DNA of 41,987 nt from Flavobacteriaceae bacterium (GTDB lineage: Bacteria > Bacteroidota > Bacteroidia > UKL13-3): the NCBI GenBank assembly GCA_025363675.1, contig JANYDJ010000278.1, forward strand, positions 1 to 41,987, in the 5' to 3' direction. The notes beneath the pieces were generated by a model, which saw only the letters and a program-made list of their open reading frames with translations, was not told where the DNA came from and made no database searches. Below are positions 1-41,987 of the stretch, piece by piece. Positions within the stretch are counted from its first letter, which is position 1, and each line of letters opens with the position of its first letter. The translations under genes and the position numbers were made by a program.

Positions 1-190
1 GTAGTAAAATGACATAGATAACAGCAAAAAGAGTAATCTAAAGAGGTGATTAAAAAAAAATAAACCAAAAAATTAGGTAAGTGTTTCTCTTTGTTTATTT
101 TTCAATGTGAAAAAATCAATTTTTAGAACCCACCTAATATAAAAAATAGGTACACTATTATTCCAACTTTTAAAAGCTAGAATTGGTGGG

Positions 191-1336
191 TTAATCGAAG
201 TCGAAACCAAATACTTCGGTAGCGATTCTTTTATTATACCTTTCGTAGGTAAAAAGTTCACCCAGTTTAGCAGCTTCTTTTGCCAGGTTTTTAGTTTGAT
301 TTTTATCGTTAAGCAATAATTGGATATTGTTTTTTATTTCTTCGGGTTGTATACTCTTAAGTACCAAACCATTTTGCAAATGTTTAATATATTGTGTAAT
401 GGAAGATACATCTGTAACAACAGGCACACAAATGTATGTAGCCGCTTCTGATACCACTTTTGGGAATCCCTCACCCTCACTTGGCAATATAAAAATATGG
501 GCATCGGTATATAATATATCTAATTGCTCACGATTTAAACTACCAACAAGTTGTAGCGGTTTGTTTAATGGTGTTATATACTTTTTTATCTTTTCAAAAT
601 CACGCCCGATTCCAACTAATTTTATCCAGCCAATTTGTTCCCAAAAATGGTCTTCTAATAACGAAAATCCTTCCACCAATCTGTCAACACCTTTTTCACG
701 CTCTATACGCCCGACAAAAAGTATATTTAATTTTTCGCTGAAGGTTTTAGTGGATGTTGCTTTGCGTGCTTGTTCCAATTCTGCTTTGGAGATGCATGGA
801 TTTTCAAAAGCCAAAACATGAGCAGGTTGACTGGGCCATTGCCCATTAATGGTTACTTTTCCATGTTTAAGTTTTAGCATCAAACGCTTTTGTAAGGCAT
901 ACGATTTTGGGGGATTTTGGCGTGTCCAATCTCCTGCAAACTTGTGCCAGTATTTTCGTTTGTTATCAATAAAATTATATAATATAACCAATAGTGCCGG
1001 AACCGACGGGGCACGGGTATGCACAAATTTGGTATGTTTCAAATGCTTCCATATTGTGAGCCAATAGGAGGGAAGTGCAAATATTTGTTTTACTTTATTT
1101 ATGAAGCCACCACCACCATATAATTTTAAGGGTATAGCTTTTATTTTTCCAGTACTATCATATCTGCTTCCACCTTGTAGCATATCGGCTCGCTCAAAAC
1201 CAATCCAGGTAATGCTTTCAAAAATATCTGTTAAATGCTCTACCTCACGCAAGGTCGATTCAATAATGCGAATCCCTTGTCCATCAAAGCACATGGGCGA
1301 GTCGCTTACTATTAAGAGATGTTCTTTTTTTTGCAT
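191..1336 (-). CDS. GT4-type glycosyltransferase
   Basis: This 381-residue protein looks like a retaining GT-B glycosyltransferase of family 4, probably acting at the cytoplasmic membrane in surface glycan synthesis. The nucleotide-sugar binding half starts near FVGRIEREKGVDRLVEG, and the family's Glu-rich motif is seen as PSEGEGFPKVVSEAA at about residues 285-300. No signal peptide or membrane segment is evident. The ATG at 1334-1336 is the natural start. It stands alone on the minus strand: its upstream side is filled by a heptamer array and a long palindrome, so it is probably not cotranscribed with the PorP/SprF gene. Acceptor and donor sugars cannot be told. Confidence 0.85.
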   Translation of the reverse strand: MQKKEHLLIVSDSPMCFDGQGIRIIESTLREVEHLTDIFESITWIGFERADMLQGGSRYDSTGKIKAIPLKLYGGGGFINKVKQIFALPSYWLTIWKHLKHTKFVHTRAPSVPALLVILYNFIDNKRKYWHKFAGDWTRQNPPKSYALQKRLMLKLKHGKVTINGQWPSQPAHVLAFENPCISKAELEQARKATSTKTFSEKLNILFVGRIEREKGVDRLVEGFSLLEDHFWEQIGWIKLVGIGRDFEKIKKYITPLNKPLQLVGSLNREQLDILYTDAHIFILPSEGEGFPKVVSEAATYICVPVVTDVSSITQYIKHLQNGLVLKSIQPEEIKNNIQLLLNDKNQTKNLAKEAAKLGELFTYERYNKRIATEVFGFDFD

Positions 1337-1360
1337 TTGTTTGCGACAAAGATAGTAGCA

Positions 1361-1430
1361 ATGGTTAATGGTTAATGGTTAATGGTTAATGGTTAATGGT
1401 TGATGGTTGATGGTTGATGATTGATTATTG
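1361..1430. repeat. Heptamer tandem array (ATGGTTA/ATGGTTG)
   Basis: Five copies of ATGGTTA are followed by three of ATGGTTG and then by degenerate units, directly upstream of the glycosyltransferase start. It is a microsatellite-like array with a 7-bp unit and could vary in length by slippage. Other 7-bp arrays with different units occur near 26689 and 33966-34080. Confidence 0.85.
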
Positions 1431-1482
1431 ATGATAAGATGATGAATGATGAATGATGAATAATCTTTGGCCTCTGCACCTT

Positions 1483-1575
1483 GTTTGTCATCCTGTCCTC
1501 CGCGGCGGATATCGAAGAGCGACATGGAGAGTACTCTTCTAGTTTGTCGCCCTTCGATAAACTAGGATGACAAAC
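1483..1575. repeat. Dispersed long palindrome, TTTGTCATCC family
   Basis: The ends GTTTGTCATCCT (1483-1494) and AGGATGACAAAC (1564-1575) are exact inverted repeats. The interior holds CTTCGATAAACTAGG-like sequence typical of intergenic repeats in this window. A shorter relative lies at 32076-32113. It sits between two minus-strand genes and could fold as a transcript hairpin. Confidence 0.75.
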
Positions 1576-1582
1576 TTTTATA

Positions 1583-2461
1583 TCACAACAAACTCCTCAT
1601 TAGCTCAGAAAAATTGTTTCCTTTATTTTTTTGTTTGAAGAAATAGTTGAGAGAAATACAGTGGGTATTCGAAGAAATTATTTGAGGGTTTGTCCAACCA
1701 TAAGCATAGCTTATTTTTATTCTATTATTTATATATCCTAAATATATATTGGCTACATTAATATTTGTTACATTGGGTGTAAAGAATTTAGATGCACCAA
1801 GCATAACAGGGCCACAGTTTATTTGCAGAGCGGGGAGCAACATTTCAAATTGTTGCTGTTTTTGATATATAATAGAAGGTATTATAGATAACTTATTATT
1901 TAGTTTTATTCTTCCTCCAATATTTACAGTCCATCTTCTTGGTAAGTTTGTTCCTGGTCCTGTTGAATGATAAAATGATTCATTGGGTTCAAATATATTG
2001 TGCGATGCAAGTCCAATATATACATTTTTATGAGTGAGTATTCCTCCAATTGAAAAGTTAGGGAGATATCTGGTAAGACTAGGAATGGAAGAAGATATCA
2101 TAGTAGCTGTATTTTTAAGTAATTGTGCAGATGCTCCAATATGTAATTGCGTGTGCTCACTTATTTGAAAGTCTTTGGCATAATTAGCCATAACAGATTG
2201 CTTTATCAGTCTTCCATAACCTTGATTGTCATTATATAAATAAATTCCCAATCTTTGTTTTTTGTAATTAAAATCAGCTCCCAAAAAAACTTGTTCTTCA
2301 GGCCTATCTTGATTTTGATACTGTATACTTACCTTGGGGTTTAGCCCTGTTGTAGCTGGGTTTAATAATTCTGACTGGGCATTTGGCAGAATGAATATTG
2401 GGTCTTGGGCAAATGATTTTACAGAGACAAGTAAAAAGAGTATAATATATTTTGTTTTCAT
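1583..2461 (-). CDS. PorP/SprF family type IX secretion membrane protein
   Basis: This 292-residue protein begins with a signal peptide (MKTKYIILFLLVSVKSFAQ) followed by DPIFILPNAQSELLNPATTG, the N-terminal hallmark of PorP/SprF proteins. The rest alternates short polar and aromatic strands, as expected of an outer-membrane beta-barrel. Members work with the T9SS, and SprF-like ones are usually paired with a large secreted adhesin. Here no adhesin adjoins it; the only T9SS-type adhesin in the window is the PKD protein about 16 kb away. The pairing is therefore open. Confidence 0.88.
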   Translation of the reverse strand: MKTKYIILFLLVSVKSFAQDPIFILPNAQSELLNPATTGLNPKVSIQYQNQDRPEEQVFLGADFNYKKQRLGIYLYNDNQGYGRLIKQSVMANYAKDFQISEHTQLHIGASAQLLKNTATMISSSIPSLTRYLPNFSIGGILTHKNVYIGLASHNIFEPNESFYHSTGPGTNLPRRWTVNIGGRIKLNNKLSIIPSIIYQKQQQFEMLLPALQINCGPVMLGASKFFTPNVTNINVANIYLGYINNRIKISYAYGWTNPQIISSNTHCISLNYFFKQKNKGNNFSELMRSLL

Positions 2462-2827
2462 CAGTTTAAAAATTGATTAAGTATTTTTAGTTTTTAACAA
2501 GGACACAGAAAGAGAAAAAAGGTTGCATCAACTTTTTTACGAACGCATATTGAAAGAAGCGAATTACGCCACCCCACGCCATTTTGACAACTTTTTAAAA
2601 GATTTTATAGCCACAAAATTGTAAGTTCATTCTTTTTGTATAAAATGTGCAAAGTAAATTTTCTAACACTCAAATACTTGCGTGGCGGCCTGTACTACAA
2701 AGCATACAAAATAATTTTTTGTGTAAAATAACAATTCCTCCAAATGGGAATTATCTTTGTAATATTGAAGCCCGAAACTAATTCAAAGGAATTACGTTTA
2801 TATTTGTAACTAAAATTAAAGATTTTT
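2462..2827. other. Intergenic region with a possible gene remnant
   Basis: The 366-bp gap between the PorP/SprF gene and clpC has no complete gene. Frame +3 stays open from 2481 to the stop at 2622-2624 and reads like a real protein tail (REKRLHQLFYERILKEAN, then YATPRHFDNFLKDF), but no start codon context is visible. TATATTTG at 2799-2806 fits a Bacteroidota -7 element for clpC, though no TTTG lies at the usual distance upstream. Confidence 0.35.
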
Positions 2828-5362
2828 ATGGAAGCTAAGTTTTCGCCCCGTGTTAAAGATGTTATTTCCTTCAGTAGGGAAGAAGCTATTAGGTTAGGCC
2901 ACGATTTTATTGGATGTGAGCATTTGTTGTTGGGCCTGCTTCGTGAGGGCGATAGTAAAGCACTACGCACTATGCAAGCATTGGATGTAGATATAGTGCG
3001 TGTTCGTAAAAACATTGAAGACAATATTCGCCACATGGCTACTGGTCGTATTAGTAATTTGGCTAATATACCATTGACCAAACAAGCAGAGAAGGTTTTG
3101 AAAATTACCTATTTGGAAGCCCGAATATTTAAAACTGATGTTATTGGAACCGAGCATCTGCTCCTTTCTATATTAAGAGATGAGGACAATATGGCCTCTC
3201 AAGTATTGGGTCAGTTTGCCGTTAATTATGAAATTTTTAGAGCAGCCTTGGAAAACAATATTGCCGATATCAAATCGGAACTACCAACCGATTCGCCTGA
3301 TGATTACTATCAGGAACGCAAACCCAATGAACCAAACAAACCCAATAAACCTACCGATCAAAAATCAAAAACTCCCGTATTAGATAATTTTGGCCGCGAC
3401 CTAACCCGTGCTGCCGAAGAAGGAAAACTGGATCCGATTGTAGGCAGAGAAAAAGAAATAGAACGCGTATCACAAATATTATCACGTCGTAAAAAGAACA
3501 ATCCAGTTTTAATAGGTGAACCTGGTGTTGGTAAAACAGCTATTGCCGAAGGATTGGCTCTGAGGATTTCACAACGCAAAGTTTCCAGAGTATTATATAA
3601 TAAACGCGTAGTTACTTTGGATTTAGCTTCTCTAGTTGCAGGTACCAAATACCGTGGACAGTTTGAAGAACGTATGAAAGCCGTGATGAACGAACTGGAA
3701 AAATCGCCCGATGTCATTTTGTTTATTGATGAAATACATACCATTGTAGGAGCAGGCGGAGCAAGCGGTTCGTTAGATGCATCAAATATGTTTAAGCCCG
3801 CATTAAGTCGTGGCGAGATACAATGTATAGGTGCCACTACCTTAGATGAATACAGACAATATATAGAAAAAGATGGAGCTTTGGAACGTCGTTTCCAAAT
3901 GGTTTTGGTTGAGCCAGCCACCGAAGAAGAGAGTATAGAAATTTTGCAAAATATTTGTGATAAATACGAGGAACATCACTCAGTAACTTATACTCCCGAA
4001 GCTATTATAGCTTGTGTGAAACTAAGTACACGCTATATGGCCGATAGGTTTTTACCAGACAAAGCTATTGATGTGTTGGACGAAGTGGGAGCAAGGGTGC
4101 ATTTGAATAATATACATGTACCACAAAATGTTTTGGATTTAGAAAAACAAATTGAAGAAATCAAAGTTCTGAAAAACCAAGTGGTGAAGAGTCAGAAATA
4201 TGAAGAGGCTGCCAAACTTCGTGATCGCGAAAAGAACTTATTAGAAAGTTTGGATATAGAAAAAGCCAAATGGGAAGAAGAAACCAAGAACCAGAAATTT
4301 AATGTGCTTGAAGATGATGTGGCCGATGTAATTGCCATGATGACCGGAATACCCGTTAAGAAAATTGCACAAAGTGAAAGCAATCGTCTTTTGAAAATGG
4401 GCGATGATATAAAAGCCAGGGTAATTGGGCAAGATGGGGCGATATTAAAACTGGCCAAAGCAATTCAACGTACCCGTGCAGGATTAAAAAATCCCAACAA
4501 ACCAATCGGCTCATTTATATTTTTGGGACCTACCGGGGTAGGTAAAACAGAGCTTGCAAAAGCTTTGTCGCAATACCTGTTTGATAGCGATGACGCGATG
4601 ATTCGCATCGATATGAGTGAGTATATGGAAAAATTTGCAGTGTCTCGTTTGGTGGGTGCTCCTCCAGGATATGTGGGTTACGAAGAAGGTGGACAGTTGA
4701 CTGAAAAAATTCGTCGCAAGCCCTATTCAGTAATTTTATTGGACGAGATTGAGAAAGCCCATCCCGATGTATTCAATTTATTGTTGCAGGTTTTAGATGA
4801 AGGATATTTGACCGATAGTATGGGTCGTAAAATCGATTTTAGAAATACCATTATCATCATGACTTCTAATATTGGTTCACGCCAATTGAAAGATTTCGGT
4901 AGCGGAGTAGGGTTTAATACATCTGCTAAAACTGATAATACAGAATCGCATACCAAGAGTGTTATTGAAACAGCTTTGAAACGTTATTTCTCTCCTGAAT
5001 TCTTAAACAGGATTGATGATGTGATTATCTTCAACCAACTTGAGAAACAACACATGCTGGCTATTTTGGAAATCAATTTGAAAAAATTGTTCAAACGCAT
5101 TGAGCCCATGGGATTGAAAATTACTGTGACCGATGCAGCCAAAGAATTCCTGTGCGAAAAAGGATATGATAGCGATTATGGTGCACGTCCATTGGCTAGG
5201 GCAATTCAAAAATTCTTGGAAGACCCCGTTGCTGAAGAAATGCTAAAAGCAGAAGTGAAAGAAGGCGAAATTATTGAAGCCGACCACATAGCTGAGGCTG
5301 ATGAGCTGAGCATCACTATCAACCGCAAAAAGAAAAAGAAAGAGTCGCCCAAAAACGATTAA
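2828..5362 (+). CDS. clpC: ATP-dependent Clp protease ATP-binding subunit ClpC
   Basis: This 844-residue Hsp100 unfoldase feeds proteins to ClpP in the cytosol. Domains in order: a double Clp N-domain (about 1-145), a Pro/Asn-rich linker (KPNEPNKPNKP), AAA-1 with Walker A GEPGVGKT (about 230-237) and Walker B VILFIDE, a UVR-type middle segment (VVKSQKYEEAAKLRDREK), AAA-2 with Walker A GPTGVGKT (about 567-574), a VGF loop in GSGVGFNTS that would dock ClpP, and the C-terminal Clp domain. The UVR segment and length favour ClpC over ClpA or ClpB. It heads the long plus-strand run; rlmH follows after 5 bp. The tail ends in a Lys-rich stretch. Confidence 0.96.
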   Translation: MEAKFSPRVKDVISFSREEAIRLGHDFIGCEHLLLGLLREGDSKALRTMQALDVDIVRVRKNIEDNIRHMATGRISNLANIPLTKQAEKVLKITYLEARIFKTDVIGTEHLLLSILRDEDNMASQVLGQFAVNYEIFRAALENNIADIKSELPTDSPDDYYQERKPNEPNKPNKPTDQKSKTPVLDNFGRDLTRAAEEGKLDPIVGREKEIERVSQILSRRKKNNPVLIGEPGVGKTAIAEGLALRISQRKVSRVLYNKRVVTLDLASLVAGTKYRGQFEERMKAVMNELEKSPDVILFIDEIHTIVGAGGASGSLDASNMFKPALSRGEIQCIGATTLDEYRQYIEKDGALERRFQMVLVEPATEEESIEILQNICDKYEEHHSVTYTPEAIIACVKLSTRYMADRFLPDKAIDVLDEVGARVHLNNIHVPQNVLDLEKQIEEIKVLKNQVVKSQKYEEAAKLRDREKNLLESLDIEKAKWEEETKNQKFNVLEDDVADVIAMMTGIPVKKIAQSESNRLLKMGDDIKARVIGQDGAILKLAKAIQRTRAGLKNPNKPIGSFIFLGPTGVGKTELAKALSQYLFDSDDAMIRIDMSEYMEKFAVSRLVGAPPGYVGYEEGGQLTEKIRRKPYSVILLDEIEKAHPDVFNLLLQVLDEGYLTDSMGRKIDFRNTIIIMTSNIGSRQLKDFGSGVGFNTSAKTDNTESHTKSVIETALKRYFSPEFLNRIDDVIIFNQLEKQHMLAILEINLKKLFKRIEPMGLKITVTDAAKEFLCEKGYDSDYGARPLARAIQKFLEDPVAEEMLKAEVKEGEIIEADHIAEADELSITINRKKKKKESPKND

Positions 5363-5367
5363 TACAT

Positions 5368-5841
5368 TTGAAAATTAAAGTACTTTGTACAGGAACCCTT
5401 TCGCACCAATACTTGGGCGAAGGGGTTTCTTTTTATATACAAAAACTAAAGCACTATGCACGTTTTGAATTGGTGGAATTAAAGTTGCCAAAAAATAAGC
5501 AAAGTGAAGATTCAACGCAAGTGAAAAAGAACGAATTAAGTTTATTTGTAAAACATATAAACCCAGGCGATTTTTTGATTCTATTAGATGATAAAGGACA
5601 GCAATATGACTCAGTAGGATTTGCCAATTATATACAAACACAAACCAATCATACCTCGGGCAGTTTGGTATTCTGCATTGGCGGTGCATTTGGTTTCGAC
5701 GATGAATTGTATAAGATGGCCAAAGCTAAAATCTCATTTTCAAAACTCACTTTCAATCATCAAATGTTTAGGCTCATATTATTGGAACAATTATATAGAG
5801 CTTGCTCTATTTTAAAGAACGAACCTTATCACCATGCCTGA
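5368..5841 (+). CDS. rlmH: 23S rRNA pseudouridine(1915)-N3 methyltransferase RlmH
   Basis: This 157-residue SPOUT-class enzyme methylates pseudouridine 1915 in helix 69 of 23S rRNA, using SAM. The knotted C-terminal region is clear: FCIGGAFGFDDE, then HQMFRLILLEQLYRA, and the family's terminal PYH tripeptide as EPYHHA. Length is standard for the family. The start is TTG at 5368, since MKIKVLCTG-like sequence begins there and no ATG is in frame nearby. It lies 5 bp after clpC and its last 8 bases overlap the next gene. Confidence 0.95.
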   Translation: MKIKVLCTGTLSHQYLGEGVSFYIQKLKHYARFELVELKLPKNKQSEDSTQVKKNELSLFVKHINPGDFLILLDDKGQQYDSVGFANYIQTQTNHTSGSLVFCIGGAFGFDDELYKMAKAKISFSKLTFNHQMFRLILLEQLYRACSILKNEPYHHA

Positions 5842-6562
5842 TCAATTGTTTAATTTCAAGCAGTTCAGCATCGCACAAAATCATGCTGCCATGAAAGTGA
5901 ATACCGATTCAGTTTTGCTAGGTGCTTGGGCAGGCAATATGGTAAGCCATAAAGAGGATAGGTTGCTTGATATTGGAACAGGTACTGGTTTATTATCATT
6001 GATGATGAGGCAGGCCAATCCTAATATTAATATTGATGCGGTGGAAATTGATGAAGAAGCTTGTATAGATGCAGCTTTCAATTTTAAGCAACAAGCAGAT
6101 CATATACATTTACATCATATAGATTTTGCCAATTTTTTGGAATCCCTTCACCAGCCTTATGATATTATTATTTCCAACCCCCCATACTTTAAACCCATCA
6201 ATACACACAAAACCAATAATCGCCAATTGCCTAATATACATAGGGCCACCGCCCGTTTTAATGATGCATTGCCATTTGAAACCTTAGCCAAAGCAGGCAA
6301 GCTTTTAAACAAAGCGGGGAACTTTTTTTTAATTATCCCAATGCAGTTTTTAACAGAGATAGAAACTTGTTTTGAAAATTCGGGACTCGTGAAGCAGTAT
6401 TATACTTACGTGAAGATGCTTGAAAACAAAGATGTGAGCCGGGTTTTATGTAAATTTGGAAAAGAAAAGGTTCAATTTACCCAAGACCAATTAATTTTGT
6501 ACCATCAAAACAATAGTAAAACAGCCGCTTATCAAAATATAGTAGCACCTTATTATCTATAG
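5834..6562 (+). CDS. trmN6: tRNA1(Val) (adenine(37)-N6)-methyltransferase-like protein
   Basis: The 242-residue protein has a class I SAM-dependent methyltransferase fold. The SAM-binding loop reads LDIGTGTGLLSLMM (about 50-63), and the N6-adenine catalytic motif is NPPYF at about 115-119. The opening FNFKQFSIAQNHAAMKVNTDSVLLGAWA matches the YfiC/TrmN6 family. The family member in E. coli methylates A37 of tRNA-Val; the substrate here is inferred. The gene overlaps rlmH by 8 bp and precedes the DinB gene by 2 bp, so coupled translation is likely. Confidence 0.88.
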   Translation: MPDQLFNFKQFSIAQNHAAMKVNTDSVLLGAWAGNMVSHKEDRLLDIGTGTGLLSLMMRQANPNINIDAVEIDEEACIDAAFNFKQQADHIHLHHIDFANFLESLHQPYDIIISNPPYFKPINTHKTNNRQLPNIHRATARFNDALPFETLAKAGKLLNKAGNFFLIIPMQFLTEIETCFENSGLVKQYYTYVKMLENKDVSRVLCKFGKEKVQFTQDQLILYHQNNSKTAAYQNIVAPYYL

Positions 6563-6564
6563 CA

Positions 6565-7044
6565 ATGGAACTTAAAGAGCATATCAAACATATTTGGTTA
6601 TATAATCAGTGGGCCAATGCAAAATTGTTTGCAGCAATTCCTATTGAACTTGCTGATGTTGAAATAAAAAGTAGTTTTAACAGCATCCGCAAAACGGTTT
6701 ATCATTTATGGGATGCGGAAACGGTATGGTTGGAAAGAATGATGGATAAGCCCTTAACACCATGGCCTGCCAGTGCTCAGTTTACCGGCACATTTGAAGA
6801 GGCGTTTGCCAAAATTAAAGAGCAAGAAGATATATATACTCAATTTATTGAGCAAATAGACTTATCGCAACATATTATATATAAAAACTTGAAAGGTCAG
6901 GATTTTTCAAATACCTATTTTGAGATATTATCTCATGTTTTCAATCACAGTACTTTTCACAGGGGGCAGTTGGTCACTATGCTAAGGCAAGCTGGTGTAA
7001 CCGAAATTCCACAAACCGATTTAATCGCTTATTATAGAAAATAA
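6565..7044 (+). CDS. DinB family protein
   Basis: A 159-residue four-helix-bundle protein of the DinB/YfiT superfamily. The putative metal-binding histidines occur as YHLWDAETVW (about 47) and in HVFNHSTFHRGQLVTMLRQAG (about 129-149), the usual three-His pattern. Such proteins are metal-dependent and some act as thiol-dependent transferases, but no specific substrate can be assigned. It is packed between trmN6 (2 bp) and the asparagine-synthase-like gene (1 bp). Confidence 0.88.
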   Translation: MELKEHIKHIWLYNQWANAKLFAAIPIELADVEIKSSFNSIRKTVYHLWDAETVWLERMMDKPLTPWPASAQFTGTFEEAFAKIKEQEDIYTQFIEQIDLSQHIIYKNLKGQDFSNTYFEILSHVFNHSTFHRGQLVTMLRQAGVTEIPQTDLIAYYRK

Positions 7045-7045
7045 G

Positions 7046-8446
7046 ATGTTGCAAAAAAACGGAATCATACCCTCAAAGCCATTGTTTTATAATACACAAA
7101 ACAATGCAGTTATATATACAAAAGATTTGATAAAACATGAGGGATCTTATGATTACAAAGCTATATGTATATATGCAGCCTGTGGATTTTTTCTGGATGA
7201 TGATACCTATTATACCGATATTAAATATGTAAAACCTGCAACCAAATATACTATTAATGATGGTAAGCTCAAATTGGAAGAATCGCCCTATTTTGAATGG
7301 TATTATAATCCCCGCGATATTAACCTATCAAAGGCTACCGATGAGTTTGCCGATTTGTTTCATGATATATTAAACACTGAAACAAAAAATAAAAAAGTAA
7401 TCTTGCCATTGTCGGGTGGGCTCGATAGTAGAACCTTGGCAGCAGGGTTGAAAGCCCATCCTAACTTGTGGAGTTATTCTTATGGTTTTAAGGGTGGTAT
7501 TGCAGAAACACAGTATAGCAATAAAATTGCCCATGCCGAAAAATTTGCTTTCAAGGAATATGAAATCGGAGAAGGTTATTTATGGGATGCCATAGAGAAT
7601 TTAGCAGCTATTAATGGGTGCATGAGTGAATTTACCCATGCCAGGCAAATGGCAGTGATAGCAGAGGTGAGTAAAATGGGAGATGCCTTTGTATTGGGTC
7701 ATTGGGGCGATGTGCTGTTTGATGGAATGGGAGTGCCCGATAACTTAAGTTTCGACGAACAAATAGGTATCTTGTTTAAAAAAGTATTAAAAAAAGGAGG
7801 TCGCGAATTGGGGATGGAACTTTGGCGATTGTGGGAATTAGACGGCGATTTTGATGATTACTTAATGCAACGCCTCGAAACTGCATTAAGGAAAATAAAT
7901 ATCGACAATGCAAATTCAAGAATCAGGGCATTCAAATCAACCCACTGGGCCCCGCGGTGGACGAGTACAAACCTGCAAATATTCTCCAATAGCAATGAAA
8001 ATATATTGCCTTATTATAATGATAGGATGTGTGAATTTATTTGCACCCTACCCGAGGATATGCTTGGCGGACGGCAGATTCAAATAGCCTATTTAAAAAA
8101 GTATGCCCCTGAACTGGCTAAAATAGAATGGCAAGCTTACGATTTGGATTTATATAGCTATAAGAGATTTTATCATTGGAGCAATTTACCCAATAGGGCA
8201 TTTAATAAAGCCTTCAATATGCTAAAAAAACCTAAAATTTTGAGAAATTGGGAGCTACAGTTTGTAGGCGAGGGTAATGAAAAAAAACTACACGAATATA
8301 TATATCATGGTTCACTGCAACCTTTGGTCACCACTCAAATTGTAAAGAAGTTTGAATCGTTGTTCCACCTCGAACCTGTTAAATATTCGCATGCTTTAAG
8401 TATGTTATTAACGCTTTCGTTGTTTACCAAATTAAAAGGAAAATAA
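7046..8446 (+). CDS. Asparagine synthase-like protein
   Basis: This 466-residue protein contains the ATP-pyrophosphatase domain of asparagine synthetases: the PPi loop is LPLSGGLDSRTLAAGL (about 119-134), and a second conserved piece is GHWGDVLFDGMG. The N-terminal region is short and has no Cys at position 2, so a working class II glutaminase domain appears absent. Ammonia or another amine would have to come from elsewhere. Stand-alone proteins of this type often sit in polysaccharide clusters, where they may amidate sugar acids. Its three glycosyltransferase neighbours, starting 2 bp downstream, fit that role. The reaction is an inference. Confidence 0.82.
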   Translation: MLQKNGIIPSKPLFYNTQNNAVIYTKDLIKHEGSYDYKAICIYAACGFFLDDDTYYTDIKYVKPATKYTINDGKLKLEESPYFEWYYNPRDINLSKATDEFADLFHDILNTETKNKKVILPLSGGLDSRTLAAGLKAHPNLWSYSYGFKGGIAETQYSNKIAHAEKFAFKEYEIGEGYLWDAIENLAAINGCMSEFTHARQMAVIAEVSKMGDAFVLGHWGDVLFDGMGVPDNLSFDEQIGILFKKVLKKGGRELGMELWRLWELDGDFDDYLMQRLETALRKINIDNANSRIRAFKSTHWAPRWTSTNLQIFSNSNENILPYYNDRMCEFICTLPEDMLGGRQIQIAYLKKYAPELAKIEWQAYDLDLYSYKRFYHWSNLPNRAFNKAFNMLKKPKILRNWELQFVGEGNEKKLHEYIYHGSLQPLVTTQIVKKFESLFHLEPVKYSHALSMLLTLSLFTKLKGK

Positions 8447-8448
8447 GT

Positions 8449-9633
8449 TTGCAAAAGAAAAAAACTATAGGATTAGTGGTTGCCCAACCGCCCATTTATA
8501 CGGAAACGTTTTTAATGAGCAAAATACAAAACCTGATTGATGATGGATATGAAGTAATTATTTTTTCAAATTTAAAAAGAGAGAACAATACCAAGGCCCC
8601 TTTATATAGTTCATATACCGAATTGAGTTTGCTACAATTGGTGTGTAATATACCCTATATATTTTTCAAAATTATCCAAAATTATCGTACCCTACTTCTA
8701 TATAAAAAATTAATAAATTCGGAGTATAGTTCCACCACACTTAAATTCAAAAATATATATTCCAATTTGCATATATTATTTCACCCCGTTAGTCATCTTC
8801 ATTTCGAGTTTTCGGTGCTGGCATTAGGCAAGGAGCATGTGGCCAAATCGGTGGGAGCTAAGATGACTGTGAGCTTTAGGGGTTATGATGTGAGTATTTC
8901 GATACTCAAAAATAAAAACTCTTTTACTCAAATATGGAATAATATTGAAGGGGTGCACACCATTAGCAACGACTTGGTGAAGCGGGCACTTAAGCATGGA
9001 TTAAATGCCAATACGCCTATTACCAAAATAGAGCCAGCAATTGATTTGTTAAATTTTAAACCAGCAAATATTCAATGGGGAGGGCAATTACAAATTACTA
9101 CTACAGGTCGTGTGTCGTGGAAAAAAGGATATCAGTATGTATTTGCCGCACTTGCTTTACTGAAAAAGCAAAATATAGATTTCAAATATCATATTATAGG
9201 CGGTTTTGAAGAACCTGAAAGGGAAGAGTTTATATTTCTGGTTAGCAACTATAAATTACAGAACGATATTATATTCCACGATAAAATGAGCCGTGAAAAA
9301 GTAAATGCTATTTTGGATAACACACATATATATATACAATATAGTGTGCAAGAAGGATTTTGTAATGCGGCCATAGAAGCACAGGCCAAAGGTTTGCTCA
9401 CTATAGTATCAGACGCTGGCGGGCTGCCTGAAAATGTAATTCATGATATAACGGGATGGGTAGTTCCGAAGCGAAACCCATCTTTGCTTGCAAACAAAAT
9501 AATTGAAATATATAAATTACCCGAAGAAAAGAGAATAGAATTTTCAAATAATGCCATGAAACATGCTTCTCAAAATTTTGATATTAAGAAGCAACAAGAT
9601 TTGTTTCGTAATTTTTTTAACCTAGCTAGCTAA
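8449..9633 (+). CDS. GT4-type glycosyltransferase (first of three)
   Basis: A 394-residue GT-B glycosyltransferase. The C-terminal donor-binding half includes TTTGRVSWKKGYQYVFAAL and the EX7E-type motif QEGFCNAAIEAQAKG (about 299-313). It starts with TTG at 8449, two bases after the stop of the preceding gene; the sequence QKKKTIGLVVAQPPIYTETF matches the N-terminus of the third glycosyltransferase. The two are clear paralogs, sharing HPVSHLHFEF / HPVDHLHFEF, TVS-RGYDVSI and IYIQYSVQEGF / IYIQFSVQEGF. It probably extends a surface or secreted glycan; sugar specificity is unknown. Confidence 0.87.
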   Translation: MQKKKTIGLVVAQPPIYTETFLMSKIQNLIDDGYEVIIFSNLKRENNTKAPLYSSYTELSLLQLVCNIPYIFFKIIQNYRTLLLYKKLINSEYSSTTLKFKNIYSNLHILFHPVSHLHFEFSVLALGKEHVAKSVGAKMTVSFRGYDVSISILKNKNSFTQIWNNIEGVHTISNDLVKRALKHGLNANTPITKIEPAIDLLNFKPANIQWGGQLQITTTGRVSWKKGYQYVFAALALLKKQNIDFKYHIIGGFEEPEREEFIFLVSNYKLQNDIIFHDKMSREKVNAILDNTHIYIQYSVQEGFCNAAIEAQAKGLLTIVSDAGGLPENVIHDITGWVVPKRNPSLLANKIIEIYKLPEEKRIEFSNNAMKHASQNFDIKKQQDLFRNFFNLAS

Positions 9634-9640
9634 AGTATAT

Positions 9641-10831
9641 ATGCGTATCGCCATTTTTGCTAATGAAATACCTTCTACAGTTTTTATAGAAAATTTGTTG
9701 AAAGGCCTTGCAGATAGAGGGCATCAGGTGTTTGTTTATGGCAAGTATAAAAGCAACCCAGGTTACCAAAATTATAAGAACATAACAATGGGTGTCGATC
9801 CAGAAACAAAATGGGGGAGGTTGGCATACGCTCTCCAATTTCTTTTCAAATTATTATTTACCAATCCCAAATTATTGTTTCATGTTTTAGGGCTTGTAAA
9901 AGAAAAATCGTATGCTGAATGGATATATAAGTTCAATCTATATATCACACTTTATAGTTGGAATTTGGACATCATTAATATACAATGGGCCAAAACAGTG
10001 TATACACTTAATGCACTTATTAAAGACGGAAGAATAAACACAGTATTGAGTTTAAGAGGCACCCATATTAATGTTTCACCCATTTCTAATCCCCAGCTAA
10101 AGAAAAATTTTGAAGAATTGTTTCCCTATATAAGAGGATTCCATGCGGTATCGAAGGCCATCGTAGAAGAAGCAAAAAAATATGATATAAGTATGCCCGA
10201 TAGAAGTGTGGTCGCTTATCCTGCCATCACTCCTGCAACTTATGATTTATTTAAACTTTCACACACAAAAACAGATCGATTTAATATCATATCTATTGGC
10301 CGCCACCATTGGATTAAAGGATATACTTATGCATTAGATGCACTAAAAATATTAGTGGATGCAGGGGTTCCTGCTTATTATACTATTATAGCGAGTGGCG
10401 TATTGCCCGATCAATTGTTATTTCAAATAGAGGATTTGGATTTGCATCAATATATAAATATTATAGATGGGTTGCCGCATAGCGAGGTATTAAATTACGT
10501 AGCCCAGTCCGATGTTCTTTTAATGTGCAGCGTAGAGGAAGGAATTCCCAATGTGGTGCTAGAGGCTATGGCTGTGGGCACCCCAGTAGTATCAACCGAT
10601 TGCAGTGGCATTCCCGAAATTATAGAAGATGGAATTACCGGTTACATTTCCCAAGCTTGTTTCCCCGATTCTATAGCAGCAGGTTTGAAAAAAGTATATC
10701 AACAAGATGCTAGTGAACGCCAACAAATGATTTTAAAAGCTAGAGAAAAACTGGCACAAAATCATTTAATAGAAGTACAGTTGAACCATATAGAAAAATT
10801 ATATACGCAAGTGCTGAACAATTGGAAATGA
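9641..10831 (+). CDS. GT4-type glycosyltransferase (second of three)
   Basis: A 396-residue GT-B glycosyltransferase that differs clearly from the two flanking paralogs. The acceptor half begins MRIAIFANEIPSTVFIENLL, the donor half has ISIGRHHWIKGYTYALDAL, and the motif SVEEGIPNVVLEAMAVGTPVV lies at about residues 296-316. A hydrophobic aromatic stretch near residues 60-90 may be membrane associated. It begins 7 bp after the first glycosyltransferase and overlaps the third by the ATGA tetranucleotide. Substrate unknown. Confidence 0.87.
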   Translation: MRIAIFANEIPSTVFIENLLKGLADRGHQVFVYGKYKSNPGYQNYKNITMGVDPETKWGRLAYALQFLFKLLFTNPKLLFHVLGLVKEKSYAEWIYKFNLYITLYSWNLDIINIQWAKTVYTLNALIKDGRINTVLSLRGTHINVSPISNPQLKKNFEELFPYIRGFHAVSKAIVEEAKKYDISMPDRSVVAYPAITPATYDLFKLSHTKTDRFNIISIGRHHWIKGYTYALDALKILVDAGVPAYYTIIASGVLPDQLLFQIEDLDLHQYINIIDGLPHSEVLNYVAQSDVLLMCSVEEGIPNVVLEAMAVGTPVVSTDCSGIPEIIEDGITGYISQACFPDSIAAGLKKVYQQDASERQQMILKAREKLAQNHLIEVQLNHIEKLYTQVLNNWK

Positions 10832-12000
10832 AAAAACATATCGGAATTGTTGTAACCAAGCCCCCTGTTTATTCTGAGACTTTCATCACCAATAAAATAA
10901 ACGGATTGATAGCCAATGGTTATCGGGTAACGGTTTTTTCTAATGCGTACAAAACGGGCAATTTCCCTTATAAACTAGTGTGTGCCTGGAGTCCACAGAC
11001 TAGAAGGAATATTGTTTTAAAGCTGCCAATTATTATATATTATATATTTAAAAATATTTCAAGGCTGAGTAAGTATTATCATATCACACTTGGTGAAACT
11101 GGTTCAAGAAAGTATACAATCAAATATTTAATTTCTAATTTCCATATACTTTCACATCCGGTAGATCATTTGCATTTTGAGTTTGCGGGCCTAGCCATTA
11201 ATAGAGAAACCGTGGCCAAGGCACTAGGTTGCAAAATGACTGTGAGCATTAGAGGATACGATGTTTCTATCCAGCCTTTAAAGAAAAGCAAAGAGATAAA
11301 GAATATATGGAAATATATCGATGAGGTGCATAGTATATCCGATGATATAACACAAAAAGCTATATCGGCAGGGATGCCTCAAAATATGCCCGTAACAAAA
11401 ATATATCCAGCCATTAATTCCCAACAATTTAAAATAAAAGACAAGCCCGGCAGCATTTCTTCGCCTTTAAAGTTGATGAGCACCTGTAGGATGCACTGGA
11501 AAAAAGGATTTGTATATATTTTTGCGGCACTGCAACAGTTAAAAAACCAAGGAGTAGATTTTACCTATACTATAATTGGCGACGGAGTTCAGTTTGAAGA
11601 ATTGATATTTACTGCAAAAAAACTAGGGTTAGAAAAACATATCAAGTTTGTAGGGCAAAAAAATCCAGAGCAGATCATTTCTTTGCTACACCAACATGAT
11701 ATATATATACAGTTTAGTGTGCAAGAAGGTTTCAGTAATGCGGTACTCGAGGCACAGGCATGCGGCTTATTGGTAGTAGCTTCCGATGCAGAAGGATTGA
11801 GAGAAAATATAGTACACAATGAAACAGGATGGATTGTGAAAAGAAGAGATTATAATGCCCTGAACAAACAACTAAACAACATGATTTTATTGCCAGAAGA
11901 AGCCCGTAAAAAAACCGCTATTCATGCTTCAGAAAGGGTGAAAAATTATTTTGATATTACCATGCAGAACCACTTATTTAATGAATTCTTTGCTAGATAA
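10828..12000 (+). CDS. GT4-type glycosyltransferase (third of three)
   Basis: A 390-residue GT-B glycosyltransferase, paralogous to the gene at 8449. The donor half contains STCRMHWKKGFVYIFAALQQL and QEGFSNAVLEAQACGLLVV (about 298-316). I place the start at ATG 10828, which overlaps the TGA of the upstream gene as ATGA; an in-frame TTG at 10822 would add two residues only. lipB begins inside its 3' end. Duplication of a glycosyltransferase around a diverged one suggests the glycan has similar linkages at two positions. Confidence 0.87.
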   Translation: MKKHIGIVVTKPPVYSETFITNKINGLIANGYRVTVFSNAYKTGNFPYKLVCAWSPQTRRNIVLKLPIIIYYIFKNISRLSKYYHITLGETGSRKYTIKYLISNFHILSHPVDHLHFEFAGLAINRETVAKALGCKMTVSIRGYDVSIQPLKKSKEIKNIWKYIDEVHSISDDITQKAISAGMPQNMPVTKIYPAINSQQFKIKDKPGSISSPLKLMSTCRMHWKKGFVYIFAALQQLKNQGVDFTYTIIGDGVQFEELIFTAKKLGLEKHIKFVGQKNPEQIISLLHQHDIYIQFSVQEGFSNAVLEAQACGLLVVASDAEGLRENIVHNETGWIVKRRDYNALNKQLNNMILLPEEARKKTAIHASERVKNYFDITMQNHLFNEFFAR

Positions 12001-12691
12001 ACAACATATAGAATTACTTACTTACCAACATATTCCATATAGCGATGCATGGAAAATACAGGAAGATTTGTTTAATAGCAAAGTACAACTAAAGATATAT
12101 AACAGAACCGCTACAGATTTAAAACCGGTTTCTCATCACCTTATACTTTGTACCCATCCACATGTATATACATTGGGCAAAAGCGGATTAATGGAACACC
12201 TGCTGCTAAGTAATGAAACACTAAAGCAATATGAAACGGAGTTTTTCAATACCAATCGTGGAGGAGATATAACTTATCACGGCCCTGGACAAATAGTAGG
12301 TTATCCCATTTTTGATCTCGATCAGTATTATACTGACATTGGCCGCTACCTAAGAGATTTAGAAGAAATCATTATCAGAACTATTGCCCATTATAATATA
12401 GTAGGAGGTCGTATACCAGGACTTACCGGCGTGTGGATTGATATAGACTCAGACCACCCACGAAAAATTTGTGCCATGGGAATTCGTGCAAGCCGATGGA
12501 TTACGATGCATGGTTTTGCCTTAAATGTAAATACTGATTTAAGCTTTTTCAACCATATAATACCCTGTGGTATTACCGATAAAGAGGTAACCTCTATTGA
12601 AAAAGAAATAGGAGTAAAGGTGGACGAAAAAGAAGTACAAATACTAATCATCAAATATTTCGAGGAAGTATTTGATAGTCGCGTTGGCTGA
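11981..12691 (+). CDS. lipB: Lipoyl(octanoyl) transferase LipB
   Basis: This 236-residue enzyme moves octanoyl from acyl carrier protein to lipoate-dependent proteins. Visible signatures are RGGDITYHGPGQIVGYPIFD (about 93-112), KICAMGIRASRW with the family Lys, and the catalytic Cys in IPCGITDKEVTS (Cys196). I chose ATG 11981 over a TTG at 11951 because the ten extra residues come from the overlapping glycosyltransferase and match no family sequence. It overlaps the glycosyltransferase by 20 bp and ends the operon; about 70 bp later comes tRNA-Ser. Confidence 0.95.
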   Translation: MNSLLDKQHIELLTYQHIPYSDAWKIQEDLFNSKVQLKIYNRTATDLKPVSHHLILCTHPHVYTLGKSGLMEHLLLSNETLKQYETEFFNTNRGGDITYHGPGQIVGYPIFDLDQYYTDIGRYLRDLEEIIIRTIAHYNIVGGRIPGLTGVWIDIDSDHPRKICAMGIRASRWITMHGFALNVNTDLSFFNHIIPCGITDKEVTSIEKEIGVKVDEKEVQILIIKYFEEVFDSRVG

Positions 12692-12760
12692 TAACCAAAG
12701 GTATAAACCAAATTTAAAATTTCTTTTGTCATAACGTAGCCTTCACCTAATTTTGCACCC

Positions 12761-12876
<116 letters not shown>

Positions 12877-12889
<13 letters not shown>

Positions 12890-12939
12890 AGAGAAAATAG
12901 CCAAATAGTTTTGGTAATTTTCTCTATAAACAAAAAAAT
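12877..12939. repeat. Perfect 22-bp inverted repeat after tRNA-Ser
   Basis: The arm from 12877 to 12898 (ATTTTTTGTTTATAGAGAAA plus AT) is the exact reverse complement of 12917-12939 apart from one extra A. The loop is about 18 nt. It overlaps the T tract of the tRNA terminator, and lies between the two copies of the duplicated tRNA end. Confidence 0.85.
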
Positions 12940-12993
12940 GAACGTAGTGAGTATATATTTTGTTTGAAGCCACCCTCTTAGGGATCATGCAAT

Positions 12994-13053
12994 AATCCCT
13001 CTCTCTCCGCCAAGCAATATATATCCTGCCCCATGGCAGGATTTTTTGTTTAT
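12994..13053 (+). repeat. tRNA-Ser 3' end direct repeat, copy 2 (tRNA fragment)
   Basis: This is a 57/60 match to 12830-12889, beginning AATCCCTCTCTCTCCGCCA and including a perfect CCTGCC ccat GGCAGG hairpin with T tract. No 5' tRNA half precedes it, so it is a tRNA tail fragment, as left at the far end of an element integrated in a tRNA gene, or by a local duplication. No integrase gene lies between the copies (104 bp). Confidence 0.88.
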
Positions 13054-13311
13054 GTGGGTTTCTAATTATCTCGAAATATTTATCGTATGTATTTGTCCTT
13101 CCGAGGAACGAGGAATCTACGATGTTTCACTGCCTATTTGTATTCACCGTGGCGGATTACTCACATTCGAAATAACAAAAGTATTATGTCTTCACTATAT
13201 ATATGCCTCAAAAATTCATTTATTTATAGGCATTATTTACTTTTATTAAAAACATATTATTCGTATGTATCCATTGCCCCAATTGAGGTATACAATATTT
13301 TATTAAAATAT
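13054..13311. other. Intergenic stretch with decayed dispersed repeats
   Basis: Between the tRNA fragment and the ATPase unit no gene is seen. The part from about 13095 to 13180 carries sequence of the CCTTCCGAGGAACGAGGAATC kind, typical of the dispersed palindromes elsewhere in the window, but without a clear second arm. The remainder is AT-rich. Confidence 0.5.
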
Positions 13312-13350
13312 AAAATGGACAAATATGCAATTTGATTGCGGATTTGTCCA
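13312..13350. repeat. 39-bp hairpin direct repeat, copy 1 (5' of ATPase gene)
   Basis: Identical to 14540-14578. Each copy is itself a palindrome: arm TGGACAAATATGCAAT, loop TTG, then ATTGCGGATTTGTCCA; 14 of 16 positions pair, with a 2-nt internal mismatch. It ends 22 bp before the ATPase ATG and may act as an operator or as the end of a cassette. Confidence 0.92.
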
Positions 13351-13372
13351 AAATTTGTTTTATATTTGTGGT

Positions 13373-14539
13373 ATGATACAACGTAATATTAGTATTAAAA
13401 TTAAGCAGTTAGCCACCAAATTTCCAGTAATTACAGTTACGGGGCCTAGGCAATCTGGCAAGAGTACTTTGGTGAAAAACATGTTTCCAAAGCTGCCCTA
13501 CGCTACACTAGAAGACCCTGACGTGCGTTTGCTTGCCACTTCAGATCCCAGAGGTTTTTTGAGCAATTACCCCAAAGGTGCCATATTAGATGAGGTGCAA
13601 CACGTACCTCAATTGTTTTCTTATATACAAGGAATTGTGGATGAAAAAAACAAAGCAGGCATGTTTGTATTGAGCGGTTCACAGAACTTTTTATTGATGG
13701 AAAAAGTTACGCAAAGCTTAGCAGGGCGTACTGCTATTTGCCAGTTGCTGCCGCTAAGTAAAAACGAAATGCAGAAAGCTAAAATACCTTGCAAGGATAT
13801 TAACCAACTTATATATACCGGTTTCTATCCCCGCATTTACGATAAGCATATCGATCCACAAGATTTTTATTCAAGTTATGTGCGAACTTATTTAGAAAGA
13901 GATGTGAGGCAAATAAAAAATATAACAGACCATAGTTTGTTTATGAAGTTTTTAAAAATGTGTGCAGCACGTGTAGGTAGTGTTTTGAATTTGCATAGCT
14001 TGGCCAATGATTGCGGCATCTCAGCCAATACGGCCAAAGCTTGGCTATCGGTTTTAGAAACAGGTTTTATTATACATTTGTTGCAGCCTTATCATAATAA
14101 TTTTAATAAACGCTTGATGAAAAGTCCGAAGATATATTTTTATGATACGGGCTTGGTTTGTTATCTATTGGGTTTGGATAAAGCCGAACAAGTAGCTACC
14201 CATTTTTTGCGTGGCGGCTTGTTTGAAAACCTAGTAATTTCAGATGCTTTGAAACATTATTATAATAAAGGAAAACAATCTCCATTATATTATTGGAAAG
14301 ATAAAACACATAAAGAAATAGATTTGATTATCGACAAAGGAAATAGAACAGCAATACCCATAGAAATTAAATCAGGCGAAACTAGAACGAGTGATTATTT
14401 TAGAAATTTTGAATATTGGAATAAGGTTTCCGATGTAAAAAAGCCTGTAAATACGGTGATATATTCGGGTTTGAAGAAAGTAGTTACAACAGCGGGGAAC
14501 TACGTTCCATTTGATAGTTATGAGTTTTTACTAAAATAA
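13373..14539 (+). CDS. AAA_14 / DUF4143 ATPase
   Basis: This 388-residue protein joins an N-terminal P-loop ATPase to a C-terminal DUF4143 domain. Walker A is GPRQSGKST (24-32) and Walker B is GAILDEVQ with Asp73-Glu74; a sensor-like LSGSQNFLL follows. The C-terminus has EIDLII then IEIKSG, the spacing of PD-(D/E)XK nuclease-like folds. Biological function of this widespread family is unsettled. I start at ATG 13373; an upstream ATG (13325) lies inside the flanking repeat. TATATTTG at 13361-13368 is a strong -7 element and would give an almost leaderless mRNA. The stop codon touches the second 39-bp repeat, so the gene is a self-contained repeat-bounded unit. Confidence 0.9.
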   Translation: MIQRNISIKIKQLATKFPVITVTGPRQSGKSTLVKNMFPKLPYATLEDPDVRLLATSDPRGFLSNYPKGAILDEVQHVPQLFSYIQGIVDEKNKAGMFVLSGSQNFLLMEKVTQSLAGRTAICQLLPLSKNEMQKAKIPCKDINQLIYTGFYPRIYDKHIDPQDFYSSYVRTYLERDVRQIKNITDHSLFMKFLKMCAARVGSVLNLHSLANDCGISANTAKAWLSVLETGFIIHLLQPYHNNFNKRLMKSPKIYFYDTGLVCYLLGLDKAEQVATHFLRGGLFENLVISDALKHYYNKGKQSPLYYWKDKTHKEIDLIIDKGNRTAIPIEIKSGETRTSDYFRNFEYWNKVSDVKKPVNTVIYSGLKKVVTTAGNYVPFDSYEFLLK

Positions 14540-14578
14540 AAAATGGACAAATATGCAATTTGATTGCGGATTTGTCCA
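14540..14578. repeat. 39-bp hairpin direct repeat, copy 2 (3' of ATPase gene)
   Basis: This copy is base-for-base identical to 13312-13350 and starts at the base after the ATPase stop codon. It would form a hairpin in the 3' end of the mRNA, just before a separate terminator. The unit from 13312 to 14578 is 1267 bp. Confidence 0.92.
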
Positions 14579-14587
14579 TTGTGATTT

Positions 14588-14624
14588 AACAAAGCCCAAC
14601 GATTTGAAATTGGGGGCTTTTGTT
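14588..14624. terminator. Bidirectional intrinsic terminator
   Basis: AACAAAGCCCAA and TTGGGGGCTTTTGTT form a GC-cored stem bounded by A and T tracts. It lies between the converging ATPase (+) and YD-repeat (-) genes and can serve both. Confidence 0.7.
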
Positions 14625-14635
14625 AGCATTGCGTA

Positions 14636-15502
14636 TTATTCGTAGTATTCTATTTTTCGTTCTGTGATTTTCGTTAGAGCACATTTTTCTCGTTCTTCAC
14701 ATTTTGTCCAATTACCCTTTTTGTCATAAGAATATTGATACTTAACTTCTGCAAATAAAGGCGAATCTCCATTTTTTGCTTTCTCCGAATTACATTTATA
14801 CTGACCAAATAATAGTTTTATAGCCAAATTTTCATCCGAGTTATATTGATAAATAATACTATCTGAAAACCTGCCATCCTGACTTTTTAATTGTAAAATT
14901 TTATTCCCACTAAATTTGTATTTATTAATAATTTTTATTTTTTTCGAATTATATTTTATAATTTCTTCCGTACTATTACCATTAGAATCGTAGCTATAAT
15001 TATAAGTGCTAAATATTTTCCCATCAGGTTTATAATCAACCATTAAAATTAATTTGTCTTGGCTGTTATATTCATACCTGCGATTATATTTTGAATTAAT
15101 TGTGGACGGTATATATTGAGAAGTATCATAAAATATTATAGAATCTTGTATTTTCTTACCTTTATTATTATAGAGGTAGAAAATTTCATTTTGGATACTG
15201 CCGTTAGGTGTAAAATTAATTTCTTTAATTAACTTGTCATTATCATCATAGGTATAAGAATGTTTAAAAGTCCACTTAAAAAGCATTTCCGATAATTCTA
15301 TACATCTGCCAAGGCTATCAAAGGCTAATCTCGCTTTTATTTCCCAATCTTCCAAAGTCTTACGAGGGTGCTCAGTAGTATATTCATAAATAGTTATAAC
15401 TTTAATATTCCCCTTCAAAGCTTGAATATGATTGAACTCATTATCTTGTGCATAAATGTGCAACACAAGGATAGAAAGCAAGAGGAGAAAAAATATTTTC
15501 AT
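14636..15502 (-). CDS. Secreted YD-repeat-like protein
   Basis: A 288-residue exported protein with signal peptide MKIFFLLLLSILVLHIYAQ. The mature part is a series of beta-hairpin units of the RHS/YD type, for example YTYDDNDKLIKEINFTPNG, YNYSYDSNGNSTEEII and YQYSYDKKGNWTKCEEREK. It is far too short for an RHS toxin and has no toxin domain, so it is probably a small surface or periplasmic protein. A shorter relative is at 32960-33583, with the shared ending KKNWLTKTEVKYS.../KKGNWTKCEEREK. It begins 13 bp after the M20 peptidase gene, suggesting cotranscription. Function unknown. Confidence 0.8.
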   Translation of the reverse strand: MKIFFLLLLSILVLHIYAQDNEFNHIQALKGNIKVITIYEYTTEHPRKTLEDWEIKARLAFDSLGRCIELSEMLFKWTFKHSYTYDDNDKLIKEINFTPNGSIQNEIFYLYNNKGKKIQDSIIFYDTSQYIPSTINSKYNRRYEYNSQDKLILMVDYKPDGKIFSTYNYSYDSNGNSTEEIIKYNSKKIKIINKYKFSGNKILQLKSQDGRFSDSIIYQYNSDENLAIKLLFGQYKCNSEKAKNGDSPLFAEVKYQYSYDKKGNWTKCEEREKCALTKITERKIEYYE

Positions 15503-15515
15503 AGGTAGCTCAAAC

Positions 15516-16883
15516 CTATTTCTTCATTTCACTATAATACTTATAGAAATAAGGAATGGTTTCAATACCTTTATAGAAATTGAACAAACCATAACTTTCG
15601 TTGGGGCTGTGCAGTGCATCTATATCCAAACCAAATCCCATCAATACAGATTTTACGCCTAGTTCTTTTTCGAACAATGCTACAATAGGTATAGAACCAC
15701 CACCACGAGTTGGTATAGGTTTTTTGCCGAAAGTAGTTTCCATAGCTTTGGCCGCTGCATTAAATTCAATAGAATCGGTAGGCGTGAGGACTGGTTCACC
15801 ACCATGGTGTGGGCGTACTTGTACTTTAACAGTTTTGGGTGCCACACTCTCGAAATATTTGGTAAACATTTCAGTAGTTTTTTCGCTGCTTTGATTGGGT
15901 ACCAAACGCATCGAAATTTTAGCAAATGCTTTTCCGGGTAATACCGTTTTAGAACCTTCACCTATATATCCACCCCATATTCCATTACAATCTAAAGTAG
16001 GACGTGTGCCGGTGCGTTCCATAGTTGTGTATCCTTTTTCGCCCCATACATCGGCAATGCCCAATTCTTTTTTATAAGCTTCCAAATCGAACGGAGCTTT
16101 GTTCAATTCAGCTCTGTCTTCTGCTGAAACTTCCAATACATCATCATAAAAACCAGGAATAGTTACATGGTTATTTTCATCGTGCATACCAGCAATCATT
16201 TTCGCCAATATATTAATTGGGTTTGCCACAGCACCGCCATATACACCACTATGTAAATCTTTGTTAGGCCCTGTTACCTCTACCTCTACGTAACTTAAGC
16301 CACGCAAACCCACATCAATACTTGGTGTGTCGTTGCCAAGCATAGAAGTATCAGAAATTAATACTACATCGGCTTTCAATCTTTCTTTATTGGCCACACA
16401 AAAGATGCCCAAATTTGCACTACCCACTTCTTCTTCGCCTTCTATCATAAACTTCATATTGCAGGCCATGGTATTTGTTTGCATCATGGCTTCAAATGCT
16501 TTTATATGCATATACATTTGTCCTTTGTCATCGCAAGCACCACGGGCATATATACGTTCGTTGCGTATGGTAGGCTCGAAAGGAGGAGTTTCCCAAAGCT
16601 CCAATGGAACGGCAGGTTGCACATCATAATGACCATAAACTAGTACCGTTGGCAAAGATGGGTCAATCATTTTCTCGCCATATACAATAGGGTAACCTGC
16701 GGTTTGGCAAACTTCCACTTTATCGGCACCAGCGGCTATTAATTTCTCTTTTACATATTCGGCAGTTTTGTGTACATCGGCACTATAGGCAGCATCGGCA
16801 CTGATGGATGGGATACGAAGAATTTCGAAAAGTTCGTCGAGGAAACGTTGTTTGTTGGTTTCTAAATATTGGGTGGTTTGCAT
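15516..16883 (-). CDS. M20 family dipeptidase
   Basis: This 455-residue cytosolic metallopeptidase belongs to the M20 family, close to the carnosinase-like dipeptidases. The first metal ligand and neighbouring Asp are in VLVYGHYDVQPAVP, the bridging Asp in YARGACDDKGQMYMHI, the catalytic/bridging acid pair in EGEEEVGS, and another ligand region in ISDTSMLGND; the last His lies in DIDALHSPNESYGL. The inserted dimerisation domain starts near LRGLSYVEVEVTGPNKDLHS. Length is normal. It would release amino acids from dipeptides. It is divergent from the DUF2520 gene with 62 bp between start codons. Confidence 0.93.
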   Translation of the reverse strand: MQTTQYLETNKQRFLDELFEILRIPSISADAAYSADVHKTAEYVKEKLIAAGADKVEVCQTAGYPIVYGEKMIDPSLPTVLVYGHYDVQPAVPLELWETPPFEPTIRNERIYARGACDDKGQMYMHIKAFEAMMQTNTMACNMKFMIEGEEEVGSANLGIFCVANKERLKADVVLISDTSMLGNDTPSIDVGLRGLSYVEVEVTGPNKDLHSGVYGGAVANPINILAKMIAGMHDENNHVTIPGFYDDVLEVSAEDRAELNKAPFDLEAYKKELGIADVWGEKGYTTMERTGTRPTLDCNGIWGGYIGEGSKTVLPGKAFAKISMRLVPNQSSEKTTEMFTKYFESVAPKTVKVQVRPHHGGEPVLTPTDSIEFNAAAKAMETTFGKKPIPTRGGGSIPIVALFEKELGVKSVLMGFGLDIDALHSPNESYGLFNFYKGIETIPYFYKYYSEMKK

Positions 16884-16945
16884 AATATTAATTTTTGTGC
16901 AATATTAGTACATGTATGGCTAATTTTTAAATACATTTGCTGCAA

Positions 16946-17725
16946 ATGAAAATCACAATTTTAGGCAATGGGAAAATGGCGAACATGCTTGTGCAAAAAC
17001 TGTTGCAGAAGTCGGTGAGTATTGAGATGTGGGGGAGGGATATACAAAAAGTAAAATCATTATTTGGAAGTTTGCCTATTCAAATTATTGAAAATATAGA
17101 AGCAGCGGGACATGAAACTGATCTAATTATTATAGCGGTTGCCGATTCAGCCATTGAAGAAATTGCAAACAAGTTGGGTAATAGAAATTGTTTGGTGATA
17201 CATACTTCGGGAGCAACTTCTATAGATATATTATATAATTTTGAAAATAGGGGAGTGTGGTGGCCGCCCGCATCTATACAAATGATAGCAGATGAAATAT
17301 CGGAATTTTTAGCATGTGTGGAAGCAAATACGGAGGAAAACAAAGATAAAGTTATAGCATTTTCAAACTTGGTAGGCATACATCAGATATTTGAATGTGA
17401 TAGTTTAAAACGCTTGCAAATGCATACCGCTGCCGTATTTGCCAATAATTTTACTACTTATATATTGTTACGTTTGCGTGAATATTGCGAAGCACAGCAT
17501 ATTCCCGTCGATATATATAAACCGATGTTGAAACAAGCTGTAGGTACTTTTTTCGATAACAATCCCAATAACTTAACAGGGCCAGCATCACGCGGAGATA
17601 GGTTAACTTTAAAAAAACATAAAGAAACTTTAGAAACAGAAACTGAGATGAAAAATATTTATGAATTTTTAACTCAAAGTATATTAGATTTTAAAAAAAT
17701 AGATTTCAAAATCAAGGACTTGTGA
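16946..17725 (+). CDS. Rossmann-like and DUF2520 domain protein
   Basis: A 259-residue protein with an N-terminal NAD(P)-binding Rossmann fold (ITILGNGKMANMLVQKL) and a C-terminal helical DUF2520 domain carrying the signature NLTGPASRGDRLTLKKH. It resembles F420-dependent NADP reductase and pyrroline-5-carboxylate reductase relatives, but its substrate is not established. I use ATG 16946 rather than TTG 16937, as the Rossmann strand starts immediately after. TACATTTG at 16932-16939 matches the -7 promoter element and lies only 6 bp before the ATG, implying a very short leader. Confidence 0.88.
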   Translation: MKITILGNGKMANMLVQKLLQKSVSIEMWGRDIQKVKSLFGSLPIQIIENIEAAGHETDLIIIAVADSAIEEIANKLGNRNCLVIHTSGATSIDILYNFENRGVWWPPASIQMIADEISEFLACVEANTEENKDKVIAFSNLVGIHQIFECDSLKRLQMHTAAVFANNFTTYILLRLREYCEAQHIPVDIYKPMLKQAVGTFFDNNPNNLTGPASRGDRLTLKKHKETLETETEMKNIYEFLTQSILDFKKIDFKIKDL

Positions 17726-17760
17726 TATTATAGTTGTTATAATTAAACCTTGGCGAGTTG

Positions 17761-17793
17761 TTTGTATCAGACCGATTATAACAAATAACTTTA
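17761..17793 (+). promoter_or_regulatory. Bacteroidota-type promoter
   Basis: TTTG at 17761-17764, a 21-bp spacer and TAACTTTA at 17786-17793 (one mismatch from TAnnTTTG) precede the ATG at 17801. Transcription would start almost at the start codon. Confidence 0.45.
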
Positions 17794-17800
17794 TTATAAT

Positions 17801-18241
17801 ATGAAAAAGATAACAATCATTGCCTTCGCGTTGCTGGTAGCAATAGGGGCACAAGCACAAGAAGCACCCAAAAAAGCTCACAATGGTAAAGGCGACGGCA
17901 TAGAAGCCCGAGCAAAAAAATCAGTAGATTGGATTAATGAGCAAGTGAAATTAAGTACCGAACAATATACAAAAGTATATAATGTACAAGTGGAATCATA
18001 TAAGAAATTGGTAGCCATAAAAAAAGACACTTCCCTAGCCAAAGCCGATGCAAAAGTGAAAGCAAGAGCGGTGAAAAAAGCCGCAGTAGAGCAAGTAAAA
18101 GCTTTGCTAACCCCAGAACAATTTACAACATTGAGTGCGAAGCTGAAAGAAAAACATGATATGAAAAAAGATAAAAAAAGAGAAAAGAAAGGTGTAGGTA
18201 GTGGCGTAGAAAAAGATATAGAAGATGAATTATTGAATTAA
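17801..18241 (+). CDS. Small Lys-rich exported protein
   Basis: A 146-residue protein with signal peptide MKKITIIAFALLVAIGAQAQ and a helical, Lys- and Ala-rich mature part. The segment LSTEQYTKVYNVQVESYKKL and a later LLTPEQFTTLSAKL resemble the LTxxQ repeats of Spy/CpxP-like periplasmic proteins and of DUF4890-type Bacteroidota proteins. That would make it a periplasmic helper or stress protein, but this is a weak inference. TTTG (17761) and TAACTTTA (17786), 21 bp apart, form a near-consensus promoter directly upstream. It ends before an intrinsic terminator. Confidence 0.78.
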   Translation: MKKITIIAFALLVAIGAQAQEAPKKAHNGKGDGIEARAKKSVDWINEQVKLSTEQYTKVYNVQVESYKKLVAIKKDTSLAKADAKVKARAVKKAAVEQVKALLTPEQFTTLSAKLKEKHDMKKDKKREKKGVGSGVEKDIEDELLN

Positions 18242-18275
18242 TTTTTTAGAATACCTTGTTATATAGGATTAGCTT

Positions 18276-18316
18276 AAAGCCTCGTTGGAAATTGTTTCTA
18301 GCGGGGCTTTTTTTTA
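18276..18316 (+). terminator. Intrinsic terminator after the Lys-rich protein gene
   Basis: AAAGCCTCG (18276-18284) pairs with CGGGGCTTT (18302-18310, one G-T pair) and runs into a T tract. Confidence 0.8.
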
Positions 18317-18560
18317 GACGAAAGATGAAAGACAAAAGTATAAAGTAGAAGGTATAAAGTACTAGGCAGTTAACTATAAAGACGAAAGCATAGAATGAAA
18401 TGCACTGAAAGTTACTTCCATTAGGGTGGAGTGAGTTTGGGTACAAAGTATGTTGGTATTTGAATATTCCTTTAATTCTATCTTGTATATCTACCAATCT
18501 AATATCATTGTAATTCAAACCTGCCGAATAGTAGCGTAAGGATGGAAACCTATCAATTAT
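18317..18560. other. Intergenic, no gene seen
   Basis: AT-rich sequence between two terminators. It has loose internal repetition (GACGAAAG, AAGTATAAAGTA, AAGGTATAAAGTA). A 106-codon minus-strand frame here has no coding character. Confidence 0.6.
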
Positions 18561-18608
18561 ATACATAAAAAAATCCCGATCATTGCTGACCGGGATTTTT
18601 TTATGTAT
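18561..18608. terminator. Perfect 18-bp stem terminator
   Basis: ATACATAAAAAAATCCCG (18561-18578) is the exact reverse complement of 18591-18608, with a 12-nt loop. A and T tracts flank a GC core, so it works in either direction; it serves the PKD gene on the minus strand. Confidence 0.88.
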
Positions 18609-18620
18609 GCTATTATAATA

Positions 18621-21600
18621 TTAGTGTGCTAAAACAATTTTCTCTTTCGAGATTATGTCTTTGCCACTCATTTCTATAATATATATTCCTGCGTTGTATG
18701 ACTCTAAGCTCATGTTTAATTGTTTTTCACCATTAAGGTTATGGGTCAAAATTAATTTACCACTTAGGTCGAATACGCGAATGGTATTATAGATATTTCC
18801 TTCGGGTAATTTGATGGTGATATTACCATTGGTAGGATTGGGGAATACTTCGGCCCTAGTATTGGTAGCACTTGCAATGCCATTGGGGATGGTGATATTA
18901 AGTACTGAAGTATCATAACACGAAGCTACTACTTTCACAAAACCATTTCCTACTTTGCTCCACTGAACCTGAATAGCATTACTGCCTTGGCCACTTATTA
19001 TATTACCGCCAGAAACTATCCAGTTATAAGTTACGCCAGAAACAAATGCAATAGAATAAGTCTCTACATTGGGAACATTTACAATTGAATTGCCAGTAAT
19101 AGTTCCCAAACTTTGTTTTGCATTTACTGTTACAGCGATAGCATTGCTTGTTGAGCTACATCCTGACGCATTGGTTACAGTTACTGTATACGAACCTGTA
19201 GTAGTTACTATAAGCATACTATCAATACCTCCAGCTACGTTAGTTCCATTACGCTTCCATTGATAGGTGTAACCAAAACCAGTGCCTGTGGTTAATATGG
19301 CATTGCCGCCCGTACAGAATGTAGTAGGACTGTTGGTACTTGCAATAGCAGTAGGTGTAGGATTAACAGTAATAGTTACGGTTGAAACCGAGGCACAACC
19401 TTTGTCTGATGTTAGGGTAAGAGATACATTATATACTCCCACAGTACCATAAGTTATTATATGGGTTGCAGCGGTATCTGTTACACCGTTGCCAAAATTC
19501 CACAAACGGGTATAAGTACCAGTTGATATTGAACTAGAGTCTTTGAAACTGAAACTATTTCCAGCCAAACATTGTGAGGTACTATTTACTTTAAGCATAG
19601 CATTTGGTGATGCAATAACTGAAATAGAAACAGTGGCACTGTCAGTACATCCTGAATTAGAAGTTAGCTTTAGAGAAACTATATAGTTACCTTCTTTTAA
19701 ATAGGTATGGCTTGGCATTGCAGCAGTGTCTGTATTGCCATCGCCAAAATTCCATGAGCGGCCATAGGAACCCGAAGCAATTGTTGATGAATCAGTAAAC
19801 ATAAAACTGTTTCCATTTAGGCAAGAGCTCTGCACTGCCATACTTCCAATTTTGGCTACAGGCTCTGGATTAACACTTACCTGTACTTTGGCGGTGTCCA
19901 TACATCCGGAGTCGGTGGTGGTTATAAGGGTTACATCATAAACGCCATCAGTTGAATAACTATGCGTACGCATCATAGCAGTATCTGTGCTGCCATCGCC
20001 AAAGTTCCACAAGCGGGTATAGCTACCCGATGCAAAAGTAGAAGAATCGGTAAACATAAAACTATTGCCATTAAAACAAGCCGAAGTATTGCTGGCCAAT
20101 AATGATAACGAAACAGAAGGATTCACCAAAATTGCCAACGAATTGGTATCAGTACAACCAAGGTCGCTGGTTAGAATTAAACTGGCGGTGTAATTACCCT
20201 TACTATTATATACATGGTTGGGGCTCGAAATAGTATCGGATGTGCCGTCTCCAAATTCCCAATAAACAGTATAAGAACCCGAAGAGATATTTGAGAAATC
20301 TAAGAATGAGAAATTGTTTCCAGAAAGGCATTGGCTCTCATCATTTACCCATGCAACAACTTTGGGCATAGGGCTTACAGAAATATCAATTGTACTGGTA
20401 TCAACACAACCCATATCGCTAGTAATAATTAAATTGGTAGTATATGAACCATCATTGTTATATTGATGCGAAGGGTTGCTAATAGTATCAGAGCCTCCAT
20501 CTCCAAAATCCCATAAAATAGAATAAGAACCTGCAGGGATACTAGAGAAATCGGCAAAAGAAAAATCATTCCCTTTAAAGCATAAGGTGTCATCGCTAAC
20601 CCATGATACGGCTTTAGGCATTGGATTAATGGTGATTGCCCATTTTGCAATACTCACACATCCCATATCGCTAGTAATAGTTAAGGTGCCATTATATACA
20701 CCATCCGATTTATAGCTATGCGATGGATTGGCCGAAGTATCTTTGGTTCCATCACCAAAATCCCATTCGCGTGTAAATGTTCCTGCATCAATGGTAGAGG
20801 AATCAATATAAGAAAAACTGTTTCCTTTTAAACATTGTGAAGTATTATTTATCCAGGCATTGGCTGTTGGGTCGGGGTTAACGCTAATTTTTATGGATGC
20901 TGTATCTACACAACCTGAATCGGTAGTTATAATAATGCTGGCATTATAGTCGCCGTAAGTAGCATAACTATAGGTTGGCATAGTAGTAGTATCTGTTGTG
21001 CCATCACCATAGTTCCACATGCGGGTATAGCTTCCCGTAGCAAGGGTAGATGAATCTGTAAATGTGAAGCTGTTGCCATTTAAACAAGAAGAAGTACTGC
21101 TAACTGAAAATGATGGCGATGCTGATGGATTTATATTTAAATCGAGCATGCTGGTATCGCTGCAACCCATATCACTTGTAATCATTAGACTGGCTGTATA
21201 CGTTCCTGTTGCTTGGTATGTGTGAGAAGGTGCGTTTGAAGTGTCAGTATTTCCATCTCCAAAATCCCATGAAGGTGTATAAGAACCCGAGGATATACTT
21301 GAGAAATCTAAGAAAGAGAAATTATTGTTATTGAAACACTGGCTTTCGTTATTTACCCAAGCTTGTGCTTTGGGCATTGGGTTTACTAACACATCCATAC
21401 TTGCAGTATCTATACATCCCATGTCGCTAGTTATTATAAGATAGGTATTATAGGTGCCGTCAGCATTGTATGCATGGGTAGGGCTGGCATTGGTATCTGC
21501 AAGGCCATCGCCAAATTCCCAATAAGTAGAATAAGAACCTGATGATATACTTGAAAAATCGGCAAATGCGAAGTCGTTATTTTTTAAACATTGTGTATCC

Positions 21601-22991
21601 AAGTTTACCCATGATACTGCAATAGGCATCGGGTTTACAGTAACATTCCACGATGAAGTGGTGGTACAACCTTTATTACTAGTAATAGTAAGTGTATTAT
21701 TATAGGTTCCATCTGCCGAATAGGTATGCATTGGATTTGCAGCGGTATCCGTATTGCCATCGCCAAAGTCCCATTCACGGGTGAAGGTTCCGGTTGTAAT
21801 GGTAGAAGAATCATTATATATAAAGTTATTTCCTTTTAAACATTGAGAGCTGTTGTTTACAAAAGCATTAATAACAGCAGAAGGGTTTACTGCTATTCCC
21901 ATCATAGCAGTATCCATACAGCCAGAGTCAGTGGTAACCATTAAGCTTACTGTATAATTGCCTGGGTTTGTATAACTGTGAACGATGCTTAATGCATTAC
22001 TGGTATTGGCATCTCCAAAATCCCATACCACGCTGTAGTTTCCTGACGATACGCTGGACGAATCTGTAAATGTGAAACTATTTCCCGTAAAACAATCCGA
22101 AGTTTTGTTAGCAGAAAAAGATACAGAAGCTGAAGGATTAACCATAACAGCAACATTGCTCGTATCCATGCAGCCCATATCACTAGTAAGTATCAAGCTT
22201 GCTGTGTAAGCACCATCGGAGCCATAGGTATGCGAAGGGTTTGCACTGGTATCAGTATCGCCATCGCCGAAATCCCACATGGTACTATAAGTACCTGACG
22301 ATATATTTGAAAAGTCTAAGAACGAAAAGCTATTATCTTTGAAACACTGGTGGTCATCGTTCACCCATCCCACGGCTACGGGCATTGGGTTAACAGTTAC
22401 ACTTATAATAGTAGTGTCTATACAACCCTTATCGCTGGTGGCAATCAAGCTCACATCATAAGTGCCGTCTGCAGCATAAGAATGTGAGGGATTAGAAATA
22501 GTGTCTGTGTTTCCATCTCCAAAATCCCATGTGGGTTTGTAAGATCCAGATGAAATGCTAGAAAAATCAATAAAAGAAAAGTTGTTGTTTTTGAAACACT
22601 GATTGTCATTTATTGCAAATGGATCTGCAATAGGCATAGGGTTTACGGTTACTTCTATAGCATTACTGGTATCGCCAATCGAACCATCATCAGCTACCCT
22701 GCGAAACCAAGTAGTAACAGTTAAAGCGGTAGTTTGGAAATCTTGCGAATTTGCCGATGCAATATCTGCAAACCCATCGGTATCCGATGACTGACTCCAT
22801 TGCCACTGATAGTTGTAGGTTCCTCCTCCTCCAGTGGGTACTGAGCCAGAGAACATAGCTGGTGTTGCCCCCTCGCAAATAACTTGCGGTGCGGAAACGG
22901 TGTTGTTTGTAATCTGGGCACTGGCAAATGTGGAAACCATGATACCCAAAAACAAACAGATAAGTTTAATTTTTGTAATTTTATTTTTCAT
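18621..22991 (-). CDS. Giant PKD-repeat adhesin with T9SS sorting domain
   Basis: This 1456-residue cell-surface protein has a signal peptide (about 1-25), an Ig-like first domain, 13 tandem PKD units of about 84 residues (roughly 115-1210) with the hallmark W-(D/E/N)-FGDG, an Ig-like pair, and a C-terminal type A sorting domain (FPNPTNGNITIKL onward, ending GIYIIEMSGKD). It should cross the outer membrane through the T9SS and be anchored or released at the surface. Each unit has two conserved Cys (QC-K/N and D-GC-DT). Successive linkers follow a fixed order, PMP-WVN, PMP-WVN, PSxS, then a Trp/REW-type unit, so the units form a four-domain super-repeat. Adhesion is a family inference. Confidence 0.93.
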   Translation of the reverse strand: MKNKITKIKLICLFLGIMVSTFASAQITNNTVSAPQVICEGATPAMFSGSVPTGGGGTYNYQWQWSQSSDTDGFADIASANSQDFQTTALTVTTWFRRVADDGSIGDTSNAIEVTVNPMPIADPFAINDNQCFKNNNFSFIDFSSISSGSYKPTWDFGDGNTDTISNPSHSYAADGTYDVSLIATSDKGCIDTTIISVTVNPMPVAVGWVNDDHQCFKDNSFSFLDFSNISSGTYSTMWDFGDGDTDTSANPSHTYGSDGAYTASLILTSDMGCMDTSNVAVMVNPSASVSFSANKTSDCFTGNSFTFTDSSSVSSGNYSVVWDFGDANTSNALSIVHSYTNPGNYTVSLMVTTDSGCMDTAMMGIAVNPSAVINAFVNNSSQCLKGNNFIYNDSSTITTGTFTREWDFGDGNTDTAANPMHTYSADGTYNNTLTITSNKGCTTTSSWNVTVNPMPIAVSWVNLDTQCLKNNDFAFADFSSISSGSYSTYWEFGDGLADTNASPTHAYNADGTYNTYLIITSDMGCIDTASMDVLVNPMPKAQAWVNNESQCFNNNNFSFLDFSSISSGSYTPSWDFGDGNTDTSNAPSHTYQATGTYTASLMITSDMGCSDTSMLDLNINPSASPSFSVSSTSSCLNGNSFTFTDSSTLATGSYTRMWNYGDGTTDTTTMPTYSYATYGDYNASIIITTDSGCVDTASIKISVNPDPTANAWINNTSQCLKGNSFSYIDSSTIDAGTFTREWDFGDGTKDTSANPSHSYKSDGVYNGTLTITSDMGCVSIAKWAITINPMPKAVSWVSDDTLCFKGNDFSFADFSSIPAGSYSILWDFGDGGSDTISNPSHQYNNDGSYTTNLIITSDMGCVDTSTIDISVSPMPKVVAWVNDESQCLSGNNFSFLDFSNISSGSYTVYWEFGDGTSDTISSPNHVYNSKGNYTASLILTSDLGCTDTNSLAILVNPSVSLSLLASNTSACFNGNSFMFTDSSTFASGSYTRLWNFGDGSTDTAMMRTHSYSTDGVYDVTLITTTDSGCMDTAKVQVSVNPEPVAKIGSMAVQSSCLNGNSFMFTDSSTIASGSYGRSWNFGDGNTDTAAMPSHTYLKEGNYIVSLKLTSNSGCTDSATVSISVIASPNAMLKVNSTSQCLAGNSFSFKDSSSISTGTYTRLWNFGNGVTDTAATHIITYGTVGVYNVSLTLTSDKGCASVSTVTITVNPTPTAIASTNSPTTFCTGGNAILTTGTGFGYTYQWKRNGTNVAGGIDSMLIVTTTGSYTVTVTNASGCSSTSNAIAVTVNAKQSLGTITGNSIVNVPNVETYSIAFVSGVTYNWIVSGGNIISGQGSNAIQVQWSKVGNGFVKVVASCYDTSVLNITIPNGIASATNTRAEVFPNPTNGNITIKLPEGNIYNTIRVFDLSGKLILTHNLNGEKQLNMSLESYNAGIYIIEMSGKDIISKEKIVLAH

Positions 22992-23278
22992 ATTTTAGGG
23001 ATATAAATAATTAGTGAACCGCGAAAATAAAACATATTACTCAATTATTTGAATGGCCGGTTTCTATTTTGCAAATCAATTACCATTCAGAAACTATATA
23101 AGTATGTTAGCTAAATATTTAGCATTTTTAGCCACTGTATTTCTAAGTTTTTATTTATCACATTTTATCCCCATTTACTATTTGTATATAGTATCTTTCG
23201 CCCCTAAAATAAAAAAACTGATTTAATTAACAAATTTTGATATCTAAGATTATATATAATAGTTTTAAAAAATAGACC

Positions 23279-24253
23279 ATGACAACAAGAAGAAATTTTA
23301 TTAAGAATACTGCATTTATAGCAGGTTCAATTCCATTTATGAGTTTGGCAGAATCAAGCACGAATTCTAAAATTAAAGGCAAACCTATTGTAGTTAGCAC
23401 TTGGGATTTTGGAAAAACGGCGAACCAAGAAGCATGGAAAATATTATCCACCAAAGGTTCTGCACTTGATGCTGTTGAAAAAGGAGTAATGTTGGTAGAG
23501 GCTGATCCTACACAATTATCAGTGGGTCTAGCTGCATTGCCTGATAGGGATGGTCACCCCACACTCGATGCATGTATTATGAAAGGCAATGGCGATTGCG
23601 GCTCTGTTGTTTTTCTAGAAAATATTATGCATCCCGTTAGCGTGGCAAGAGGTGTAATGGAAAAAACTCCCCATATTATATTGGCTGGCGAAGGTGCACA
23701 GCAATTTGCCATAAATACTTTAGGTATGAAAAAAGAAACTGTAATCAATCCCAAATCGCAAGAAGCATATAAAGAATGGTTAAAAAAATCGGAATATAAA
23801 CCTATAATAAATATAGAAAATCATGATACGATTGGTATGATAGCAATGGACGCAAATGGTCTACTGGCGGGAGCTTGCACCACTAGCGGACTTGCTTTTA
23901 AAATGCATGGCAGGGTGGGAGATTCGCCTATAATAGGTGCAGGGTTATTTATAGATGAAGATGCTGGAGCGGTTACTGCAACGGGTGTTGGCGAAGAAGT
24001 AATTCGCATTGCCGGTAGTCATTTGGTTGCAGAACTTATGCGTAATGGAATGAACCCTGAGAAGGCTTGCAAAACTGCAGTTGAAAGAATATATAAAAGA
24101 AAAAAAGACAATATCAAGAATATTCAAGTAGGATTTATTGCAATAAATTTAGAAGGCGAAGTGGGTGCTTATGCGGTGCACAAGGGGTTTAGTTATGCTG
24201 TAAAAACTGATGTTATAGATGAAATTTATCAGGGAAAGTTTTTGATGGATTAA
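23279..24253 (+). CDS. Glycosylasparaginase (N4-(beta-N-acetylglucosaminyl)-L-asparaginase)
   Basis: This 324-residue Ntn-hydrolase cleaves the bond between asparagine and N-acetylglucosamine in glycoprotein fragments. The autocleavage site and catalytic Thr are seen in ENHDTIGMIAMD (Thr184), giving alpha and beta chains. The start of the mature enzyme, PIVVSTWDFGKTANQEAW, and GDSPIIGAGLFIDEDAGA are typical of the family. The N-terminus TTRRNFIKNTAFIAGSIPF is a twin-arginine signal, so it is exported folded to the periplasm. cutC follows after 13 bp. Together with the GH92 mannosidase further on, it suggests use of N-glycans. Confidence 0.93.
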   Translation: MTTRRNFIKNTAFIAGSIPFMSLAESSTNSKIKGKPIVVSTWDFGKTANQEAWKILSTKGSALDAVEKGVMLVEADPTQLSVGLAALPDRDGHPTLDACIMKGNGDCGSVVFLENIMHPVSVARGVMEKTPHIILAGEGAQQFAINTLGMKKETVINPKSQEAYKEWLKKSEYKPIINIENHDTIGMIAMDANGLLAGACTTSGLAFKMHGRVGDSPIIGAGLFIDEDAGAVTATGVGEEVIRIAGSHLVAELMRNGMNPEKACKTAVERIYKRKKDNIKNIQVGFIAINLEGEVGAYAVHKGFSYAVKTDVIDEIYQGKFLMD

Positions 24254-24266
24254 AGAGAAATTACCT

Positions 24267-24923
24267 ATGATTAATTACGAATTACAAATTGAGATATGTT
24301 GCTATAGTATTGAGGACGCTGTATTAGCACAGAAAAATGGTGCTGATAGGATTGAGTTTTGTGCGGGTAGAGAACTTGGTGGAATTTCTCCTAGCAAAGA
24401 AAGTATTATAGAAGTTTTGGAAGAAATTAAGATTCCTGTTTATATAATGATAAGACCCCGAGGCGGAAACTTTATATATAATGAGGCGGAAATTAAGTGG
24501 ATGTGTAATGAAATGGAATGGGCGGCTACCGTGGGTGTAAGTGGGTTTGTATTTGGATGTTTACACGATAATGATAAATTGGATATTGCAAATTGCAGAA
24601 TTTTAATTGATTCGTCAAATGGATTGTCATGCACTTTTCATCGGGCTTTCGATAGCATTGCCATCAGTTCCGATAATTACCCGCAGGAGGCCATTGACAA
24701 TTTGAGCGAATTGGGTTTTACCCGCATCCTTACTTCGGGCGGAATCGGCAATGCCGAAAACAATATAATGAGTTTGAAAAATTTGATTGCTTATTCAAAG
24801 AACAATATGATAATAATGCCCGGTGGAGGAATTAGGCCCAACAACGTGTTGCAGATTGTTGATGAAACACAATGTAAAGAGATACATAGTTCAGATTGTG
24901 GTATTATAGTAGTTAAAAGTTAA
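24267..24923 (+). CDS. cutC: CutC family protein
   Basis: A 218-residue TIM-barrel protein of the CutC family. The signature ADRIEFCAGRELGGISPS is at about residues 26-43 and IMIRPRGGNFIYNEAE at about 63-78; later RILTSGG and IIMPGGGIRPNNV complete the family pattern. It was named for copper homeostasis, but a metal role has been doubted and its reaction is unknown. It lies 13 bp after the glycosylasparaginase gene, probably in the same mRNA. The final residues are slightly short compared with the 240-250 usual. Confidence 0.9.
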   Translation: MINYELQIEICCYSIEDAVLAQKNGADRIEFCAGRELGGISPSKESIIEVLEEIKIPVYIMIRPRGGNFIYNEAEIKWMCNEMEWAATVGVSGFVFGCLHDNDKLDIANCRILIDSSNGLSCTFHRAFDSIAISSDNYPQEAIDNLSELGFTRILTSGGIGNAENNIMSLKNLIAYSKNNMIIMPGGGIRPNNVLQIVDETQCKEIHSSDCGIIVVKS

Positions 24924-25103
24924 AGACAAATTTTCAAATATTTGTCCTCCCGACGATAGGAGGGAACTCACAGTTTTTAATATATAATAAGAGTTTGGTA
25001 TCGTAGATGTCTCCTTCGTCGACATGACAAAGTACATTTAGCTCAGTTCATCAAATTTTAATTCATTGAATTCCATACAAAATATATAATTAAATAAAAA
25101 AAA
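24924..25103. other. Intergenic with dispersed-repeat remnants
   Basis: Includes ATTTGTCCTCCCGACGATAGG at about 24939 and GATGTCTCCTTCGTCGACATGACA-like sequence at about 25008, pieces of the dispersed palindromes of this genome. No gene seen. Confidence 0.5.
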
Positions 25104-25136
25104 TTTGGTGGTACGAAATTTACTCCCATAAATTTG
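25104..25136 (+). promoter_or_regulatory. Consensus Bacteroidota promoter
   Basis: TTTG at 25104-25107, a 21-bp spacer and TAAATTTG at 25129-25136 match the -33/-7 consensus exactly. The start of transcription would fall near 25141, about 15 bp before the riboswitch. Confidence 0.8.
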
Positions 25137-25154
25137 TAGCAGTTCTTTAAAATC

Positions 25155-25272
25155 ATCTTATCAAGAAAGGTAGAGGGAAATGGCCCTATGACGCCTTGAC
25201 AACCTGTTTCAACTTAATCGCTGAGACAAGGTGCCAACTCCAACTCATGTAACAGTGAGATAGATAAGTTAG
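25155..25272 (+). promoter_or_regulatory. SAM-I (S-box) riboswitch
   Basis: The S-box consensus is visible in order: CTTATCAAGAAAGGTAGAGG, then GGCCCTATGACGCCTTGACA, ACC, and CAAGGTGCCAACTCC before the closing strand GATAAG. P1 is formed by CTTATC (25157-25162) and GATAAG (25263-25268). The ligand is S-adenosylmethionine, which would shut off the trans-sulfuration gene through the downstream terminator. Confidence 0.95.
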
Positions 25273-25309
25273 AAACAGCAAACCGATATTTAATACACGA
25301 TATTATATA

Positions 25310-25342
25310 AGCTCTTCTGACGAAACAGGAGAGCTTTTTTTA
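25310..25342 (+). terminator. Expression-platform terminator of the SAM riboswitch
   Basis: AGCTCTTCTG and CAGGAGAGCT pair (one G-T) around ACGAAA, followed by a run of seven T. It lies between the aptamer and the ATG at 25432, so SAM binding is expected to cause premature termination. Confidence 0.88.
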
Positions 25343-25360
25343 TTCCGATAGCTATCGGAA
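25343..25360. repeat. Perfect palindrome TTCCGATAGCTATCGGAA
   Basis: An 18-bp perfect palindrome just after the riboswitch terminator. The same core, CCGATAGCTATCGG, recurs at 28469-28484. Confidence 0.85.
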
Positions 25361-25431
25361 CAGCTCTTTCCGTTTGTCCTCTTTTGGTAAGTAATGATTT
25401 AATTATTTCTCACAATTAAATATATACTACC

Positions 25432-26598
25432 ATGCAAAAAACAACTTCAATTATCCACTCAGTTCCTGTTGATGAACTTACAGGTTCTATCTCCGTTCCA
25501 ATCTATCAAACTGCTACTTATGTGCAAGAAGCACCAGGTGTTAACAAGGGTTTCGACTATGCACGCAGCAATAATCCCACACGCAAAATATTAGAAGATA
25601 TAGTAGCCAAATTAGAAAATGGAGAAGCAGGTTTTGCCTTCGCCACAGGACTTGCTGCTATCGACGCAGTATTGAAATTATTAAGTGCAGGCGATGAAAT
25701 TATTGCCGTCGATGATATATATGGAGGAGCATACAGATTGTTCACACATATATATGAAAAGTTCGGAATAAAAATACATTATGTCGATACTACCAATGCC
25801 GATAATATTATAGATTATATTAATCCCAAAACAAAATTGGTATGGATTGAATCGCCCACCAATCCTACACTTAAGGTAAGTGATATACAAAAAATTTCTG
25901 ATATAGCACATTCACAAAATGCATGGGTGGTAGTCGATAATACTTTTGCTTCGCCTATTGCCCAACAACCACTTTTATTAGGTGCAGATATTATAATACA
26001 TAGTGGCACAAAATATTTAGGCGGTCACTCCGATTTAGTTGCGGGACTTGTAGTAGTAAAAACAAAAGAACTTGCCGAAAAAATAAAATTTATCCAAAAT
26101 GCATCAGGCGGAATCCTTGGCCCGCAAGACTGTTGGTTGCTTATTCGTGGAATTGAAACTATAACATTGCGTGTAGAACGCCAGTGCAAAACTGCATTAA
26201 AAGTTGCTGAATTTTTGCAAGAATGTGAAGAAGTTGCTGATGTATATTATCCAGGATTGACTTCACACTTAAACCACGAAATTGCCAAAAAACAACAGAA
26301 CGGATTATATGGAGGCGTAGTTTCTTTCTCACTAAAAGATGATACTGAAACTGCCGCGATAGAATTTGTAACCTCCACAAAATATTTCAAATTAGCCGAA
26401 AGTTTGGGCGGTGTAAAAAGTTTAATCTGCCATCCCGCACAAATGACGCACAAATCTGTGCCAAGAGAGAAACGTTTACAGTCGGGCGTTGTAGACTCTC
26501 TGATACGTTTATCATGCGGCATTGAAGAAGCGGAAGATTTGATTGGGGATTTGAAAAATGTATTTCAGAATATAAGCAAATTTGAGACAATTGTATAA
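25432..26598 (+). CDS. PLP-dependent trans-sulfuration enzyme (cystathionine gamma-synthase/lyase type)
   Basis: This 388-residue cytosolic enzyme is of the Cys/Met metabolism PLP family. YARSNNPTRKILEDIVAKLE holds the phosphate-contacting Tyr/Arg, VVDNTFASP the PLP-contacting Asp, and HSGTKYLGGHSDLVAG the Schiff-base Lys194. The C-terminal SLGGVKSLICHPAQMTH binds substrate carboxylate. It would make cystathionine or homocysteine from an activated homoserine; synthase and lyase cannot be separated by eye. The SAM-I riboswitch upstream argues for a methionine-synthesis role, and homoserine dehydrogenase lies downstream. Confidence 0.92.
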   Translation: MQKTTSIIHSVPVDELTGSISVPIYQTATYVQEAPGVNKGFDYARSNNPTRKILEDIVAKLENGEAGFAFATGLAAIDAVLKLLSAGDEIIAVDDIYGGAYRLFTHIYEKFGIKIHYVDTTNADNIIDYINPKTKLVWIESPTNPTLKVSDIQKISDIAHSQNAWVVVDNTFASPIAQQPLLLGADIIIHSGTKYLGGHSDLVAGLVVVKTKELAEKIKFIQNASGGILGPQDCWLLIRGIETITLRVERQCKTALKVAEFLQECEEVADVYYPGLTSHLNHEIAKKQQNGLYGGVVSFSLKDDTETAAIEFVTSTKYFKLAESLGGVKSLICHPAQMTHKSVPREKRLQSGVVDSLIRLSCGIEEAEDLIGDLKNVFQNISKFETIV

Positions 26599-26779
26599 CG
26601 AACTGAGTCCATGCTTCGACTCCACTTCGGCTTTTGCTCAGTAGAGGCTACTCAGCATTGCAAGTGGTGAGATGGTGAGATGGTGAGCGAACCACGAACC
26701 ACGAACCACCATTTTTCCACCGTTCACTTAAGCACCACGAAAAATTTAAAATATTAAATGAAAAATTACGGTCTATGGT
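26599..26779. repeat. Intergenic short tandem repeats
   Basis: Contains GGTGAGAT-type repeats (26665-26688) followed by about three copies of the heptamer GAACCAC (26689-26709). No gene is seen. The unit length again is 7 bp in the second part. Confidence 0.7.
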
Positions 26780-27038
26780 TGGTGGGGACACGATAACTGT
26801 TCGGAAGATTTGTAGTTCCTTCAATGTTACGTCCCTAAAGGGACTTGAGCCTTATACATATCTTTTTTTTACCAATGTTGCGTCCCCATGGGAGGACTTA
26901 TAAAAAGCATTTTTTATTATATATAATAGTCCTGTAAGGACGTAACATTGGTAAAGAACTGAACCCTACTCTATATTCCAAAGTCCCTTTAGGGACGCAA
27001 CAAACGGATGTACCGAACAGCTGAGGTGGGGACACCAA
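26780..27038. repeat. Nested inverted-repeat element, full copy
   Basis: Outer arms CTGTTCGG (26797-26804) and CCGAACAG (27013-27020) enclose two nested pairs: TGTTACGTCCCTAAAGGGAC near 26826 with AGTCCCTTTAGGGACGCAAC near 26982, and ACCAATGTTGCGTCC near 26870 with GGACGTAACATTGGT near 26938. GGTGGGGACAC occurs at both ends as a direct repeat. It codes for nothing visible and could fold as one branched RNA. A partial copy lies at 33594-33745. Confidence 0.85.
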
Positions 27039-27071
27039 ACAGGTATAAATTTAAAAAATATAAAATACAAA

Positions 27072-28325
27072 ATGAAAAATAAAAAACTAACAATCGGCCT
27101 CTTCGGATTTGGCGTAGTAGGCGAAGGAATATATAAAGTATTACAAGATACACCTACCCTAAATGCCGAGCTCAAAAAAGTATGTATCAAAAATCCTAAC
27201 AAGCATCGGGATGCACCGGCAGAGCTGTTTACCACAGATGCCAACGAACTATTATATGATGAAACAATTAATATAATAGTAGAACTTATTGACGATGCCG
27301 AAGCCGCTTATCATATAGTGACTACCGCACTCAATAATAAAAAATGTGTGGTGAGTGCCAACAAAAAAATGATTGCGGAACATTTGGAAGAATTGTTATC
27401 ATTACAAAAGAAAAATGATGTTTCTTTCCTATATGAAGCTGCAGTTTGTGGCAGTATTCCTGTTATCAGAAATTTGGAAGAGTATTATGATAATGATTTG
27501 CTCAATTCGTTTTCAGGAATTGTGAATGGCTCTACAAATTTCATTCTAACCAAAATGCGTGAAGAAGGATTGAGTTATGATAAAGCTTTGAAACAAGCAC
27601 AAGAATTGGGCTTTGCCGAAAGTAATCCAGCCCTTGATGTGGAAGGGAAAGACGCAGTAAATAAATTAACCATTGTATTACAACATGCTTATGGTATTAC
27701 TGTAAAACCATCAGAAATTTTGCACAAAGGAATCACATTTTTGCACGGCAGCGATACACAATATGCTAATGAAAAAAGCTATAATATAAAATTAGTTGCT
27801 ACCGCCAAAAGAATCAATGATGATAAAATTGTAGCTTTTGTATTGCCCACTTTTGTAAATAATCAGAGTCAGTTATATAATATACGCAACGAATTTAATG
27901 GTGTATTAATTGGAAGTAAATTGGCCGATGAACAATTTCTATATGGAAAAGGTGCAGGCCGCTATCCTACGTCATCAGCGGTATTGAGCGATATTGCAGC
28001 TTTGCGTTATAATTATCGTTATGAGTATAAAAAAGCAGAACGAGGTATTGATTATCATATTACAAAAGATGACTCAATAAAAGTATATGTGAGTTTTGTA
28101 AAAGATGGCGAAGTAGACAAAAATGATTTTGAAAAAATAGAAGAATCATATATCAGTAATTCAAGAAAATATTTTGTAGGTATTATATCATTACAAAAAT
28201 TGCAAGATGCAGAATGGTTTTATAATAAAGATGTTTCAGTGATTGCGTTTGATGGAGTGGAAGTAGCTGGTAATATTATATTAGAGAAAGAACATTTGTC
28301 TCTTGTTGATTTATTGGAAGCATAG
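27072..28325 (+). CDS. hom: Homoserine dehydrogenase
   Basis: This 417-residue cytosolic enzyme reduces aspartate semialdehyde to homoserine for Thr and Met synthesis. The NAD(P) loop is GLFGFGVVGEGIYKVL, and the catalytic domain shows GIVNGSTNFILTKM and GFAESNPALDVEGKDAVNKL, the region with the catalytic Lys and substrate Asp/Glu. The last about 85 residues resemble a weak ACT-like regulatory domain. It is not fused to aspartokinase. A 473-bp repeat-filled gap separates it from the riboswitch-controlled gene, so shared regulation is possible but unproven. Confidence 0.93.
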   Translation: MKNKKLTIGLFGFGVVGEGIYKVLQDTPTLNAELKKVCIKNPNKHRDAPAELFTTDANELLYDETINIIVELIDDAEAAYHIVTTALNNKKCVVSANKKMIAEHLEELLSLQKKNDVSFLYEAAVCGSIPVIRNLEEYYDNDLLNSFSGIVNGSTNFILTKMREEGLSYDKALKQAQELGFAESNPALDVEGKDAVNKLTIVLQHAYGITVKPSEILHKGITFLHGSDTQYANEKSYNIKLVATAKRINDDKIVAFVLPTFVNNQSQLYNIRNEFNGVLIGSKLADEQFLYGKGAGRYPTSSAVLSDIAALRYNYRYEYKKAERGIDYHITKDDSIKVYVSFVKDGEVDKNDFEKIEESYISNSRKYFVGIISLQKLQDAEWFYNKDVSVIAFDGVEVAGNIILEKEHLSLVDLLEA

Positions 28326-28337
28326 GAATATTACTCC

Positions 28338-28407
28338 CCATGTCGCCCTTCGATAAACTCAGAGTGACAATGAGGTGTTTATGTCAGTCTGAGTTTATCG
28401 AAGACGG
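28338..28407. repeat. Dispersed palindrome (CTTCGATAAACTCAG type)
   Basis: CTTCGATAAACTCAGAGTGACA and its near reverse complement around TGTCAGTCTGAGTTTATCGA form a hairpin just after hom. It may serve as transcript end. Confidence 0.75.
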
Positions 28408-28468
28408 TTACCAAGGAAGTAACAAAATTTGAAATTGTGTATTAATATTGCAAAATAGAAAATACTAT

Positions 28469-28484
28469 CCCGATAGCTATCGGG
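28469..28484. repeat. Perfect palindrome CCCGATAGCTATCGGG
   Basis: A 16-bp perfect palindrome 13 bp before the small zinc-ribbon ORF; it shares its 14-bp core with 25343-25360. Confidence 0.85.
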
Positions 28485-28497
28485 AGTAAAATATAAA

Positions 28498-28653
28498 ATG
28501 TCTTCTACCTGTGGTTACACCTGCCCCCAATGCGAAGGACGTGGATATACGGACGATGGAGAAGTATGCGATTGGTGCAGTGAGGTTGAGGTGAAGAAAG
28601 AAGAAATTCAGACTGACGAAAAACCAATATATGATTCTGCTGATGAAGGATAA
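28498..28653 (+). CDS. Tiny zinc-ribbon protein (51 aa)
   Basis: An ORF of 51 residues starting MSSTCGYTCPQCEGRGYTDD. CPQCEGRG fits the DnaJ zinc-finger motif CxxCxGxG (Cys9, Cys12), and a second CxxC occurs at Cys24-Cys27 (VCDWCS). Two CxxC pairs 11 residues apart should bind one zinc ion. The tail is acidic and hydrophilic. It has a sensible ATG and stop, and its motif content makes chance unlikely, but no promoter or ribosome site is clear. Partner and function are unknown. Confidence 0.68.
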   Translation: MSSTCGYTCPQCEGRGYTDDGEVCDWCSEVEVKKEEIQTDEKPIYDSADEG

Positions 28654-28678
28654 TTATTATATATATATTGATCCTCCG

Positions 28679-28813
28679 CGTCATTGCGAGGAGGCTTCCG
28701 ACGTGGCAATCCCATTGAGTGTATGCTCGGCGAGATTAAATTCCCGAGCACACTTCGGGGAGATTGCTTCGTCGCCCTTCACACATGCCAACCCGTCGCT
28801 CCTCGCAATGACG
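28679..28813. repeat. Long dispersed palindrome at the GH92 start
   Basis: CGTCATTGCGAGGAG (28679-28693) and CTCCTCGCAATGACG (28799-28813) are exact 15-bp inverted ends. Inside, GTGTATGCTCG and CGAGCACAC form a second stem, and GACGTGGCAATC / GATTGCTTCGTC a third. The ATG at 28808-28810 in the right end is the likely start codon of the mannosidase. Confidence 0.88.
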
Positions 28814-31810
28814 CGGGTTGGCTTATCTTTCATCTTTTGTCTATATACTTTTGTCTGCTCTTCGCAATATACGCAATACGTCAATCCCTTCATAGGCACA
28901 GGCGGACACGGACATACCTTCCCCGGAGCAGTACTTCCTTTTGGCATGGTAGCTTTAAGTCCCGATACAAGAATTGATGGAAGTTGGGATGGTTGCAGTG
29001 GTTATCATTATAGCGACAGTATTATATATGGTTTTTCGCACACACATTTGAGCGGCACAGGTTGCAGCGATTTGGGAGATATTATGTTGATGCCTACTTC
29101 GCAAACCACTACTGATAAAAATATATATTCATCCAAATTTTCTCATAAGTTCGAATCGGCTAAAGCAGGAAAGTATGATGTATATTTACAAGATGATAAA
29201 ATCAATGTAGCACTAACTGCAACAACCCGTTGCGGCTTCCACGAATACAAATGGAACGAAACTACTGAAAGAAAAATTGTATTAGATTTACGCCACCGCG
29301 ATGAATTGTTGGATGGAGAAATTGAAATTATATCACCCACAAAAATTGAAGGCTATAGAAGAAGCAAAGCTTGGGCAACAGATCAGTGGTGTTTTTATAG
29401 CATAGAGTTTTCCGAACCTTTCAAACTATTATATAATAGTAATGGTGAAGAAGTGAAAGCAGAAATAGGAACCAAACTAACCGGCAAAAATGTAGCTGCC
29501 TGTTTTATATTTTCAGCAGGAACCAATATCATGGTTAAGGTCGGCATCAGTGGAACCGATAGGGAAGGAGCCAGAAAAAATTTGCAAACCGAAATTCCCC
29601 ACTGGGATTTCCAAACAATATATACTCAAGCCGACAGCACCTGGAACAAAGAACTAAGCTGCATAGAAGTAGACAATATATCCAAAAAGAGCGAAGCCCC
29701 CCTCTCGCCCGTAGAGGTGCAGGGGGAGAGGTACACCATCTTCTACACCGCCCTCTACCACTGTTTCATCCACCCAAGTATATATAATGATGTGGACCAC
29801 CGCTACCGGGGCCGCGATGGCAAAATACATATAGCCGATAGTTTCGATTATTATACTGTTTTTTCTTTGTGGGATACATATAGAGCCTTGCATCCACTGT
29901 TCAATATCGTACAACGAAAACGAAATTTAGATTTCATCAAAACCTTCCTAGCCCACTACGACCAAGTAGGCCGACTCCCAATCTGGGAATTTTGGGGCAA
30001 CGAAACCGATTGTATGATAGGCTACCATGCAGTAAGTGTGATTACAGATGCATATATACATGGTATCCGAGATTTTGATGTAGAGAAAGCCTATAAAGCC
30101 ATGACTAGTATTGCCAATAGCAATTGGCGTGGATTGGATATATATAGAAAAAAAGGATATTTGGAAGTAGAGGATGAGAGTGAATCGGTGAGCAAGACTT
30201 TGGAATATAGTTATGATGATTGGTGTATTGCACAGATGGCTCAGGAATTAAATAAGACAAAGGATAGCGTCGAATTTTATAGAAGATCTAAAAGTTATAT
30301 TAATTTAGCTAAATCAAATTTTTTTCAACCGAGGCAAAATGGAGGTTGGTTGAAAAAATTTGACCCGTATGAAGTAAATAATAACTATACAGAAGCTAAT
30401 GCTTGGCAGTATATGTTTATTGTTGATAATGATAATTTTCGTCATAGTTATATAACTAGAAAATTAGATTCTATTTTTAATGCATCTACTTATACCAAAG
30501 GCAGAGTTCAAAGTGATATCACAGGAATGTTAGGGCAATACTCGCATGGAAATGAACCTAGTCATAATATTGCTTTTTTATATGGGTATACTGGTAAACC
30601 TTGGAAAACATCATACTACGTAAATAAAATTATGAATGTGTTTTATCAAAATTCACCTGATGGTTTAATTGGAAATGAAGATTGTGGGCAAATGAGTGCT
30701 TGGTATGTGTGGGCGGCAATTGGAGCTTATCCTATTAAGCCTGGAGGAAATTTCTATTCATGGTCAGGACCATTGTTTGAAAATATCACACTTAATAACT
30801 TTACTAAAATTATTTCACATAAGCAATCTGACAATTCAAAGTATATTACTTCGATGTCTAAATTCAGAAAAGGTAAAGAAAAACCGATGAAGGGATGGAA
30901 TTTGGAAATAACAAAACATGGAGGGTATTGGCCAGTTGCAGATTTAGGAATGTGGTATGACTCTGTAGTTGTAATCATGTCAGATACCACTTTAAACTCT
31001 CGCACTGCAGAATGTTTATGGTGTAGCGATGGGTCTGATTATAACCCATATGATTATTCAAAGTCTCCAGATATTTCATATGTTACTTTAAATGGTAAAG
31101 ATTATGTAATTATAAATTTCTTTAATAATATACTTGACAATTTATCGTATATAAACGTACAAAATCATTATATTATTAATGGAAAGGAATACATTACAAA
31201 AAAGGATTCTGTCTGTATTCTCCTTGCTTCAAATTCTGAAATCACTGCGTACTCGCATGTGAAAAGTATGGGTAAAGATAGTGTGATTTTTAAGAGCATA
31301 AAGCCATATAAAAGCTATTCAAATTATTATAAAAAACCAAACAATTGGAGCATTAATATTTCTTCCACCCCACACCCTCAATACACCGCCAATGGCTCAG
31401 AATCCCTGATAGACGGCCTCTACGGCAGCACCGATTGGCGTAAAGGCAGGTGGCAAGGCTATCAAGGTTCTGATTTGGAATTAGTTTTGGATTTGCAAAA
31501 AATACAAACTATCAATGAAGTAGGTGGAAACTTTTTGCAAGATGTGGGTCCTTGGATTATGATGCCGAAAGAAATGATTATATATACTTCAGAAGATTCT
31601 GTTAATTATACAGAACAAGGAAAAGTATTACAAACAGTTTCAGATACCAATATGAAAGTAGTGATACAAAATATGATATATAAATTTCCAAAACCTATAC
31701 AAACTCGTTACATAAAAATAAAAGCCACCAATTATGGCAAACTCCCCCAATGGCACATCAGCAAAGGAGAGCCAGCTTATATATTTGTGGATGAGGTTTG
31801 GATGAAATAA
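28808..31810 (+). CDS. GH92 family alpha-mannosidase with C-terminal discoidin-like domain
   Basis: About 1000 residues. A signal peptide (MTRVGLSFIFCLYTFVCSS) precedes YVNPFIGTGGHGHTFPGA, the classic GH92 opening. Further signatures are LWDTYRALHPLF, IWEFWGNETDCMIGYHAV, YSHGNEPSHNIAFLYGY and GLIGNEDCGQMSAWYVW. GH92 enzymes are calcium-dependent exo-alpha-mannosidases on N-glycans or yeast mannan. The C-terminus (SLIDGLYGSTDWRKGRWQGY onward) is an F5/8 type C-like sugar-binding domain. The frame stays open upstream to 28631, but those residues are translated repeat, so I start at 28808. A hairpin insert (29701-29731) adds residues near SEAPLSPVEVQGERY. Acts in the periplasm or at the surface. 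Confidence 0.92.
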   Translation: MTRVGLSFIFCLYTFVCSSQYTQYVNPFIGTGGHGHTFPGAVLPFGMVALSPDTRIDGSWDGCSGYHYSDSIIYGFSHTHLSGTGCSDLGDIMLMPTSQTTTDKNIYSSKFSHKFESAKAGKYDVYLQDDKINVALTATTRCGFHEYKWNETTERKIVLDLRHRDELLDGEIEIISPTKIEGYRRSKAWATDQWCFYSIEFSEPFKLLYNSNGEEVKAEIGTKLTGKNVAACFIFSAGTNIMVKVGISGTDREGARKNLQTEIPHWDFQTIYTQADSTWNKELSCIEVDNISKKSEAPLSPVEVQGERYTIFYTALYHCFIHPSIYNDVDHRYRGRDGKIHIADSFDYYTVFSLWDTYRALHPLFNIVQRKRNLDFIKTFLAHYDQVGRLPIWEFWGNETDCMIGYHAVSVITDAYIHGIRDFDVEKAYKAMTSIANSNWRGLDIYRKKGYLEVEDESESVSKTLEYSYDDWCIAQMAQELNKTKDSVEFYRRSKSYINLAKSNFFQPRQNGGWLKKFDPYEVNNNYTEANAWQYMFIVDNDNFRHSYITRKLDSIFNASTYTKGRVQSDITGMLGQYSHGNEPSHNIAFLYGYTGKPWKTSYYVNKIMNVFYQNSPDGLIGNEDCGQMSAWYVWAAIGAYPIKPGGNFYSWSGPLFENITLNNFTKIISHKQSDNSKYITSMSKFRKGKEKPMKGWNLEITKHGGYWPVADLGMWYDSVVVIMSDTTLNSRTAECLWCSDGSDYNPYDYSKSPDISYVTLNGKDYVIINFFNNILDNLSYINVQNHYIINGKEYITKKDSVCILLASNSEITAYSHVKSMGKDSVIFKSIKPYKSYSNYYKKPNNWSINISSTPHPQYTANGSESLIDGLYGSTDWRKGRWQGYQGSDLELVLDLQKIQTINEVGGNFLQDVGPWIMMPKEMIIYTSEDSVNYTEQGKVLQTVSDTNMKVVIQNMIYKFPKPIQTRYIKIKATNYGKLPQWHISKGEPAYIFVDEVWMK
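29701..29731. repeat. In-frame palindromic insert in the GH92 gene
   Basis: CCTCTCGCCC (29701-29710) and GGGGGAGAGG (29722-29731) pair at 9 of 10 positions. GC-rich and unlike the flanking codons, it is translated as part of SEAPLSPVEVQGERYT without breaking the frame. Confidence 0.7.
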
Positions 31811-31811
31811 T

Positions 31812-31912
31812 TGTCTGAATCACGGATTACTCGGATTACACAGATTTCACGGATTGAGACCTACAAAAAATCTGTGTTAATCCTTTAATCTGTGTAATCA
31901 GTGATTCAGACA
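31812..31912. repeat. Long dispersed palindrome, TCTGAATCAC family
   Basis: TTGTCTGAATCAC at the left and GTGATTCAGACAA at the right are inverted (one mismatch further in); the arms of about 45 bp pair imperfectly around ACGGATTACACAGATT-like repeats. It starts right after the GH92 stop and may end its transcript. Confidence 0.8.
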
Positions 31913-31915
31913 AAA

Positions 31916-32050
31916 ATGAGCAAAGTCGTCAAATCTATCGTATTCCCTAATACTAAAAAAACAAACTCCCCGAGCATAAAACCCGAGGAACTTGTGTATA
32001 CTATTAGTCCGCCTATTGGGGTTGTGACTGGCTGTAGCTATAAATTATAA
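31916..32050 (+). CDS. Possible 44-aa peptide
   Basis: An ORF from ATG 31916 reads MSKVVKSIVFPNTKK and ends SPPIGVVTGCSYKL. It lies between two palindromes and uses codons like its neighbours. No family is recognised, there is no signal peptide and no processing enzyme nearby. It may be real or chance. Confidence 0.25.
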   Translation: MSKVVKSIVFPNTKKTNSPSIKPEELVYTISPPIGVVTGCSYKL

Positions 32051-32075
32051 GAGAACTTTATTAGTAAAACTAAAG

Positions 32076-32113
32076 TTTGTCATCCGGTCCGTCGGGGTAG
32101 ACAGGATGACAAA
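32076..32113. repeat. Short palindrome, TTTGTCATCC family
   Basis: TTTGTCATCC and GGATGACAAA are exact inverted ends, 18 bp apart, matching the ends of 1483-1575. Confidence 0.75.
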
Positions 32114-32143
32114 TATTTATTATATTCGCACAAAAAAAATAAT

Positions 32144-32785
32144 ATGAAAAAAATAGGAATTTTAGGTTCGGGCGAAGTAGCCAAAGCATTGGGCAATGGA
32201 TTTTTAAAACATGGGTATGAAGTGATGATGGGCACAAGCAACCCAAGCAAATTGGATGAGTGGAAAGCGGCTGCATCAGGAAATGTTTCTGTTGGTTCAT
32301 TTGAGCAAGCTGCCGATTTTGGAGATATGATAGTATTGGCCGTAAAAGGTGAGGCAGCTATGGATGTATTGCAATCAGTAAAAAATATAAGTGGCAAAAC
32401 TATCATTGATACCACCAATCCTATCGATTCAACAAAGCCTCCGGTAAATGGCGTATTGTCATATTTTACTGATATCAACGAATCATTAATGGAACGTTTG
32501 CAAAAGAAATTTAGTGAAGCAAACTTTGTAAAGTGTTTCAATATTGTGAGCAGCAGTTTAATGGTAGAACCCAAACTGGAAGGCGGACAACCCACCATGT
32601 TTATTTGCGGAAACAGCACAGAAGCCAAAGCAGAAGTATTATATATATTAAATCAATTTGGTTGGGAAACAGATGATATGGGCCATGCCGAAGCTGCTAG
32701 AGCTATTGAGTCATTATGTATTCTGTGGTGCATTCCCGGGTTTATAAGAAACGATTGGAAGCATGCGTTTAAGATGGTGAGGTAG
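32144..32785 (+). CDS. NADPH-dependent F420 reductase-like oxidoreductase
   Basis: A 213-residue single-domain Rossmann protein. The dinucleotide loop is IGILGSGEVAKALGNGFLKHG, with MGTSNPSKLDEWKA after strand 2, a position that in relatives reads the NADP phosphate. DTTNPIDSTKPPVNGVLSYF and VKCFNIVSSSLMVEPKLEGG are typical of the F420H2:NADP oxidoreductase / YcaK-like group. True F420 use is improbable in this phylum, so the physiological partner is open. It is a single gene, with repeats on both sides and no operon partner. Confidence 0.85.
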   Translation: MKKIGILGSGEVAKALGNGFLKHGYEVMMGTSNPSKLDEWKAAASGNVSVGSFEQAADFGDMIVLAVKGEAAMDVLQSVKNISGKTIIDTTNPIDSTKPPVNGVLSYFTDINESLMERLQKKFSEANFVKCFNIVSSSLMVEPKLEGGQPTMFICGNSTEAKAEVLYILNQFGWETDDMGHAEAARAIESLCILWCIPGFIRNDWKHAFKMVR

Positions 32786-32877
32786 TTAATTGTTAATGAT
32801 AAATTGTTAATGGTTAATGATGAATGTGCTGTGGTGAGCGAAGTCGAACCAGGGCTGACGCCTGATTTTTCAACGCG

Positions 32878-32944
32878 TCATTCTGAACTTGTTTCAGAAT
32901 CTAAATTCGAGTATGCGGTATATTCTGAAACAACTTCAGAATGA
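32878..32944. repeat. Dispersed palindrome, TCATTCTGAA family
   Basis: The arm at 32878-32900 (TCATTCTGAACTTGTTTCAG plus AAT) is the reverse complement of 32922-32944 except for one position. It sits in the gap after the oxidoreductase gene. Confidence 0.85.
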
Positions 32945-32959
32945 TATGAGCTTTGAGTT

Positions 32960-33583
32960 TTAGTAATAGGTTATTTGGCGTTCGGTGAATTTCTTAACAA
33001 GTGAGTACTTTACTTCTGTTTTAGTTAGCCAGTTCTTTTTATCATCATAGGTATATGAAAATATTAATTCGTAATCTAAAAGGCCATCTGATAAATACCT
33101 ATTTTCTTGTATCACATTATTGTTGTTATCATAAACGTATGCTAGTTCTCTATACAAGCTATCACCAGAATCAAAAGCATTGACTTCAACCATGTCGCCA
33201 TTTTCACTGTATTTGCAAAAGGCTCCACCAAGTAGAAGATTGTGTTTGTCATAAGCATAGTATTCAATAAGCTGACCTTTGTTGTTATATTTGGTAATCC
33301 AGTTATTATGATCTTTGCTTTGAGAAACTATACTGTCTTGAGTCTTATCGCCATTGTCATTATACCTATAGAACTCTTGTTCTACTAATTTACTTACGGG
33401 GATAAAATATCCTTCAGCAAGTATAGAATTCTTCTCAGCTATGTAACCTTTACTATTATATTTATACAATTTAGTATTATATAAAGTTGTGTCTCCTAAA
33501 TAGGTGTCAATTCTAGTTAATTTGCCAGCAGCATTATAATCATATATCGATTTTTGTCCCAGTACACTATAAGTTTTATACAA
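32960..33583 (-). CDS. YD-repeat-like protein, 5'-truncated
   Basis: A 207-residue relative of the secreted YD-repeat protein at 14636-15502, with units such as YNSKGYIAEKNSILAEG, YRYNDNGDKTQDSIVSQS and the ending YTYDDKKNWLTKTEVKYS. Unlike its relative it has no signal peptide: the frame opens directly with MYKTYSVLGQKSIYDYNAAG, already inside a repeat unit. Its 5' side abuts the dispersed element at 33594, which likely removed or displaced the start. Probably a degraded gene; any product would remain in the cytosol. Confidence 0.6.
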   Translation of the reverse strand: MYKTYSVLGQKSIYDYNAAGKLTRIDTYLGDTTLYNTKLYKYNSKGYIAEKNSILAEGYFIPVSKLVEQEFYRYNDNGDKTQDSIVSQSKDHNNWITKYNNKGQLIEYYAYDKHNLLLGGAFCKYSENGDMVEVNAFDSGDSLYRELAYVYDNNNNVIQENRYLSDGLLDYELIFSYTYDDKKNWLTKTEVKYSLVKKFTERQITYY

Positions 33584-33593
33584 GTCTTCTTTT

Positions 33594-33745
33594 TACCAAT
33601 ATATTGCCCCTAAAGGGGCTATATTATAAGTCCCATTGGGACCTAACATTGGTGAAAAACAGAACCCCACCCACACCAAGTCCCTTTAGGGACGCGACAT
33701 TTTACCGAACATCAAAAGCTTCCGAACAGTTATGGTCAAAAGAGG
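33594..33745. repeat. Nested inverted-repeat element, partial copy
   Basis: Shares with 26780-27038 the run ACCAAT...ACATTGGT, then AGTCCCTTTAGGGACGC and CCGAACAG (33722-33729). The left arm, present in the full copy, is missing and the truncated YD-repeat gene begins there instead. Confidence 0.8.
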
Positions 33746-34084
33746 TAACTACATGGCAGTACGGGAATTAGTGTGAGTGTGAGAGCGAGTTTGGAGGGGT
33801 ATCTGGCGTCAGCCCACACTCAAAACTCGCACTCCTCACTGAATTCCGTGATATCCCATTTTCCCCACTTAGGGTGATGTTTCGCCGCCTGCCAGGTGGG
33901 CATCTTTGCATTGTTAATTTGGACTAAAGGTTATCAGTTATCTGTTGTCGATTTTAAGACCCGTGAACCGATAGCAGATAACAGACAACCGATAACCGAT
34001 AACAAAGACTAACAACTAACGACTGTTTTTGACTAACGACTAACGACTAATTACTAATTACTAACCCACTAACGACTAAATAAA
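33746..34084. repeat. Intergenic with heptamer arrays
   Basis: From about 33966 the sequence consists of 7-bp units: CCGATAA-type, then TAACGAC and TAATTAC units up to 34080, right against the ATG of the next gene. The part before that holds no gene. These arrays resemble the heptamer repeats described in cyanobacteria in their organisation only. Confidence 0.75.
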
Positions 34085-34495
34085 ATGAAAAATCTAATCA
34101 TCACCACCGCACTACTAGTAGCATTGTTTAATAACTATAATACAAATGCTCAAGTTAAAACCACACAGGTGAACACCGTTACTGTATCTATCGAAAAAGA
34201 CGAGGATGTAATGACAATTAATTGGAACACCATGCGTGAAGTAAACACCAGCTATTTCATCGTTGAAAAATCGACGGATGGGGTGCATTATCAAATGATT
34301 CATACCACCAAAGCTGCAAGCAGTTCATTGTTTGGTCGCCAATATTCTATGGATGACACCATCGATACATCCGACACTATTATATATTATCGTATCGTAA
34401 CAGTTTTGATGGGGGGCGAAAGATTTGTATCAAATGATGTGGTATATAATAAAGTAACCAATGAAACAAACTCAAACATCATTGCAAAAAAATAA
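34085..34495 (+). CDS. Small secreted FN3-like protein
   Basis: A 136-residue exported protein with signal peptide MKNLIITTALLVALFNNYNTNAQ. The mature part, INWNTMREVNTSYFIVEKS then DGVHYQMIHTTKA and TIIYYRIVTVLMGGERFVSN, matches the beta-sandwich segment often found just before the sorting domain of T9SS proteins in this phylum. Here it stands alone and lacks a sorting domain. A heptamer array runs up to its start codon. It lies 65 bp before the next unknown gene. Function unknown. Confidence 0.75.
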   Translation: MKNLIITTALLVALFNNYNTNAQVKTTQVNTVTVSIEKDEDVMTINWNTMREVNTSYFIVEKSTDGVHYQMIHTTKAASSSLFGRQYSMDDTIDTSDTIIYYRIVTVLMGGERFVSNDVVYNKVTNETNSNIIAKK

Positions 34496-34560
34496 GTTGC
34501 TTGATAAAAAATTGCCCTTATATTTCGCCAATAAAATCTAACCTAAAAAAAAATAATCCA

Positions 34561-35244
34561 ATGGCAACACCTGTATTTAATCCCAATCCGCGAGTTATGA
34601 AAGTAATTCCCAAAGGCAACACCTCATTCAATTACTACATCTGTTTGGTAGATATACTAGACGTAACAGGATCAACTCCTGTTTTTACGCAAGGAACGCC
34701 CTCGCCCTCGCCAGCAGCTGCAGCCACACAACTTAACTGGAGTGTAAATGTAGCATTTACGATTCCGGGAGAGGGGCAAACTTTTACGACTTATGCAGTT
34801 CCTATTTTTCATGACCAAACATATAAGGACAATACTTTTGCAACTGTGGCAATGTCTTACACAGGTGGTATTGTAAAAACAGGAACCATCAATCCGCAAA
34901 AATCAAAATCGCTCGATGCAGAATTAGCTGCAACAGAACCTGCAAATGCGGTGAGAGAATTTATTATAAAAAGTAGTAGCAAAGACAGCAACTATTTTGT
35001 AGTATTTGTAGTGAATACTGGAGCAAATGATACCAAAAATTATGTACCTCCACAAAATATAACTACTGCTACTAATGACCCTAAACATCTTGAATTTACA
35101 GTTGATACCGGAAGTGGGAAAAACAATCCAGTAGCTGCTATCGGAATTGCTCCGTCCACCTTGAATCAATATGATAAAATTTCGGAAAAGACTTTTCCGC
35201 ATACCGTTATTAGTTATACAAATCCAATACCTGAATCACTATAA
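34561..35244 (+). CDS. Unknown protein, 227 aa
   Basis: I do not recognise this gene. The product MATPVFNPNPRVMKVIPKGN... is rich in Thr, Asn and Pro, has no signal peptide or membrane segment, and looks beta-rich, with a low-complexity GTPSPSPAAAAT stretch near residue 44-55. ATG 34561 is preferred over TTG 34501, whose 20 extra residues have poor character. It lies 27 bp before the TPR kinase gene and may be in its mRNA. Confidence 0.7.
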   Translation: MATPVFNPNPRVMKVIPKGNTSFNYYICLVDILDVTGSTPVFTQGTPSPSPAAAATQLNWSVNVAFTIPGEGQTFTTYAVPIFHDQTYKDNTFATVAMSYTGGIVKTGTINPQKSKSLDAELAATEPANAVREFIIKSSSKDSNYFVVFVVNTGANDTKNYVPPQNITTATNDPKHLEFTVDTGSGKNNPVAAIGIAPSTLNQYDKISEKTFPHTVISYTNPIPESL

Positions 35245-35271
35245 TAATTGTTTAATTTAATACCATAAGTT

Positions 35272-37206
35272 TTGACAAGATATATTATATCAATTGGATG
35301 TGTGTTGTTGTTTACGCTTAGTATTAAAGCCAATAAAACAATAGATACCAATTATATCAATAAAATTTTAACACAAGCAGTAGCATTAGAAAATAACAAT
35401 CAGGATTCGGCTTTATTATTGGCTGAAGAGGCTTACAAACTCTCTCAAAAAATAGATTATAAAAAAGGACTCGGGAGCTCATTCATGCGTATGGGCTCTA
35501 TTTATAATACCTTGGGCAGAAACGATACGGCATTGTTATATATGCGTAATGCGTATCAAATTCGCAAATCCATTAAAGAATATACTTTGGCATCGGGCAC
35601 TTGTGTTACGCTCAGTTATATATTCAAAGAAATAGGCAGTAAAGATTCTGCCTTTTATTATTTGTTTGAATCCCTCAAACTTTGCGATATGGGCCATGAC
35701 CCAAAGAATTTAACTAAAACTTATGCAGCCCTTGGCAGTTTATATAATGATTATGAGGACAGCATAAACTCTTACAAAAATTACCAAAAAGCTATTGAAA
35801 CGGCAGAGCAAACTAAAGTTACGGATGATTATATCATGGCTTATGATGGATTGGGAACTCATTATTTCAATAAAAAAAACTTTAATAAATCATTAGAATA
35901 TTTTTTGAAACTGGATGCTGTTATTAGGGCAAGCCAGGTAGACCCCGTAGCCAAAGCAAAAAACTATAACAATATAGGATTGTGTTATAACAACCTGGAG
36001 AAATATATATTGGCCAAAAACTTTTACCAATTGGCATTGAATGAATATATAAGACTAGATATGCCCGTAGATATTGCGTTGGGATATTTTAATATGGGCA
36101 GTATGTATAATAATTTACAAAAGCCTGATAGTGCAATTTATTTTTTGTCGAAAGCAAATGCTTTAGGTCGTTCGATTGGTGATTTGCAAAGAGTGGCCAA
36201 GAGTTTGGAATATATGTCAGATGCCTATGCATTAAAAGGCGATTATATAAATGCCTATCAATATCATACTCAATACACGGCCTTAAATGACTCATTGATT
36301 AATATAGAAAAGGTAAAGCGTATTTCGGAAATGCAGACCAAATATGAAACCGAAAAGAAGGAACAACAGATAGCTTTGCTCGATGAACAGAACAATACAA
36401 AAGCTGCACAGCGTAATTTCTTTATTGCAGGAAGTATTATATTGTTATTGGGATTATTTGTATTGGGCTTTTATTATATACAACGAAACAAATTAGCAAA
36501 AAAGAACGAACAAATATCCCAACAAAAGATTTCTACACTTTTAAATGAACAAGAACTTAAATCATATAACGCAATGATAGAAGGGCAAGAAGAGGAACGC
36601 AAACGCATCGCCACCGACTTGCACGACAGGCTTGGCAGTATGCTTTCTACCGTAAAATTATTATTCAGTGGTTTGGATACAAAAATTGATAAAGCACAGG
36701 AAGAAAATACAAAACAATATAATAAAGCAAATGAACTTTTAGATGAAGCTTGTGTGGAAGTGCGTCGCATATCGCATAACCTAAGTACGGGTATGGTAAT
36801 GAGTTTTGGACTGGTGGCAGCCCTTCAAGAACTTTGTGAAAGTATAGACAATAGTAATATTATAAAGTGTAAATTGTTGGTATATGGAATGGATGAAAGG
36901 CTGGAACAGAAAGCAGAAATTGGTATATATAGAATGATTCAAGAATTGTTCAACAATATATTAAAACATGCCAAAGCCAAACAAGTAACCATACAAATAA
37001 ATAGAGTGGAGGACTCAATTAATATAACCGTAGAAGACGATGGCATTGGCTTCTATGTGGAACAGAAACGAAAGAGTGGTGGCATGGGATTAGGTAATTT
37101 AGAAAGCAGGGCTGCACAATTAAATGGCGTTTATCATGTAGATTCAAAACCCGGAAGAGGTACCATATCTATTATAGAAATTCCAATTAGCAAAGCAACA
37201 ATATGA
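35272..37206 (+). CDS. TPR-domain sensor histidine kinase (HisKA_3 type)
   Basis: A 644-residue membrane kinase. A signal peptide (about 1-20) leads to a periplasmic TPR array (about 30-340), a coiled coil, one membrane segment (NFFIAGSIILLLGLFVLGFYY, about 383-403), a second coiled coil, the H-box RKRIATDLHDRLGSMLSTVK with His451, and an ATPase domain with N-box IQELFNNILKHAKAK and DDGIGF / GMGLGNLESRAAQLNG. The start is TTG 35272, as no in-frame ATG comes before the TPRs. Its stop overlaps the ATG of the response regulator (ATGA), so the two form a pair. The signal sensed is unknown. Confidence 0.93.
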   Translation: MTRYIISIGCVLLFTLSIKANKTIDTNYINKILTQAVALENNNQDSALLLAEEAYKLSQKIDYKKGLGSSFMRMGSIYNTLGRNDTALLYMRNAYQIRKSIKEYTLASGTCVTLSYIFKEIGSKDSAFYYLFESLKLCDMGHDPKNLTKTYAALGSLYNDYEDSINSYKNYQKAIETAEQTKVTDDYIMAYDGLGTHYFNKKNFNKSLEYFLKLDAVIRASQVDPVAKAKNYNNIGLCYNNLEKYILAKNFYQLALNEYIRLDMPVDIALGYFNMGSMYNNLQKPDSAIYFLSKANALGRSIGDLQRVAKSLEYMSDAYALKGDYINAYQYHTQYTALNDSLINIEKVKRISEMQTKYETEKKEQQIALLDEQNNTKAAQRNFFIAGSIILLLGLFVLGFYYIQRNKLAKKNEQISQQKISTLLNEQELKSYNAMIEGQEEERKRIATDLHDRLGSMLSTVKLLFSGLDTKIDKAQEENTKQYNKANELLDEACVEVRRISHNLSTGMVMSFGLVAALQELCESIDNSNIIKCKLLVYGMDERLEQKAEIGIYRMIQELFNNILKHAKAKQVTIQINRVEDSINITVEDDGIGFYVEQKRKSGGMGLGNLESRAAQLNGVYHVDSKPGRGTISIIEIPISKATI

Positions 37207-37844
37207 TAAAGATTATAATAGCTGATGATCACCAAATGTTTATTGATGGCATTAAGTCGCTATTGAAAACGAATAAAAATATGTCTATTGTGGGCGAAGC
37301 AAATAATGGCGTACAACTTTTAGAAGTATTATCAAAAACTCCAGCAGATATTATACTTATGGACGTGAACATGCCCGAAATGGATGGTATTGAAGCGACT
37401 AAGCAAGTTTGCCAGAAATATCCCAATACAAAAGTTTTGATGCTTACAATGTTTAATACTCGTGACTATATAGAAAAATTATTGCGTGCAGGAGCTCATG
37501 GTTATATTTTAAAAAACACAGGCAAGGAAGAACTGCACGAAGCTATAGAAACTTTAATAAAAGGAGAATCCTATTTCAGCAAAGAAGTAACAGAACGTAT
37601 TATGGAAGGTTTACAGAAAAAGAAATCTACTGAAAATAACCCCATGACGGTAGAGCTTACCGAACGCGAAAAAGATGTATTAAAACTGATTGCCCAAGAA
37701 CTCACCACCCAGGAAATAGCCGACAAATTATATATAAGTTTTCATACTGTGGAAACGCATCGCAAAAATTTAATAAGCAAGCTAGGTGTGCGGAATATTG
37801 CTGGACTGGTGAAGTATGCAGTGATGAATGGGTTTGTGGAGTAG
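37203..37844 (+). CDS. NarL/LuxR-family response regulator
   Basis: A 213-residue transcription regulator. The receiver domain has the acidic pair in IIIADDHQMF, the phosphoacceptor Asp54 in LMDVNMPEMDG, and the conserved Lys in YILKNTGKEEL. The C-terminal LuxR-type helix-turn-helix (about 150-213) includes LTEREKDVLKLIAQ and HTVETHRKNLISKL. The HisKA_3 kinase immediately upstream, overlapped by 4 bp, is its clear partner. Targets are not known. Confidence 0.95.
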   Translation: MIKIIIADDHQMFIDGIKSLLKTNKNMSIVGEANNGVQLLEVLSKTPADIILMDVNMPEMDGIEATKQVCQKYPNTKVLMLTMFNTRDYIEKLLRAGAHGYILKNTGKEELHEAIETLIKGESYFSKEVTERIMEGLQKKKSTENNPMTVELTEREKDVLKLIAQELTTQEIADKLYISFHTVETHRKNLISKLGVRNIAGLVKYAVMNGFVE

Positions 37845-37959
37845 ATATTTGTTTTAGCTATATTGTATCTGAATTGTAGCCGAATGAATTCTTTTTGTTT
37901 AGCTTTTAAATACCAAATTCATTTATTGCATGTTTCGTATCAAAAACAGTAATTGCTGT

Positions 37960-37967
37960 TATATTTG
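37960..37967 (+). promoter_or_regulatory. -7 promoter element before the second TPR kinase
   Basis: TATATTTG fits TAnnTTTG; a TTTC at 37933-37936, 23 bp upstream, could be a weak -33. A leader of about 20 nt would result. Confidence 0.4.
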
Positions 37968-37992
37968 CCATCAATAATTAATCATTTATAAT

Positions 37993-39564
37993 ATGGTCAG
38001 ATATTACTTCATCTATTTGATGTTGTTATTGAGTTTTACAGCCAATACAGCAGTGGCAAATAATATTGATACTAATTATATCAATGGTATTTTATTAAAA
38101 GCCATAGTTTTGGAAAACAACGATCAGGATTCAGCTTATAAACTTGCAATAGAAGCGAATCAGTTATCTCAAAAGTTAAATTATCAAAAAGGCCTAGGTG
38201 GTTCCTTTATGCGAATGGGGTCTATCTTGAACACCCAAGGTAAAAATGACAAAGCACTTATATATATTATGCAAGCTATTGAAATTCGTAAATCAATTAA
38301 AGATTATTCTGCAGCATCTGGTTCATGCGTTACGCTTAGTTATATATATAAAGAACTTGGAATTAAAGATTCTGCTTTTTATTTTTTGTTTCAATCATTG
38401 CGTTTTTGTGAGTTGACACACAATCCTAAAAATCTGACCAAAACTTATGCAGCATTAGGTACTTTATATGCTGATTATGGTGACACGGCCAACTCCTATA
38501 AAAATTTTCTGAATGCTATTGAAACTGCTGACCAAACTAAAGTTACCGATGATTATATTATGGCTTATGATGGTTTGGGAGCTCATTATTTTACAAAAAA
38601 GAACTTTAATAAATCTCTTGAATATTTCTTAAAATTGGATGCTATCATACAGTCAAACGAAGATGACCCAGTAGCCAGGGCAAAAAACTATAACAATATA
38701 GGATTGTGTTATAATAATTTAGAAAAATATATCATGGCAAAAAACTATTACCAATTGGCTCTGAATGAATATATACGATTGGATATGCCCAATGATATAG
38801 CCTGTGGTTATTTTAATTTAGGCAGTATGTATAATAACTTAAGCAAACCTGATAGTGCCATTTATTTCTTGAATAAAGCTGTGCCAATTGCCAGAGAATT
38901 GGGCGATTTGCAAAGAGTATCTAAATGTTTCGAGTACCTTGCGGATGCTTTTGCCTTAAAGAAAGATTATCCGAATGCCTATATTTATCAAGTAAAATAT
39001 ACCAAACTCAATGATTCTTTATTGAATGTAGAAAAAATAAACAGCATCTCCGAAATGCAAACCAAATATGATACAGAAAAGAAGGAACAAAATATAGCAT
39101 TGTTAAAAGAGCAAAATAAAGCGAAGTCTAACCAGCGGAACTTTTTTATTGTAGGATTTTTATTGGTACTATTACTTATAGGTGTTGTTGTAAATCGCTA
39201 TAGATTGAAGCAAAAATCGAATGCAGCACTCTCAAAAACATTACAAGAACTAAAAGACACACAAAATCAATTACTACAAAGTGAAAAAATGGCTGCCTTT
39301 GGTGCAGTGGCAACTCGTGTGGCTCATGAAATTTTGAATCCTTTGAATTTTGTCAATAATTTCTCACAGTTTTCCGAAGGTTTATTAGATGACTTAAAAG
39401 GAGCAACAACCGATGAAGAAAAAGAAGAAATATATAATGATTTGAAATCGAATCTACAAAAAATTAACAACCATGCCAAGCGGGCCGGAAGTATTGTGAC
39501 AGAGTTGATAAAACACACCCGGGCAGGCACAGCTCATGAATATTTTGAGGATGATGGTAAATAA
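37993..39564 (+). CDS. TPR-domain histidine kinase lacking the ATPase domain
   Basis: A 523-residue paralog of the kinase at 35272. Signal peptide, TPR array and membrane segment (NFFIVGFLLVLLLIGVVV) match it closely, often word for word (AKNYNNIGLCYNNLEKYI). The cytoplasmic part differs: it is a HisKA-type dimerisation domain with H-box GAVATRVAHEILNPLNFVNN (His445). The frame stops soon after, at HTRAGTAHEYFEDDGK, where relatives continue into the HATPase domain; that domain is absent and rlmF follows 14 bp on. It cannot phosphorylate itself alone; it may be a dead kinase, a substrate for another kinase, or a decoy. Confidence 0.88.
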   Translation: MVRYYFIYLMLLLSFTANTAVANNIDTNYINGILLKAIVLENNDQDSAYKLAIEANQLSQKLNYQKGLGGSFMRMGSILNTQGKNDKALIYIMQAIEIRKSIKDYSAASGSCVTLSYIYKELGIKDSAFYFLFQSLRFCELTHNPKNLTKTYAALGTLYADYGDTANSYKNFLNAIETADQTKVTDDYIMAYDGLGAHYFTKKNFNKSLEYFLKLDAIIQSNEDDPVARAKNYNNIGLCYNNLEKYIMAKNYYQLALNEYIRLDMPNDIACGYFNLGSMYNNLSKPDSAIYFLNKAVPIARELGDLQRVSKCFEYLADAFALKKDYPNAYIYQVKYTKLNDSLLNVEKINSISEMQTKYDTEKKEQNIALLKEQNKAKSNQRNFFIVGFLLVLLLIGVVVNRYRLKQKSNAALSKTLQELKDTQNQLLQSEKMAAFGAVATRVAHEILNPLNFVNNFSQFSEGLLDDLKGATTDEEKEEIYNDLKSNLQKINNHAKRAGSIVTELIKHTRAGTAHEYFEDDGK

Positions 39565-39577
39565 ATATAAAATATCA

Positions 39578-40486
39578 TCATATAAACCTCCACCCCACAA
39601 TCCTGCTCACCTTATTGCCTTGCCCCATAGTAATAGTTTTCACTTCAACAGCTCCAACTTTCTTCAAAGTTTTATATATACTTTCCAAATGCGATTCTCT
39701 GGAAACTAAAGTAGAAAACCAAACACAGTTTGCAGCAAATTCTTTGCTTTCTGTTATCATCTTATATATAAATTTTTCTTCTCCTCCTTCACACCATAAT
39801 TCTGTTTGTTGGCCAGCAAAGTTCAGTATGGGTTTTGTAATTTTCATATTCTTTAAATTACTCAACTTGCGGATAGCCCCCGCCTGTGCTTCTGCCAATG
39901 ACGCATGAAATGGAGGATTGCAAATTACCAAATCAAACTTTTCATCCTTTTGTATAATACCTTTAAATATATAATCGGAATTATTTTGCAATCTAAGTTC
40001 AACCTTATCTTTTAATGCTGGATTTAATTCAATTATTTTTTTTGCAGATTCTATTGCAACTACGTCTATATCACTTCCCACAAATGACCAGTTGTATTCA
40101 TTAACACCAATAATAGGATATACACAATTGGCCCCTACACCTATATCCAAGCAGCTAATGTTTTTTTTATCATGATAATCGGCCAACAAGTCCGCAACAT
40201 AATGTATATAATCAGCCCTGCCCGGAATTGGTGGACATAAATAGTTTGGTGGAATATCCCAATAATCTATATGATAATAGTGTTTCAATAAAGCCTTATT
40301 GAGCATTTTTACAGCCTTGGGATTGAAGAAATCTATCGATTCATCATTGTATTTGTTGGGCTTTACAAATGCAGCTAATTCGGGAAGAGTATCAATCAGT
40401 AATTTAAAGTCATAACGCTCACGGTGCTTGTTGCGTGGGTGCATTTGATCTTTGGTTTTGGGATGTGTTTTAAAAGTTCTGTCCAC
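39578..40486 (-). CDS. rlmF: 23S rRNA (adenine(1618)-N6)-methyltransferase RlmF
   Basis: This 302-residue SAM-dependent enzyme methylates A1618 of 23S rRNA. The family opening MHPRNKHRERYDFKLLIDTL is at about residues 16-35, the SAM-binding strand reads ISCLDIGVGANCVYPIIG, and the N6-adenine motif NPPFHASLAEAQAG is clear. ATG at 40486 is the longest start; the internal Met at residue 16 begins the conserved region and is an alternative. It converges on the truncated kinase gene. Confidence 0.95.
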   Translation of the reverse strand: MDRTFKTHPKTKDQMHPRNKHRERYDFKLLIDTLPELAAFVKPNKYNDESIDFFNPKAVKMLNKALLKHYYHIDYWDIPPNYLCPPIPGRADYIHYVADLLADYHDKKNISCLDIGVGANCVYPIIGVNEYNWSFVGSDIDVVAIESAKKIIELNPALKDKVELRLQNNSDYIFKGIIQKDEKFDLVICNPPFHASLAEAQAGAIRKLSNLKNMKITKPILNFAGQQTELWCEGGEEKFIYKMITESKEFAANCVWFSTLVSRESHLESIYKTLKKVGAVEVKTITMGQGNKVSRIVGWRFI

Positions 40487-40916
40487 TTAATTTTTCAAGT
40501 AATTTGCCTCGTTCAGCAATATATTTTTATTATTCAATTTCATATAAGTCGATACTTTAATTCGATTATCCGCTACCAACTTTTCAAATATCATATTATA
40601 AATCTATCCTCACTATAGCCCCATGCTATACTATTATAATATTCAATGATATTTTTAGCTATTCGCACTTATATATACTGTTAAGTTATCAGGCAAATAT
40701 ATAACTTGAATATGATAAAGGTGCATTGGTTCCTTATTTTTTATCACTGCCCTGTTATATATAAGTGTCAAATAATTAGCTGTTTGCTAAATCTATGTGC
40801 GAAAAATGCAGGAAAAAAAAATAACATCTGCAAAAAACGCAAATTTTCAATTTCCCAATCTCTTCAATTTTGTCACATCAAATAACAAATAAAAAAACCA
40901 ATTAATAATTACCATT
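40487..40916. other. Intergenic, nothing definite
   Basis: An AT-rich gap between divergent genes. ACTTATATATA (about 40668) and TATATATAAGT (about 40757) are inverted copies, but such strings are common here. No small gene is convincing. Confidence 0.5.
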
Positions 40917-41987
40917 ATGAAAAATTTAAGAATCATCACTAGTATTATTTTATTAGCTACTATAGCTTTTAAAACACAAGCACAACAATTACCTGTATTA
41001 GGTGTGTTAAACATTAAAGCATCAGGTATTGTGTACGACAATGAACAAACAGGCGATCTCCTCCGCCTCGAGATGGAGAAACTCAACAAATATGAAGTAT
41101 TACAGCGGGAAGATGCCAAAATAGTAATGGCACGAGCCGGACTCAAATTCGACAGCTGCTATAGCAAGGAATCTTTAATTGCGGTGGGCAAACTAATGAA
41201 AGCAGAATTTATGCTCGGCGGTTATGTAACCCGATTTAGCGAAAAAATAGTAATCAGACTTATGATAATAAATGTAAACGGAGGCTATGCCGAAAAATCA
41301 ATTGTAACAGAGTATTTAAATATACAAACCGAACTACAAACCATGATTAAGTTAAGTGTAATGAAACTTATAGGCGAACCCGTTGATGAGGCACAGCTAA
41401 CCTCACTCACCATTAAATCTTTCGAAAACAAAATTAATACTCCCGGTGTCAGCAAGCTTGTGTTATCGGGTCCACGCATAGGTTTTGTGGTACTTACTGG
41501 TAACGATGCAAAAAGATTGAGAGCAAGCGAAGAGCAAGGAGGTTTCGGATTAAATAGAAGCTTTATGACAGTTTTCGGATACCAAAAAGAAGTACAATAC
41601 GTAAATGAAGGAAATTTTCAGGCACTGTTCGAATTTATCCCCATGGTAAGCGGCCTCGACCAAGGACGATTTGTACCAAGCTTCACCTTTATGAATGGGT
41701 TTAGAAATAATAACAGCGGATGGGAGTTTGCACTGGGACCACAAGTAAGTGTTACCCAAACAGCAAAAGGTTTTTACGATTTAAATAGTAATTGGCATTT
41801 AGCAGCCGACTATGATAACCCACTTATCCAAAAAGTACAAAATACACAAATGGTTTACGCTCTCGATAAACGTGGCGACCCAGCCTTGCAATATTCATTT
41901 GTTTTTGCTGGTGGTAAATCAATCCGCTCAGGTACCATGAATATACCACTTAATTTTTATGCGGCCATTTCTAAAAAAGATTATAGA
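40917..41987 (+). CDS. Exported CsgG/TolB-like protein, 3' end cut by window
   Basis: The frame is open to the end, giving 357 residues so far. A signal peptide (MKNLRIITSIILLATIAFKT then QAQ) is followed by LPVLGVLNIKASGIVYD, then LLRLEMEKLNKYEVLQRED and LIAVGKLMKAEFMLGGYV, the alpha/beta pattern of CsgG, TolB-N and related lipid-side proteins that report nucleotide-like or outer-membrane assembly functions. From about residue 180 on the sequence turns beta-rich and is not recognised. No lipobox is seen. The family assignment is tentative, and function is unknown. Confidence 0.6.
   Translation, partial: MKNLRIITSIILLATIAFKTQAQQLPVLGVLNIKASGIVYDNEQTGDLLRLEMEKLNKYEVLQREDAKIVMARAGLKFDSCYSKESLIAVGKLMKAEFMLGGYVTRFSEKIVIRLMIINVNGGYAEKSIVTEYLNIQTELQTMIKLSVMKLIGEPVDEAQLTSLTIKSFENKINTPGVSKLVLSGPRIGFVVLTGNDAKRLRASEEQGGFGLNRSFMTVFGYQKEVQYVNEGNFQALFEFIPMVSGLDQGRFVPSFTFMNGFRNNNSGWEFALGPQVSVTQTAKGFYDLNSNWHLAADYDNPLIQKVQNTQMVYALDKRGDPALQYSFVFAGGKSIRSGTMNIPLNFYAAISKKDYR

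Follow-up and report, generated by a model that had tools for sequence, protein, structure and literature searches.

The AAA_14-DUF4143 gene of the window (the whole stretch of 41,987 nucleotides analysed, from a Flavobacteriaceae bacterium) carries a palindrome at its promoter and a second copy past its stop codon. Judged from sequence comparison, this arrangement, a palindrome at the promoter that is sometimes repeated past the gene end, suggests that the protein reads the site and controls its own gene. The explanation that we favour, with moderate confidence, is that of an autoregulated single-gene ATPase-nuclease of the PDC-S01 family, whose product would read a private dyad site and repress itself, the second site perhaps serving for bridging or looping, or for anchoring. 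The sites, their privacy and constraint, their position at the promoter and the intact ATPase and nuclease residues were computed directly. Coordinates are given in Table 1.

Window comparison revealed that the two 39-bp direct repeats enclosing the gene are identical at 39 of 39 positions. Between the upstream copy and the ATG at 13373 lie 22 bp, and the downstream copy begins on the base right after the TAA (14537-14539), a layout that the first-pass annotation had described correctly. The ORF finder starts the frame within the repeat, at 13325; the start is placed at 13373 because homologs and a TAnnTTTG box 4 bp upstream support it. The 35-nt core of the repeat, TGGACAAATATGCAATTTGATTGCGGATTTGTCCA, is a near-palindrome that folds at -15.9 kcal/mol (z -4.55) into 15 pairs, one of them G.T, around a 3-nt loop and with a single mismatch. 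With the G.T pair set apart, this leaves the 14 Watson-Crick pairs over 16 positions that had been counted earlier in a 35-nt hairpin, so that claim is borne out by the fold. No GTT is present on either strand of the core, hence no GTTRRRY core, and an integron attC site was rejected. The locus contains no Rfam family.

In the 3.53-Mb genome the 39-bp repeat was found at two sites only, with 3 mismatches allowed, and the relaxed pattern GGACAAATN{4,24}ATTTGTCC matched the same two sites only. The repeat thus does not occur in this genome away from the ends of the gene, and the flanks of homologs do carry repeats, each lineage with its own sequence; on both points the association of repeat and gene drawn by the first-pass annotation stood.

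Table 1. Features of the DUF4143 locus, in window coordinates.
Feature	Position	Strand	Remarks
Upstream 39-bp repeat	13312..13350	.	Dyad-symmetric core 13316-13350; proposed operator; same sequence in sister species G002
TATATTTG, matches TAnnTTTG	13361..13368	+	4 bp 5' of ATG; same spacing in homologs
AAA_14-DUF4143 gene	13373..14539	+	388 aa; PADLOC family PDC-S01; dN/dS 0.064 vs G002
Walker A region GPRQSGKST, residues 24-32	13442..13468	+	G24, R26, G29, K30 invariant in 35 homologs
Walker B acidic pair D73-E74	13589..13594	+	Invariant in 35 homologs
Winged helix-turn-helix, ~residues 205-256; proposed palindrome reader	13985..14140	+	AlphaFold2 model; assignment is a reading of the model
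PD-(D/E)XK nuclease-like domain	14213..14377	+	E285, D317, E331, K333 invariant in 35 homologs
Downstream 39-bp repeat	14540..14578	.	Directly 3' of stop; 1 difference vs G002 copy; no terminator-like site

The window protein matches the Pfam families AAA_14 and DUF4143, in that order, far above cut-off, and the PADLOC PDC-S01 profile over residues 1-370 (E 8.9e-102), a full-length family match. Its catalytic-type residues are invariant in 35 homologs, both in the Walker motifs (K30, D73, E74) and in the C-terminal PD-(D/E)XK-like core (E285, D317, E331, K333), which had been proposed from the sequence motifs and is upheld here. The low dN/dS against the sister species G002 shows that purifying selection on the protein is strong. 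A search by sequence for solved relatives found none that were meaningful. An AlphaFold2 model built from 35 homologs was confident (mean pLDDT 92.4), and the closest solved fold was PABY2304, a Walker-type ATPase of Pyrococcus abyssi (PDB 2qen, E 3.6e-7), with a TM-score of ~0.5 and 15% identity. ORC/Cdc6, RuvB and other AAA+ proteins came next, and weaker matches included Can2/Card1-type PD-(D/E)XK nucleases. In the model, helices 207-214 and 218-230 are followed by strands 234-237 and 253-256, a segment that we read as a winged helix and that would provide the protein with an encoded DNA-binding domain.

Palindromes are a trait of the DUF4143 family. After dereplication at 70% identity, a strong palindrome was detected within 80 bp of the start in 28 of 41 DUF4143 genes; of 66 unrelated genes taken from these loci as controls, 2 had one (Fisher p 1.2e-13). 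The remaining 13 DUF4143 representatives had none by the same score. Most homologs, in relatives and in other classes, carry the upstream palindrome, and its sequence varies from lineage to lineage. At least four DUF4143 lineages also have a near-identical copy 3' of the stop, and the palindrome is a different one in each: the window lineage has its own 39-bp repeat, the f1 lineage TTTGACAAATACGGAATCNGATTCCGTATTTGTCAAA, L043/L045 CCGAAAATTGTCAGTT..AACTGACAATTTTCGG, and L073 TTTTATGTAATTTGGAAATTGAACTTCCAAATTGCATAAAA. Site similarity follows protein identity among gene pairs less than 70% identical (Mantel r 0.52, p 0.0002). DUF4143 paralogs seem to have a separate site each. A paralog in the genome of the window (L007, G000:C22) has three tandem copies of one palindrome 5' of its start, with the core GGTCAATTGACTGACTGAATTAA.

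The sites are private to their genes. A scan of 64 genomes from the window's family for the f1 palindrome gave 35 sites in 20 genomes, with no genome having more than two, and each of the 35 adjoins a DUF4143 gene. Fifteen genomes hold the full pair, with a spacing of ~1.23 to 1.33 kb. Of the five single sites, three are at genes that run off the contig, and two (G067 and G068) consist of the upstream copy only; 15 of the 17 f1 genes with both flanks visible have kept the downstream copy. G107 has 16 DUF4143 matches, and there one gene's palindrome was found solely at that gene's own two ends.

They are also constrained. Fourfold-degenerate codon sites differ at 51% between the genome of the window (G000) and that of G002, against 0 of 35 positions in the upstream core and 1 of 35 in the downstream core. 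At that rate, one change or fewer in 70 positions has a probability of ~1e-20. The two copies are identical in G000 and differ by one base in G002, and a third genome, G001, retains just the downstream copy and the final 62 codons of the gene. The downstream copy cannot be essential, since it is absent in L021 and G067 and was lost in G068, where ~100 bp including the palindrome are missing next to an intact gene that is 98% identical to that of G017.

Positions of the palindromes relative to the start codon place the upstream copy on the promoter. TAnnTTTG is the -7 promoter box of Bacteroidota. It lies within 30 bp after the upstream copy in 17 of 18 f1 cases, versus 1 of 15 for the downstream copy with both sides considered, and across homologs it usually ends 4 bp 5' of the ATG. 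From this spacing, transcription would begin at the ATG or close to it, the message being leaderless or nearly so, and the upstream palindrome would lie outside the gene's own RNA. The palindrome has its centre at ~-37 to -40 from the ATG, so that it covers the -33 region and overlaps the gene's own promoter; in other lineages the centre is near -20 and the palindrome abuts the ATG. Neither a promoter nor a terminator accompanies the downstream copy.

Inspection of 33 f1 palindromes indicated what kind of structure is preserved. Arms are perfect in 30 of them. At positions 3 and 31, 21 palindromes have A/T and 12 have T/A; all 33 are complementary there, with zero intermediates changed in one arm only. 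The bases immediately left and right of the central one complement each other in 29 of 33, and the two copies of one gene often differ in the centre. A hairpin with a 3-nt loop needs no innermost pair, so these data are better explained by a duplex dyad that has a single base at its centre, and extruded hairpins seem the less likely form of the sites. The missing 3/31 intermediates could result from palindrome-correcting mutation or from selection for pairing. Arm mismatches of the transition type were all G.T on the sense strand, in a test of RNA pairing against A.C with too few cases to decide.

The autoregulation that we propose would operate as follows. The winged helix would let the protein recognise its private dyad-symmetric site, with a symmetric dimer or a higher oligomer as the probable binding form. 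Bound to the upstream site, over the -33 region, it would block its own transcription, and a potentially harmful nuclease would be kept scarce. The downstream copy, which has no promoter or terminator, would most likely be a second binding site that either makes repression stronger, through a bridge or loop across the 1.2-kb gene, or anchors the protein. We infer that the protein binds the sites, that binding represses, and that both sites act together. Some observations speak against autoregulation: simple dimer binding does not require that one-arm intermediates at 3/31 be absent, 13 of 41 representatives are without a strong palindrome by the score used, and the downstream copy is dispensable in the cases given above. 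The first-pass annotation had suggested that the protein binds hairpins at both ends of its gene. Binding at both ends fits sites that are private, co-diverging and constrained and that overlap the promoter, but duplex dyads are likelier than hairpins as the form bound.

The closest parallels for such a circuit are the operons of toxin-antitoxin systems and the controller proteins of restriction-modification systems, in which a private perfect or near-perfect dyad over the promoter, a helix-turn-helix protein and a potentially harmful activity also come together. In contrast to these, regulator, ATPase and nuclease would here be one polypeptide, and a second site lies past the stop. PDC-S01 itself (AAA_14 + DUF4143, COG1373) has been described as a single gene with the ATPase fused to PD-(D/E)XK, which the window protein matches over its whole length (PMC12988326). 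It is reported to rank fourth in frequency among prokaryotic defence candidates, at 29,494 bacterial and 9,986 archaeal detections; it is a phage-defence candidate by embedding only, no mechanism is given, and most such candidates still await validation (PMC12988326). Palindromes at the gene ends go unmentioned in that paper, and none of the open-access papers searched described them. The promoter site, doubled across the gene in several lineages, offers a testable handle on the family, as it designates a likely ligand and a likely control circuit, and the many natural variants of site and protein can be used for testing recognition.

Alternatively, the palindromes might govern the activity of the enzyme and not its transcription: the ATPase-nuclease would be parked on the sites of its own gene, or recognise them as self, and would be released or activated on phage infection. 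Such a role would agree with the invariance of the nuclease and ATPase residues, with the family being a defence candidate, with a second copy that has no promoter nearby, and with arms that covary as perfect complements. We find it rather unlikely, as the widespread part of the arrangement is the promoter copy, which points to transcription. Two palindrome patterns were searched in viral contigs and neither was found, so a viral copy acting as trigger is unsupported.

It is also unlikely that only the upstream copy works, as an operator, the downstream copy being functionless and kept similar by duplication and gene conversion. The identical pair of G000, the single-base difference in G002 and the lack of the downstream copy in several relatives, among them G068, could be explained in this way. 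However, retention in 15 of 17 f1 genes and the existence of pairs in four lineages argue against it, and gene conversion is not what keeps copies identical, because the two copies of one gene often differ in the centre.

A bolder proposal, to which we give still less credit, is that PDC-S01 is a self-referencing ATPase-nuclease. A two-site bridged complex on its own palindromes would hold the nuclease inactive or mark the gene, and interference by a phage would trigger defence. If this were true, the gene's own flanks would be the antidote, a defence principle.

The first-pass annotation had raised the possibility of a mobile or repeat-dependent cassette. A palindrome-gene-palindrome unit that moves itself, with PD-(D/E)XK cutting and the AAA+ part picking targets, would loosely resemble TnsA/TnsC. 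The sequences at both ends of the unit are identical, BLAST homology between distant copies often stops at the palindromes, and the unit of G079 lies on the opposite side of a neighbouring segment as compared to G034. In genus g3 the gene is found at several loci, with proteins 88-98% identical, therefore transfer and relocation do occur. Nevertheless, self-movement is not supported, and we judge it very unlikely. There is never more than one pair per genome among the 64, nor are two copies of one lineage ever together. The window lineage has a constant locus in three species, beside the same M20 peptidase gene; g2, g5 and g11 share one locus; no transposase is present; and G068 lost its downstream copy while its gene stayed intact. 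A stop of homology at the palindromes is expected, because they may be the sole conserved intergenic sequence. Neither a precise empty site nor a target duplication was found in the flanks of four loci and in junction comparisons, the loci being rearranged hot spots. One copy per genome in the scanned lineages, partly shared loci and the lack of a clean empty site at the loci compared argue against the cassette, with a small probability left for movement by the palindromes.

Known mobile systems share some features with the locus. Like REP/RAYT and the ends of IS200/IS605, it has hairpin-capable repeats flanking a single gene, but no HUH/Y1 transposase and no scattered solo repeats, and in the lineages scanned each genome has a single copy of the gene. 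A REP/RAYT system was rejected, as many dispersed repeats are expected and 2 copies are present in 3.53 Mb. Tn7 TnsA and TnsC also provide PD-(D/E)XK nuclease and AAA+ ATPase functions, whereas here these reside in one polypeptide, with no TnsB-like transposase and no defined ends or target duplication.

Least probable of all, and in our estimate very unlikely, are transcription insulators or bidirectional terminators either side of a transferred gene, since the palindromes, although hairpin-capable and at both gene ends, have AT-rich stems, no U-tract and no place among terminator-like sites, the upstream copy covers the promoter, and insulators do not need a shared private sequence. As a pair of intrinsic terminators the repeats were rejected: a GC-rich stem followed by a T run was not found, and the repeat is not among the detected terminator-like sites.

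Several observations concern the loci in which DUF4143 genes reside. In the window, the last 19 bases of a tRNA-Ser(TGA) gene (12761-12848) and the 41 downstream of it are repeated 164 bp on with 95% identity (12830-12889 and 12994-13053). This resembles integration at a tRNA end, and the DUF4143 gene starts ~320 bp past the second copy. In G004 (L178, G004:C22:46900-53000), another DUF4143 gene, whose product shares 27% identity with the window protein, sits at the flank that leads to the f1 gene in G017. It carries tandem palindromes GGGGAAT..ATTCCCC, and the locus looks as if it were a hot spot for the family. On plasmid pEMTOL02 of Emticicia oligotrophica (L187), a DUF4143 gene in opposite orientation has the L-ribulose-5-phosphate 4-epimerase gene on one side and the L-arabinose isomerase gene on the other, apparently inserted into an arabinose operon.

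Other repeats were noticed in the window. A 1456-residue protein (18621-22991) contains 252-bp (84-residue) PKD repeats and has a secretion sorting tail, and the 7-bp unit GTTAATG forms runs at two distant places (1350-1447 and 32785-32840).
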